Shown: piece after piece, positions 1 to 64,000 of the stretch
Numbering within the stretch: the stretch's first letter is position 1
Layout: each line of letters begins with the position of its first letter
Source: Pseudo-nitzschia pungens
Lineage: Eukaryota; Bacillariophyta; Bacillariophyceae; Bacillariales; Bacillariaceae
Assembly: GCA_037355855.1 (NCBI GenBank)
Contig: CM074766.1
Coordinates: forward strand, 682,001 to 746,000
Direction of reading: 5' to 3'
Length of the DNA stretch: 64,000 nucleotides
Made by a program: the position numbers and the translations under genes
Notes under the pieces: generated by a model
What the model was told of the DNA's origin: nothing
Seen by the model: the letters and a program-made list of their open reading frames with translations, nothing else
Databases searched by the model: none

Positions 1-361
1 ATTCTGATCTCCGAAATCAGATTTTCCCCGATCCATCTTCTGGTATTTGGACGATTAAAATTGGTAAATACGGTATCTTAGCGATATCCAAACTAAGAAC
101 GAGGACATCACACATCACAACAAAAGCATCCGCTTCTTGCCTCGATTGCTTGGCTCAGAGGCAATTCCAATCGGAACCCATATAGACGAAAAAGACGGAA
201 CATTTGGTAAGATTATTCGTTCAAAACCAAGCATTGTTCACATTCTAGTTCGCTTTCGATCCAGCAGCAGCGCTGCGGCCATTGATCCTTCCTTTTTTCC
301 ATAAATGCACATGCGCTACCTGTATTCCACATCGGAATAGAAACCCAATTGAAGACGAGCC

Positions 362-3300
362 ATGGCAACCCAAGAACCAACTCTCCAAGAGCAAGATAGC
401 GAATCAAACCACAAATCCGAAGAAGATCATGAACCATTCGAGATCCTCCTGGTCTCCATCAAGGATTCCGACATTTTGACCCTCGACACGGCCAAGTGGA
501 TGCTCCCGCTGGACTTTCCCTCCATCGAAACGCTCAATCTCTGTGAGATCAATTCCGATTCCGACATGAGAGACTTGGTGAACAGCTCCCGGTACCAACA
601 ACAAAAGCACCTGGTCATCCTGGTCCGGCTGCTGGGACGGGGAGTCCCCGGATTCCACCACCTCCTGGGCTTTGCCGACGCGAGACAACACGACCTGATC
701 GTCGTGAGCGGGATTCCCGGCAGCGTCGAGCCCGACCTGACCGCCATGTGCAATGTCTCGACCGAAATCCTGCACGAGGTCACCAAATACTTTCACGCCG
801 ACGGATGCTCGCACAACATGGCCAACATGATGCGATATTTGGCGGATGGATTGCTTGGGTGCAACCACGGTTTTGGGGCACCGACGGTCCAGCCGGACCA
901 CGGGCTCTATCACCCACGCTACAACGGAGACGACCGGGAAGCTGCAGCAAAAGCCTATCTCTCCGAGGGCGCTGCTCAACAAGGCAAGCCGACCGTGGCA
1001 GTCATCTTTTATCGGTGCCACTTTCTGAGCGGCAACACCTCCTTTGTCGACGCGATGCTGGACGAGCTGGAGGCACTGGGGGTCCACGCGATTGGCCTGT
1101 TCACCGAGACGCTCCGGGCCTCCGAACGTCACAACAACGTCAACGGGTCAGCCATTGAGAGGTTTCCCACCGCCCTGACATACCTTCTGGACGAGGCCAC
1201 AGGCGGATGCTTGGTGGACGTCATTGTCAGCACGATGGCCTTTGCCATGGGTGAGGTCAACCCGGACGGGCCGACCCTCGGCAACTGGTCAACCGATGCC
1301 GTTCAAGCCCTGGGGGTTCCGGTCCTACAGGCCGTCAATAGCTTTGGGACCCGCGAGGAGTGGGAGGACTCGGCCCGTGGCCTCAACCCCCTCGACACGG
1401 CCATGAACGTGGCCATTCCGGAATTCGATGGACGCCTCATCACGGTCCCGGTGTCCTTCAAAGCACCCCAGGACGAGACCAACAAGGTCCATTACTACGA
1501 GCCGGTCCCGGACCGGGTCGAGATCGTGGCCAAACAGGCTTTCAAGCTAGCACGACTGAAGCACACGCCAAACTCCAAGAAGAAGATTGCATTTTTGCTG
1601 ACCAACAGCAGCGGCAAGGCCCAACGGATCGGCGACGCCGTGGGCCTGGACACCCCCGGTTCGATCATGAGGGTCTTTGAGGCAATGCAGGCCGACGGGT
1701 ACGACCTGGGGGACGACCTGCCCCCCGACGGCGATACGCTCGTGCAGAACCTCGTCGATCGGTGTTCGTACGACGAGATCGTTCTGACGGAAGACCAGCT
1801 GGTCAATGCGGCGGCAAGGGTTCCATCAGCAACGTACGAGTTCCTCTTCGAATCTCTGCCGACCACGCAAAAGGAACACATGGTGACGCAGTGGGGTCCT
1901 CCCCCGGGAGAGGCGTATGTCCACGAGGACGCGATCGCCCTGGCGGGTTTGGAATTCGGCAACGTCTTTGTGGCCCTCCAGCCACCACGGGGCTACGGCA
2001 TGGACCCCGACAAGATCTACCACACCCCGGACCTTCCCCCGCCCCACAACTACTTTGCTCTCTACCGGTGGCTCCGGAACGTGTGGAAGGCCGACGCGAT
2101 CGTGCACATGGGAAAGCACGGGACCCTCGAGTGGCTGCCGGGAAAGGGTGTCGGTCTGTCGAGGGATTGCTACCCGGATTCCTTTCTGGACGATCTGCCA
2201 TTGGTCTATCCCTTCATCATCAATGATCCCGGGGAGGGAACCCAGTCCAAGCGGCGTGCGCACGCGCTAATCATCGACCACCTGACCCCGCCCATGACCA
2301 CCGCGGATGGGTACGGGGAGCTGGCGCAGCTCATGCAGCTCGTCGACGAGTACTACCAGATCGAGATGCTCGACCCCACTAAACTTCCCCACATCCAGAA
2401 ACAGATTTGGGATCTGATCCAGAAGATCCACCTGGACGAGGATCTGTCGGTCTTGCTGCGTCCGCCAGCGAAAGCGAAAAAAGGCGGGGAGGACATCGTC
2501 AACCATTCCAATTTCCAACACCACATTCACAACGACGAAGACGAAGACGATTGCCACGGGCATCAGCATGAACGTGAACATGAACGTGAACATGAGCATG
2601 AACATGAGCATGAACACCATCATGAACATCAACACGAACATCAACACGAACATCAACACGAACATCAACACGAACACCATCATGAACACCATCATGAACA
2701 TCAACACGAACATCAACACGAACACCATCATGAACACCATCATGAACACCATCATGAACATCAACATGAACATCAACATGAACATCAACATGAACATCAA
2801 CATGAACACCATCATGAGAATGGACATGGACATAGATATGGATATCACGAAAAAGATGGAGAAGCTAAAAAGCAAGATATTCATGGACATAACCACGAGC
2901 AAGACCTTCACCATGACCATGTTCATGACCATAATCACTTCCATGATTTAACACAAGACTCTCTGGCGAAGATGGATGGAAAAGATTTTGCTCATCTTAT
3001 TGAAGACATGGACGGTTACTTGTGCGAGCTGGCAGGGGCACAAATCAGAGATGGATTGCATATATTGGGGCAGGTTCCCACCGAAGGTGACTGCATGGTG
3101 GACATGCTACAAGCTTTGACCCGTCTACCGAATTTGGACGTGCCTTCGCTTCGCGAAACGATTGCAAATCTGTTTGGACTCGACTGTCGTGAATTGTTGT
3201 CCAACCAGGGTGCTCGGATTAAAGATCTACCACCCATGCTGACCCGTTTGGCGGACCGACCTCTCGCAACTGCCGGTGATGCTGTACAAACCATCGACGA

Positions 3301-4873
3301 GCTAGCGAAGCATTTGTTGGCTCTACTCGATCAAGAGAAGTTTGATGCAGAGAAAATTCCTTCCACCATTAGACAAACTTTCCAAGGCATAATGGAATCT
3401 GCCGAAACGCAGAACATCAGGAAAGTTTTGTCGTTCGTCTGCAAAACTCTCGTCCCTTCCTTACAGGGCACAACGCAAGAAATAAAGCACCTCATCGATG
3501 CCCTGAATGGCAAATTTGTTCCTGCTGGACCCAGCGGATCTCCCACGCGGGGAATGGCTCATCTACTGCCCACAGGTCGCAATTTCTACGCTTGTGATCC
3601 TCAGGCTCTGCCTAGTTTAGCGGCTTGGGATGTTGGACAGGGATTGGCGAAGGAGGTACTCTCACGGTATCTTGCAGAAACATCGGCATACCCAGAACAT
3701 GTTGCCATCAGTGTCTGGGGTACAGCGGCAATGCGAACACATGGGGACGATATTGCACAGATATTCGCTTTACTTGGTGTTCGTCCTATTTGGCAACAAG
3801 AAAATCACCGTGTCACTGGTGTTGCATTGATTCCGCTTTCAGAACTTGGACATCCACGTATTGACGTCACCGTGCGAATAAGTGGTTTCTTTCGAGATGC
3901 ATTTCCCCACCTAATTACCCTTCTCGATGAAGCTGTTAATCTAGCGATTAACGCTGATGAACCACCAGAACAGAACTACATCCGGAAACACTATCTAGAA
4001 GATTTATCAAATGAAAATATGAACGATTCATCGGCCAGGCATCGCATTTTCGGGTGTCCACCGGGCGCCTATGGTAAGCATATTTTTGTCGCCTGGATTA
4101 CGCCGACCAAGACGCAAGAAACTCATTCTCATCGTTCGCGCATTTTTGCTATGTTTGATTGAAATGTTTGAAACATAGGAATCGGCATCCTAGATTTGAT
4201 AGAGGCACAAAACTGGGAAGATGAAAACGACTTCGCAAAGTGTTACATCAACTGGGGAGGATACGCATATAGTAGCAAAGAGATTGAGGGCATTGAAGCG
4301 AAAACGGAATTTACTCATCGTTTGACTTCAGTCGAAGTAGCAATTCACAATCAAGACGACCGTGAGCACGACATCTTTGACAGCGATGATTACTTCCAAT
4401 TCCATGGCGGTATGATTGCCACCATCAGAGCCTTGTCAGGGAAACAGCCAAAGGGCTATTTCGGTGATACCCAAGATCCGGCCACACCTAAAGTAAGAGA
4501 TATCAAGGAAGAGACGCTACGAGTGTATCGCACCAGAGTCGTAAACCCAAAATGGCTGGAAAGTATAAAACGCCATGGTTACAAAGGAGCGTCCGAAATG
4601 GCAGCCACCGTGGACTATTTATTTGGATTTGATGCAACCGCCGATGTTGTAAGCGACTTCATGTATGAGCAAGTTGCTCAATCGTATGCTCTGGATGAAT
4701 CAACCCAAGCATTCTACGAAGAGAGCAATCCCTGGGCTCTGCGGGGGGTCTCGGAGCGGCTGCTTGAAGCTGCACAAAGAGGCATGTGGCAAAATCCTAA
4801 TCCGGAGACCATAGAAGCCTTACGTGAAACTTTAATCAAATCCGATGACATGTTAGAAGGACGATCAAACTAA
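362..4873 (+). CDS. cobN: CobN-type cobaltochelatase/Mg-chelatase-H superfamily large subunit, with His-rich insert
   Basis: Two exons, 362-4073 and 4179-4873, with a 105-bp GT-AG intron; splicing restores [14 protein letters not shown] and gives 1468 residues. Bacterial CobN is the porphyrin-binding subunit that inserts cobalt into the corrin ring with the CobS/CobT ATPase. CobN-type landmarks seen here: DHGLYHP near residue 179, [15 protein letters not shown] near 582, [12 protein letters not shown] near 620, YLCEL..QIRDGLH after the insert, and [14 protein letters not shown] near 1377. These fit CobN better than plastid ChlH, but the superfamily is shared. The length exceeds bacterial CobN (about 1,250-1,300) mainly through a His/Glu insert at about residues 730-863. 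The start at 362 gives a CobN-like N terminus without an obvious signal or transit peptide. No CobS or CobT lies in the window, so the metal and pathway are inferred, not shown. Third-codon GC is high before the insert and lower after it. Confidence 0.88.
2553..2950 (+). repeat. Coding His/Glu/Gln low-complexity repeat within cobN
   Basis: The reading frame stays open through repeated CATGAACATCAACACGAA-type units, giving alternating HEH, HQHEH and HHHEH steps and then [19 protein letters not shown]. It sits between two conserved CobN blocks ([11 protein letters not shown] and DMDGYLCEL). His-rich tracts of this kind bind Zn, Ni or Co in proteins such as CobW, HypB and ZIP transporters. A metal-buffering role here is inference. 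Confidence 0.9.
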
Positions 4874-5284
4874 CCTTAGCCTTCTAGTCCATAATAAAGA
4901 AACAGGCTCGAGAGGAAACACAAACCATTTGTGATGAAGCTTGCTGTGTTCCCAACTCACGTAAAATATTAATGCAGGGCCTGGCCATTTTGATCCGTGG
5001 TCATGCGGCATTGCATCTGCTCCATTCACAGCGGAACAACGTAGAGCGCTCGGAACAAGTTGGTCTCGGAATGGAAATGGTTGGTACGTCTGGCGTAATA
5101 AATCAATGAACTGGTTGCAATACGCATTAGCCCACTGTTTGAGAGGGGATATTCCTTGAGCCACGATTGAGGCGTAATTCAAAGAAACATCAACGATGAT
5201 TTTTCAAGCTCAACCGCCACAAACATTTTTGCACAGGGGTAAACATAACTTGTTTCACTTTAATAAATTTCGCGATGAGTATTT
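4874..5284. other. Convergent intergenic spacer
   Basis: This stretch separates the 3' ends of the CobN and acetyl-CoA carboxylase genes and should hold both 3' UTRs. An open frame of 105 codons on the minus strand (5182-4865) has no recognisable domain. I see no RNA gene or repeat. Confidence 0.5.
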
Positions 5285-8200
5285 TTATAGGTGTAGAGTT
5301 TGTCCCAGCATTCTCTTAAACGCATCTTTTTCTTCTTCTGTCATGGTCATCATGGCGCGGCTGATGCCTTCAACAATTCCTTTTGTTCCAATCTTAGCGG
5401 TATTGCCACCGGCTGTCATCACCTTCAAGACCTCTTGACTCACACACTCTTGTGTGAAACTAATAACCTTCGACTCCAAGAGAGCGTGGTTGTTAGCCAT
5501 CCAAGCAAGCATGGCCTTGTCATCTTCCCATTTCGCAGCATCCATACCGTCAGACTGCAAGAACCACTGCTTGATCATGTCGGTGGCTTCCAATGGAGTT
5601 GGGCTTCCCACCCCACGTCCTACTTCCGATGCCTCGATAATTTTCTTTCGTAGATCGAATTCTGCGAGCTTCCGTCGCAGACGCCAGTAGAAGAAGGATC
5701 GAGAAGACTTCCATTCAACTTGTTGTCGAATAACACCCACTGCTTCCATACGGACTGGTGTGTCGTGAAGTTCGCAGAACTGAACGGAAATCTGTTCGTA
5801 TACTGGAAGAAGGGCACATTCACGGCTCTTGATATTTTTCTGAATGTCAATTGTTTCAGTTTCTGACAGACCTTCAGCGGCGAGTTGCTTATCAAGGTCG
5901 ATTAAAGTTTTGTCCAGACGGTGCATGGTCTTCAGTAAATCCTTGGTTCGGTACTTAACACTGGCCAAACCATTCGCCTCAAGAACTCCTCCTCTGGCTG
6001 TCTCTGATGATGCATACATCTCCATAACAGAAGAATTGATCGAAGCGTCGAGTACAACCCAGGCTCCTCCTCGGATTTCTGCAAATGGAGGAATGAAAAC
6101 GAAGACGGGTTGCTCATACGCAACGAAAGCGTCAACAATGAGAGATCCGTACTTCAATACTTCGTCGAACATATCACGTTGACCTCCACTGAATCCACGC
6201 CAGTTGGCAAATACAATAAGAGGCAAGTCCTCTGTTCTGAAGTCATTGATAGCTTGAGCGGTCTTGTACGCACTGTTCGGGAACCATACGCAACCGGCTT
6301 CTTGAATCACTGCTTCTGAGGCTTTGACATCAGCAGGATCTGCAGGTTTGATATTTTCAGCCGTTCGGTTTTCGGTGATTACAACACCCATCGGGATGCC
6401 ACCAAGTCGTGCTCTTCCTACGACAACAGTCTTTGCCCAACCAGCAAGAGCTTCCTTGAAACTGCCTTTGTCGAAAAAGCCACTTTGCCAGACTCCAGCG
6501 TCATCTTCTGCACCGGCAAGTAGTGCACGAGGGTCGTAAGGAGTTCCGGGGACGGGAGTGAAAGATATCGAACGTTCAATTTCGTCGACGCCTCGAATAT
6601 CCATGATAGGCAGCAGACCTCTTCTGTGGGATGGAACATAAGATAACCAGTTGATGGCAGCTTGCACCGCACGCAAATGGTCGTTTTCAGTCATGTGTGA
6701 CACACCGTTTGAATACATAATGCCGGGTCCTCCTAGCTGATCATTTGTCGAGTACACATCCACGCCCATCAGTTTGTTGAGGGCTTGGTATCCTGTCAAA
6801 ATAATGGGAGAGGCCGTTGTCTTCTGAATTGTACGTTGTCCGAGGCGGACAAGATATGCCCCAATACCAACTGTTCGTCCAAGAACAATTGTCAACGTAA
6901 AGATATCGTTGTATGCGGAACTTGTTTCTCCTGCAATGAGTCCAGAACCCTTCAAGTTTTCGACTCCGAGATCAGGTTCGGATCCGATGATGTCCGTGAC
7001 CCGATGAACCTTCTCGCCGTGGTAAGTAATAGGTTCAGCTTTGATGAGAGGTTTCTCATCTGCGGTCAGGTTTGCATAATCCTCATCAGTCACGTAGATG
7101 AAGTCAAAGCCATTCTCCGGCTTGGCTGCATCCTTGAATGCTACCTTGAAGGTCTTTCGAACAGACTCCGACAAACCGATGCGTGCTCCGGAGTTAGCGG
7201 CAACGTAAAGTCGAGGAATTCTTTTCTCTCTAGCGAACTCCGAAGCAAGTTTGAAGACAACATCCTCGCGGGTTCCAAAGCTACCTGCCTTGTGGGTGAT
7301 ATCATTTGCAATGAGTACAACTTGTCGCCCGTTCGGGTATTCGACGGTTTTCAATTCCATCAGCCAGGCCACCATACCGACATCGTTTGCGCCAGCACCT
7401 CGGTTGACTTGAACAAGTTCGAGATCTCCATTCATGTAGTCGTCCATTGTCCAGTCGTCAGGAGCAGCAGATGGGTTCGTGTTCTTGACAACAAGTTCGG
7501 TTGTGTACATTACCATCAAAGGACGGTCGACGCCGTGACTTCCATCCATTTTTGAGGCATTGATCCAGTCGTGTTCAACGGCAGCTTCGAAAAGCGCAGG
7601 AAGATCATAAGCATAGAGAGTATCAGAAGATCTGAGAGCCGCACGTCGTTGGTGATCAAATGGTCGTGTCAATGGGTATGGTGTAGAAACATTGAGGCCC
7701 TCCCAAGAACTATCACCAGCTCCTGCGAGCGTCGCCTTGGTTCCTCCAATCAGCTTAAACACTCTTTCGCCGCCAGTTTCATCTGCAGCCTCGACATAAG
7801 TGCTTAGTACGTGCACATACCCAGTGGGATTACTTGCCACAAGCCGCAGCGAGATAGGAAGTGAATCCCGGCTTAGGGAGCATAGAATCTTTGTCTCTAC
7901 TTCTACAATTCCAAGATTTGATACACGATCCCCGTGCCGCTTGAGAATGTCAACGACGACTTGCTCGACTACGACTGGGTCCAAGACAACCTTCTCAAAG
8001 TCGCTCACTAAGTTGATGAATAGATGGTTGTCCGCTCGTCGATTTTCAGGACACAAGTCCAATGCATTCAATGCATCAACAAGAATCCTTTCGAAGCTAT
8101 TCGAGGAAAAGTCAAGTGAGAAGCTCAAGGCACGGACAAAGATGCGAGGGTTCTTGTTTGCCTTCTTGTCTTTAGCGAGAGCGGATGCACGTGGTGTTGC

Positions 8201-11200
8201 CTCGTACATATGGACGTGCGAAGTCGATGTATGGCGCGCACCAACTGTCTTCACAGAGAAGTTTGCCGCGACACGGCCAAGATCAAGATTGATCGCATGA
8301 CTCGGATCGATGCCCCGAATGAGAGATTCTTCCTCGAACAGTGGAGAACGGTAAGTGAAGGTCGCAGGAGAGGAGCCAATGTTATCCGATGCTTCTTGAT
8401 CAAATGAGACAGTCACTCGACGCACGTTGGCTTTTTCTAGTAATTCCTTGTATGGTGCCAGCTTCGCTTGACAAACACCAGACATCACGTCACGTGACTT
8501 CTCGTTATTTTCAACGTCGGTTTTTGCCACTATAAGGTAAAGTACGTTGATTGGACCGACGTCGTTACTTTCGGTCGAGGAGAACTGAGGGAAATTCTTG
8601 ATAATTCCTTCGAAAACGGAGGAGTCGTCAATATCATCGATCGAGTCGATGATCTTGCAGATACCAGTCCTTGCAACATTGGATGGAATCTTTTCCAAAC
8701 CATTGACAGTGAGGACCTTGCTTTCCTTGTCTCCCTCGGTAGAATCGCTCAGACTTGTTAGGTTAGACGAGCTCACAGCGCTTGAGAGTGCAGTCATGCT
8801 TGGAACAGATGTCATTTTGTGCAAGACTCTCTCGGAAGTTTTGTTGTAGAAAGAAAATTTGACCATTCGTTCATCGTTGCTCTTTTCTGTTTCTTTGATG
8901 GTGTATGTTCTGTAGATGCAACGCGCATAAATCTCCAAAAGACCAATTTCCTCGCTGGATGAAGTGACTTCTTTCAAGAGCGGGAAGAAAACATCTAGTA
9001 GTGGTGTTTGTTCCGCCAGAAGATCGTCCGCCCCCGTTGTATCGGAACCAGAAAGTTTTTTCGCTGCGACTCGAACGCGTTCCTTCCTCTGTTCGAGATT
9101 GGGCATGCTTTCCTGCATCAGAAGTTTTCGCGCTCGAAGTGCTACTTTTGCGTATTCACTCCGCTGACCCATCATACCAACTTCCGAAATCGAAGGGAAT
9201 GCATCGAGAAGACTTTCTGCACCTGCTACACTAGAAATGCGTTCCGCACGTGAACCATCATCAATAGCGTCCATAATTCGAGTGAGGATGTATGATGTGG
9301 TCTGAATTTGTTCATGTGATCTGCAAATGTTTAATACGGTGGTGGCGTCGTCCTTGTGCAATTTGCGGATGTTTTCGACTGAGTCCGCGTAGGAAGGTTC
9401 ATCACAGAACCAACGCTCGACGGAAATCCATCGGCGGAGAATATCAATGAAGGATTGTAGAACCTTTTCGGCACCTTGAACAGAGTCTATTTTGCTGCGT
9501 GTGTATGGTGTTGCGGCATCCTTGAGTTGCTGAGTCAATGCAACGAAGGCGTTCTTCGATGAGAGATCGTTCAAGGATGATGCATGTTGGTCCAAAAGTG
9601 ACAAAACTTTCGCAGCAGGGAATCTTTAGCGGAGGAGGAGAAAAGAAAATGGCGTTAGTTTTTTTTGGGTCAATTGGCTTTCACAAGACAAAAAATTCCA
9701 TCGAAACGTACCGAAGTTCCTTAGCGCCACCCTCCGACGATGCTTCGAACTGTCGAATCAAACCCGAAATGCTTTCGAAGAGCTTGGCTGGGATGCGCCC
9801 GCTAAGCACAGACAGTTGCTCATCAACTTCCAACATTGGTAGTGAGGAATCTGTGACTGCCTTGGCCAAATCTTCCATGGCTTCGTCGACTTCGTCCTGT
9901 CCTAGCGCAAATCCAGACATGGCCCCGTTCAATGCATCAATAGCAGCACGAAGGACCAAATGCGGCCGTTTCGCATTGGCTGGTCGCGTCGACGCACCCC
10001 ATCCTTCGACATTCATGTTTCCGTGGAAAACGGTCGTCGTGGCAACATTTTCTGGATTGTCAAGCTCGAGGGTTGCCAACAGATCTCCTGGACTCAACGC
10101 AGCACCTTCGTTTGCCTTCCATTCGACCACACCGGATTCTTCGACCTTGAGGGGCATGAACATTTTCATGACTTCGATTTCGGCATACGCTTCGCCCTTC
10201 TTGACACGGGTTCCGTCTGGGACGAGTCGTTTCACCAGCTTTCCGGCAACATCCGTTCGCAAGGAAGTAGGGTCGTAATCCGGCGAAAAGACAATGCTGG
10301 AACCGGCAACATTCATTCTCATTCCGGTAGCTGCATCGCCCTTATTTGTCAAATATGCAACGTACGACTGACCCCCGATCTGGATCAAGTATCCACCATC
10401 ACTCAGCGACCGGACATTCGTCATGACGAAGCTTCCATTCTCGTCGTAGCAGCAATCTTTGTCGAGTTCGATCTTGAAAGAACTCTGTCCTTTCCGGGTG
10501 CAGGTTAGTTTGTATTTGATGCCATTGAGGATCAATTCGACGGGATGGGACATTTTCAAGAGGTTACGAGACGGCAGTTGCCCCTTCGACATCAGCTCCA
10601 GAAATGTTGCCTCGTTTTCGCGGCAACTGTCGTACGCCACAATGGTCGCCCCCAACACGACGTATAAATGAGAGGTTTCGCTCGTCAGATCGCTCACGGA
10701 CAGTGAGTTTCGCTTCATGCTCGATCTTCGGCTGCCTTTTGCGCTCGGCTTTTCGTTGTCTTGCACCAAGGACGCGATCCCCTCCACGTTTTCGTTGATG
10801 ATTCCGTCCAACCAGGCGGTGTCGATGTTGTTGCCGATAAAGTCTTCGAGTTCGATCAATCGCGAAATGTAGTCCACCGTGGTGGAAATATCTCCCCGGA
10901 TGGAAAGTTCTTTCAGAGCCAGCACCATGTTTCTTCGGGCCTGCTCGCGATCGACACCGTTGGCGAACAAGTGACCAAACTGCGAGTCCGCGAATTCGTG
11001 GATGCTTCCGCTGGAGTCCATGGAAAAGTAACCCCAAACGTTCGGAGTCGATCGAAAGTTGAGTTCCTGGATGCCTCCGCTGGTGGGTTTGAATCCGGCC
11101 TCCGCGTTCTCGGCCGTGATTCGGACGGCGATGCAGTGACCGTTCGGGGGTCGTCGTTCCGCGGTGCCGAAATCGATGCGCGCCTCTCGCGAGGACGGAT

Positions 11201-12618
11201 CGTCCTCGAATCGGTTGCGGCCGTAGAGGGTTCGGATTTCCGGGATATTGTCGAGGGGGATTCCCATGGCAACCTGCAATTGCGCGGCCGGGAGGTTGAC
11301 GTTGGTGATCATTTCGGTGACGGGGTGCTCGACCTGGAGACGTGGGTTCAGTTCCAAAAAGTAAAATTTGGCATCGTCCTCGGAATACAAATACTCCACG
11401 GTTCCGGCGTTGGCATATCCGACCGCTTTGGCGAGAGCAACCGCGGCCTCTTCCATTTCCTTCCACACCTGGGGCTTTGCCGATACGGGAGGACCTTCCT
11501 CGATGATTTTCTGGTGCCGTCTCTGAACGGAGCAATCACGGCCGTTCAATGCAACGGCATCTCCGTATTCGTCCGCGAGCAACTGGACCTCCAGGTGCCT
11601 GCTGTTTGTGGAGAGTTTCATAATGAATATGGGGGATCCCGGGACTTCTCCGCACACCTGGCGGTAGGCATTGGCAACATTCTCCGCTTTCTGGACCATT
11701 CGGATTCCCTTTCCACCGCCACCCTCGCTGGCCTTGATCATGATGGGGAAGCCGATTCGGGCCGCGGCCTCGCTCGCTTCCGTTGCGGAATGGATGGTCG
11801 CTTGTTCGTAGGCTTCGTCCGGGAGACTCCCCGTGTTCCGGTCGTATTCCGCCCGAACGTCTTGCCCGTTCCAGCCAATGCAGGGGACGCCCGCGCTCTG
11901 GGCAATGATCGTGGACCCGATCTTGTCTCCCAGGGCCTGCATCGGCGGGCCCGCGGGACCGATAAATTTGATGGGTGGATTGCTGCTGGCCAGGGAATTG
12001 GGCAGGGCGGGATTCTCAGAGGCATGACCCCATCCGGCCCAGACCGCCTGGACGCCATGGAGGCGAGCCAATTCGACAATCAATGTGACGTTGGCATAGT
12101 TGTGATTGTTGGATCCACCGGGAACGTCGATGATGACGTCTCCCATGCGAATGTATTCGGCATTCGCACTGCGAGAGGAACGAGGAAATTCGTTAGAATC
12201 TGGGATGGAGCAATTGTATCATTCTCAACCATCGAGCGAGCACAGTATCCGCAAACAAGCAACCGATCCAGCGATCCAGCGATCAAACAAGCAAACGATC
12301 AAACAAGCAAACGGTCGAACAAGCAAACGAACAAACTCACCGCAAATCCTCTGGGGTAGCCATCACCACAAACTTGATGGCGCGTTCGTTTCCAAAGACT
12401 TCGTAACTCCATTTTCTCATGGAACGAATCGCCTTGACGGCACCGACTCCGTTGTTCGCAATCAGTATTTTTTCAATGACGAAACCCTTTGGGCCACCCA
12501 ACTCGTCCACGTAGTGTTGCGGCGAATCGAACCATCTGTGGCTGGGTTCTGATTTGTCGAAGAATTTAAGGCTGTTTGGCGTCGGCGCCGAGGACGACAT
12601 GGCCGACAATTCCGACAT
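5285..12618 (-). CDS. ACC: Homomeric multidomain acetyl-CoA carboxylase, cytosolic type
   Basis: Three exons, 12618-12341, 12168-9712 and 9623-5285, with GT-AG introns of 172 and 88 bp. The joins restore [17 protein letters not shown] and [14 protein letters not shown], for 2357 residues, normal for eukaryotic ACC. It carboxylates acetyl-CoA to malonyl-CoA, the committed step of fatty acid synthesis and elongation. Domains in order: biotin carboxylase ([14 protein letters not shown] near residue 235, [14 protein letters not shown] near 365), biotin carboxyl carrier (EVMKM with biotinyl Lys761), central ACC region, and carboxyltransferase ([28 protein letters not shown] near 1873, [16 protein letters not shown] near 2056). 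The first exon opens with a Ser-rich stretch and no signal peptide or ASAFAP-like motif, so a cytosolic rather than plastid isoform is likely. An unseen upstream leader exon cannot be excluded. The 5' exons are more GC-rich than the 3' exon. Confidence 0.96.
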
Positions 12619-14287
12619 GGTGTGTGAGTGTCTCGGAGGTAGGAAACCCTACTTTGAATTTCGTTTTCTCCTCCAATGATCTCTGTGATGCATGTACGAA
12701 CTCGGGATGTTTTCGTACGATGCCTGTTGTCTCCTTTCACCCTCCTGCCCTACGAGACTTTGGCTGATCGAATTCTGTGTTCGAGGATTGGAAGAACGAT
12801 CGACTATTGCTGCTCCTGCGACAAAGGAGAGATATCCACAGCGTGTTTTCTACGGTAACTTAATTACGTACAACAAGTGAACAAGAATTCAAGACTTTGC
12901 ATTGAATACCGAATCTGGCCCAAAAGCAGCGTTTGTCGCCCTAAGATTAACTTACTTGTACTTGTGCCGCACGATGCGGTGTCAAAATCTCGTTTCACAA
13001 ACGTACCATCAAACTGGTATCATCCACACTCGAATTCTACGAGTACTTGTACGTGCATGTACGACTACGGGCACTCCTACTTGTTCTGCCTACGAGTACA
13101 GTAAGCCTTACCCGTTCGCTTCATCCATCACCATTTTCCAATGCGTGTAACGTGAGACGGCAAGACGAAAAACGTGTTTTCATTTGTTCCCACACGACGT
13201 CATCACATTGCGTCGCAGCTGATAGCAGCGGTGGCGCGAATGCAAACCGACGAAAGCTAGAGGGAGGTGAGTTAACTTACGAGTACGAGTACGTAACCTC
13301 ACTGTAGGAGAGAGGACGTGATGAGAACCCAGAATGAAAAATGCATCATCGATTTTAGTCGTGCACAAGGATACTCGTATTGTGCTGCATGACTGAAGTT
13401 TCGTCCCACACCCTTACGTAACCTTACCTATCGGTGATTGATTAAGGTTACTAGGTACGGGTAACAGTACGCACAGTACGGTACGTCCTCCGTCCTCAGT
13501 AACCGTAAGATTATTGTCAATCAGCATCTTGAGAGACCACCACACGATAAGAAGGTAAGAATTACGCTCCCAACTCGTTAGGGGCACTTTGCATGTCGCC
13601 GAAGTCGTTCGATCAGTTTGAGGGGCTGGTAAATCCAGAAATGCCTTCGTTTTACAGTCTCAGTAGCTTATCTAAAACCCAGTTCAATCGAAGGTGCCCC
13701 ATTTACTAACAACACCATTTTGTAGAGTGATTTTCTTGTGAAAGTGATACGAATAAAAATATCATTCAATTTCGAGAATCTCGCCGGCGCATAGGAATGC
13801 CTCTTTTCTTGCTCTACGAAGAAAATGACTTTCGTGTGACTCAGAAAAATGAGATGCTGATAACAGCGGAAAGTTCCCATGCCCCCTCTCTAATCCGAAA
13901 CTCGAAGGTAAGGTTAACTTACTATCTTCTATATACCAGTACCTGGTAGATACGTACGTAGCATACCGGTACAAATACTGGTACGAATAAAATGTTTTTA
14001 CTGTCAGGGGTAAACCTTAATGGTTACGATTACAGACAGCATCGTCGAACTAAGTTTACCGTTAATCCTCACATTACAAGGAAGTTGAAATTCGAAAAAA
14101 TGAGGATCTTTTCCAAGATTTTTTTTAACCTTGATCAGGATATTGAATATCTAAGGATCCTCCAAAATTACAAAATTTCCACGATTCTTTGACACCAAAA
14201 TTCTGCTCGGCAAACATACCGTATTACAAGTAATCTTATGTAAATGCACCAATTTACGCAATAACAACACGGAGCAACATATCACAG
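12619..14287. other. Intergenic region upstream of ACC
   Basis: No convincing gene. It is rich in short words such as GTAAGGTTAC, its reverse complement, GTACGAGTAC and TACCGGTAC. The part next to 12618 must hold the ACC promoter and 5' UTR, but I see no clear TATA box. The remainder is AT-rich spacer. Confidence 0.5.
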
Positions 14288-14303
14288 GAATGTCGAAAGA
14301 GTT

Positions 14304-15487
14304 GCAAGCAGCAAGCAGCAAGCAGCAAGCAGCAAACAGCAAACAGCAAACAGCAAACAGCAAACAGAAAACAGCAAACAGAAAACAGCAAACAGAAAAC
14401 AGAAAACAGCAGCAACCAGCAACCAGCAACCAGCAACCAGCAACCAGCAACCAGCAACCAGCAACCAGCAACCAGCAACCAGCAACCAGCAACCAGCAAC
14501 CAGCAACCAGCAACCAGCAAACAACAAACAACAAACAACAAACAACAAACAACAAACAACAAACAACAAACAACAAACAACAAACAACAAACAGCAAACA
14601 ACAAACAACAAACACCAAACAACAAACAGCAAACAGCAAACAGCAAACAGCAAACAGCAAACAGCAAACAGCAAACAGCAACCAGCAACCAGCAACCAGC
14701 AACCAGCAACCAGCAACCAGCAACCAGCAACCAGCAACCAGCAACCAGCAACCAGCAAACAACAAACAACAAACAACAAACAACAAACAACAAACAACAA
14801 ACAACAAACAACAAACAGCAAACAGCAAACAGCAAACAGCAAACAGCAAACAACAAACAACAAACACCAAACAACAAACAACAAACAACAAACAACAAAC
14901 AACAAACAACAAACAACAAACACCAAACACCAAACACCAAACACCAAACACCAAACACCAAACACCAAACACCAAACACCAAACAGCAAACAGCAAACAG
15001 CAAACAGCAAACAGCAAACAGCAAACAGCAAACAGCAAACAGCAAACAGCAAACAGCAAACAGCAAACAGCAAACAGCAAACAGCAAACAGCAAACAGCA
15101 AACAGCAAACAGCAAACAGCAAACAGCAAGCAGCAAGCAGCAAGCAGCAAGCAGCAAGCAGCAAGCAGCAAGCAGCAAGCAGCAAGCAGCAAGCAGCAAG
15201 CAGCAAGCAGCAAGCAGCAAGCAGCAAGCAGCAAACAGCAAACAGCAAACAGCAAGCAGCAAACAGCAAGCAGCAAGCAGCAAGCAGCAAGCAGCAAGCA
15301 GCAAGCAGCAAGCAGCAAGCAGCAAGCAGCAACCAGCAACCAGCAACCAGCAAGCAGCAACCAGCAAGCAGCAAGCAGCAAGCAGCAAGCAGCAAGCAGC
15401 AAGCAGCAAGCAGCAAGCAGCAAGCAGCAAGCAGCAAGCAGCAAGCAGCAAGCAGCAAGCAGCAAGCAGCAAGCAGCAAGCAGCAGC
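14304..15487. repeat. Heptanucleotide tandem array with block-wise variants
   Basis: About 1.18 kb of a 7-bp unit of the form CARCAAN. The variants CAGCAAG, CAGCAAA, CAGCAAC, CAACAAA and CACCAAA occur in nearly pure blocks of 5-20 copies. The block series CAGCAAC, CAACAAA, CAGCAAA appears at least twice (from about 14404 and again from about 14690), which points to duplication of larger segments. Long stop-free frames on both strands (400 or more codons) follow from the 7-bp period and lack of stops, and are not taken as genes. Confidence 0.95.
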
Positions 15488-16380
15488 GATGCTAACAGCG
15501 AGTGGTTTCGCTAGGTCTGTCACGTTGTTTTTGTACTGTGAAATCAAACCCTAGCATCACCCCAGATAAACAGGAAGGGGGAGCAGCGAGCAGCGAGCAG
15601 CGAATAACGTACTGGGTTTTGCTAGGTTTAACACGTAGATTACTTACCAGAAAGGGGCACCCCCGAACAGCCAAGATATAGCTACAGAACAGGGGGAAGC
15701 TGCAAGCTGCAAACAGCAAACAGCAGCAAAGCGTCGATATAGGGGAAAGGGTTTCGCTAGGTCAGACGCGTTGTTTTTGTACTGCAAATCGATACCCTAG
15801 CGCAGCCGAGATACGCTTGGGGGGTGGCAGCAAACAGGTAACAGCAGCAGCAGCAGCAGCAGCAAAGCGTCGATATACAGGGGAAAGGGTTTCGCTAGGT
15901 CAGACGCGTTGTTTTTGTACTGCAAATCGATACCCTAGCGCAGCCGAGATACGCTTGGGGGGTGGCAGCAAACAGGTAGCAGCAGCAGCAGCAGCAGCAG
16001 CAGCAAAGCGTCGATATACAGGGGAAAGGGTTTCGCTAGGTCAGACGCGTTGTTTTTTTTTACTGCAAAGCGATACCCTAGCATCGCCCTAGATAAAATG
16101 GATACGCTGGGGGGCGATAACAAGCAGCAGCGAAGCGTCGATATACAGGGGACAGCAAGCAGCAGCGAGCAGCAAATAAGGTATAGGGGTTTCGCTAGGT
16201 CCGACGCGTGTTTTTTGTACTGTAAAGAGATAACCTTACCCTAGCATCGCCCTGGATAAACAGTACAGAGGGGGAGCAGCGAGCAGCGAGCAGCAAATAA
16301 GGTACAGGGGTTTCACTAGGTCCGACGCGTGTTATTGTACTATAAATAGATACCCTGGCATCCACCTGGATAAACACAGC
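15488..16380. repeat. Six-copy complex repeat module with internal inverted repeat
   Basis: A module containing TTCGCTAGGTC, then CGCGTTGTTTTTGTACTG and ending in GATACCCTAGC recurs near 15508, 15750, 15887, 16030, 16192 and 16310. The middle copies are about 136-141 bp apart. CGCTAGGT at the front and ACCCTAGCG at the back are inverted repeats, so each copy can fold. Copies are separated by CAG runs and by AGCAGCGAGCAG tracts. Confidence 0.85.
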
Positions 16381-16424
16381 GTGGGAGCAGCAAGCAACAA
16401 CAAACCGTCGGTATACAGCAAACA

Positions 16425-16660
16425 GCAAGCAGCAACGCGTCGATATACAGCAAACAGCAAGAGCGATTTTACAGGGGAAAATAGCAAAGCGTCGATATAT
16501 AGCGAACAGCAACAACGCGTCGATATACAGAGGACAGCAAGCAGCAGCAACGCGTCGATATACAAGGGACAGCAAGCAGCAACGCGTCGATATACAGGGG
16601 ACAGCAACAGCGATTTTTCTGGGAACAACAGCAAAGCGTCGATATACAGCGAACAGCAGG
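16425..16660. repeat. Short interspersed tandem motif GCGTCGATATACAG
   Basis: GCGTCGATATACAG and near copies recur at 30-60 bp spacing among CAGCAAGCAGC and GGGGACAGC tracts. The same word also joins the preceding module copies (15866, 16007, 16135), so the two repeat families are nested. No coding content. Confidence 0.8.
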
Positions 16661-16674
16661 CGATACTCCAATAA

Positions 16675-16935
16675 AAACAGATCGATCCATACTCAGGGGA
16701 CGCGAGGCGATAAACAACAACAGACCGATCCATGCTCACCAGGGGACGCGAGGTGATACATCGATACTGCGAAGGAAGGAATCAATAGATGGGGGGGGGG
16801 GGCGCAAACAGGTCGATCCATACTCAGGGGACGCAAGGCGATATAGAGAAATAGATCGATCTATACCCAGGGGACGCTAGGAAACAGATCGATCCATATT
16901 CAGGGGACGCGAGGCAATATACAGAGAGATAATCG
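16675..16935. repeat. Degenerate repeat GATCGATCCATACTCAGG-GGACGC
   Basis: The string GATCGATCCATACTCAGG followed by GGACGCGAGGCGATA recurs about five times with substitutions (near 16680, 16726, 16812, 16855 and 16890). A run of G occurs at 16791-16802. This forms the distal edge of the repeat block. Confidence 0.75.
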
Positions 16936-16990
16936 ATCAAAAGAGGTAGAGAGTATGTAGGTAAGCGACACTAGTACTTTACGATTCATG

Positions 16991-17236
16991 CTACATGTCA
17001 TCTAACAAATGTTCATCCTCCTCCTCCTCTTCTTGTGGATTAATAAACTGTTCCAGCCGGGGATCTTTCATCATCTGGAAGGCATTAACTTCTACAAAAG
17101 CACTGTCGATATTATCTAAGAGCTTTGTCTCCATGAGCTCTGGGATGGGAACAATCTCTGTTGCTTCATCCTCTGCCTCCTCTTCTCCAACTGCATTGGA
17201 AACTACCTCGTGCTCCTGCTCCTGTGTTAAAAAATC
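16991..17236 (-). pseudogene. Possible 3'-terminal coding exon or gene fragment, acidic C terminus
   Basis: On the minus strand, a CTTGTAG acceptor-like site at 17237 is followed by 81 sense codons and a TAG stop at 16991. The peptide reads as protein-like, starting DFLTQEQEHEVVSNAVG, with IPELMETKLLDNIDSAFVEV in the middle and ending in QEEEEEDEHLLDDM. No start codon or upstream exon could be joined. The next gene's stop lies only 240 bp upstream, so this is probably a fragment, possibly of a mobile element. The opposite strand gives a Ser-rich open frame that I take to be its shadow. Confidence 0.35.
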
Positions 17237-17476
17237 CTACAAGAGTACTGGTGTAGCTGCCTCTTGTACTAAATGCTTTTTTAAAAAAGAAAAACGAGAT
17301 ACGACTTGTTGTCTTGAGGTTATTGCTTCTGATATGAAGAATACTACAAGTGTTATTAAAGTGAAGAAACAAAATTTACTGCCATCTAATTTCTTTGAAC
17401 GTGTTTTATTCACGTTCTACAACATGGTGATGGCACTGCTGTGTAGATCAGCTCTCTTGTTCCTGCGTTCTTCCTA

Positions 17477-20400
17477 TTATCCTTTCAGAGTGTTTCCAGC
17501 ACTTTCCATGGCACCATTGAGCATCAAATTGCTAATTAATGCCCATGAGCGGGGATAATACGAGTCTGGCAATGCGTTGCCGAGAATGGTACCCGCAGCA
17601 TCAATCATAGCATCAGCGTTGCCAAAACCGGAAGATGCAATCAATGCCGAATACGTCGGACCATAGATGAACGCATTGTTCTTCCAATCACTAAACATGT
17701 ACGTGTTTGTGTTAACGTTTGGAGCTCGGCAATCGGGAAAGGTATTAGATGAGAAGGATCCATTTTGGAATTTTTCATCCATTCTGTAGTTAAATTCATA
17801 GAGAAAGGGGGACCATGCGCTTGCTTTTTCGGGATAGAATGCGGCATCCAATGCGACGCGAAAGGTGGTACGGGCAGCCTCGGATCCATATTCGTACTGT
17901 GGGGTACCACTTCCGCTAAAGCTTTGACCCATGTTGACGATGGCACCATTCTGCACACCAACCGTTGCCCAGTTGGGGACTAGAGCTCCATCATTTCCAC
18001 ATTGGACTTCACTCAAGACTTCGTATGAAGTGTCGATCAATTTTGACCATTCACTTTGTGAAATGGCGCTATATCCGACACGATCACTGTCCGGGAACGA
18101 GTTTTGGTAGTCTTTCATGACACGGTACGAGCCAGGGCTGTGATAACTAGGGTTGTTGCCATTCTGTTCCCATCCGCCCCAGCAGGAACCAAGTTTCACC
18201 AAACGATAATCATCTTTTGAGTTGTCGACATTAAACTTAAAGAATGCGGTAGCTGATGCGTCGGCCCACTTTCTGGCTTCGTCGTACCACGAAGGTCTAT
18301 TGGTATCATTCTCTACAGCCTTGACTGCCAACATGATTCCCACGATAGCGTCTTCATCCGCGTCAGGAGCTGCACCAGTGCTTAAAATACCTCCAGTCTT
18401 CAAGTGCTTCCAATGCGGAAGACAATTATGGGATCCAGATGAGGATTGACAGTAAGCTCCGTTCGATTGACAGGATGCATTATCGTTTGAGTTCTGGCAC
18501 ATGTCCTTCCAAAAGTTGTAATACCCTTCAAAATAATCTAGGACTTTGGAGCGATCGGAACCGGTGATTGTTCCGGCATGTGTATCCCAACTTGCGAGTA
18601 TAGCACCGGTAATGAGAAGACCATACGCTTGGCCTTCACTGACTACGTCCCCATCACCAGCGACTCCCCCACTGCGAAAAGGATGGTTTCAGAAATGAAA
18701 GAAAATTGCTTGTGAGATCCAATAACACACCTGAAGCGACTTACTACATGTCCTGTGACATGACGACTTCGATCTACTTACGATGAGACATATGCATAGT
18801 TGGGAGGGTCCACGGAGTTCTTGTATGTAAGAGAATCAACCCCTGCAAATACTTCCCATGCATTCATTCCCGTATCAGTGGTGAGCAATTCATTACTAAA
18901 AGGTGGCGTTGGTTGAGGAGGGTTCACCGGCGCAGTGGTAGGGTCTGGACCGTTGGTGGGGGATGGTGTGGGTTGAGACACTGGAGGTGTAGGAGAGGGG
19001 TCGTCTCCATCTATAGGACCATAGTTTGTCCCGAAGTCGAATTCCAACCCACCACCCAGATCGGTGATCACGTTGTTACGTTCCAATGTGCGTCCTGCAC
19101 TATCTGTAAGGTGAACATCCAACGGGGCAAATATTTCACGACCATTGGGTCGGATGCAATACCAAAATGATGCTCCCTGCGACTTATCACAGACAATGTC
19201 AAAACTCTCCTCGCCGTTTTCCCGGCGTCCTGCCTCTCTTAGCTTGATACTATAGATGGCGCCATACCCGGCTACGTCATCAATGTGCAAACCGTACCAC
19301 CACCCACTTGTTCCACTCTTGGAACGAATTTTGATGTTGTTTGTGAAATCACAGCTTATACGACGAAATGTGGTTTCGACAACCCCACAAGTGCCGGCCA
19401 TTGAACTAGATTGGTCTTTGACAAAGGAGGTAAACGCTTCAGTATTCAAATCAAAATGAGTCGAGTCGCATTCCGGGCACTGGTCAGTGGCTTGTACAAT
19501 AACGGTATTCTGGCCGGCATCCCCACAAGAACAATCTGGATTATTTCCAGATGGGCCAACACAGGTAATTTCATAGCAAGCACCACACCCGTATCCGTCG
19601 TCAAATTCATCACCACCAATGGCAGCGGAAAATCCAAACGGGAAAGTGACCTTAGGAAGATCATTGTATCCACAAGCGCCACCTGCTTCGTTTCCTCCGT
19701 AAAAAGTTGCCTTTCCAATCGTGAGATCGCCATCGTCAGACGGTGCAGAAACAGGTGCAATGGTAGGATTGACGGGTGCAGCGGTAGGCACTACCGGAGC
19801 AATGGTAGGGTTTGCTACGGGAGTGGGTTCGGGTTCAGAAACGGGCTCATCCGTAGGAGAAGACGCAGGTGGTGATGTTGGATTGCTGTTATCATCACCT
19901 GGCGTACAACTTGTCCAACCATTTTCCTCTTGACATGTCAAACCAGGGCAGCAACCACTGTGCCCTGAGGTGAAGTCTCCACAACCTTGCCACCGTTCAC
20001 CGCACGTTTGATCTGTTGGGGCACCATCAGGAAGCCAACCAACCTCCGAATTGGAGCAGTTTGTGCACTCATCTTCTGTTGTACCACACCAGTCAATGCA
20101 CTCTTTATAATTCAATGAACAGCAACCACTGCCACTGCTGATTGGAGCAGTGGTAGGATTGACAGGTGCCGCGGTAGGCACTACCGGAGCAATGGTAGGG
20201 TTTGCTACGGGAGTGGGTTCGGGTTCAGAAACGGGCTCATCCGTAGGAGAAGACGCAGGTGGTGATGTTGGATTGCTGTTATCATCACCTGGCGTACAAC
20301 TTGTCCAACCATTTTCCTCTTGACATGTCAAACCAGGGCAGCAACCACTGTGCCCTGAGGTGAAGTCTCCACAACCTTGCCACCGTTCACCGCACGTTTG

Positions 20401-20857
20401 ATCTGTTGGGGCACCATCAGAAAGCCAACCAACCTCCGAATTGGAGCAGTTTGTGCACTCATCTTCTGTTGTACCACACCAGTCAATGCACTCTTTATAG
20501 TTCAATGAACAGCAACCACTGCCACTGCTGATTGGAGCAGTGGTAGGATTGACAGGTGCAGCGGTAGGCACTACCGGAGCAATAGTAGGGTTTGCTACGG
20601 GAGTAGGCTCCACTTCGGGACAGGTTTTTGCAAGCAGCGGGACAAAGAACCTTCACCTTTGTGCCGTCGTTTGATTTCTTCCTGCATCTTTTTTTATGCT
20701 TCTTGCTTGCCCATTTACAACTTCGTTTCTTTTTCTTGATTTTGAATCTTAGTTTCTTATCGTCCGTACATGTTGATGATCGTTCGATCGGTGTCGCCAA
20801 TGCGATTCCAAGCAAGCTGACGATGGCAATGGCAAAAATGCAATACGAAATTCTCAT
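17477..20857 (-). CDS. Secreted Cys-module/expansin/GH8 glycosidase fusion protein (one frame break)
   Basis: The N terminus has a signal peptide (hydrophobic core within the first 22 residues, likely cut near GIALA) and a Lys-rich Cys domain with CKW, RC and CPAAC steps, a type common in diatom secreted proteins. Next come Pro/Thr linkers and two nearly identical 130-residue Cys-rich units (CGERWQGCGDF, SGCCPGLTC). An expansin-like region follows: GKATFYGGNEAGGACGY, GYGCGACYEITC, HFDLN and RRISC. After a second Pro linker comes a glycoside hydrolase family 8 domain: VSEGQAYGLL with the expected acid Glu, GAAPDADEDAI and YGSEAARTTFRVALDAAFY. GH8 enzymes cut beta-1,4-glucan, chitosan or mixed-linkage glucan; expansins loosen wall polymers. 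One intron at 18672-18781 (110 bp, GT-AG) joins YVSS-GGVAGDGD. A T5 run at 20625-20629 (A5 in sense) breaks the frame; with A4 the Cys domain would run into its linker. About 1,090 residues in all. Confidence 0.85.
19751..20530 (-). repeat. Recent in-frame tandem duplication, two 390-bp units
   Basis: Units 19751-20140 and 20141-20530 are almost identical over most of their length, with only a few substitutions noticed by eye (for example GCAGCGG versus GCCGCGG, and ATCAGGAAGCC versus ATCAGAAAGCC). Each is 130 codons, so the duplication adds one Cys-rich module plus one Pro/Thr linker to the expansin-GH8 protein and keeps the frame. Confidence 0.9.
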
Positions 20858-22593
20858 GTTTCGAGTTCTATTTCTGCTCTTTCTGTGCGTTTGTGCGCTT
20901 CGTACAGGTACCTTTTCTTTCTTTTTCGGTCGCAGAAATGGTAGAGGCGATTCGAATTGGGATGAGTGTCAGGATACGTTTTAGATGTATTTCCTTAATG
21001 ATACTAGTCTCGTTGGATTCTGTTTTTGTGAGAGTGTCACCTAGATGTTTTGAGAATTGACCGGAATGCACTGTCTAACACTTGTTATCATGCGTTTGTA
21101 AACTTACACAATACAACAGTGTCTACCGGTGGAAGGAAGTAGTCTTGGCTTGCAGTGTTGGTCACATGCACTACAACTGGTACATTCCTTAATTTTTCAT
21201 TTTGATCCGTCTCGGTTATTTTTTGCGAAGGTTTTCGGAAGGAACGAGCGAGATCTTCCATTGTAAAATTGTTCTCCAACTCGTAAGGTTACCGTACGAC
21301 TAAACTAAATCGAATTAAATTCAATCCCAAAAAAGAAAAAGTCCTCTTCGACTGGCATATTCCTTTTAACCTACATCGGTAGCTTGATCTTGGCAATTGC
21401 ACTTAAGAATTTCTAAGGTGTTCTTGACCTTACTTTCCATCCGTTCAAGTGGTCATTTTTAAAAAAATGTGATCGTGAACAAGATGTTCTTGTACGAATA
21501 ATAATCCTTCGTATTCGTGAGTGCAACATCTCAAGTGTTCACAAGTGTTCATCAGTGTTCTGATTCTTTTCATTACGTTCTGATTCTATTCGTTTATTTT
21601 GATTGATTTATTGATTACGAAGTACGTAGTATTTATCAATTATCATTATTATTTGTTGCGATCGTAGTGTCGGGTCTGGGAACAAAACATCAAATCTGCG
21701 AACACTTACATATTATTACAAGGGTATGTGAAAAACAGGACCAATAAAAAATCAGAATGTCATTCATTCATAGACGAATGAATCATGGAGATGATTTTTT
21801 TTTAAAAAATATTTTGACAAGAAGTGCATAAGTAAGGTTATCGGTGGTAGATAAGCTTGCAATTGAACTATCTCAAAATGATGGGGAGAAAGAGCTATGC
21901 CATAAGTTACCAGCTCCACAGCCGTCAACTTCAATCAAAAGTAATCTTGCGACGAGTGGCGCTTGCGTGACCTTTGTGGCTCGTGTAGCATATTGTTTCA
22001 TTGCTGTTCGGTGATAAAAAAAGGAAGTTTCGAAATTGGAATTCGAGAAGGTTCCAAGAAGGTGGTCATCTTATTGTAGTGATTAGACATGCCGTACGGT
22101 ACCGGTAGGCTTCCAGGGCGTACGTTTATCGTACCCTGGTAATCCGAAGTTTTCTCGGATGAGCACGTGCACTCGCGCCTAAGTAATAATTTGAATAAGG
22201 GCGCACAACGGAAAAAATGAGTGTCATTTCTTTAGTAATGGAGTTATTTCTTTGGTAATGAAATCCCATTTCTTTGGCAATGAATCGCATTACTTCGGAA
22301 TTGCTTCGAATTGATCCTCCCAGAACGCACAAAGGCACTCACCGGAAAGGGACAAAGCACATGCCAAAATAAAGCTGAGGATGGTCAAATGGACCCATTT
22401 CTTGCCAGAGAGCACACCATGGTGAATATCGAGGCTGTAGATGCCAAAATCCATGCAAGATGAAGGTGACTTGAAGAACAGAAAACAGAGCTTGTAGAGC
22501 AGGCAGAGTTGGGCTCGTAGAGGACCCGAAGAAATGGACATGTAGAGCAAGTAGAAACGCGCTTGTAGAGAGCCTTGTAGAAAGTGCAACCTC
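20858..22593. other. Intergenic region upstream of the expansin-GH8 gene
   Basis: No gene recognised. The part next to 20857 should contain the promoter. GTAAGGTTAC-type words occur at about 21283 and 21832. A short series of TTTCTTTGGTAATGA-like repeats lies at 22228-22290. Overlapping minus-strand open frames beginning further along are repeat artefacts. Confidence 0.45.
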
Positions 22594-22648
22594 GTGCTGG
22601 GCTGCTGTTTGTACGAGGCGAAGCCGAGGACAAACAGCAGCCCAGCAC
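22594..22648. repeat. Perfect 19-bp inverted repeat with 17-nt loop
   Basis: Arms 22594-22612 (GTGCTGGGCTGCTGTTTGT) and 22630-22648 are exact reverse complements, so the stretch can form a stable hairpin. Confidence 0.9.
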
Positions 22649-22990
22649 TCGGTTGTCGTAGAACAGAACCATGACGCGAAGCAAGAACATGACGCAAAGC
22701 AAGATGACACAAAGCTGATGCTGAGCAGCGCCGCCGCTTGCAATTCGTTGCAGCGCTCGAAACGCTCGTAGTTCGGACGGAGGCTTCGTTGCAGCGCTCG
22801 AGCAGCAATTGCAAAAGACGCAACACGCAACAGCAGCCGCAGCAGACGCCGCAGCGCAGCAGAAGCAACAGCGAACGTGCCTCTTTGTCCGCGGCACAGT
22901 CGACTGAACTGCTCCCACGTACCAGTAGAACTCTTCCCCATGGTCGAAAGCAAAAGAAGCAGCGTGTGAGTAAATAGGAAACAACATGAA

Positions 22991-23129
22991 CAGCAGACGC
23001 AAACAGCAGACGCAAACAGCAGACGCAAACAGCAGACGCAAACAGCAGACGCAAACAGCAGACGCAAACAGCAGACGCAAACAGCAGACGCAAACAGCAG
23101 ACGCAAACAGCAGACGCAAACAGCAGACG
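22991..23129. repeat. 13-bp tandem repeat, about 10 copies
   Basis: CAGCAGACGCAAA is repeated head to tail with almost no variation; two further copies occur near 23156-23180. Because 13 is not a multiple of 3, three reading frames stay open together, producing long artefactual open frames on both strands. The unit resembles the CAG/CAA-rich heptamers at 14.3-15.5 kb. Confidence 0.92.
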
Positions 23130-23821
23130 CCGCAGAAGCAGCAACAACAACAAACAGCAGACGCAAACAGCAGACGCAACAGAAGCAACAGACGCCGCAG
23201 AAGCAGCAACAACAACATCAACAACAACGCCTTGCAGGACCTACAGGAGCAGAGGAACTGGGCTTTCACCATGGTTGACAGCAAATTTGCTTTTGAATTT
23301 GATCAGTTCTGAAATTATGAACAAATCGTGGGATCCCAAAAAAAAGAAGCAACATGATAACACCGTGTAAAGATGTAGAACTCAGTACTAATTCTACTGA
23401 GATCTTCAGTCCCACCTACAAAATGCACACGCCGATTAGTCCCATCTGTTGGATCTCTCTTAAAATGCGCGCAGGGGTGTGCGCACGACTCGTTTGCTCA
23501 AAGCACGGAGTTGTGTGTAAAAATCCCCCCCTCATTTCTCTGATATTCAACTCTGTGTACTGCTCAGCCACAGAGTCCCACGACAAAAAACAAAATTATT
23601 ACTTCAGCAACATGATACAGTTTTCGTGTACCAGTCCCTAAAAGTGCAGTACAAGTTTTGGTGTACCGGGATCCAAGTTTTTGTGTACCGGTATCGAAAA
23701 CACCCTGCAGCAGCAACAAGCAGCAAGCAACGCTTGCTGGCAACAGTCCCCTCCATTGTGCTCACCTCGAAACTTCGGATTACGCAATTAATATACCTAA
23801 CCTCCTTAACCTCCTCCTCGT

Positions 23822-23930
23822 GGTCACCAGAAGAAACAGCAGCAGCTGCAACATCCCTGCTCTTTTCCCTCGGCTAGCGCCTCGAAAAAGAGCTGGGATG
23901 TTGCAGCTGCTGCTGTTTCTTCTGGTGACC
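23822..23930. repeat. Long near-perfect inverted repeat (45-bp arms)
   Basis: Arms 23822-23866 and 23886-23930 are reverse complements with one mismatched dinucleotide region (CCCTGCTC against CCCAGCTC), separated by a 19-nt loop. The dimensions fit a small-RNA precursor hairpin or a fold-back element. No flanking target duplication was recognised. Confidence 0.9.
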
Positions 23931-23947
23931 ACTCGGAGTCGGATTGT

Positions 23948-24048
23948 TTGGCACGTGTCTCACCCTAAGTATTGAATATTCCAGTATTGAATATTCCTCG
24001 GCGCGCGCGCCTCGGAATATTCAATACTTAGGGTTCGACACATGCCAA
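23948..24048. repeat. Second fold-back palindrome (35-bp arms) with CG-alternating centre
   Basis: Left arm 23948-23982 and right arm 24014-24048 are reverse complements except for a few bases near CTCA/TTCGA. The inner word AGTATTGAATATTCC is repeated in the left part, and the centre is an alternating GCGCGCGCGC run. It lies 17 bp from the preceding palindrome. Confidence 0.88.
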
Positions 24049-25002
24049 CCAAAACAGGAGGTCGGTATATTACTTACAGTAACCTTACTCGTACGTAACA
24101 AAATTTCTTCTTCTCATCCGTTCCGGTAGTAATGGCACTGATGCTATGCACGGACGGCAAACAAATTCATTTTGTTGCTAAAATTACTTTCCTGAGTGGT
24201 AAGGTTACGGTAACCTTACGAATGTAGTCAAAATATTGGTGCATGAAGCAATGAGCCTCTGTTTCCGTTTGCCACTATTTCTGTTGTTCTTGTTGCCCCT
24301 CCCCTGATATTCTTGTTACTTTGGCTGATTCTTTCATGGTAGTAACATGATGAGATGAAAATAATATTATCATGCGTTCGAGCATCAGTACTGTAGCCCG
24401 TACATGATACTTAACCTTGTATGCTACTAGTACTACTAGTACAGTAACGACGTTATGCTAGTAGGGGTGCTACGGCTACTAGGTATCCGGTACTAGTACT
24501 AGTAGTACAGATCCTACAAAAGGACCCAGCACACTAGCGGATATCATCCCATAGCACTTTGTTGTAAGCCTGCTGCTAAGCCTGCTGCTTAGCACACAGC
24601 CTAGCACCTTGTAGACAGTTACTGGATGCTCAGACAAGAGAAGCATATCTCACCAGTCAGCAACCACCACCAACAATTCGACGCCATTATCTCACTCCAA
24701 AGAAAGAGAGAACAACCAAATCAACAAAGAATGAACAACTCTATCTGGGATGATCATAGCAGATTAAACAAGGATGCATCTTCCAGATGAGGGCTACCGC
24801 AGGCAATACCTATTGTTGCTTGATATTCGTGGTAAAAGAACAAGGATTCAATGCAAATGAATTAAACATCTAAAAAATAATTATGAAAAATTTATTCCAT
24901 ACAGTGAAAGTGGTTGATACTTCGTGTGGCCTGACTAGTACACATGCTAACTCAATCAAATATTTGGGCCAACTATATATCATTCGTTCGACATTTCATC
25001 AT
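24049..25002. other. Intergenic spacer
   Basis: No gene recognised. GTAAGGTTAC words and their complements occur at about 24078 and 24200-24218. A short inverted cluster, TACTAGTACTAGTA, lies near 24425-24505. The segment 24560-24625 has repeated GCTGCT(A/T)AGC steps. The remainder is AT-rich. Confidence 0.45.
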
Positions 25003-27906
25003 TCACTCCGGTGCCTCTTGTTGAAGTCTCGCGGTATTTTCCTTCTGTTGATTGTATCTCCTCATACGAGCGAGGGCGCGTTTTCTCATAATTTGGTGAT
25101 CAAGGGATTTTGTGACGAGTTTCACAGGATTCATCGATATGTTATTGCTCCGCAGTTTCTCGTCGACGGCATTGACCTGGCTACTCTCATTGCTGCTCAT
25201 ACTGCAGCGACTGTTGTTGCTATTACTCCTTTTCCTAGTACTGTGCTCGTAAGGAATCGTTATTTCCCCTACCTTCTCTCTTAAATTCTCACTTACGCTT
25301 TTTGTTTGAATCATGGAGTCGTTTCGAACGACTGGTGTTCGCCTAGGTGGCCACTGTCGGCGTCGTTCACTAACATTGTTTGAAGTCGGAACGTGACGCT
25401 TACCACCATATAGAACAGACGAAAAAGTTTTCGATACTCGAGATACTTTTTCTTCGTTTTCTTCGTTTTCTTCGTTTCCTTTGTTTCCATCATTTGCTTC
25501 CACTGCTATTGCACTCTCCTCCCGATTTTGCTCAATCTCGTGATCTGCCGCTTCTCTTGTGTTCGAAGGATGGCATCTTGGTGAATCAAAAATTTTCTCC
25601 TCCTCACTTTGAATGTGAAGTTCATCTTTTTCTTTCTTTTGCTCTTGGTTTTGTTCTTCTCGCTTCCCTTCCTCTACATCTCGACCATCCTCCTCCTCTT
25701 GTTCTTCCTCTTCTTCCATCTGCTCTTCTGCTTTCTCTTGCTCTCTTTCAGTCTCTTCCTCTTCTTCATATTCATTTTGACTCCTTTCATCCTCTTGGTC
25801 TGTCGTCGTGGTACTCAAGTCAGGCATTATCATCATTGGCGGTCGAACATGTTTTTCCGTTGTGGATTCAACAAAATCAAAAAGCGCATCCTTGTCGTTG
25901 GTTTCGTCTTGAGTGATAAAGGAAAAGAGGCTATCCGCCGAGTAGAGATGGTCGTACACGGAACAAAACTTGAAGGTCTCTGGTGTAAAATTAATGTGAC
26001 GCTTGTCGTCTTCCTTGTATTCCTCCTCCTCATCTTCTTTTAGCAAGCTTTCTGCCACAGAATGTGTGCGACTCGCAGCAATCATGTCTTTTTTCTCCGA
26101 TATATTGGATTGTCCTGAACTTTCATCATCATCATCATCATCGTTGTCGTTGTCATCTTCATCTTCGTCTTCGTCTTCGTCTTCGTCTTCGTCTTCGTCT
26201 TCCTCCTCTTCGTAAGAATTCTCTTCTACTTCTGAAGATCTCGTGTGCAGCGTGTCCCTGATGCATTCTTCTACATCTTCCCGGTCGACCAAGCTGTCTT
26301 TCTTCCCAAGAGTAGATCTCGTGTGATTCGTGAAACTCTCGCCCTCGTCATAGATACTCATGCTGTAGTCGCTCTCTTCAAAACTAGCCGTACTATCGTC
26401 TACAAAACTCTCCTCGGACGCATCCTCGTAGCGTTGCTCGTACGACGAGAAGCTGCTTTCAGATACAGCACTGCTATAATAATCGGATTCGTCCACAAAG
26501 TCCGTTTTCTCTGTATATTCGAGGTCGTCATCACTTCTTTCATTGACGTCGTATCTTATGATATCTCGTAATACCTCTTCTGGATCCACAGAATCCTCTT
26601 CTTCTTCTTCGTCATTCCTATCATCTTCGTCTCTTATGATCTCCCGCAGTACCTCTTGCGGATCCAAAAACTCATCTTCATCTTCATCTTCGTCTTCATA
26701 CATTGACTCAGCGATGGTCAGCAACTCCGATTGCTCTTTGATTTGTTTCAACCGATGACTCGTCGTATACTTGTTGCGAGCACTCTTGACGAGCGATTGT
26801 ACGGATTCCAATCGTGTGGGATTGCTTGGTGTGGTCTCTTGCTTCTCCTTGTTATGCAAAACGTCGTTGATGTAATTTTGATAATCATCTTCACCTGTGT
26901 TTTCACTCTCTCCATCGCTCCAATCTTCACTGTCGTCGCTAGAGATCAGACTGCTGTAACGATCACGTTGTTTACGATTCAATTGGTGACCACCGAATTT
27001 TTTACGATCGACTTCATCACGATTTAATGGTTTTTCGCGAGGGGATTTATCGTCTTGCATTTTCATACTCTTACCAGCTGGTTCCATCTTCCCGGAATCA
27101 TCCTTGTCGCAAATATCGTCATCTCGCGCGTCTTGACCCGATGCTGGTTCAACCGGGATAACTGTTTTTTCTGTAGAGGGTAAACTCGATGGGAGAAATG
27201 TCTCTCTTATAGACGGTAAATGCAATGGAACAAGAGTCTCCTTGATGGACGGTAGACCCAACGGAGCTCCACTTGGGGAGAGTAGATCTGGGGGGGGCAA
27301 TGGAGTTGTCACAATTTTCTGGGTTCTCGGTCGCGCTGCTCCGATGAAATCCAAAAACTCCCTGGCTTTTTCTCTATTGTCGTACGATTTGCTTCGGATG
27401 AAAATCGAGTCATCGTCTTCATCGTAAGATTCGCCATCACGAATCAATCTTTCATTGGCAGCACTATCGATGACCCCGGGAAAGGCCACCTCGTTGATCA
27501 AGTCAAACACTTCACTAACGGCGTCACCGAATGCCGCTACCGTTTCTGTACCGTCGCTACACGCAGCGCGACAGTCACTGCGACCATTTATTTCACTGTC
27601 TCCCCAGTGCTCGTATTCAAACTTTCCTGCATCGGATTCAGCAGTGACGGAATTGCTTTCGTCGACGAATGGGTCCCAATCAACTACCTCGGGTTTCGTT
27701 GCACTGGCTTGGGGAGTTTGAATTTCCTCTTCCAATCTGCGTTTTGGCTCTCCCGCAGTAGGCCCTTCGGTAGGCTGGCTTGCTTTGACTTTGCGAGCTC
27801 TTTTTGTCTCCTCCACATGGGATTTTGGCTCTTCAGGAGTAAGCACTTGTGTGGTTCTTGACTGAGAGTATGGTGATCGCATCTTGGTATTCGGAATAAA
27901 CAACAA
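25003..27906 (-). CDS. Very acidic, mostly disordered protein of unknown function (967 aa)
   Basis: A single uninterrupted 967-codon frame with no stop through long GAA/GAT/GAC runs. Composition is dominated by Glu, Asp, Ser and Lys. Visible internal repeats: LPSIKET, LPSIRETF and LPSTEKT near residue 230; and DPQEVLREIIRDE, DPEEVLRDIIRYD and a weaker DREDVEECIRDTL between about residues 415 and 540. A pure Asp/Glu tract (EEDEDEDEDEDEDED) follows. The C terminus is basic and helical (MRKRALARMRRYNQQ). No signal peptide, membrane segment or catalytic motif is seen. It could be a scaffold, nuclear or mineral-interacting protein, but the sequence does not decide. Start chosen as the first ATG of the frame; an upstream exon is not excluded. 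Confidence 0.7.
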   Translation of the reverse strand: MLFIPNTKMRSPYSQSRTTQVLTPEEPKSHVEETKRARKVKASQPTEGPTAGEPKRRLEEEIQTPQASATKPEVVDWDPFVDESNSVTAESDAGKFEYEHWGDSEINGRSDCRAACSDGTETVAAFGDAVSEVFDLINEVAFPGVIDSAANERLIRDGESYDEDDDSIFIRSKSYDNREKAREFLDFIGAARPRTQKIVTTPLPPPDLLSPSGAPLGLPSIKETLVPLHLPSIRETFLPSSLPSTEKTVIPVEPASGQDARDDDICDKDDSGKMEPAGKSMKMQDDKSPREKPLNRDEVDRKKFGGHQLNRKQRDRYSSLISSDDSEDWSDGESENTGEDDYQNYINDVLHNKEKQETTPSNPTRLESVQSLVKSARNKYTTSHRLKQIKEQSELLTIAESMYEDEDEDEDEFLDPQEVLREIIRDEDDRNDEEEEEDSVDPEEVLRDIIRYDVNERSDDDLEYTEKTDFVDESDYYSSAVSESSFSSYEQRYEDASEESFVDDSTASFEESDYSMSIYDEGESFTNHTRSTLGKKDSLVDREDVEECIRDTLHTRSSEVEENSYEEEEDEDEDEDEDEDEDEDDNDNDDDDDDESSGQSNISEKKDMIAASRTHSVAESLLKEDEEEEYKEDDKRHINFTPETFKFCSVYDHLYSADSLFSFITQDETNDKDALFDFVESTTEKHVRPPMMIMPDLSTTTTDQEDERSQNEYEEEEETEREQEKAEEQMEEEEEQEEEDGRDVEEGKREEQNQEQKKEKDELHIQSEEEKIFDSPRCHPSNTREAADHEIEQNREESAIAVEANDGNKGNEENEENEEKVSRVSKTFSSVLYGGKRHVPTSNNVSERRRQWPPRRTPVVRNDSMIQTKSVSENLREKVGEITIPYEHSTRKRSNSNNSRCSMSSNESSQVNAVDEKLRSNNISMNPVKLVTKSLDHQIMRKRALARMRRYNQQKENTARLQQEAPE

Positions 27907-29342
27907 CGGGTACGTGGAGAGCGTTTCCCTGTTATTTCTACGTATTAAAGCTGCATTACAGCATCGAATGCGACATGAGGTACAGCAAATCGACTGATTG
28001 TGAGAAATGGTGTGAAAGAGAAGGTTTCAGCACTTGATGGAGTTTAGCCAACGACGATCCATACCATGGACAACTATACATTCTATGATGAGTGCGCAAA
28101 AGATCCGTTGCGGAAGAATCTGTATCATAGCTCGACACGGCAATTAGAAAGTGACAATATTACAGGACTGGTGGGGCTGGATTTTCTGGCGGTCCCAACT
28201 ACTCAACGGTAACTCATATGTATTCAGTTTGCATTTTAAATGCACAAAAGAGTTTAGTCACAACGGATGTGACATCTCATGGAACGTTCTTCCTGCGAAA
28301 ATTATGAGTACAAGGCAATCGCCAAATTGAAACAAATGTCTAAAAATGGGATGTTATCGATACGACAGGCCGTTAACTGTCCTTGTACGTTGACCCAACG
28401 GAAGGAAGACGGAAAACGAATCCACGACTGGGAAACAAAAACAATCAGTCATGTTCAAGTCGCGGTTTACGTATTCTGAAAATAAGATCGAAGGACTCGT
28501 ACCTCGTACACACAGTTACGGGTATACTCGTAGAAAAAAAAATAACCAAAATCCGATTCATTTGACAAACCCCTAACCCTACCTTACATATTTGGTTCAT
28601 ATTTACATACGCACATACAACTGCGCGAAAAGAAAAGAAATACGAAGTACTAATTTTCTACTGGGTTCACAGTAACTTACAAAATACAAAACACAAGCAG
28701 CAGCAGCAACAATACCCGGTAGAATTAACAAGACAGCAACGTCGATTTCCCGACAAGGTTGTTGTCCTCACACCTTTAGTTAACTCCGATTTGAATACCT
28801 TGATACTTACATCCTGCTCCTTGAGCAGCTCTCTGTAGAACTACAAGCCTAAGATCTGAGCCAAGTGGTAGTTAGAATAGATCTGGTTGAGCCATCGATC
28901 GGCCGTAGTGGTGAATCCGAGACTATCGACAGAACAGACCGGCACCTCAACCGGTTTGCTTGCTCTTGCTGTATATCTCCAAGCTTGCCTTTGGACCTAT
29001 CAGCTTAAACCAGTTTCAGCTACATTTTAACATATTTTGAATTACTGTACACGTACTTCATTATAAAAAAATACTACGAGTAAGGTTACCTATTACATAA
29101 TATGCTCACAGTCACGGTACCTGGACGGCTAATTAAGCTGATCTGACAATCTGACAACATGATACGCATCTTGTTGAATATTCTAGGTACTACGGTAAGT
29201 AAAGGGTATCAGCAAGCATTTCATTTTGGACTTTTAATTGTACAGTTAAATACATATTGTTCTCTTGCGTTTCGAACCCCAGAGTATACTCATATTCTCA
29301 AGAGCTTTTACCTCAAAATCAAGACAATGGTTTCCTGCAAGG
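27907..29342. other. Intergenic region
   Basis: Lies upstream of the acidic-protein gene and downstream of the next minus-strand gene. No coding or RNA gene recognised. One CCCTAACCCTA stretch at about 28568 resembles telomere repeat, but only two units are present. A CAG run lies near 28696. Confidence 0.45.
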
Positions 29343-31217
29343 TTAAAATTCTCCCATAGTAGATTGTCTTCTATTATTTGTCCTTCCTTCACCATCATTC
29401 TCTTTCGATTGGTCAGCAAGTCTTTCCGTCGATAGATCATGAACAACGTGATCCTTCGTTTTCGAGTCTTTCTTCTTGTCTCTCCTCTCGGAACGGGAAA
29501 GACTTCTCCCCTTAAACAAATGCTTTTTTTTCCCTTTGGCCGCCAAGTGTGCATTACCTTGTTTCTTTGGAAGACTCCAACCCCAACGACCATGATCGTT
29601 AGAGGGGTTCTTTTTACCTGGCTTTAAATTTATTCGTTTGAATATATTGTCAAGATTTAAGCGGGCGGAAGCTTTCTCTTGAATGACATGTCCATTGTTC
29701 CCGACTTCAATCCCTTCCTCGTCTTCGGTGAAGATCATGGATAATCCCGACGAATCAATGAAGTCCAGAAACGATGATGTATCCGTCAGTGTCTCATCAG
29801 GTGCAGCACTGGGTAACGAAGCTTTGTGTTTGGTAACGGTTCCGTTCTCAAATATCCCCGTTGCTCCGGTGCAGAGAAAAGAAGAGAGTTTTTCGGGATC
29901 CGTAAGGAAGTAAATAATATTCCTGAGTTCGTCCGTCATATATTGTGCAACTTCGTTCGATGATGGAATGGGCTTGTTCTGTACAACATTTTGAAAACTT
30001 TCGTACAGCGCACGTGAAATTTGATCTCTCTTGCGTAAGATATCCTTAATAATTTTCAGTGGTTCACAGCTTGCCACTTTGCCGAAGTAGTCGTACAGAG
30101 CGGTGGAAACCTCAAATTCTTCTTTTGAGACCACGTCGTATGAAAAGGTCGGCGGAACAAGCGGTTTCTCGCTCTTTGCTCTTGCAGATGCCGTGAGTGT
30201 TGTCAGCTCGTTCACAGTGGTATCCGTTGCAATTGTTTCTGGTTTGCAACCCTGTTCAAGAAGGCTTGATAGTTCATTGCTTCCCGAAACGATGTCGTTT
30301 ACACAAGAAATAACCATAGCTTTAGTCGTCTCCCCAATCGAAAACTCTGTATTCAAGAGGACGTCACAAAGCTTTTTGCTTCTTGCGACAACATTTTCCG
30401 CGAGAGCAAGCGCGACTTTTTGCATTGGTAGAGTCAATAAACCGTTTTCTTTCATAAATTCGACTATGTACCGATTGCTGGAAACAAGAGTGCCCGCAAG
30501 GAGGAGAACGTTGTTGTCAAACTTTGTGGCAGGAGAACGCATCAAATTTTCAACAACTTCATTTTCGTTGAGTTGCTTGTTTGCCAAGGCCAGCGCTGAT
30601 GTGTGTATGCCCTCGTCAACGTCAGATTTTTCTCTCTCGTCGGACTCTCTATTCTGTTCATGGAAATTTTGGTCCGACTCAATCTTGTTAGGAACATCGT
30701 CATCTCTCAAGTCAGCCGTTGCGTCGGTCGACCTATCGAGCACATTGTCTCCCTCGGGATCTCGTTCTTCGCAAATAGGTTGGTCGAGGTTCTGGAATCT
30801 GGCCTCGGCAGCCAGAACTTTCAACTCCAGCAGCAGTTGCTCTTCAAGTTCCTTCCTTTGGTCGATTATGTACTTGTCTGCTGTCGTCGAATTCGTGCTG
30901 ACACTTTCATCCTGATCCTCTGAAGTTTGGGGAGTGGCTTCTGTAGATACTTCCGTCGACACCTTACGACCTAAAGATGTGTCGTGAACGGCCGCCGAAG
31001 TAACGTCGTGTTGGTCTTTCATGAAGGTATCTGCTACTTTACCTCTTGACGTTATCGAAGCACAGGTATTGATGGCACGCGCAATCCTGTCTTTCACTTG
31101 TCTGTTTGATCTTATTGAACTGCATGAGTTTATGACTCGAACAAATGGTCTTTTTGGCTCGACTTTCCGTACGCAAGAATGGTCGACGCTGCCAATAGAT
31201 TTCCGAATCACTTTCAT
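29343..31217 (-). CDS. Unknown protein with helical core and charged ends (624 aa)
   Basis: One open frame of 624 codons starting at the first ATG. The N terminus has a short duplicated segment (RVINSCSSI..NRQVKDR, then RAINTCASI..RGKV). Residues about 115-140 form a Glu/Leu-rich amphipathic helix (RKELEEQLLLELKVLAAEA). Residues about 210-470 look folded and mainly helical, with LAGTLVSSNRYIVEFMKENG and LRNIIYFLTDPEKLSSFL. The C-terminal 110 residues are very basic (KGKKKHLFKGRSLSRSERR). No known domain is recognised. It is divergent from the next gene across a 531-bp shared upstream region, which may mean co-regulation. Confidence 0.7.
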   Translation of the reverse strand: MKVIRKSIGSVDHSCVRKVEPKRPFVRVINSCSSIRSNRQVKDRIARAINTCASITSRGKVADTFMKDQHDVTSAAVHDTSLGRKVSTEVSTEATPQTSEDQDESVSTNSTTADKYIIDQRKELEEQLLLELKVLAAEARFQNLDQPICEERDPEGDNVLDRSTDATADLRDDDVPNKIESDQNFHEQNRESDEREKSDVDEGIHTSALALANKQLNENEVVENLMRSPATKFDNNVLLLAGTLVSSNRYIVEFMKENGLLTLPMQKVALALAENVVARSKKLCDVLLNTEFSIGETTKAMVISCVNDIVSGSNELSSLLEQGCKPETIATDTTVNELTTLTASARAKSEKPLVPPTFSYDVVSKEEFEVSTALYDYFGKVASCEPLKIIKDILRKRDQISRALYESFQNVVQNKPIPSSNEVAQYMTDELRNIIYFLTDPEKLSSFLCTGATGIFENGTVTKHKASLPSAAPDETLTDTSSFLDFIDSSGLSMIFTEDEEGIEVGNNGHVIQEKASARLNLDNIFKRINLKPGKKNPSNDHGRWGWSLPKKQGNAHLAAKGKKKHLFKGRSLSRSERRDKKKDSKTKDHVVHDLSTERLADQSKENDGEGRTNNRRQSTMGEF

Positions 31218-31748
31218 TGTGTCCTTGTCTTTTTCTGTGATTCATAAATAAAAATAATCACCCAATCGGTTCGGTGAAGGCTGATGACATTCCCTGATCA
31301 CTAATCGACAGTTGTGAGAAGGGTGGAACTTTCTTTCATTTGGATCTAGCTCGCCATCTTCTATCAAACCGTGACGGAGAAAATTCCAATGAAATGTGTC
31401 CGCGGAATATCAATGATAAAAACTAAAAAGTTTGGATCGTCGAAATCAGTTATAAGTTTCAACGCCTGCCGACTTTAAACGCGGATCGCCTATCAGAAAT
31501 TAGGCATATCAGAAAATGTCTCGAACTTCGCTAAATTTCTTCGAATTCGCGCGAGGGGAGCCAATTTCGAGAAAGCGGGTTGTGTATCACTTTGCTAGAG
31601 GTGAGTTTTGGGTCAGAAGTTTGCATTCTGCCGCCGCTATCAAGAGCAAAACTACTAACAACGCTCACCCACGACACACCACATTTTTGTCATCATATGT
31701 ATCTTTGTCTTTGGCTGAGCTTCGTCGGAAACGCACGATACACCAACG
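31218..31748. promoter_or_regulatory. Divergent intergenic region between two unknown genes
   Basis: This 531-bp stretch separates the start codons of the minus-strand 624-residue gene and the plus-strand 1068-residue gene and must hold both promoters. No canonical TATA box stands out. Short open frames within it (for example 31516-31752) do not look like proteins. Confidence 0.5.
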
Positions 31749-34700
31749 ATGACGAAGATCACGTATCTAGAACGTTCGAGGGAAAATGATCCCTTTCACA
31801 ATATGTTGGGTATGGCCGAGTATATCTCCAGTGCTATGAAACAGGAGTTCGCTCCCGAAGAAGACGCGGCGTTGGAAGAGAGCCACCTCGACGTACGAGA
31901 TGACAATGGCAGTGATCGAATATTGTTGTTAAAAAATTCTTCGGGAGATCTAGCTTTCAACCCAGGACTGGTTCACAACCTGAATCATCCAGAAGTGGTT
32001 AGCCGGGACAACGATGAAGAAAAAAGAGACATCGTCATGGAACAACCACAAATGAACCAAACATCAACGGTTCAAGTTCCACGTAGAGACAATCCAAATG
32101 GAGCACCGAAGAATGTTTATACAGGCATGTCAAAAAGATTGAAAGACCTCTTGCGAGAAGACAACGACGATAAGGTAACAGATAAGAATTCGTTTGGAAG
32201 AGATCCTCCTCCTCCCTCGAATTCTACATTTAGCAACAAAACATACCCGAAGAACACTGTCTCTTACAGCACGCCTAATGGGTTCGCAATATCAACAAGG
32301 AAAAGCAACGAACCAGAACTTACGTCGAATGTTCAAAGTAAAGCCCAGGTAGTTTCCTCCATGGGAAAGAGATCGCCACAAAAATACTCGGTATCAAAAA
32401 TTAACCAGGCAACGTCTGGACCAGTGCCAAAAGCTGACGACTTTTATGACGAATTGAAGAAATGGCACAAAAATTACGCTCTTCGGGACGTTGAGAAGCC
32501 GCGTCAAATTACCATCTACACACCTAATCTACCCCGAGTTGATACTGCAAAGGAAGAAATCGAAGCCGTTGAAGTCGAGGCAGAGTATAGCGATCAGCTC
32601 GAGACAAGCGAACACAACAGACAATCCAAAGAGAAGAAAAAGTTTTGGGGTCGAATAAAAGGAAAATCTGACAATGCCAATTCTAACGACAGCGGCGAAG
32701 GTAATGAGCAGGCGATCGAGCTAACCCAAAACAATTCGGTCAACAAACGAATTCAAAAGAAAGCATTGAAATTAAAAGCCAAAAAGGCGGAGATGAAGAA
32801 AGCCAAGAAACTCCAGAAAGAGGAGAAAAAAGGAACCTTGAAAGATAAGAAAGAAACGGACATAGCAATGAGTAAATCAAATACTAACAGCGATGTCGAC
32901 TGCACGAAGCAAAATGACGAAAGTGCAGTAAAAGATAATGGGGATCCAGTACATGTAGAAGATATTGCAAAGAAGAAGAAGAAGAAGAAGACATGGTCTT
33001 TGAAGATCCCGCTCATTTCTAAAAAGAAGGATAAGATTAGCTCTGTTGGAGTCAATACCGAGGATGCAGAGGAAGAGTCTTTGAATTATCCGACACTTGG
33101 GATTGCCCAAACTCCAACGAAAAAGCCGCTCAAGGACGGAAACACACCCTCCTTCGAAACAACTCTGAAAAAGTTCCTCAAACTCGAAGCTGGTATTTTC
33201 GATGACCAACATACTGTGGGTGCAGAAACTGATGAAAAGTTCTCTTCGAACGATGCAGAAGCGATAGAAACTTCGGCAGTGAAGCAAATCAAAGAGCCTA
33301 TCGTGACGAAGACCGCACAGTCAAACAGATGTGCAGTGACCGATGCCAGTGGTGATTGTGGGACTCAACAAATGAATGAGCTCATGCAACAAATTATCAG
33401 TGTGGGGAGGGCCAGACTCAATGCATTAGAGGGTGTTGGTGCTAACACAAAAGAGAAGAAAATCTCTAGCGAAGCCGATTTAACGGCAAAAGGTAATACG
33501 AAAAAGACGGAGACGGACTCTGGGGCAGAGGAATGTGACATGCCTGTGTGTCCGTGCCCAAGTGGAGAACTGCTCGACTACGGTAATACTACGGAAGGGA
33601 GTGAAGCAGAACCCACAAGAGAGCTGAAACAAAGCGAATCGTGGCTTGAGAAGGCATCCAAGATCTTTCATAATCTAACGCAAACGGAAACCACAACCGA
33701 AACCGACAAGCTAGAAGTGACTTTGGAAGAAAACGATTCTGGCATAGAAATGAAGGTCGAGGGCAACGACCCAAGCCCCGGTTCATCATGGGATGCCGTC
33801 GAACCAGAAGAGGAGAAGGTGTACAGCTACCCTTTGAATTCAATTCTCGACGAAGACAATGCAACAGAGAAGGCAAACGAAGATTCCAAGAGTCTGGTGT
33901 TGCCATTAGTGGCACGTACCGAAAGCCTGTTTGACGCCGACAGCGATGACAACATCACGGAAACCGAGTCCGTATCCGTTAAGTCACAGAAAATGTCTCC
34001 GGCTATCTCCGGAAGTACGGATGCTAAAATCCTCTCTGATGATCTGACGACATCGTCTGCAAAATCTAACAGCATTGCGACAAAAGCCTGTGCTGAGGGT
34101 ATGGACGCTTCTCCGCTTTTGTCTGCTGGCACGAAAGAACATCTTCCTAACGAATCGCCAACGCAGACCGATACGGAACATTACACCCAGGCCTCTCGAG
34201 AGAATTTGCTGATCGCAAAAGCGAAGAGCGAAGGAGCTGGTGCTGACTTTGTTGTTTCTTCGACAGCAGCAGCAGCAGCAGCAGCAGCAGCCGCAGCAGC
34301 CGATCAACAGCCGAACGAATCGCCGTCGTGTGTCGATTCAAAATCCAACGGCGTCGAACCATCCGACAACGACGACGAAATAAGCGTTTCAGGGGATCCG
34401 AGCGTCGCCGCAAGCAACTCCGGAAGCCTTTGTGTGAGTGTGCCCCCAACATCTGAATCCAAGTCGTGTGCGGATTCCACGGGCCATACCAGCAAGCAGG
34501 GCAGCATCCGGAACGAATCGGCAACCGGACCAATTGTGCTATCGAACCAGAGCACGAACCAAGGTGCCATCGACAAGAAAGCGAACAAGGGAGGAGCAAA
34601 GGCTAGCATTGGTCTGTTCGGAAAGGCACGGAACCAAAGCGCAAAGAAGGAGATCAGCAAGAAAAACAAGGCAATTGTGACCTCGTTGCTCGTGGGGCTG

Positions 34701-34955
34701 CCTCAGGACGCAGCAACCCACCCACCTGAGTCCACCAAGCGATCAAAACCTGCTGACCAGGCCGCGACGCTCTTTATTAGCTCGCCGAGATCGACCAAGT
34801 CCGGGAAGAAAAAGTCGGAGAACAACACCAAGAAGCAAAGCAATGGAGCACAAGCTGCGACACTGTTTGGGAAGCAGCAAGAAAACAATGCCGAACGCGC
34901 TAAGCGCAAGAAAGAACATGACAAAAAGATGAAATGCGCACCTACTCTGTTTTGA
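31749..34955 (+). CDS. Large Lys/Glu/Ser-rich disordered protein of unknown function (1068 aa)
   Basis: A single open frame of 1068 codons. A basic segment near residues 295-380 (KKFWGRIKGK, then KKALKLKAKKAEMKKAKKLQ) is predicted to be a long helix or coiled coil. Another basic motif, KTWSLKIPLISKKKDK, follows near 417. The middle is acidic and Ser/Thr-rich, with a run of 13 Ala at about residue 840 encoded by a GCA repeat. The C terminus has three related steps: QAATLFISS, QAATLFGKQ and a final CAPTLF. No signal peptide, transmembrane segment or enzyme motif was found. The AATLF repeats could be short binding motifs (inference). Confidence 0.7.
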   Translation: MTKITYLERSRENDPFHNMLGMAEYISSAMKQEFAPEEDAALEESHLDVRDDNGSDRILLLKNSSGDLAFNPGLVHNLNHPEVVSRDNDEEKRDIVMEQPQMNQTSTVQVPRRDNPNGAPKNVYTGMSKRLKDLLREDNDDKVTDKNSFGRDPPPPSNSTFSNKTYPKNTVSYSTPNGFAISTRKSNEPELTSNVQSKAQVVSSMGKRSPQKYSVSKINQATSGPVPKADDFYDELKKWHKNYALRDVEKPRQITIYTPNLPRVDTAKEEIEAVEVEAEYSDQLETSEHNRQSKEKKKFWGRIKGKSDNANSNDSGEGNEQAIELTQNNSVNKRIQKKALKLKAKKAEMKKAKKLQKEEKKGTLKDKKETDIAMSKSNTNSDVDCTKQNDESAVKDNGDPVHVEDIAKKKKKKKTWSLKIPLISKKKDKISSVGVNTEDAEEESLNYPTLGIAQTPTKKPLKDGNTPSFETTLKKFLKLEAGIFDDQHTVGAETDEKFSSNDAEAIETSAVKQIKEPIVTKTAQSNRCAVTDASGDCGTQQMNELMQQIISVGRARLNALEGVGANTKEKKISSEADLTAKGNTKKTETDSGAEECDMPVCPCPSGELLDYGNTTEGSEAEPTRELKQSESWLEKASKIFHNLTQTETTTETDKLEVTLEENDSGIEMKVEGNDPSPGSSWDAVEPEEEKVYSYPLNSILDEDNATEKANEDSKSLVLPLVARTESLFDADSDDNITETESVSVKSQKMSPAISGSTDAKILSDDLTTSSAKSNSIATKACAEGMDASPLLSAGTKEHLPNESPTQTDTEHYTQASRENLLIAKAKSEGAGADFVVSSTAAAAAAAAAAAADQQPNESPSCVDSKSNGVEPSDNDDEISVSGDPSVAASNSGSLCVSVPPTSESKSCADSTGHTSKQGSIRNESATGPIVLSNQSTNQGAIDKKANKGGAKASIGLFGKARNQSAKKEISKKNKAIVTSLLVGLPQDAATHPPESTKRSKPADQAATLFISSPRSTKSGKKKSENNTKKQSNGAQAATLFGKQQENNAERAKRKKEHDKKMKCAPTLF

Positions 34956-35418
34956 AGAGTGTGTCGTCAAGGTTTCCGCTCAGCGAAAGTATAAGCAATA
35001 ATTAGTTAGCAACGAACGGGGCGAGGAAATGCTCTGTCCAGAAATCCAAAATTTCCGGGGAACCACAGATTTCTGCCACTACACCCAGAACATGAGTAAG
35101 ATATTCCGATCGGACACTATTGCAATAATTACATCCATTCTACGGCAAACCAAGCGAAGATCTAACAACAGTGTATCCAAGATGCATAAAAGAATCTTTT
35201 CCAAATAGAATGTAATAATAGCAATCAAACTATTAATGATTTCTAGTTCCCTCATTCGGAATGAAGCAATGTTTCCCATGTACCATCCTCTCTTTGCTCC
35301 GGTCGGCACACAATCTGTATCGATGTACCATTTTTTTTTTAGTCAAAATAGATCGATGCACCTGCTTTGATTCTATTGTTCGTCCCCGCGTGCGTGCGTC
35401 ACCACCCCGTGACTACTA
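34956..35418. other. Convergent intergenic spacer
   Basis: Lies between the 3' ends of the 1068-residue gene and the minus-strand gene at 35.4-37.8 kb. AT-rich, with a T10 run near 35331. No gene recognised. Confidence 0.5.
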
Positions 35419-37757
35419 CTACCTCGAAGAAACAATGTCCACCAGGGATTCCCGGAGGACCATGAACAAAAGATCTCGCTCGTCCCCGATCAGGCGGTTC
35501 AGCAACAGGGGCTTGGTCTGACAGCGGGCCAGCACGCGGGGAGCCAGCTTGGCCGCGCCCATCGGAACCGGAGGAAGATTGTTAGGCGCATCACCATCGG
35601 CACCGTGGTTGGCAGCCACGGTGCCCTCCCGAACGGCGGGTTGGAGGCCGCGCTCCCCGACGCCCCGGAGAGCCTCGAGGCTCCGCTTCAGGACGAGGCA
35701 GAAACTTAGGGCCGAGGATCGGACCGCAAAGTCTCGAAAGTCGGAAGTCGAACGATTCGGATTCGGATTCGAAGTGGGATTCGCAGTGTTGTTGTTGGTG
35801 TTGTTGTTGTTGGTGGTGTTCCAAGTGCCTGGTGCGAAGCGTCTTGGCGCACGGGAATGCCCACCGGTGTGTCGGGTTCTTGTAGTCACCGAGTGGTGGT
35901 TGCGAGCGCGACTCCGGAGCAAACACCACAGGTTGTCCTCCCCTGTTGCTAGAGCAGTGTTCGCAAATGTGGCCTTTATGAGGCTCCGGAATGAGTCTTC
36001 CGGCACGTGGAAGATTTCCCCGGGAAGTTGCTGCATTCCATATAATTCGTTGGTCCGGGACAGGATCCTTCCGAGGGCCTCTACGGCACCGGGGGTCAGC
36101 GTGCAGCGGAACCAACTATGTTGGTCGTCCCGATGGCGATGAAGAGAGCGGTCGGCGTTGCGATGGTTGTAGGGATCAACGGTGGGATGGTTGTTCTGGT
36201 CAAAAGTGTACAACATGTTCAGCCTGGGAGCAAAACTCGCGACCTCGAAGATGGTCGACGAGACGGAGTTTGTCTTCGGATCGTGGATGTAGACTTCTTC
36301 GAGTCCCCTTGGGTGAAAACAACCGCACGGATCCGTGTCCCTGTCCCTGTCCCTGTCCGTACCCATGGTTGCTGGTGGTCGCGGCCATTCCATGGAGTGG
36401 TCCCGGTCCATGACACAGTTTCGGACCCGGAGAATCGTCAGTTTCTCGGTTCTCCACGAGGACGTCTCCTCGACCGCAAACGCGCGAAACACGTCTTCCA
36501 GCTCGAGGGCGACCACCGGGAGACGCGGATTCCGATCACTGCGCAAGGCTTCGCTTTCGTTCGAACCAGAATCCGGCAAGGGTCGTTGAAGGACCGAACG
36601 AGGATTGTCCTCAAAGCGTGACAAGGGCAATCGAGGGATTTCTATCCCTTCGAGAAAGGAGGAAAGCAAATCCTCTTCCCTCTGGGGGAAAGGCACCCCC
36701 TCCGGTTCCGGTTCCGGTTCCGTGGGATCGTTGTCCGGAGCCCAGGGTCTGGCCTCCCCGTTGCGAGTCAGGTAGTCGTACGAAGCCCAGGGTCTGGCCT
36801 CCCAGTTGCGCGAAAGCCAGGGTATGGCCTCCCTGTTGCGCGAAGCCCAGGGTCTGGCCTCCCCGTTGCGATTCGGGTAGTCGTTCGACCGCCGGGTGCG
36901 GAAGCCGTTCCGTGGACGGACGAGAAGATCTCCCCGCCGTAGAACGGGTACCGGCTCCGAATCCCTCCAGCACCAATTCTGTTGCGTTCCCGGACAGCTT
37001 GGCGATCAGGGACAAGAGGCATGGCTAGGAGCTTGTCGGCGAAACCGCCACCCGGGCTTGCAGAGTCCTCCGAGAATGCGGGGGACAGCGGCCGCTGATG
37101 CAGCGGAACGAGGAGCGAAAATGGCTCGCGGTCAGCGGAGTTCCGGAGAGGACCGAGGGGTTCGGAGGCTACGACCAGTTCGAAGTAACCATCGCTTGAG
37201 GGAAACCCGACACACGGGTCTACTATTTCCGGGTTGCGTGGTTGGTAGTCCCAGGACAGGCGGAGGCGCCGGGGGGGATCGCCTTTTTGTTCCGGCGGAA
37301 GGGTGTCCAGCAGGTCTCGGAAATGCGACTCGTACTTGAGGGGGGTATGGGTCTCCGGGATGTGCAAGGGTGACAACTTTTCGGTGAGAATCGAATCCTG
37401 CCGGAGCTTGGCATACCAAAAGGCAGCCTCTCGAATCAATTCGTCGATCGAAGAGGTGGCAGTCTTTCTATTGCATCCATCGGGATTGTAATCTTTGTCG
37501 GGATCTTTGTCGGGATCGTTAGCGTTAGCGTTAGCGTTAGCGTCAGCGTTACAGTCGTGCTCACTGCCATAGCCATCTCGAAAGCCCCGAATACTGTCGT
37601 CCCGGCGATGCTCTCGCTTGCATTCTTCGGTCGTGGTTTTCGTCCTGATGAGACTCCGCGTTATGTTTCGATTGGCAGCAGAGCGAGGCACGTAAAATGA
37701 GCGCTGGGCAGTGGGTGACTTTCGTTCGAAATCTCTGTGGTTCATCGAGTTGTTCAT
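35419..37757 (-). CDS. Unknown gene in two frames, probably one locus with a frame change
   Basis: The upstream frame (37757-36768, 329 codons) has a basic N terminus, an (AN)4-DPDKDPDKD low-complexity tract, and a protein-like core (IREAAFWYAKLRQDS, SWDYQPRNPEIVDPCVGFP, FSLLVPLHQRPLSP). The downstream frame is open from about 36997 to 35419 and continues with EDLLSSFLEGIEIPRLPL, FRCTLTPGAVEALGRILS and a C-terminal LLNRLIGDERDLLFMVLRES. The frames overlap across a GC-rich minisatellite (36760-36890, unit around GGAGGCCAGACCCTGGGC). In the downstream frame this reads GEARPWASRN without stops. No intron of credible size fits, so a one-base assembly error or a true frameshift near 36.9-37.0 kb is likely; two separate genes remain possible. 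No family recognised. Confidence 0.5.
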
Positions 37758-39503
37758 TGTACGATACGACCTAGTTGGTTTTCCCTTTCTTCTGTTTGTA
37801 TTGTATTCACATTCGGAACAGGGCGAGAAGAATATTATTATGTAAAATGCGTCCCGGGTAATTGCTGAATTGCTGCCTTTCGTTCGAAATGGCTAGAATG
37901 ACAAAAAAAATCAAAACGATTCCCAGGTCATGATCTTGGAAAGATAAGAACAATTACTACAAGCACTACGAAGCAAAATGTCAATCAAAAAACGTCAACA
38001 CACTCGAAACCTGACGGGGAACGGGGAAGGGTAGATTCCAGCAAACACGAATCAAAATCAATCGCAATCAATCTACCGAAACGAGTTCGTAATCGATAAA
38101 TTACGGTACGAGTAATTAGAGTCTTATCCCATCCACTTATTTTTAATGTGGAATTCGGAACCGAGCGGAACCGAGAGGGCAATTTCGTGACAGTTTATGG
38201 CTTGCGAAGACATCCTGCTGTAAGCATGCGAGAACGTTCGAGCACGAGTAACCTTTCAATTAACTTAAGTTACTTATTCGTGCCATAACATTCGTTCCAT
38301 AACATTCGACTCACTCCACAACATTGCATGGAACATTCTGTACATTTTTTGGTTCGTTATCATTTTTTTTTGTCGATCAGTACCATCGTAGCTCGTACCG
38401 AATGCATTCGTGTTTGCTGTTGTTGATAACCATCCGAGTTTCGAATTCTTTGGGAAGCCCATGATGTATTTTTTTGTATTTTGTCAATTGACTATACCAT
38501 ACGGTAAACCTTAGTTCTCGTACCGGTAGGTAAACCTTATCTCGTACAGGGGTCGACCCCTGATCTCGTATTACTTCGTACATATCGTTGTTAGGATGAA
38601 TCCCGAATAGCTAGTGAATCACTCTCCACAGATTTTGAGATTTGTGAGTCCCGAGTTACTCGTAACTCGAAACTCGTTACTACGTGATCCGAATCAATCA
38701 ATCAAAAATCATCGTGCGTGGCCACATCTTGCCCATTATTCCATAAGTAGGCTGCGACGCAATCCCGATCTACCGCCATCACACATTCAACGAGAATTGT
38801 GATTACGGCACTTCGTCGTTCTTCTGACGAAACCACCTCGCTGAACACGAGGTGTCTCGTCCGATTACAAGGTACGGTAATTTACCCGCGACGTAATCTT
38901 ACCTTCGCCTCGTCTACCGAAGCAGAAACAGAGTCCTTGGAACACTCGACAGCAGCTGACAGCATGTCAATCGAGCGAAAACAATTGTTGTCAATACTCT
39001 AACAGTTGGTCTACGTCGGACGGTATCTTACGCATCTCTGAATTCGAAAGAATTTTTTTCTGCATACCGATCACTTTCATTATTATTTCTTGTCCCGGGT
39101 TGCATTGCATCGAAGCTGCCCTTCACTGGTGTTGGTAAAATCGAAACACGAAGCCAACCTCCCTCCATCGTACCGGTTTGTATCGGCGGGCCCCGGGTTT
39201 CGAAGAACAATCAGTCGCTCTTGGTGTAAATCGAAAGAAGTTGAGGAAACGCAAACATCCGCACAAAAAAGTACTGTACCGGTACTAATCAACGACAGAC
39301 AGCAGGCAGTTGGACGAAACCAAGCATCTGCGCAAAGCAAGCAGTCAAACTGTAATATACACAGTATATATTATACATATAGCATCAGAATGATCCGAAA
39401 CCAATCCTCGCTGAGTCCGCGTTTGGGTCGCCAACGGCAACGGCAACGGCAACGACGACGATCGGAAGAGAAGAAATCTTGCACCCCGGCAACCCTTCCA
39501 TCC
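37758..39503. other. Divergent intergenic region with TATA-like stretch
   Basis: Lies between the start of the minus-strand unknown gene and the plus-strand plastid protein gene. GTAAACCTTA and TACCGGTAGG words occur at 38510-38540. A TATATATTATACATATA stretch at 39365-39381 lies about 120 bp before the chosen start of the next gene and is a candidate TATA element. No other feature seen. Confidence 0.45.
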
Positions 39504-40695
39504 ATGAACGGGGTGGCCATCCTGCTGCTGCTAGTGGCGTTGTGCTCGTGCGCGACACGGTGCTCGTCGTTCCAAACGGGCGGACCGATCTTGCGTGTGC
39601 AGAGGACGGCGGGACGCGTCGGCAACCCCTTGCAGCACCGGGCATCGGTGGCGGTTATGGCCGTTGATGAATCGCAGAAAGGAGGAGACCAAGACCGCGA
39701 CGACGAACGGGTAAGCGACGACCACTGTGATGATGATGACGATGACGATGAAAATGATGACGACGACGACGAGGCGGGGAACGACTCGCCGTCGTCGTCT
39801 CAAACGCCGGAAGGAAAGCAATCGGTGCAGTCCTCCCTGACGAACCTTGCGTTTGACGACGTTGCCGAATCTCCAGCCCCACCGTTGAATTACCAAAAGT
39901 ATTTGACAATGCAGGTCGGTAGCTAGCTTCGTGGCGTTTCCTTTCGTTTCCTTTTCTTTCGTTGCTTTGCATTGCATTGAGCGGCCGGAGCTTTCGGGTG
40001 GCTCGTTTGTTGTTTTGGCTCCTGCTTTCGTTCTGTGGTTTTGCGCCTGCATGTGATTATGATTATCATTGGTTTTTGGAACGAAAGCACCACGCCACGA
40101 GCACCAAACCGACCGGCCTGCATTCGTTCGACGTGGTTCTGACCCTCCCATTCTCTTTGATGTCGCAACCGTTCTTTCGTTCTCCTTCCTTCCCTGCCAT
40201 CGTCTGCAGAAAAAGAGAGTCCCGATCACCATCCGGTACTCGGCGGAATCGGGCCTCAAGCCCTACTACCTCACCGTCGCCAAGCGGGTCAAGGACGCCT
40301 ACCCCGACGTGTTCATCGAGCGCGTCGAGATCGACGACGGTCCCACGGACAACGCCGGAGATCCCTCCCACCCGGGGGGGACCTTCGAGGTGATCGTGGA
40401 CGGCAAGCTGGTGGTCCGCACCCGAAAGGTCAGCGGCTCTCAGCGCGGCTGCGTCGTCTTTGTCAGCATGTCCGAGATGGACGCGGCCATCACCCGGGCC
40501 CGCAAGCGCCGGCGGCCCTCCACGGTCTACGGGGAGCACGGGATGGACGCCTCCTACGACGCCCTCGACGGCAAGGACCGGATGGTCAAGGCACGCCTGG
40601 AGGCCCTGAAACAAAAGGCGACGGAACTCCAGCGGACGGCGCAGCGGCTGGACGAATACGCGTCGGCGTCGGCGTCGGCAACCGCCGACGAGTGA
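39504..40695 (+). CDS. Probable plastid-targeted Rdx/SelW-like domain protein lacking the redox CxxC/U
   Basis: Two exons, 39504-39914 and 40210-40695, with a 295-bp GT-AG intron in phase 0 (YLTMQ-KKRVPITI), giving 298 residues. The start at 39504 gives a short N region and a hydrophobic core (VAILLLLVALCSCA) followed by CSSFQTGG, resembling the S-F step of diatom plastid presequences. An upstream in-frame ATG at 39390 would add 38 basic residues. An Asp/Glu linker follows. The second exon matches the Rdx (SelW/SelT) thioredoxin-like fold: ITIRYSAESGLKPYYLTVAK, an FEVIVDGKLVVRTRK hairpin, and a C-terminal helix MSEMDAAITRARKRR. The usual YCxxC or YCxxU is YSAES here, so both redox positions are Ser. 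Function unknown; a binding rather than redox role is inference. Confidence 0.7.
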
Positions 40696-41619
40696 GCGGC
40701 GCCGGGGAGTCCGGATGTCATTCGCCCGCATCCGTCGAACGGAACGACGATTGCGCGTACTCGCAGCGAACAGCGCGACGGAATGGCAGCAGCAGAAACG
40801 GCGACTGCGCTACGAAAAGTGGCGATCAAAAACCCCGCGAAACATAACAAATGAGTGCATGCATCGGAAAGAATCCAACTCGGCAATATGGAAATGATTT
40901 CTGTGTCGCTATCGCTGAACCTCTAAATTGACCACTCGCTGCATTCTATCAAACAATTATACGAAGCAATTACTAGAAACCGCTTTTTCCAACCAGTTCC
41001 GGTGAAATTCGATCCCGACATAGAGTAGGAAAGAAAATCGCGTCTGTTGGTTGCGCATCACAACGAACTCGTAGGAGTGCGTCTTGACAATAGAGCTAAT
41101 TTTGTGTCGTGATCTTTTTACGATTTATGAGTGGTTGTCTCTGTTCTTTCTAGCTCCGTAGCATTCGGTCAAGTTCCTATCTTTTAGGACTTTGCACTAC
41201 ACAAAGGATCCAATAGGAGCGATTTCGTGGATATTTGTATTTCGGAGTTCCACCAAACGCAACCTATCCCGTCTAAACTTTCCACGTCCGGACACGTCCC
41301 CATCGAATCGAGTGTACGCAACAAAAGGTTCGAGAACTACTTCTCGCCACGCCGATAGCAGTTGTTGTACGTTGCCCGTCCCGCTACACGTACGCGACGA
41401 AGTTTCCAAGCGCGAAACCCATCAATTGAAATCCATCCATGCACCTCGTGGGCAGAAGTTGTCAATTCTGGATTCGACCAGCATTTCAATGTAGTCAAGC
41501 ATTTCTATTATTTCACATTCCTTGAGAGTCGGTGATATCGTTGTCACCCTTTCCGCAGCGGCTGCCCACGCAGCATCGTGGAGCTAAACAATAGTTGCAG
41601 CACTTCGCTTCTTTAACTG
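40696..41619. other. Convergent intergenic spacer
   Basis: Between the 3' ends of the Rdx-like gene and the small acylated-protein gene. The open frame 41192-41494 has no recognisable features. No RNA gene or repeat seen. Confidence 0.45.
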
Positions 41620-42033
41620 TCATTCCGAGGCCTGTCTCGGTCTTGGACTAGTGTCACCGCGATCGACCTGTCGCAAGCATTTTCGTATGTTTTGGAGACT
41701 CCCCGGGGTCATTCCCAGATATCCCTCGCTGGTGTCCTTTCCCTTGATTTTACAACGCAGATTCTGCAATGCAAGGCGTTTTTTCTTTTCTCGCCGGGCA
41801 ATGTCGGGGTCTTCCACGCGACGCAGACCCTTCCGGACGTCTCGGCACTCCTGCATCGTCTTGTACAGACTTTTGTCTTTGTAGCCATGCACGATTGTGG
41901 CCTTGACCGGAGGCGATCGCATCCCTTCGCGATTGTGGACGGAGTTCTCCTTCTCCGAATTCTCCGAAGAGTCGGTTTCGCATGTTGCCACGATTCCGTA
42001 CTCCTCGCCAAAGCAAGAATAGCAGCCTCCCAT
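41620..42033 (-). CDS. Small protein with MGGC..C N-terminal acylation motif (137 aa)
   Basis: The chosen start at 42033 gives MGGCYSCFGEE: Gly2 suits N-myristoylation and Cys4/Cys7 suit palmitoylation, so a peripheral membrane protein is likely. The remainder is charged and helical (SLYKTMQECRDVRKGLRRV, IARREKKKRLALQNLRCK) and ends with TPGSLQNIRKCLRQVDRGD. The frame is open further upstream to 42288, but that part reads as non-coding. No family recognised. The N-terminal motif decides the start. Confidence 0.6.
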   Translation of the reverse strand: MGGCYSCFGEEYGIVATCETDSSENSEKENSVHNREGMRSPPVKATIVHGYKDKSLYKTMQECRDVRKGLRRVEDPDIARREKKKRLALQNLRCKIKGKDTSEGYLGMTPGSLQNIRKCLRQVDRGDTSPRPRQASE

Positions 42034-43644
42034 TTTTGTCTCCTTCTTTTCTGCAGGAAACCAAAGCTCTGTAACAGGAGGAGATGCAGTACCGAAGCAA
42101 CGGCAGTAGCAAAGGGATCGAACCCAGAATGAGTAATGTTTTATACCGTACTCGTACTGTGCGTTTGACAGGGGAGAACTTTTTGTCAAATAAGAGAAGT
42201 GCGAGTATCCTTCAGAAATGATAATACTGATGGCCCCGTTGATTCCTGATTGATTCTCTGCAAGAGAAAAGTCGATGCCGGAATGCAATTTCGTATTCTT
42301 AGTACGAGTAAGGTCTTACGAGTACGAATTACGTATTCACTACAACACGGTATCACCTGCCTCTTTTTTGTTCAGATCGAGACAGAAACTAAGAGTACGA
42401 GTATGTACCAGTAAGGCTTACGTATCCGTTTTGAATTTTGAAAAATACCTTTCTCTCCTGATGGCTTATATCGTCACAATAACGTTCCTTACCGACAGCG
42501 CGCGCACGGTACGTAGAAAGCATGCCCTGCCAACTGTATCTTCGGTTTTCCATGTTTCATCTCACAATTATCGTGCGTCATACGGATTGTATCAGAAATC
42601 GGATATCTTGTTTATATCCAAGGGGAGTGAGTCAAATGCATAGTACTAGTTCTGATCGGTTGACGCGATAGAGGTGCGGATCGGATTGCGATAGAGGTGC
42701 AGATCGGTTTGCAATAGAGGTGCAGATCGGATTGCGATAGAGGTGCGGATTGGTTGACGCAATAGAGGTGCGGATTGGTTTGCAATAGAGGTGCGGATCG
42801 GTTTGCAATAGAGGTGAAATACGTAGTAATAATAATAATCATAATCATATACGTACTTGTTCTCGTACGAAGTCGGGTATTCCTCATTCTAAGCTCTAGT
42901 AGTAGTATTGATTGATACATCCAAGAATTATTACGAATTTCTTAGACAGCACCTTAGCTCAACAATCACCAACGATAACTGAAATGCGGCGGACAGGAAA
43001 GAATGTTCAAAAAGTCACAACCGCTCTGTTCCAATTCGACTGATTTTCGTCTTTGCTGATATGGAAACCATCGTAACTATCATCATCATCATCATCATCA
43101 TCAACAACAACAAAAACAAACTATACTGTAGAGTTGTTGTTCATTGTCGTCATTGCTTTCAGGGGTCCCTGATTGCTTTCCCTCGGTGTATTCCCGGATT
43201 GCACAAACGAGATCGACACCCTTCTTTAACACCATCAACGGTTGACAGTTGGAGGAGATGTATTTGAGCCGAGCACCCAAGGCAGAGAAGGATCCCTACC
43301 GTGCTGTGGTCGTCGTCACAGTATGGTTAGATTCGGAGCATACAGCAGAATCGCATTCTTGCATTGGTTTTTTCTTACTAGTGCATTGGATCGGTGCGTG
43401 GATCAGTCTCGATAAGATCAGCTTCCGCTCCCGCGGATCTGGTTCACTTCCGGGGATAATCCAGTGTGGGTCCAACAGACAAAATCCAAGCGACCCAATA
43501 CCCGAACGATTCATTGGTATCAGGGCGACTAGTTTTCTAGCGCGACGATCTAGTATCTACGAGTGATGTTTAAGATATTCTTAAGTTTCAAAATTGTCTT
43601 TATAATATTGCATACGAGGCTCCTTTCCAACAAGAAGTAGTACA
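42034..43644. other. Intergenic region upstream of the permuted tRNA
   Basis: No protein gene recognised. Contains GTACGAGTAC-type words at 42300-42420, a 24-bp minisatellite at 42660-42815, an ATC run near 43080, and an open frame at 43249-43566 that does not look coding. Confidence 0.45.
42660..42815. repeat. Minisatellite, about 7 copies of a 23-25 bp unit
   Basis: The unit GCAATAGAGGTGCGGATCGG plus TTT or ATT is repeated about seven times with substitutions (GCGATAG/GCAATAG, GCAGATC/GCGGATT). Two copies carry GACGC in place of TTGC. Confidence 0.88.
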
Positions 43645-43721
43645 TCAGAAGATTTCGGGTTCGATTCCCGGGAGGGTTTAGTGTGACCCTTTGGCCCAAC
43701 GGTAAGGCGTCTGACTACGAA
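43645..43721 (+). tRNA. Circularly permuted tRNA-Arg(ACG) gene
   Basis: The 3' half (43645-43679) lies upstream of the 5' half (43685-43721), with AGTGT between. 3' half: anticodon-stem strand TCAGA, variable AGATT, T arm TCGGG-TTCGATT-CCCGG, acceptor strand GAGGGTT. 5' half: acceptor strand GACCCTT, TG, D arm GCCC-AACGGTA-AGGC, G26, stem TCTGA, loop CTACGAA with anticodon ACG. The acceptor strands pair 7 of 7, with G-U at the first and last pair; TCTGA pairs with TCAGA. The B box GGTTCGATTCC is perfect and precedes the A box TGGCCCAACGG, the reverse of a normal tRNA. No second 3' half was seen downstream, where a T5 run follows at once. Permuted tRNAs are known in red and green algae; they mature by end-joining, splicing and new end cleavage. 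Discriminator T73 is unusual. Confidence 0.82.
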
Positions 43722-43724
43722 TGG

Positions 43725-43729
43725 TTTTT
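43725..43729 (+). terminator. RNA polymerase III T-run terminator of the permuted tRNA
   Basis: TTTTT begins 3 nt after the last base of the 5' half. This placement fits a transcript that starts upstream of the 3' half and ends after the 5' half. Confidence 0.75.
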
Positions 43730-45286
43730 GCTGACTTTGTATGTTGAATGGAGGACACTACGCATGATTTTTGGTTCCGTAATCTTACCGTAATTACGAC
43801 GGACTCACTTTCATCTTCTTGTTACAGTTTGTCGTCGCTGATTCATTCTTAATTTGAATCATCAACGAACGACAATATCCAACCCGTCCACCGATAGGAC
43901 GGATTGATGATTGATTGATTCGATTCAGTGTGACGTTGGTCGACGAAAATAGTGCCCAAGATCCACCAAAAATTCTATTGGCTTAGGTAAGGTTAATTAA
44001 ACATTCAACAATCGAAACTATGGAAGTATCTCAACTTTGTTTCCGTTGCACACTCTTCGCAAATTTTAGTTTCCGGGGCTATGATTGCGAGTTGAAACCT
44101 CCCTTTGCACGCGCACTCTAGCATGCAACGGAATGAATGAATGAATCATCGAGATGATTGATTCCTTTGGCGTCGGTTCACGACTTGGATACCCGTGCAC
44201 CCCACCAATCGGTTCAAATGCTAAGGATAGATACGAACCAGAAGGGTCTGCGAGAAAATCGTTCCACTTTTGAGATGAAAACTCATTCCAATGGCTCCGG
44301 CAATGAAATCCCACATCCCCCCGCGAGCTAGCTAGGGAGAACCCTTCACCGCGAATCGAATCCGGTTTGTCACTGAAAAGTGTCGCGATAGTTTTTGCGC
44401 GGAATACTTGTAGTGCAAAAACAGAAATCCGAAACGCACGTTGATGAGATGCCGTTCGATGATGTGACGCAAAAGCGCGGTAGGTAAGATTACGGTATTG
44501 CACGAGGAATTGCACGAGTAAGCCTGAATTACTTGCATGTGCAAGTAATCTTACCGTGCACCCTACCGACAGTAACCTTACCGTATGATACAATACCGTA
44601 TTACGTACCAGTAAAGGATCGATCGACCGTCGAACCCATTTTCGGATTGAGAGCGAGCAACAATCAACGAGTTGTTTTTTTTTGTGTTGATTGATTGAGT
44701 TGTCTGCGCGGATTGATTTTTTTGTTTTTGTTTTGGTGATGATTGAGCTGCATTCCGTTCGTTCCTCCGAAGGTCGACATCCCACTACGTACTCGTAGTA
44801 AGGTTTTACCCGTACGAGCACAAACATACCGCACGGTTCCAGAAGCCAGCTGCGTCTGGATTATTTGTATTTACCCAGAGGCATCACCGACTCTTGCAAT
44901 CGCGATCGGCCAAAAGCCTTGGAGGACGACCAACAACATTAACTGATACATTTTATAGATAGAGACAGGGACAGAGACAAAATTGATTGGTCTGCCGTAT
45001 TTGGTTCTTTCGTGCAAATTGGAATTCAAATTGGAATTGAACTTGGAATTGAACTTGGAACTGGAATTTGATTTGTCGGGTTGCGGACAGAAAAAGAGAG
45101 ACGAGCGCTTGGATCCAAGTCCGCGTTTCCGAGCAGCTGCCAGAATCCCATCAGCGGAAACCTACCCACCGGTGAATCAGCGTGCGCGCTTGTCCGTCCG
45201 CGTTGCAGAAGAGTGCCATTCCGCCGGTCCCTGCCGAGGCCGTCCGGTCCGTCGAACCAAAACCGAAACCGCGGTTTTCGCCGCAA
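43730..45286. other. Intergenic region upstream of the TBC gene
   Basis: No gene accepted. A 253-codon open frame on the minus strand (44827-44066) lacks recognisable domains and spans repeat words. GTAAGATTAC/GTAATCTTAC and GTAACCTTACC words cluster at 44480-44590. Three GGAATTGAACTT-like repeats at 45020-45065 precede the TBC gene. Confidence 0.45.
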
Positions 45287-46214
45287 ATGCTGCCCGAACA
45301 AAAGGAGGAGGAGACCATCATCATGAGTCACCCGCTGGTAGGCGAATCGCAACCGGGCGGAGGAAATCCACGCGGCAGCGGCAGCGGCAACGAGAACGCG
45401 ACGAGCGGTGGGGAATGGGTCGATGTTTCCGCCGAGGTTTCCGAAGAAACCGCGGCGAGGGACCCGGATTCGCGGCCGGGATCCAAGGAACCATCCCCGC
45501 GGTGCACTCCACAGCAGCAACAGCAACAGCAGCAGCAGCAACAGCAGGATCTGGTTTCTCTCGACGAATGTTTGTACGGGCCATCGAGGCGGAGTCCGTT
45601 CATTCCGGAAGACAGACGAAGCGGATTCGGCGACGGCAACGAGCACAAGAACGACGAACAAGACGACGAACACGACGACGAACACGACAATTCCCATTCC
45701 CATTCCCATTCCCATTCCGGGGAGGACTCCGGCAATCCCCACCGACGACTCGATTGCCACGACATCGACGTGGCCCTCCTGCGGAAGCTCTGCAGCCAGG
45801 GGGGAGGAATCCCCGACGAGGACGACGACTGCAACGGGGAAAACAACCGGGGGGTCTGCCACCGGGCGATCGCCTGGAGGATCCTGCTGGAGCAACTGCC
45901 GGTCTCGGACATTTTCGCGACGTGGCCCGAGACGGTCCCGGCCCAGCGGCGGCTCTACAACGAGCTGGTGGAGCAATACATGGACCGGGCCAACGACCAC
46001 GGGCGCTATCTCAAGGACGGCTGCTTCGGCGGGCGGGACGGAAGCCGCAGGGGCGCGCGCGACGAGGACGACGACGATGATGATGATGATGATGATGATG
46101 ATCCCCACCGAACCGATAAAGGGGACGTTGCGGCGGCGGAGAGCGCGGACGAGAGCGAGAGCGGTGGCAATGGCAATGGCAATGGTGGCGGCGGCGGCGA
46201 CGGCAACGGCAATT

Positions 46215-46248
<34 letters not shown>

Positions 46249-48452
46249 ACACGATTCCGCCGCGGACTCGACCCAGAAGCAGCGGCAGCAACAAAAAACA
46301 ACGAATCGAACCGCCGATGGATTCGTCGGAATCCTCCCCGACCGAAGACGAAACCATCGCTGCGTCCGCGGCATTGCGTCTCTCGGAGAAACTTTCACCG
46401 CCGCCCGGTGGTGCCGGCCCTCCCGCCGCGAATGAAACGTCCGATGCCGCCGGTGATTCCGGCAGAGACCGCAATCACAATACCAATACCAATACTACTA
46501 CTACCAATAATGCAACTACCACTGCTACCAACGGCAAGGAATCGGCGCCCCGGTTCGAGGCCCTGAAACGGAGAGACTCGGCGCAAATACGGGTAACGGA
46601 AGACATACACGACGTGTTTCCGCCCCGTTCCAAGTACCGGGAATTGTGGAGCCAGTCCGGCATATCGCTCAACAAGGGGCACTCGGCGGCGGCGATCGGC
46701 ATGAACCAGTTGAGGCTGCCGGAAGAATTGCTCCGGGAGGAAGACCTTGACGCGGACGCGGAACGCGACGCACACGGCGGCCGAAGCGACAACGACGACC
46801 ACAACGACGACGACGCAGATGACAATCATCGCGACGATGCCGCGGCTCCTTCCACCCCGATCCACACCCGATCCGGTGACGACGACTCGTCCGCCTTTCT
46901 TTCGTCCTCGAAGGATTTTCGCAAGGATCGGCTGTTTCACCGGTATTGCAAGGACGCCAAGCTGCTGGAAGAAATCCGCAAGGACGTGGTCCGAACCCAT
47001 CCCCACCTGCGTTTCTACCTGGAACCCAGGCACAACCTCGGAATCCGGAGACACGCCGCCATCGAACGCGTGCTGTTCGTCTGGGCCAAGCTCAACGGCA
47101 ATCTCTACGTGCAGGGAATGAACGAAATCGTCGGGACCATATACTACGTCCTGGCCAACGACCGGAGCACGTCGGAAGCGGTCGCCGGCCCGAACCGCGG
47201 GGAGGATCGGCGGCACTGCTGGGCGGACCACGCCGAAGCCGACACCTATTACCTCTTCCACACGCTCATGAACACGATGGACATCCGGGACGTCTTTGTC
47301 GCGGATCTCGACCACGACGCGACCGTGGGACTGCACGCCAGAATCCAAAAGATCGAGGTCCTCCTGAAGCAACACGATCCGGAGGTGTACAACCACCTCA
47401 AGTCGAACCTCGGCCTCAACGCGAGCTTCTACGCCATTCGGTGGCTCACCACGCTGCTGTCCCGGGAGTTTCTCCTGCCGGACACGATCCGGCTGTGGGA
47501 CAGCATGTTCGCCAGCACCCACAAGGAAAACTTTCTCCGGTACGTCTGCGCGTCCATGGTGATGGCCGTCCGGGACCGGCTCTTCCGGGGAGATTTCGGG
47601 ACCTGCCTGAAGCTCTTGCAGAATTATCCCAGCGGAGACATTGGCATGGAGGAGCTCCTGGAATCCTCGCGAGCTCTGTGGATGTACGAGACGCAGATTT
47701 CCCTGGCCTGCCAAAAGGGAGGGATTTCCCTCCGCCAGGCCCTCAAGGTGCTCCCGCCACCCCCCGGGGTCATCATGGCCTTTGGAAAGCCGGGATCCCC
47801 GCGGATGTTGCGGCGGCAGCAGCAGCAAACACCATCGAAGCCGGCCCTCGAAACCAATCTGGGAGTGAACGTCCGGGAAAAACTCCGAAACGTCGGTGCG
47901 GCGGCGGCCGCCAACCAACGGGTGAGCGAAATGATGGGAAAGGCCCAGCGCATGTGGAACAACGCCCGGAATTCCGGGTCCAACCACAGCGGCAAGACCG
48001 GAAGCGAGGACACCGCGAACGCGAACCTAATCGTCTCTCCGGGCTCGGCCGAAAACACCGATCCGGCGTCCGCCTCCAATTCCAATTCCAATTCCAATTC
48101 CAATTCCAATTCGAATGGTTCGAACGAGATCTCCTGCGACGAAACGGAAGGATGGGACATCATCGACAGCATCATCGACGGCAGCTCGGACGTCTCGCTT
48201 CCCGGGGTTCCGCGCTCGGCGACCCTTTCCGAGACGCCGGGGAGCCGATCGTCCGGGAAGCGGTCCCCGACCGATTCCGCCGCCCGCCACCCCGCGACCG
48301 TGTCCCCCAAGAATCTATGGAACCGGATCTGCGACGTCGGGGACGGCCACGTGGACGGCGCGCAGTCCGGTGGCACCAGCAGCAGCAACAACGACAAGAA
48401 CAGCAACGGGTCGAAGAGGAACGCTCCGTTCTGGAATCGCGTGCGACGATAG
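45287..48452 (+). CDS. TBC-domain Rab GTPase-activating protein, TBC1D13-like, with low-complexity insert and frame change
   Basis: The N-terminal part (start at 45287, or 45323) reads through a Q12 tract, an HSHSHSHS tract and the first TBC helices: VALLRKLCSQGGGIPD and HRAIAWRILLEQLPVSDIF. A long Asp/Gly/Asn low-complexity insert follows. The rest lies in the next frame: FHRYCKDAKLLEEIRKDVVR, LYVQGMNEIVG, FYAIRWLTTLLSREF, TIRLWDSMFAS and a Ser/Asn-rich tail ending WNRVRR. The catalytic arginine finger (IRKDVVRT) and glutamine finger (YVQG) are both intact, so GAP activity is expected. TBC proteins speed GTP hydrolysis by Rab GTPases and control vesicle traffic. The frame moves by +1 between about 46100 and 46310. 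An A6 run at 46291-46296 is a candidate indel; a short intron with a weak donor (GTGGCA, about 46164) and acceptor (CCAG, about 46273) is the alternative. Confidence 0.8.
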
Positions 48453-49118
48453 CTTCCGATCGGATCGGTTGCGTTTTTTTTTTTTTGGGTTCGTTGCGTT
48501 GCGTTGCGTTGACTCGGGGAGGGAATGTTGCCGCCATTTTGATCGTTGTCGCCGGTACGCGGAAGCGTGTGGAACGGGAGACGAGAAAGAATCGGGGCAC
48601 TGCATCCTACGCATTCTATTATTATTATTATTATTTTAAAATACTCTCCGTTGCTAGTAGAGTATTGTTTTTGTGTGATAGCAGGACAGGTACGGTACAC
48701 GCAGCATGGATTGTTGAAATCCTTTTTTTGCTTCTTTGTATCCACTGTGTATCCACTACAGTGCGATGGAAAGCCCTTGGCGCCGTAGCAATGCATGCCG
48801 CGTCGCCGCTCGGGTCATGTGCAATCGACACCGCAAAAAAGGCAGGACCACACCGGTCCACCTTTTGAAACGAAACATTTTTGAAATAATAATGATATTG
48901 TATCATCTAGTACGGTCAAATGATACTGCAACACCATTTTTGGCACGGTAACGCCCTCGATGGCACTGTGCTGGTCCATTCGAAACGAAGGTTCGTCGTG
49001 GCATCCTCGGATTAAAAAACAAGCATTGACAACTGCAAATTTACATGGACGTCCATCTATCAATAGAAAAAACTAAAACGAAACAATATTCAAACTTTAC
49101 CGTTCTGTTTGGCTTTGG
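48453..49118. other. Convergent intergenic spacer
   Basis: Between the 3' ends of the TBC gene and the membrane-protein gene. A T13 run at 48474-48486 and ATT repeats at 48617-48637 are present. No gene recognised. Confidence 0.5.
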
Positions 49119-50022
49119 TCAGCAGGCACCGGGGTGTTGGTGCTTCGCCCGTTCCTTCCCGGAATGCGAGATGCGTCTCGTGCCCAAAGATTCTTTGTGC
49201 CGGTACCGCCGGTGGCGCTTCCGTCGAATATAGGAGGAACGACCAATCTCGTCCCCGTCCCCGTCTTCTCCATCGGATTCGGAGAAAACCACCCAGATGG
49301 TGTACATGATGATCAGGCACCCGCAAGATCCGGCAAAGAGAGTGACCCCCTGTGCTACGGCGTTGACTTCAAGGATTGACCACGATACCAAGCACACACT
49401 GGCGATGTAACAGAACGTACCCAACATGAACTACAGCCGTGCCGATGCATTATTTATGAGAGTGTGCATGTTGGTTGTTTCAAAGAAGCACGGAGCAATG
49501 GAAGGAGAAGACACCCGAGCGTGTGAGCGCTTTGCAAACCACAACAATAACACGAGGGGTTGGATTCCACTCCACTCCATGAATCACACACACAGGCTAT
49601 GGGATGCGTGGAACACCGCACCGCACGGCACCGAACCAACCCACCTTGAACCACGGAAGGTGCGCCAGGACCCCGTGCCGGTTCATCCATCGGAGAGCCG
49701 CCCTCGGAGACTTTTGTGTGAGGGACCGATACAGAAAGGCCGAGGCCAGCGCCGAGCAGGTGCAACCGTGCACCGAGAGAATCGCCAGCGTATAGGCCGC
49801 CAAATCGATTCTCGAGGTATCGGCTCCAATGTCCATTTCCCACGAATTGGTAAGGGCGAACCCGCCCAGGACGGCCGAGATCACCCCCGTATTGACCTGG
49901 TCGTCCCGGAATCTCTCGTAGGCCGCTTCCACGATGCTGTCGTCGTCCTCCTGCTCCTCTTCTTCCGTGTCGATGTCATCACCGAGTTGTGTCATTTCGT
50001 TCGTCTTTGTAATTCTCTCCAA
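49119..50022 (-). CDS. Small polytopic membrane protein of unknown function (229 aa)
   Basis: Two exons, 50022-49645 and 49430-49119, joined in phase 0 across a 214-bp GT-AG intron (HLPWFK-FMLGTFCYIAS). The N terminus is acidic and cytosol-like (IDTEEEEQEDDDS). Four hydrophobic segments can be seen: VNTGVISAVLGGFALTNSW, IDLAAYTLAILSVHGC with ALASAFLYRSL, GTFCYIASVCLVSWSIL, and VTLFAGSCGCLIIMYTIWV. The C terminus is acidic and then basic (YIRRKRHRRYRHK). No transporter or enzyme signature is recognised. Only the splice gives the third and fourth segments their place in one protein, which supports the model. Confidence 0.7.
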
Positions 50023-50411
50023 CGATTGTTGTCAAGAGTCGTGGATTGTAGAAAGGATGGACTGGAAGAATTTTTTTATTTTAAAAAAGAAAAGGCCGGG
50101 ACCGATCATTCGGTAACTTTTAAAAGCTTACCGGGTAATTACCGTAACCTTATCGTACGGTGTCAAAATAAGTATTAGTACCCAGTGGTTTGGTACCGGT
50201 ATCATCGCACGCTTCGATGAGATGGGGAACTGAGTGAGGAGTCGTCGACAATCCGAAAAGAATGCCCGACATTTCACGGGGATGGGTATTCTTCTTTGTT
50301 GAGTTTGGGATTGGACCTCGGGGGGTAGTGGAGTTGTAGCCAGCTATTCACGGCCTCTTGCCTGGATGAGTTTTAATTTTGATTGTTTTTTAGGGATTTG
50401 TTTTACCTAAG
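50023..50411. other. Intergenic spacer at the edge of the satellite domain
   Basis: Upstream of the membrane-protein gene. Contains GTAACCTTATCGTACGG at about 50146-50162. TAGTGGAGTTGTA at 50327-50339 is the inverse of TACAACTCCACTA at the end of the following repeat. No gene recognised. Confidence 0.45.
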
Positions 50412-50706
50412 AATATTATGCCGATTTCTCATAAAACCAGTAATACTACAACTTGGACGTAAATATAATATGCCGATTGACTCAAAAACCGATCGATTAA
50501 TATAGCTATTTCTTTATTTTCACCGCAACGAATGTCCTCGGTTTTAAGCGTTGAAATACTACTGGCTCTACGCACTAAAAACACTAATTTTCAGTTTTTA
50601 CCAAAACCCCGTTTCTCACACTCTTCTGCTTCTTAAGGAAGTTAAAGTTACGTTGATAAATGTAATTAAAGTTAGGGATAATCATTTACAACTCCACTAA
50701 TTAGAG
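50412..50706 (+). repeat. Left copy of a ~300-bp direct repeat bounding the satellite domain
   Basis: Shares long identical stretches with 62800-63114 in the same orientation: GAATGTCCTCGGTTTTAAGC, CTGGCTCTACGCACTAAAAA, TTCTTAAGGAAGTTAAAGTT and TACAACTCCACTAATT at the end. Divergence is roughly one base in ten by eye. No open frame. Confidence 0.9.
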
Positions 50707-50768
50707 GCAGCGCACGAGTGGCGCTCGGAACGCAGATACGACAAATGAAGTCGAAGGGAACGCAGATG

Positions 50769-51870
50769 GGATACAGGGTGCTAAGATATAGACGGAACTG
50801 TAGAATGGAATAGACAGGATGCTAGACAGGATGCTAGGCCATTGTAGTAGGATTAGTACTAGATCTACATACCCCAGCTCTTAGCACCTCTTTATTTTAT
50901 TAGAGATACAGGGTGCTAAGATATAGACGGATCTGTAGACCGGAATAGACAGGATGCTAGACAGGATGCTAGGCCATTGTAGTAGGATTAGTACTAGATC
51001 TACATACCCCAGCTCTTAGCACCTCTATATTTTATTAGAGATACAGGGTGCTAAGAAATAGACGGAACTGTAGAACGGAATAGACAGGATGCTAGACAGG
51101 ATGCTAGGCCATTGTAGTAGGATTAGTACTAGATCTACATACCCCAGCTCTTAGCAACTCTATATTTTATTAGAAATACAGGGTGCTAAGATATAGACGG
51201 AACTGTAGAATGGAATAGGAGATACTAAACAGGATGCTAGACAGGATGCTGGGCTGTTGTAGTAGGATTAGTACTAGATCTACATACCCCAGCTCTTAGC
51301 ACCTCTATATTTTATTAGAGATACAGGGTGCTAAGAAATAGACAGAACTGTAGAATGGAATAGGGGATACTAAACAGGATGCTAGACAGGATGCTGGGCT
51401 GTTGTAGTAGGATTAGTACTAGATCTACATACCCCAGCTCTTAGCACCTCTATATTTTATTAGAGATACAGGGTGCTAAGAAATAGACAGAACTGTAGAA
51501 TGGAATAGGGGATACTAAACAGGATGCTAGACAGGATGCTGTAGCATTGTAGTAGGATTAGTACTAGATCTACATACCCCAGCTCTTAGCACCTCTATAT
51601 TTTATTAGAGATACAGGGTGCTAAGAAATAGACGGATCTGTAGAATGGAATAGACAGGATACTAGACAGGATGCTGGGCAATTGTAGTAGGATTAGTACT
51701 AGATCTACATACCCCAGCTCTAGCACCTCTATACTTTATTAGAGATACAGGGTGCTAAGATATAGACGGAAGTCTAGAATAGAATAGGGGATACTAAACA
51801 GTATGCTAGACAGGATGCTGGGCCATTGTAGTAGGATTAGTACTAGATCATTCCAAAAGCAGTAGTAGTA
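50769..51870. repeat. Tandem array, eight units of about 135-145 bp
   Basis: Units begin GATACAGGGTGCTAAGA (50769, 50905, 51040, about 51175, 51320, 51465, 51610, 51742) and end CAGCTCTTAGCACCTC. GGTGCTAAGA and TCTTAGCACC are inverted repeats, so each unit can fold back. Within each unit, ACAGGATGCTAG occurs twice. The last unit is truncated. Confidence 0.9.
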
Positions 51871-51879
51871 TCAGTAGTT

Positions 51880-53609
51880 TTATTACATTTATCTTCTAGT
51901 AGGGACAAGCAAAGAATTAAATAAATAGGTACCTGGTTGGGCTACTACTAGTAGGGTAGTAGATAACATGAGTAACGTCTTGGTAAAGACCTTGTGAGCA
52001 TAGAATTGAGTTCTGGTACCATACATAATGCGTACCATACGGTATGTATGAATCAGTCTGTAATTGTTATGCTCAAAATCGTACAATTTTTTATGATTTG
52101 ATTATGAGGCAAGATTACTTTTACTTTAATCATCTAGTACTACCATTACCATACTATTAGTGGCAGTAGTATTAGATTCATCTTAAGGGACGTGTCTAGA
52201 ATCAAATAGGGATAGATTTTGGTTTGGTTACTACTAGTACTAGTAATGGCAATAGAATTAGATTCATCCAGGGATGAGCCTAGAATCAAAAAATATGGAA
52301 GGATTTTGTTTGGCCTATATGTTGTACTACGTACTGGTAGATGGCTTGTTAACCTTAGGGTACGGACCTTGTGAACATAGAATTGAGTTCTGGTACCATA
52401 CATAATACGTACCATACGGTATGTATGAATCAGTCTGTAATTTTTATGTTCAAAATTGTACAATTTATTATGAGTGGATTACGAGTTAAGATTACTGGTA
52501 CTTTAATCAGCTAGTACTACTACCGTACTATTATTGGCAGTAGTATTAGATTCATCTAGAGGGACATGTCTAGAATCAAATAGGGATAGATTTTGGTTTG
52601 GTTACTACTAGTAATGGCAATAGAATTAAATTCATCAAGGGATGAGCCTAGAGTCCAAAAATATGGAAGGTTTTTTGTTTGGCCTTCATGTACTATTAAT
52701 ACCGTATGGTACTAGTAGATGGCTTGTTAACCTTACGGTATAGACCTTGTGAGCATAGAATTGAGTTTTGGTACCATACCTAGTACATACAGTAGTATGT
52801 ATGAATCATTCTGTAATTTTTATGTTCAATCAAAATCGTACAATTTTTTTTGGTACCATACGTAATAGAGTTCATCCAGGGATGAGCCCAGAATCAAAAA
52901 ATACGGAAGGATTTTGTTTGGCCTTTGTGTTGTAGTACGTACCGGTAGATGGCTTGTTAACCTTAGCGTAAGGTTACGAACCTTGTGAGCATTTTTAGCA
53001 TGCGTTGGATCCCTCATAGACCAAAAAATGCAAATGGGACACCACACCTGGGGTATAAAATGGGTCTCTTTGGAACAGAAGTGAAGGTACAAGAACTCTC
53101 TTCTTGCTTCTATCACCTATTGCTAGACAAAAGTTTAGTGTCTTAGCTTTCGAAAGAACCTTCCTAGAGGTTCAAATGCCAGGTATAAGCCTTTCTTGCG
53201 GTGAAATCACATTTGCAGGGCGGTACAGTCCCTGTTCAAGTCACAATGAAAGGTAGACCAATACAACTGAGTTAACTAGTGTCTAACCAGGCATAAGGAC
53301 ATAGTTGAGGAGAGTTCAACCCAAAAAGAACGATTTGAATTGGTTGAAAATTGATCCATAGTCAACCTTGTATGTGCTAGGTGGTCAGTTATTTCAGAAC
53401 GGAGGTAGTAGTAATAGCTAAGAATACCGGTAATTTAATCAACTAGTACTACTACTACTATTAGTTGCAGTACTAGTATTAGATCCATCTAGAGGGACAT
53501 GTCTAGAATCAAATAGGCATAGATTTTGGTTTGGTTACTACTAGTATTAGTGGCAATAGAATTAGATTCATCCAGGGATGAGCCTAGAATCAAAAAATAC
53601 AGAAGGATT
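51880..53609. repeat. Array of ~370-bp units, left part
   Basis: Recurring blocks: TTAGATTCATCT, AGGGACATGTCTAGAATCAA, GATGAGCCTAGAATCAAAAA, GATGGCTTGTTAACCTTA, GAATCAGTCTGTAATTTTT and TTCAAAATCGTACAATTTTT. Start blocks at about 52155 and 52532 are 377 bp apart. A non-repeat island lies at about 52985-53400. The array continues at 59323 after the retrotransposon. Confidence 0.88.
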
Positions 53610-53909
53610 TGTTACGGTCTAGAGTAGAAATATCGGAGTGGTATGAAAATTGTGAATGTTTAGATACTTTATTGAATATTGTTACGTGAGTTGAACCTCA
53701 AAATTAAGGTCGCGCGCATAGCCACATTTTGGCATGCGCTTGCCATAAATGTTGATTCATTGTCGATTCCCACGATTAGGCATATATCACCTTCTGGGAC
53801 TCAACTGAAATGTATTCATGATTGGATACATATATATAAAATATTCGATTCCCATATGGGATTCGGTTAATTATTCAATCGTGACTGCTGGCTACGCTAG
53901 CCCGTCACA
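53610..53909 (-). repeat. 3' LTR (left copy)
   Basis: 300 bp, starts TGTTACGG and ends CCGTCACA on the plus strand. No difference from the right LTR was seen by eye, and the longest open frame in both translates identically, indicating a very recent insertion. A TATATATAAAAT stretch near 53829 is on the plus strand. Confidence 0.95.
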
Positions 53910-53939
53910 TAGCGCCCCATGATTGAACGAATCCTATAC

Positions 53940-56900
53940 TTAAGCTGCCCAATGGATTGCTGAGTTGTCGGACTCGGAATGGTCCGTTGAGGGCTCTTTG
54001 TAAGGGGTTAACTTACGAATGTTAACGGTCTCGATGACCGTTGGAGTCTTCTGAATTTTGACAGTACCATTATCATGGACTTGGGCAATAGTGAATGGTC
54101 CTGTCTTTCGAGGCTGTAATTTGTCCGGATCCGGTTGTTGCATCCATACCTTATCATTGGGTTGAAAGGTATGTTCCTTGCGCTTAGCGTTATCTCTGAG
54201 CAGCGCCTTGTTAATCCCTTGTTGCCGGAGCTGTTGTAAGGCTAATAGGTTGGAAGTCAGGGGGAGATCAATTAGCATGTCCCGATTGAATACCAGGGCT
54301 CCTGGAGATGCTTGTAAGGCAGCATTGACAGCACACCTGGAGGCATGCATGCAGGTTGCCAGAGCGTTGTCCATGAGCTGACTGGCTCGGGTGTTGACTT
54401 GAGGAGGATTAACATGGACTAGCACGCGAAGGATGTCAGCAATTGTGTGATGGACTCTTTCACAGATGGCATTAGACTGTGGATTCTTCACTGTTGTTGG
54501 GACTGAATGGATTCCATACTGCTTGAGGGTAGTTTGAAATTCAGCCCCTAGGAATTCACCACCATTGTCGTGGATACATCTGATAGGTCTTGGGTATCTG
54601 GATAGCCAGCAATTCTTGAATTGATCTGATACATGCTGTGAGGACTTATCTCTGATTCTGATGATTTCAAGGAGATTGGTGACCGGATCGATGCAGGTTA
54701 GAGCTTTAAAATTGTAGCTCTTGCCTTGGGCTGTAATCTTCCATGGTCCTATGAGATCCACATGTACCTCATAGAATGGGGATAATGGCGCTTCTTTCGA
54801 TGGTAGTTTGCCATACTGGGAGTTCTGGTTCTTGTATTTGATGCAGTGATCTGGACATATGTAGGACTTGCATAAGCTGGTTAGATTATCAGCATAGAAT
54901 CGGGCTGAAATAGTCTGTTGTAATCTGGTGGATCCACAATGACCCAACAGGAGATGATACCACTGGATGGTATCATTAATGAGAGATGCTGGTATGTAGA
55001 TTCTCCAGCATTCGGGATTGGATTGGTTCGCGTAACAAAGTATCATGTTGCCTTCTAATTCTTGGTAGAAGAAGGTTTTCGATTGAGTCTTAAACTTGAT
55101 GGTTGGATCCTTCTGTTGATGAAGATAGATGTTGGAGTAGTTCACTGGGCATTCTAAGTCTTGGTTGTTAGGAAGGTTGATCAGACACTCATTGTTCAGC
55201 AAACAGGAGTACAATTCCTGATCTGCGTCATTGCATAAGTGCTGAAATAGGTTTGGGAACTCTGCTAGAAACAGTTCTTCATCTTGCTTGGGGACTTCAA
55301 GTTTTAGAAAATCAATAAGAGTGCCCTTACCAAGGGCTTCTTTCTTCCCCACAGTAGGTGGATCCATCCGGGGGAGCCTGGAGAAGGCATCAGCAAGAAC
55401 ATTCTTCTTGCCTTCAACGTAGGTGAGATTGACACCAAATTCTTCTAGGAAGAGCCTCCATCGGAGGACGCGTTGAACGGATAGGGTTCGGAAGGTAAGA
55501 TTCTTATGGTCAGTGTATACATTGATAACACCGCCTAGGAGCATTTTCCTGTACTCTTTGCAGCAGAGTACGATTGCTAGGAGTTCTTTCTCCGTAGTTG
55601 TATAATTCTTTTGGGCATCAGATAGTTTCTTGGACCAATATGCAATGGGCTTGCCATCTTGTATTATGGCAGCTCCTAATTGTAGGTCTGAGGCATCAGT
55701 GTACAGTTCAAAGGGCTTGTTAAGGTCTGGGTAGGTGTTCAGCGCATCTGCTGCCACCATTGCTTTCATCTCTTGAAAGGCTTTGTCTTGTGCAGGACCC
55801 CAAGTGAAAGCTGAGGGAGCTTTGCGTTGCTTGCCTTTGATGGCAGCTGCTTGAGGAGTCTTGGGGGTCCCAGTGATGTCAAAGAGAGGAGATAGGACAT
55901 GAGACCTTCGGGGCCACATGTCTCTGTAGTATCCAACTGCTCCTAGAAAGGATTTGACTTGGGTTATAGTTCGAGGTCTATCCATCTGTAGAATGGCTTC
56001 AATCTTCTTGCGCCATGGCTTAACTGCTGTGGGAGTCATCCAGTAGCCTAGGAAGTCAGTCTCTTGTACGGCCCAATCACATTTGAGTGGATTGCATTTA
56101 AGTCCATTTTGGTTGAGTCGGTCTAGGATCTTGTCAATGGTCTTCATGTGTAGATCAAAGGAGCCGTTGGTCCAAATGCCAATATCATCGATATAAACAG
56201 TGCAGTCAGTGTCTTGTAGGATATCTTCCATTAGTTGCTGGGCAACGTCTGGAGAAACCTTGACACCCATTGGTAGTCTTTGATACTCATAGCAGCCATA
56301 TGGCGTCACTATGGTACAGAGTTTCTTGCTTGCATCGTCCAGTTCAAAGCAGTAGTATTGCATGGACAAGTCAATCTTGGTGAAGTGAGTGTACTTGCCC
56401 CTCTTGTTCATGATATCCTGTATCCGGGGTATTGGATAAGGACGTCTTTCAAGCAGTTCATTGAGTTCTCTGAAGTCTGATACCCATCTAACTCTGTTGT
56501 CCTTCTTTGGAACAATAAAGGTAGGGAACGCCCATTCGGCCGGTCCAGTGCAACGCTTGAGGACTCCATCATTACAAAGATTCTGAAGTTCCCTTTTGAA
56601 TAGGTCTTCTCTTTTGTATGCAACTGGGTAAGGCCTTTTGTGTATGGGCTTGGATCCGGGCTTCAGTCTCAGGGAGATCTTCTTGTGTGGATATTTGCCT
56701 AGTTCTCCATTGAAGACGTTAGGGTATTTGCTTAGTATCGATTGGAACTGTTGCTGCTCTGCTGTGGACATGTGGGACTGTTGCTTGGCAACTGTGGATG
56801 GATCGGTTTCTTCGTAGGCCCTGTCTAGTATTACCTTGGACTTGTATGGATTAGCAAAGGATAGGTCGTCAGCGAAGAGTTCAGCATCTTCTAGTTCTTC

Positions 56901-57818
56901 CATGAGCATGGTATGATTGTCATGGTATAAGGATGTGTCCTTCATGGGAATGGTCCTATCCATCCATTGAACTGCTCCTTCTTTGAATAGGAGGTTGATC
57001 TGTGCTAGGTGGAGGAAGTCTCTGCCTAGTATCAAATCATACTTGCAGTTCGGGGAATGGAAGAGCCTTGCTTCTTGTTGGTGTATGGTGTAGTTGCCAA
57101 ACTCTTGTAGTTTAAGGTTCTTCATGATGATGTATTCTGTAGTATCGAAGCTTCCATTCGCTGTAGTGGTTATGACCTGGTGCTTGTTTCGAGTCGGTAT
57201 GGTGCCAAATGGTAGGGCCCGTTTGTTAATTAGTGTTCCAGAAGATCCGCTATCGAGTAGTGCGAGTAGTGGTCTTGATTTCGTTGGTATGCCTTGTGTG
57301 TACTGTACTGTAGTTAGTAGAATAGGAGCCACGTTGCTCTTATTCGGGGATGCCTGTTCTGCTGGATTTCCAGCAGTCGACAGCAGCTTTAAATAATTTT
57401 GCTCCAGCGCACCTCCTTTGGTGTAGTCTTTGGAGTTTTGGGTGTTGCAATAGAGATTTTTGGCTGTACCCGTAGACCAATTTCTTGCTAGAGACAAGAG
57501 TGGTCTATTTATTGCTGCTGCTGTCTTATTTCGATCGATCGCGTTGATCGATGTTGATGCGTCGGTTGTACCCTTGGATAGATTCGTTTGATTTCGATTC
57601 GTATCCCTGTTGTTCGGATTAGGATCCATGTTCGTATCGTTCGTTCCGGAGAATCGAACTGTTTTTGTTTTTGCTGCGTTTGCAGGCTTTGTTGAGCTTT
57701 CAACAGGAATACTCCATCCTGTAGGTTCCTTCCCCTCTTTATCTGGGAGATCTCCTCCATGCGTCATCCCAGACAGCGGGGCTGTGCTGGCATCCAGTTC
57801 CTGGGGAGCTGGAGGCAA
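53940..57818 (-). CDS. pol: Retrotransposon pol polyprotein (PR-RT-RH-INT)
   Basis: About 1,290 codons in the same frame as gag, separated from it by one UGA. Aspartic protease: LLALLDSGSSGT near residue 188. Reverse transcriptase: VSDFRELNELLERRPYPIP and the YIDD catalytic motif near 541. RNase H: YTDASDLQLGAAI near 704 and TDHKN. Integrase: zinc-binding region (GHCGST...CPDHC), then VDLIGPW, HDNGGEF near 1083, and a downstream Glu in the CERVHH region, consistent with D-D-E. All domains look uninterrupted, so the element is probably active. No chromodomain is apparent at the C terminus. The frame is open from just after the UGA (57875), so translation need not begin at 57818. Confidence 0.95.
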   Translation of the reverse strand: MPPAPQELDASTAPLSGMTHGGDLPDKEGKEPTGWSIPVESSTKPANAAKTKTVRFSGTNDTNMDPNPNNRDTNRNQTNLSKGTTDASTSINAIDRNKTAAAINRPLLSLARNWSTGTAKNLYCNTQNSKDYTKGGALEQNYLKLLSTAGNPAEQASPNKSNVAPILLTTVQYTQGIPTKSRPLLALLDSGSSGTLINKRALPFGTIPTRNKHQVITTTANGSFDTTEYIIMKNLKLQEFGNYTIHQQEARLFHSPNCKYDLILGRDFLHLAQINLLFKEGAVQWMDRTIPMKDTSLYHDNHTMLMEELEDAELFADDLSFANPYKSKVILDRAYEETDPSTVAKQQSHMSTAEQQQFQSILSKYPNVFNGELGKYPHKKISLRLKPGSKPIHKRPYPVAYKREDLFKRELQNLCNDGVLKRCTGPAEWAFPTFIVPKKDNRVRWVSDFRELNELLERRPYPIPRIQDIMNKRGKYTHFTKIDLSMQYYCFELDDASKKLCTIVTPYGCYEYQRLPMGVKVSPDVAQQLMEDILQDTDCTVYIDDIGIWTNGSFDLHMKTIDKILDRLNQNGLKCNPLKCDWAVQETDFLGYWMTPTAVKPWRKKIEAILQMDRPRTITQVKSFLGAVGYYRDMWPRRSHVLSPLFDITGTPKTPQAAAIKGKQRKAPSAFTWGPAQDKAFQEMKAMVAADALNTYPDLNKPFELYTDASDLQLGAAIIQDGKPIAYWSKKLSDAQKNYTTTEKELLAIVLCCKEYRKMLLGGVINVYTDHKNLTFRTLSVQRVLRWRLFLEEFGVNLTYVEGKKNVLADAFSRLPRMDPPTVGKKEALGKGTLIDFLKLEVPKQDEELFLAEFPNLFQHLCNDADQELYSCLLNNECLINLPNNQDLECPVNYSNIYLHQQKDPTIKFKTQSKTFFYQELEGNMILCYANQSNPECWRIYIPASLINDTIQWYHLLLGHCGSTRLQQTISARFYADNLTSLCKSYICPDHCIKYKNQNSQYGKLPSKEAPLSPFYEVHVDLIGPWKITAQGKSYNFKALTCIDPVTNLLEIIRIRDKSSQHVSDQFKNCWLSRYPRPIRCIHDNGGEFLGAEFQTTLKQYGIHSVPTTVKNPQSNAICERVHHTIADILRVLVHVNPPQVNTRASQLMDNALATCMHASRCAVNAALQASPGALVFNRDMLIDLPLTSNLLALQQLRQQGINKALLRDNAKRKEHTFQPNDKVWMQQPDPDKLQPRKTGPFTIAQVHDNGTVKIQKTPTVIETVNIRKLTPYKEPSTDHSESDNSAIHWAA

Positions 57819-57875
57819 GGTGATTGCTGGTTTTGGTGAAGCCCGGGGCTTCTTGTGAGGCTTGGAGCCTTGGAG

Positions 57876-59009
57876 TCAGGGAAGCCAGATGAGTTCCCCA
57901 TCGATACTTCTTTCGGTGCGACCTCCATGTTCGGATTGATATAGATCGCGTGCTGCCTGCATGTGTGTTTGGAAGGACTCGTTGCTTCCGGAGACAATGT
58001 GAGGTTGCGTGTGGAAGGTTTCAGCTTGTTTGTTAGCTGATCCCTTGTTGTAGTTCTTGGAGAATCGATTCTTTGGACACTCGGACCAATCATGATTATG
58101 GCCCGGGATTCTACAAGGGTTTGATTTCTTCTTGTTGTTGTGCCCCTTCTGGTTCCCATTAGAGTTGCGCTTGCGAGAGTTGTTGTTCGAATTGTTTGAG
58201 CGTCGTTGTTGTTTGTTGTTATTTTTATTGCTCTTCTTATTGGCTTGCCGCTCGTGACAGCTCATATAGTCGACAATGTGTCGGACTGTAGTGTCTTCTT
58301 GGATGCCACTGTGCATCATGCCATAGCTTTCAATCCATGAAGAGGGAAAGGAATGGAGAAGAATGGTGAGTTTCTCCACTCTAGAAAGAGGCGCACTGCT
58401 CCCTTCTAATTTCTGTGTATATTTCATGAGGATCAGAATGCGGTCAGCATGTTCCTTGCATGTGACTGATGGCGTCTTGCGGCAGTCGTGGCTTCGGAGG
58501 TAGGTGTGCATAATGTCTCTTGCATCGGTGGCGTTGCAGTAGAGCTGAGTGAAATCAATGAAGGCTTGCTCGTATCCTCCGATCTCGTCTTGTGAGTATT
58601 GAAATTCTTCGGGGTTCAGTGGATCCCTGATCATGTCATTCCACTTGCTCTGGGCGTCTGTGGTGAGGCAGCGTCCGAAGTGAGTTAGGTAGATGTCGAT
58701 GGGTAGACGGAGGTAGCTAGCGGCGTTCCGGAATGATTCCTCCACAAATAGCAGTTCTTCCAGACCTCCTGTCTCTGTAAACAGGGGGATTTTCATGCTG
58801 TCGGTTCGGTCTTCGTCAACGTTGTATAAGGTGAAGAGCTTGGGCTTGGTTCGATCGAAAGAGCTCTTGTAGGTAATGGGGGGGTCTCTGTAGATGCCGG
58901 ACATGTTGCTTGTTGGAGATACAAGGTGTCTCTGTTGTTGAGGATAAAGGTTGTTTATTCGGTTGTTTGTTTCAGTACTGAGTTCTACTGTTTCTACTGT
59001 AAAGCACAA
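57876..59009 (-). CDS. gag: Retrotransposon gag protein
   Basis: 377 codons from 59009; the internal ATG at 58904 (MSGIYRDPP) is an equally plausible start and gives about 342. The middle part has capsid-like helices (FRNAASYLRLPIDIYLTHF, WNDMIRDPLNPEEF), then an Asn/Lys/Arg-rich basic region and a CCHC-type knuckle, CRIPGHNHDWSEC. It ends at a UGA (57878-57876) that lies in frame with pol. Gag forms the particle that packages element RNA. Confidence 0.88.
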   Translation of the reverse strand: MCFTVETVELSTETNNRINNLYPQQQRHLVSPTSNMSGIYRDPPITYKSSFDRTKPKLFTLYNVDEDRTDSMKIPLFTETGGLEELLFVEESFRNAASYLRLPIDIYLTHFGRCLTTDAQSKWNDMIRDPLNPEEFQYSQDEIGGYEQAFIDFTQLYCNATDARDIMHTYLRSHDCRKTPSVTCKEHADRILILMKYTQKLEGSSAPLSRVEKLTILLHSFPSSWIESYGMMHSGIQEDTTVRHIVDYMSCHERQANKKSNKNNNKQQRRSNNSNNNSRKRNSNGNQKGHNNKKKSNPCRIPGHNHDWSECPKNRFSKNYNKGSANKQAETFHTQPHIVSGSNESFQTHMQAARDLYQSEHGGRTERSIDGELIWLP

Positions 59010-59022
59010 ACAGTAATTACTG

Positions 59023-59322
59023 TGTTACGGTCTAGAGTAGAAATATCGGAGTGGTATGAAAATTGTGAATGTTTAGATACTTTATTGAATATTGTTACGT
59101 GAGTTGAACCTCAAAATTAAGGTCGCGCGCATAGCCACATTTTGGCATGCGCTTGCCATAAATGTTGATTCATTGTCGATTCCCACGATTAGGCATATAT
59201 CACCTTCTGGGACTCAACTGAAATGTATTCATGATTGGATACATATATATAAAATATTCGATTCCCATATGGGATTCGGTTAATTATTCAATCGTGACTG
59301 CTGGCTACGCTAGCCCGTCACA
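59023..59322 (-). repeat. 5' LTR (right copy)
   Basis: 300 bp, offset exactly 5413 bp from the left LTR and apparently identical. On the minus strand it reads TGTGACGGG...CCGTAACA and should contain the element promoter. It is followed by GGATT, the target duplication. Confidence 0.95.
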
Positions 59323-60440
59323 GGATTTTGTTTGGCCTTTGTGTTGTACTACTAGTGCGGTAGTAGATGACATTAGTAACCTCTTGGTACAGACCTTACG
59401 AGCATGATAGAATTGAGTTTTGGTATCGTACATACTATGTACAGTTTCTGGTATGAATCAGTCTGTAATTTTTTTTGTTCAAAATCATACAATTTTTTAT
59501 TAGTGGATTACGAGGTAAGATTACTGGTACCGGATGTAACATGTTACTAATCATTTAGTAAGGTTACTACTACTAGTAGTGGCAGAACTAGCATTAGATT
59601 CATCTAGAGGGACATGTCTAGTAGAATCAAATAGGCATAGATTTTGGTTTGGTTATTAGTAGTCGCAGGTAGTATTAGACTCATCCTGGGATGAGCCTAG
59701 AATCAAAAAATACAGAAGGATTTTGTTTGGCCTTTGTGTTGTACTACTAGTGCGGTAGTAGATGACATTAGTAACCTCTTGGTACAGACCTTGCAAGCAT
59801 GATAGAATTGAGTTTTGGTACCGTACATACTATGTACAGTTTCTGGTATGAATCAGTCTGTAATTTTTTTTGTTCAAAATCATACAATTTTTTATTAGTG
59901 GATTACGAGGTAAGATTACTGGTACCGGATGTAACATGTTACTAATCATTTAGTAAGGTTACTACTACTAGTAGTGGCAGAACTAGCATTAGATTCATCT
60001 AGAGGGACATGTCTAGTAGAATCAAATAGGCATAGATTTTGGTTTGGTTATTAGTAGTGGCAAGTAGTATTAGACTCATCCTGGGATGAGCCTAGAATCA
60101 AAAAACAATACAGAAGGATTTTGTTTGGCCTTTGTGTTGTACTACTAGTGCGGTAGTAGATGACATTAGTAACCTCTTGGTACAGACCTTGCAAGCATGA
60201 TAGAATTGAGTTTTGGTACCGTACATACTATGATGTACAGTTTCTGGTATGAATCAGTCTGTAATTTTTATGTTCAAAAATCGTACAATTTTTTATTAGT
60301 GGATTACGACGTAAGATTTTGTTTTGGTAACATACGTAATACGTACAATATGATATGTATGAATCAGTCTGTAATTTTTATGTTCAAAATCGTAGAATCA
60401 TCTTGGGACGTGCTATTGATCAAATAAAGATAGATCTATT
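59323..60440. repeat. Array of ~370-bp units, right part
   Basis: Continues the unit interrupted by the retrotransposon (GGATTTTGTTTGGCC). Three further copies of the unit are visible, with start blocks near 59580 and 59945. The last degrades and passes into the shorter-unit array. Confidence 0.9.
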
Positions 60441-62690
60441 ACTTTAATCAGCTACTAGTACGAGTAGTACTACCACTAGTAATTAGTAGTAGTGGCAGTG
60501 GTATTAGATTCATCTAGTAGTACGTACAGTAATTACGTATGAGTCAGTCTGTAGTTTCTTTCATGTTCAAAATCGTACAATTTTTTATTAGTAGTGGATT
60601 ACGAGGTAAGGTTACCGGTAAGATTACTACTACTACTAGTAATTACTAGTAGTAGTGGCAGTGGTATTAGATTCATCTAGTAGTACGTACAGTGAACCTT
60701 AATTACGTATGAGTCAGTCTGTAATTTTTATGTTCAAAATCATACAATTTTTTATTAGTAGTGGATTACGAGGTAAGGTTACCGGTAAGATTACTACTAC
60801 TACTGGTAATTAGTAGTAGTGGCAGTGGTATTAGATTCATCTAGTAGTACGTACAGTAATTACGTATGAGTCAGTCTGTAATTTTTACGTAGTACGTAGT
60901 AGTGGATTACGAGGTAAGATTATTACTACTACTAGTAATTACTAGTAGTAGTGGCAGTGGTATTAGATTCATCTAGTAGTACGTACAGTAATTACGTATG
61001 AGTCAGTCTGTAATTTTTATGTTCAAAATCGTACAATTTTTTATTAGTAGTGGATTACGAGGTAAGGTTACCGGTAAGATTACTACTACTACTGGTAATT
61101 AGTAGTAGTGGCAGTGGTATTAGATTCATCTAGTAGTACGTACAGTAATTACGTATGAGTCAGTCTGTAATTTTTATGTTCAAAATCGTACAATTTTTTA
61201 TTAGTAGTGGATTACGAGGTAAGGTTACCGGTAAGATTACTACTACTACTAGTAATTACTAGTAGTAGTGGCAGTGGTATTAGATTCATCTAGTAGTACG
61301 TACAGTAAACCTTAATTACGTATGAGTCAGTCTGTAATTTTTATGTTCAAAATCATACAATTTTTTATTAGTAGTGGATTACGAGGTAAGGTTACCGGTA
61401 AGATTACTACTACTACTGGTAATTAGTAGTAGTGGCAGTGGTATTAGATTCATCTAGTAGTACGTACAGTAATTACGTATGAGTCAGTCTGTAATTTTTA
61501 CGTAGTAGTGGATTACGAGGTAAGATTATTACTACTACTAGTAATTACTAGTAGTAGTGGCAGTGGTATTAGATTCATCTAGTAGTACGTACAGTAATTA
61601 CGTATGAGTCAGTCTGTAATTTTTATGTTCAAAATCGTACAATTTTTTATTAGTAGTGGATTACGAGGTAAGGTTACCGGTAAGATTACTACTACTACTA
61701 GTAATTAGTAGTAGTGGCAGTGGTATTAGATTCATCTAGTAGTACGTACAGTAATTACGTATGAGTCAGTCTGTAATTTTTATGTTCAAAATCGTACAAT
61801 TTTTTATTAGTAGTGGATTACGAGGTAAGGTTACCGGTAAGATTACTACTACTACTAGTAATTACTAGTAGTAGTGGCAGTGGTATTAGATTCATCTAGT
61901 AGTACGTACAGTAAACCTTAATTACGTATGAGTCAGTCTGTAATTTTTATGTTCAAAATCATACAATTTTTTATTAGTAGTGGATTACGAGGTAAGGTTA
62001 CCGGTAAGATTACTACTACTACTGGTAATTAGTAGTAGTGGCAGTGGTATTAGATTCATCTAGTAGTACGTACAGTAATTACGTATGAGTCAGTCTGTAA
62101 TTTTTACGTAGTAGTGGATTACGAGGTAAGATTATTACTACTACTAGTAATTACTAGTAGTAGTGGCAGTGGTATTAGATTCATCTAGTAGTACGTACAG
62201 TAATTACGTATGAGTCAGTCTGTAATTTTTATGTTCAAAATCGTACAATTTTTTATTAGTAGTGGATTACGAGGTAAGGTTACCGGTAAGATTACTACTA
62301 CTACTGGTAATTAGTAGTAGTGGCAGTGGTATTAGATTCATCTAGTAGTACGTACAGTAATTACGTATGAGTCAGTCTGTAATTTTTATGTTCAAAATCG
62401 TACAATTTTTTATTAGTAGTGGATTACGAGGTAAGGTTACCGGTAAGATTACTACTACTACTGGTAATTAGTAGTAGTGGCAGTGGTATTAGATTCATCT
62501 AGTAGTACGTACAGTAATTACGTATGAGTCAGTCTGTAATTTTTACGTAGTAGTGGATTACGAGGTAAGATTATTACTACTACTAGTAATTACTAGTAGT
62601 AGTGGCAGTGGTATTAGATTCATCTAGTAGTACGTACAGTAATTACGTATGAGTCAGTCTGTAATTTTTATGTTCAAAATCGTACAATTG
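60440..62690. repeat. Satellite array with 606-bp higher-order repeat
   Basis: Fifteen units share GTATTAGATTCATCTAGTAG, TACGTATGAGTCAGTCTG and GGATTACGAGGTAAG. GTATTAG starts lie at 60501, 60664, 60828, 60960, 61117, 61277, 61441, 61566, 61722, 61882, 62047, 62172, 62329, 62486 and 62611. The spacing series 157-160-164-125 repeats (60960 to 61566 to 62172, 606 bp each). The 125-bp units lack the TTCAAAATCGTACAATTTTT block. Confidence 0.93.
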
Positions 62691-62799
62691 CACCTTTAGG
62701 TATCACAACCACACATACTCGTACGGTATACTTATCAAAACCACTAGAGGTACGAAATTAGACAATTTTCATTAAAAACCAGCATCACAACTCCGACGA

Positions 62800-63114
62800 A
62801 AATATATTATGCCAATTTCTCATAAAACCAGTAATACTACAACTTAGACGAAAATATAATATGCCGATTGATTCAAAAACCGATCAATTAATATTGCTAT
62901 TTCTCATCAAAAACAGTAAAAATGTCTATTTTCATAACCGCGAATGTCCTCGGTTTTAAGCGTTGAAATTGTACTGGCTCTACGCACTAAAAACAGTATT
63001 TTTCAGTTTTTACCAAAATCCCGTTTCTCACACTCTTCAGCTTCTTAAGGAAGTTAAAGTTACGTTTGTAAATGTGATCAAAGTTAGGGATAATCATTTA
63101 CAACTCCACTAATT
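62800..63114 (+). repeat. Right copy of the ~300-bp direct repeat bounding the satellite domain
   Basis: Same orientation as 50412-50706 and similar over its whole length, ending TACAACTCCACTAATTGAG. An extra partial copy of its first 50 bp precedes it (CCAGCATCACAACTCCGACG). No open frame. Confidence 0.9.
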
Positions 63115-63235
63115 GAGAATGACTATGGCCAGCAATAGCCAGGCCTCTAGAATGAACAAAATAAATGTCATTCTCGACGGAGGCTTCTTTGCTTGCCTTA
63201 GGATTAAATTGCAATTTTTAAAGACTGAATACAAC

Positions 63236-63307
63236 AGCTCAGTAGCTCAGAGGTAGAGTGTTGGGCTCATAACCCAAAGGTCCGTGGATCGAAACCACGC
63301 TGAGCTA
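63236..63307 (+). tRNA. Initiator tRNA-Met (CAT)
   Basis: 72 nt. Acceptor AGCTCAG/CTGAGCT pairs fully, with discriminator A. Anticodon arm TTGGG-CTCATAA-CCCAA, anticodon CAT. Eukaryotic initiator marks are present: A1-U72, three G-C pairs next to the anticodon loop, and T loop ATCGAAA with A54. Confidence 0.93.
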
Positions 63308-63318
63308 GCGTCACTGCT

Positions 63319-63325
63319 GACATCG

Positions 63326-63364
<39 letters not shown>

Positions 63365-63398
63365 TTCGTTGGCGCAGGTTCGAATCCTGCCGATGTCA
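63319..63398 (+). tRNA. tRNA-Leu (TAG)
   Basis: 80 nt. Acceptor GACATCG/CGATGTC, anticodon arm CCAGA-TTTAGGC-TCTGG with anticodon TAG, an 11-nt variable arm, T arm GCAGG-TTCGAAT-CCTGC, discriminator A. A T5 run at 63400-63404 serves as terminator. Only 11 bp separate it from the initiator tRNA. Confidence 0.95.
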
Positions 63399-64000
63399 CT
63401 TTTTGCGGGTCCAGCACCAGTTGTAGTTGTCAGAAAAAGTAAATACTAGAAGTAATAGAGAAGCAAAAAGAGACGACCAGCAGAAATCACTGCAGCCAGT
63501 AGTTTGCAACACTAGCTTCCTCACATGAGTCGTACCGGTACGAAGCACTGCATCCAACGTCTTGACACCTCGTCCGTCTTTCATCATGGTGATATCGTGC
63601 ACAATGGCTCCTTCTCAAGAGATGACAATTCTTCCGTGCCGTACGGTACGAGTACCCGGTAACTTACTGTTGGATAGAAACATAGCAAGTGATGTCATTT
63701 TCATTCACGCGGTTGCGTTGTAACACAACACTGTGCTGCTGGTAGGAGTACTAGTAGCCGGGGTGGGGGATACAACGACAAGAAGCGTGCATCCTTTGAT
63801 AGTTCTAGTAGCATTTAGTCTGCTTGTACCCATATGGTTGATGGACAAACATTGGTGGAACACAACAGGCGGTGCAGACAACGGAAGCACCTCCACATTC
63901 TTCCATGGATGGAACGGGAAGGAACATCTTTCAATGAACAGCATCCTCCAACCCCCCCCCGAAAGGAATGCGTCGCGCAAACGAATTGTGTGCGCCGTTT
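63399..64000. other. Terminal region, no gene recognised
   Basis: After the tRNA-Leu terminator I see only short open frames without protein-like character and GTACGGTACGAGTACC-type words near 63640-63660. Confidence 0.45.

Follow-up and report, generated by a model that had tools for sequence, protein, structure and literature searches.

Can a tRNA gene whose 3' half lies upstream of its 5' half be the working form of that gene in a diatom? The question is raised by a locus in the window, by which we mean the whole 64,000-nucleotide stretch of Pseudo-nitzschia pungens DNA that was analysed; it lies within contig C9 of an assembly of 66.9 Mb and 28 contigs. The original prediction, made from the letters of the sequence, read this locus as a circularly permuted tRNA-Arg(ACG) gene in the nuclear genome of a diatom-like organism.

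Permuted tRNA genes are themselves known. Those that we found described belong to one red alga, to green algae, to one archaeon, and to nucleomorphs of green origin in chlorarachniophytes (PMC3978253, PMC4494063, PMC12636532). The 34 permuted genes listed by Soma 2014 (PMC3978253) belong to six algae and one archaeon; the list includes no diatom and no Arg(ACG), and the stramenopile lineage is absent from its table. Additions since that review include the nucleomorph of Amorphochlora (PMC4494063) and Auxenochlorella (PMC12636532). In the literature that we searched, partly through abstracts and passages, we found no report of permuted tRNA genes in a diatom, and a full-text search of the open literature returned no paper on permuted tRNA in Nannochloropsis.

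We argue here that the window locus is very probably one of eight functional type II (37/38) permuted nuclear genes that supply the cytosol with tRNA-Arg(ACG), and that tRNA-Cys(GCA) is very probably encoded likewise. Our argument is built on sequence comparison: the architecture of the locus, the size and conservation of two gene families, the search for conventional counterparts, and the signals that flank each copy.

Architecture of the window locus

A full tRNA-Arg(ACG) is encoded at positions 43644–43720 of the window, the 3' half coming ahead of the 5' half and the two being joined at the canonical 37/38 splice position. The parts of the locus are as follows.

43600..43608, + strand: TATA-like box (ttataatat), by motif and position a likely upstream Pol III promoter element
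43628..43643, + strand: precursor 5' leader (caacaagaagtagtac), with a putative start site
43637..43640, + strand: GTAG, which by complementarity can pair with anticodon-loop bases 32–35 as the central helix of a bulge-helix-bulge
43644..43679, + strand: tRNA-Arg(ACG) 3' half, A38 to discriminator T73
43658..43668, + strand: B box (GGTTCGATTCC), upstream of the A box here, read from the sequence
43680..43684, + strand: linker AGTGT, 5 nt, between the 3' end and the 5' end of the tRNA, expected to be excised
43685..43720, + strand: tRNA-Arg(ACG) 5' half, G1 to A37, with the anticodon ACG at 43717–43719
43692..43702, + strand: A box (TGGCCCAACGG), downstream of the B box here, read from the sequence
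43715..43718, + strand: anticodon-loop C32 to C35 (CTAC), pairing partner of the leader GTAG
43725..43729, + strand: T5, Pol III terminator, starting at the fifth base past the 5' half

The original prediction had described this order of the halves, a B box preceding the A box, 5 nt between the acceptor strands, and a T5 terminator after the gene, and the locus is built as it described. Its coordinates were off by one at the junction, the true halves being 43644–43679 and 43685–43720. We begin the 3' half at A38 and end the 5' half at A37 because an A precedes TCAGA in all eight copies of the gene in the assembly but follows CTACGA in four of the eight.

In the unrearranged order, neither ARAGORN nor Rfam detects a tRNA at the locus; once the halves are joined, ARAGORN calls tRNA-Arg(acg). 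The joined molecule is a complete tRNA with the consensus bases U8, G18G19, U33, and TTC, and it forms 20 of 21 stem pairs, C13-A22 being unpaired. Model R2, a covariance model that sets 19 further tRNAs from this assembly, both nuclear and plastid-like, in permuted order and excludes Arg(ACG) and Cys, gives the locus a score of 59.9 bits, with E 5.4e-18 when the window is searched. At 16.8 bits, the runner-up in the window overlaps a normal tRNA-Met.

The protein-coding content of the window points to its host. Among the best 120 of 4849 matches, residues 700–1300 of the acetyl-CoA carboxylase ORF share 99% identity with an MMETSP protein, 96% with a JGI protein labelled Psemu1, which we take to be P. 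multiseries, and 95% with one from P. australis; in the same set, identity is 85% to Cylindrotheca closterium and 84% to Nitzschia inconspicua. For the CobN-like ORF, the best species-named matches are Fragilariopsis cylindrus (64%) and Seminavis robusta (62%). The carboxylase identities put the window among the diatoms, close to Pseudo-nitzschia, and bear out the claim of a permuted tRNA-Arg(ACG) in a diatom nuclear genome.

Eight Arg(ACG) copies, all permuted

A 160-base query identified eight Arg copies on six contigs (C5 twice, C6, C7, C9, C10 twice, and C12), and the tRNA is permuted in every one of these loci. The bodies of the copies are nearly identical, and the linkers, constant at 5 nt in 8/8, have different letters in each. 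BLAST among the eight 3 kb loci finds similarity that spans 77–105 bp, at the gene. From near-identical bodies set among divergent linkers and flanks, it seems that selection maintains the permuted form.

Each copy forms 20/21 pairs, with C13-A22 unpaired in all eight, and the window copy differs from the other seven by one extra T-stem G-U pair, U49-G65. T73 and G1-U72 are constant in 8/8 copies. U73 in this family (L001–L008) compares with G73 in Arg(TCT) and A73 in Arg(TCG) of the same genome; the diatom's arginyl-tRNA synthetase would have to recognise U73. Position 20 is U in six copies, A in L007, and C in L008. Igloi 2022 (PMC8975779), with tRNA sequences taken from annotations, or by BLASTN and then tRNAscan-SE, describes diatom nuclear tRNA-Arg as carrying U20 or C20.

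The original prediction had itself raised the possibility that the odd T73 and the terminal G-U mark a decaying copy. Under this reading, the Arg locus is a rearranged pseudogene and a conventional gene at another place supplies the genuine tRNA-Arg(ACG); a U73 where the other tRNA-Arg seen here have G73 or A73, a weak first pair, and the additional G-U pair of the window copy would all fit. However, T73 and G1-U72 are shared by 8/8 copies, each of which keeps 20 of its pairs, and our searches found no conventional nuclear Arg(ACG) gene. A truly decayed copy also looks different: Cys locus L144, described below, has 17/21 pairs and 24.8 bits. Decay is thus very unlikely to explain the Arg locus.

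Even less likely, in our estimate exceedingly so, is a tRNA-derived mobile element (SINE) that dispersed permuted halves devoid of tRNA function. Eight dispersed loci per family and a short unit of Pol III type would suit such an element, but BLAST finds no sequence common to the Arg copies beyond the gene in the 3 kb loci, and the stems, anticodon, and splice-site bases are conserved while the linkers are free. A longer unit is common to three Cys loci, and this proves to be a tRNA-Leu(CAA)-like gene.

Search for conventional Arg(ACG) genes

According to the original prediction, the locus would have to be functional if no Arg(ACG) gene of conventional order were present in the assembly. The sole conventional one that we found lies in a plastid-like stretch, and the eight nuclear copies found are all permuted. 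A joined mature Arg query against the genome produced 16 matches, namely the two halves at each of the eight loci (8/8 candidates scored), and no contiguous nuclear copy of Arg(ACG), in a search of the assembly that a strongly diverged gene could escape. The order 5' half-intron-3' half is absent at the Arg loci.

A second search, for TACGR with a B box 14–34 bases on, returned 22 places in the genome compared with 15 for a reversed control pattern. On these 22 loci ARAGORN called one tRNA-Arg(acg), L064, in a stretch whose plastid-like status we judge from its neighbours. The pattern revealed no conventional nuclear Arg(ACG), within the reach of a search that a gene could escape if its sequence or B box departed strongly.

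A second permuted family: tRNA-Cys(GCA)

The Cys family was found via 60 sampled B-box regions on C1 and then a scan of 67 loci with R1, our initial model of permuted order. The first Cys match is full-length, with 57.7 bits under R1 and all 21 pairs. A genome search gave eight places, each spanning the permuted query (7/7 candidates scored), and no lone Cys halves or other Cys match; a strongly diverged conventional Cys gene could escape this search. The 3' half of tRNA-Cys(GCA) lies upstream in 8/8 loci, and seven copies are intact: six form 21/21 pairs and L143 forms 20. R2, which was built without Cys, gives these seven 53.2–57.4 bits, L142 being scored as a second match within L141. Linkers are 6 nt in six intact copies and 8 nt in one. 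The Cys copies carry U73, as expected of a tRNA-Cys under the identity rule. The eighth copy, L144, is probably dead, judging from its broken pairs and low score.

Three of the Cys loci have a neighbour in common. L137 and L138 sit directly downstream of a tRNA-Leu(CAA) gene, and these two loci and L144 have in common 206–220 bp that include the tRNA-Leu(CAA) gene or its remains (BLAST); in L144, ARAGORN does not call the Leu gene. About 25–30 bases lead from tRNA-Leu(CAA) to the permuted Cys in L137 (C1) and L138 (C10), without a T4 run between them, and L144 has a T7 run at the corresponding place. It is possible that L137 and L138 give rise to a dicistronic transcript, Leu plus permuted Cys, in which a conventional and a permuted tRNA are combined.

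L141 and L142 form a tandem pair of permuted Cys genes (C12:1705987–1706238), the type of arrangement required by models of how permutation arises or is reversed. Over this pair ARAGORN reads a conventional tRNA-Cys, made of the 5' half of the first gene and the 3' half of the second, with a 96-nt intron that has a T5 run inside.

The sixteen loci are spread over eight contigs (C1, C5, C6, C7, C9, C10, C11, and C12), and on this ground we reject an assembly artefact. We also give virtually no weight to the idea that the halves come from two conventional tRNAs standing side by side in tandem, with the permutation an illusion across the spacer. Tandem tRNAs with short spacers do exist in the genome, and R1 scores such junctions at up to 43.6 bits in nuclear loci and at 46.7 bits beside plastid-like tRNAs (L034). 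Yet there are exactly two Arg halves per locus, so that the outer halves are absent, and the acceptor stem is fully paired (7/7) in 14 of the 15 intact copies and has 6/7 pairs in L143, whereas the tandem junctions inspected have broken or skipped pairs. Across the window and all but 15 of 145 loci, R1 exceeds 47 bits in the Arg and Cys loci only.

Since no conventional nuclear gene was found for Arg(ACG) or Cys, cytosolic CGU/CGC and both Cys codons would depend on the permuted genes. In five ORFs of the window, CGT and CGC account for 79 of the 200 Arg codons, and Cys makes up 77 of all 4483 codons. A milder alternative grants that the permuted genes are expressed and processed, and supposes that conventional genes which we missed supply most of both tRNAs. 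Search sensitivity is limited and our conventional inventory is a sample, both of which favour this view; two different Arg searches and one Cys search nevertheless gave no nuclear gene, and we hold it to be unlikely. The preferred reading remains that the permuted copies are the functional cytosolic genes.

Other candidates in the genome

Composites of 23 and 24 tRNAs in permuted order, which left out Gly, Tyr, Trp, elongator Met, and several minor isoacceptors, led only to conventional or tandem genes and to no other permuted isoacceptor among the 40 that were scored, out of 179 candidates for one composite and 188 for the other. The first composite gave chimeric conventional matches because similar units stood adjacent in it. 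In the second, which had random spacers, the top matches, to the Asn unit, turned out to be Asn-Lys tandems.

B-box matches number 1060 in the genome against 264 in the control. This excess is not mostly tRNA, as ARAGORN found nothing in 45 of 68 sampled loci; by eye, 17 of the 41 B-box loci listed fall into three repeat families. By eye as well, a repeat family on C1 carries the B-box-like GGTTCGAGTCC in its conserved body (L077, L118, L120, L123, L125, L129–L132, and L135); this family is maybe a short interspersed element. Exact patterns of the permuted genes had no match in viral and prokaryote collections, where near relatives are perhaps absent.

Several other features of the genome were recorded. 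Conventional tRNAs often stand in tandem with spacers of 5–20 nt, as in Asn-Lys-Gln, Val-Ala, Arg-Asp, Ser-Pro, and Met-Leu (L081, L082, L083, L093, and window 63236–63399). Repeated plastid-like tRNA genes occur near contig ends and on small contigs (C7:4.80–5.22 Mb, C5:5.86–5.98 Mb, C23, and C24; Rfam); these could be organelle genomes that the assembly has fused to nuclear contigs, or else plastid insertions of very large size. On the minus strand of the window, 53940–57818 is a long ORF with matches to reverse transcriptase, RNase H, integrase, and aspartyl protease, presumably a Ty3-like retroelement.

Leader, promoter, and terminator signals

The leaders are complementary to loop bases 32–35, in a relaxed form of the bulge-helix-bulge, with 4/4 pairs in 10 of the 16 loci, three pairs in five, and two in L003. 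Among Arg leaders, 6/8 have all four pairs, L003 has two, and L008 has three; among Cys leaders, four copies have 3/4. Leaders and their own anticodon loops form 29/32 pairs in the Arg family and 28/32 in the Cys family, L144 included (best of two offsets, G-U allowed). None of 20000 leader shuffles reaches either count. When the 16 leaders are redistributed between the two loops and Watson-Crick pairs alone are counted, 4 of 12870 arrangements do equally well. The copies in a family share ancestry, so neither figure is a strict probability. G-U pairs were left out of the redistribution because scoring with them fails to separate the Arg leaders from the Cys loop. By Watson-Crick pairing, Arg leaders form 29 pairs with their own loop versus 15 with the Cys loop, and Cys leaders form 25 versus 17. 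Minimum-energy folds of single precursors show the cloverleaf and leader helix in part of the copies, and others, for example L003, L007, and L141, fold otherwise. CAA-rich stretches, observed by eye, also precede some conventional tRNA genes.

A run of at least four T begins at most 11 nt after the 5' half in 15/16 permuted loci, and at +29 in L007. Upstream, a TATA-like motif is present at -44 to -34 in 7/8 Arg copies and absent in L008, compared with 10/40 conventional tRNA genes of a sample from which two were dropped (short or duplicate flanks) and plastid-like and duplicate loci had been excluded beforehand (Fisher p 0.0017 for Arg vs the 40). Against the conventional genes that come first in their unit (10/29, a hand count), Arg alone gives p 0.014, and Arg together with the five Cys loci that do not follow a tRNA-Leu-like unit gives p 0.019. 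The box occurs in 3/8 Cys loci, which is 3/5 of these five; L142 comes second in its tandem.

Proposed processing pathway

With the A and B boxes in reversed order, we propose that Pol III is recruited mainly via the upstream TATA-like element. It would transcribe the leader, 3' half, linker, 5' half, and trailer, and stop at the T run. The RNA would fold as a cloverleaf with its acceptor stem closed by the linker, and the leader would pair with anticodon-loop bases 32–35 to give the relaxed bulge-helix-bulge. The tRNA-intron endonuclease could then cut after A37 and before A38, and a ligase would join both ends into a circular pre-tRNA, from which RNase P and tRNase Z would remove the linker before CCA is added, a mechanism already known outside the diatoms. 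The eight-locus Cys family, through its seven intact copies, would yield tRNA-Cys(GCA) by an identical route. We infer transcription, the circle, the enzymes, and final aminoacylation from such features; circularisation by the splicing machinery, already suggested in the original prediction, is what the bulge-helix-bulge and the endonuclease match point to.

That match is a single one in the genome for the tRNA-intron endonuclease domain PF01974 (C2:1561023, 57.5 bits). The same locus has low-scoring matches (best 26.2 bits) to PDB chains named tRNA-splicing endonuclease, presumably of archaeal origin. In addition, ARAGORN reports tRNA-Phe and tRNA-Met with introns near 37/38 in this genome. 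Genome searches gave no match for RtcB (PF01139), which was detected in 9/14 controls; for the T4-type ligase family PF09511, which was detected in none of the controls either; or for the TFIIIC B-block PF04182, a weak test given that the controls are prokaryotes.

Comparison with known permuted tRNA genes

The prasinophytes Ostreococcus and Micromonas (Maruyama et al. 2010, via PMC3978253) resemble the diatom in placing the 3' half first, in the 37/38 junction, and in a relaxed bulge-helix-bulge. Some of their genes have an AT-rich upstream region, and tRNA-Cys(GCA) is permuted there as well (PMC3978253), in three prasinophytes according to the table in Soma 2014 (PMC3978253). They differ in that they are green algae and the diatom is a stramenopile, and the sole green-algal Arg in that table is Arg(TCT) (PMC3978253). 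Their intervening sequences are 11–64 nt (PMC3978253), as against 5 nt for Arg and 6–8 nt for intact Cys in the diatom. The diatom has eight loci per tRNA.

The red alga C. merolae likewise has an upstream TATA-like box and a T stretch (PMC3978253), and its circular RNA, shown by RT-PCR (PMC3978253), is the counterpart of the one that we propose. In C. merolae there are four junction types and nearly all permuted genes are single-copy, in 16.5 Mb, whereas in the diatom 37/38 is the only junction seen and the genes are multicopy, in an assembly of 66.9 Mb; the C. merolae list has neither Arg(ACG) nor Cys (PMC3978253). The 37/38 junction is also that of the chlorarachniophyte nucleomorphs (Bigelowiella natans; Amorphochlora amoebiformis, PMC4494063), and the 5-nt intervening sequences tabulated for B. 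natans equal those of the diatom Arg family in length (PMC3978253). These nucleomorphs, by contrast, are relict endosymbiont nuclei of green origin, and their permuted genes are for serine tRNAs (PMC4494063). In the green alga Auxenochlorella, permuted genes were found because the tRNAscan-SE set was incomplete (PMC12636532). What stands out in the diatom is eight loci per tRNA together with no conventional gene found.

Implications

We lean towards the view that, in the lineage of this diatom, the permuted form took over entirely from conventional genes for two cytosolic tRNAs that are essential, and then multiplied, such that all reading of CGU/CGC and Cys codons passes via circular RNA. Arg(ACG) and Cys genes that exist only in permuted form would explain their absence from standard tRNA annotation of such a genome. 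If this is true, permuted tRNA genes would be a stable, amplifiable gene form in major ocean phytoplankton, no quirk of streamlined algae, and the form may extend throughout diatoms; the permutation of tRNA-Cys(GCA) in common with prasinophytes might even reflect common descent. Sixteen permuted loci in a stramenopile, for two tRNAs whose conventional counterparts our searches did not detect, would show that this form is more widespread, that it can be multicopy, and that it reaches beyond compact genomes. The two families, which have about eight copies for each tRNA, linkers that are free, and leaders that vary, provide a natural set for probing the demands that the splicing endonuclease, RNase P, and tRNase Z make of circular substrates, and they may also inform how Pol III copes with reversed A and B boxes.
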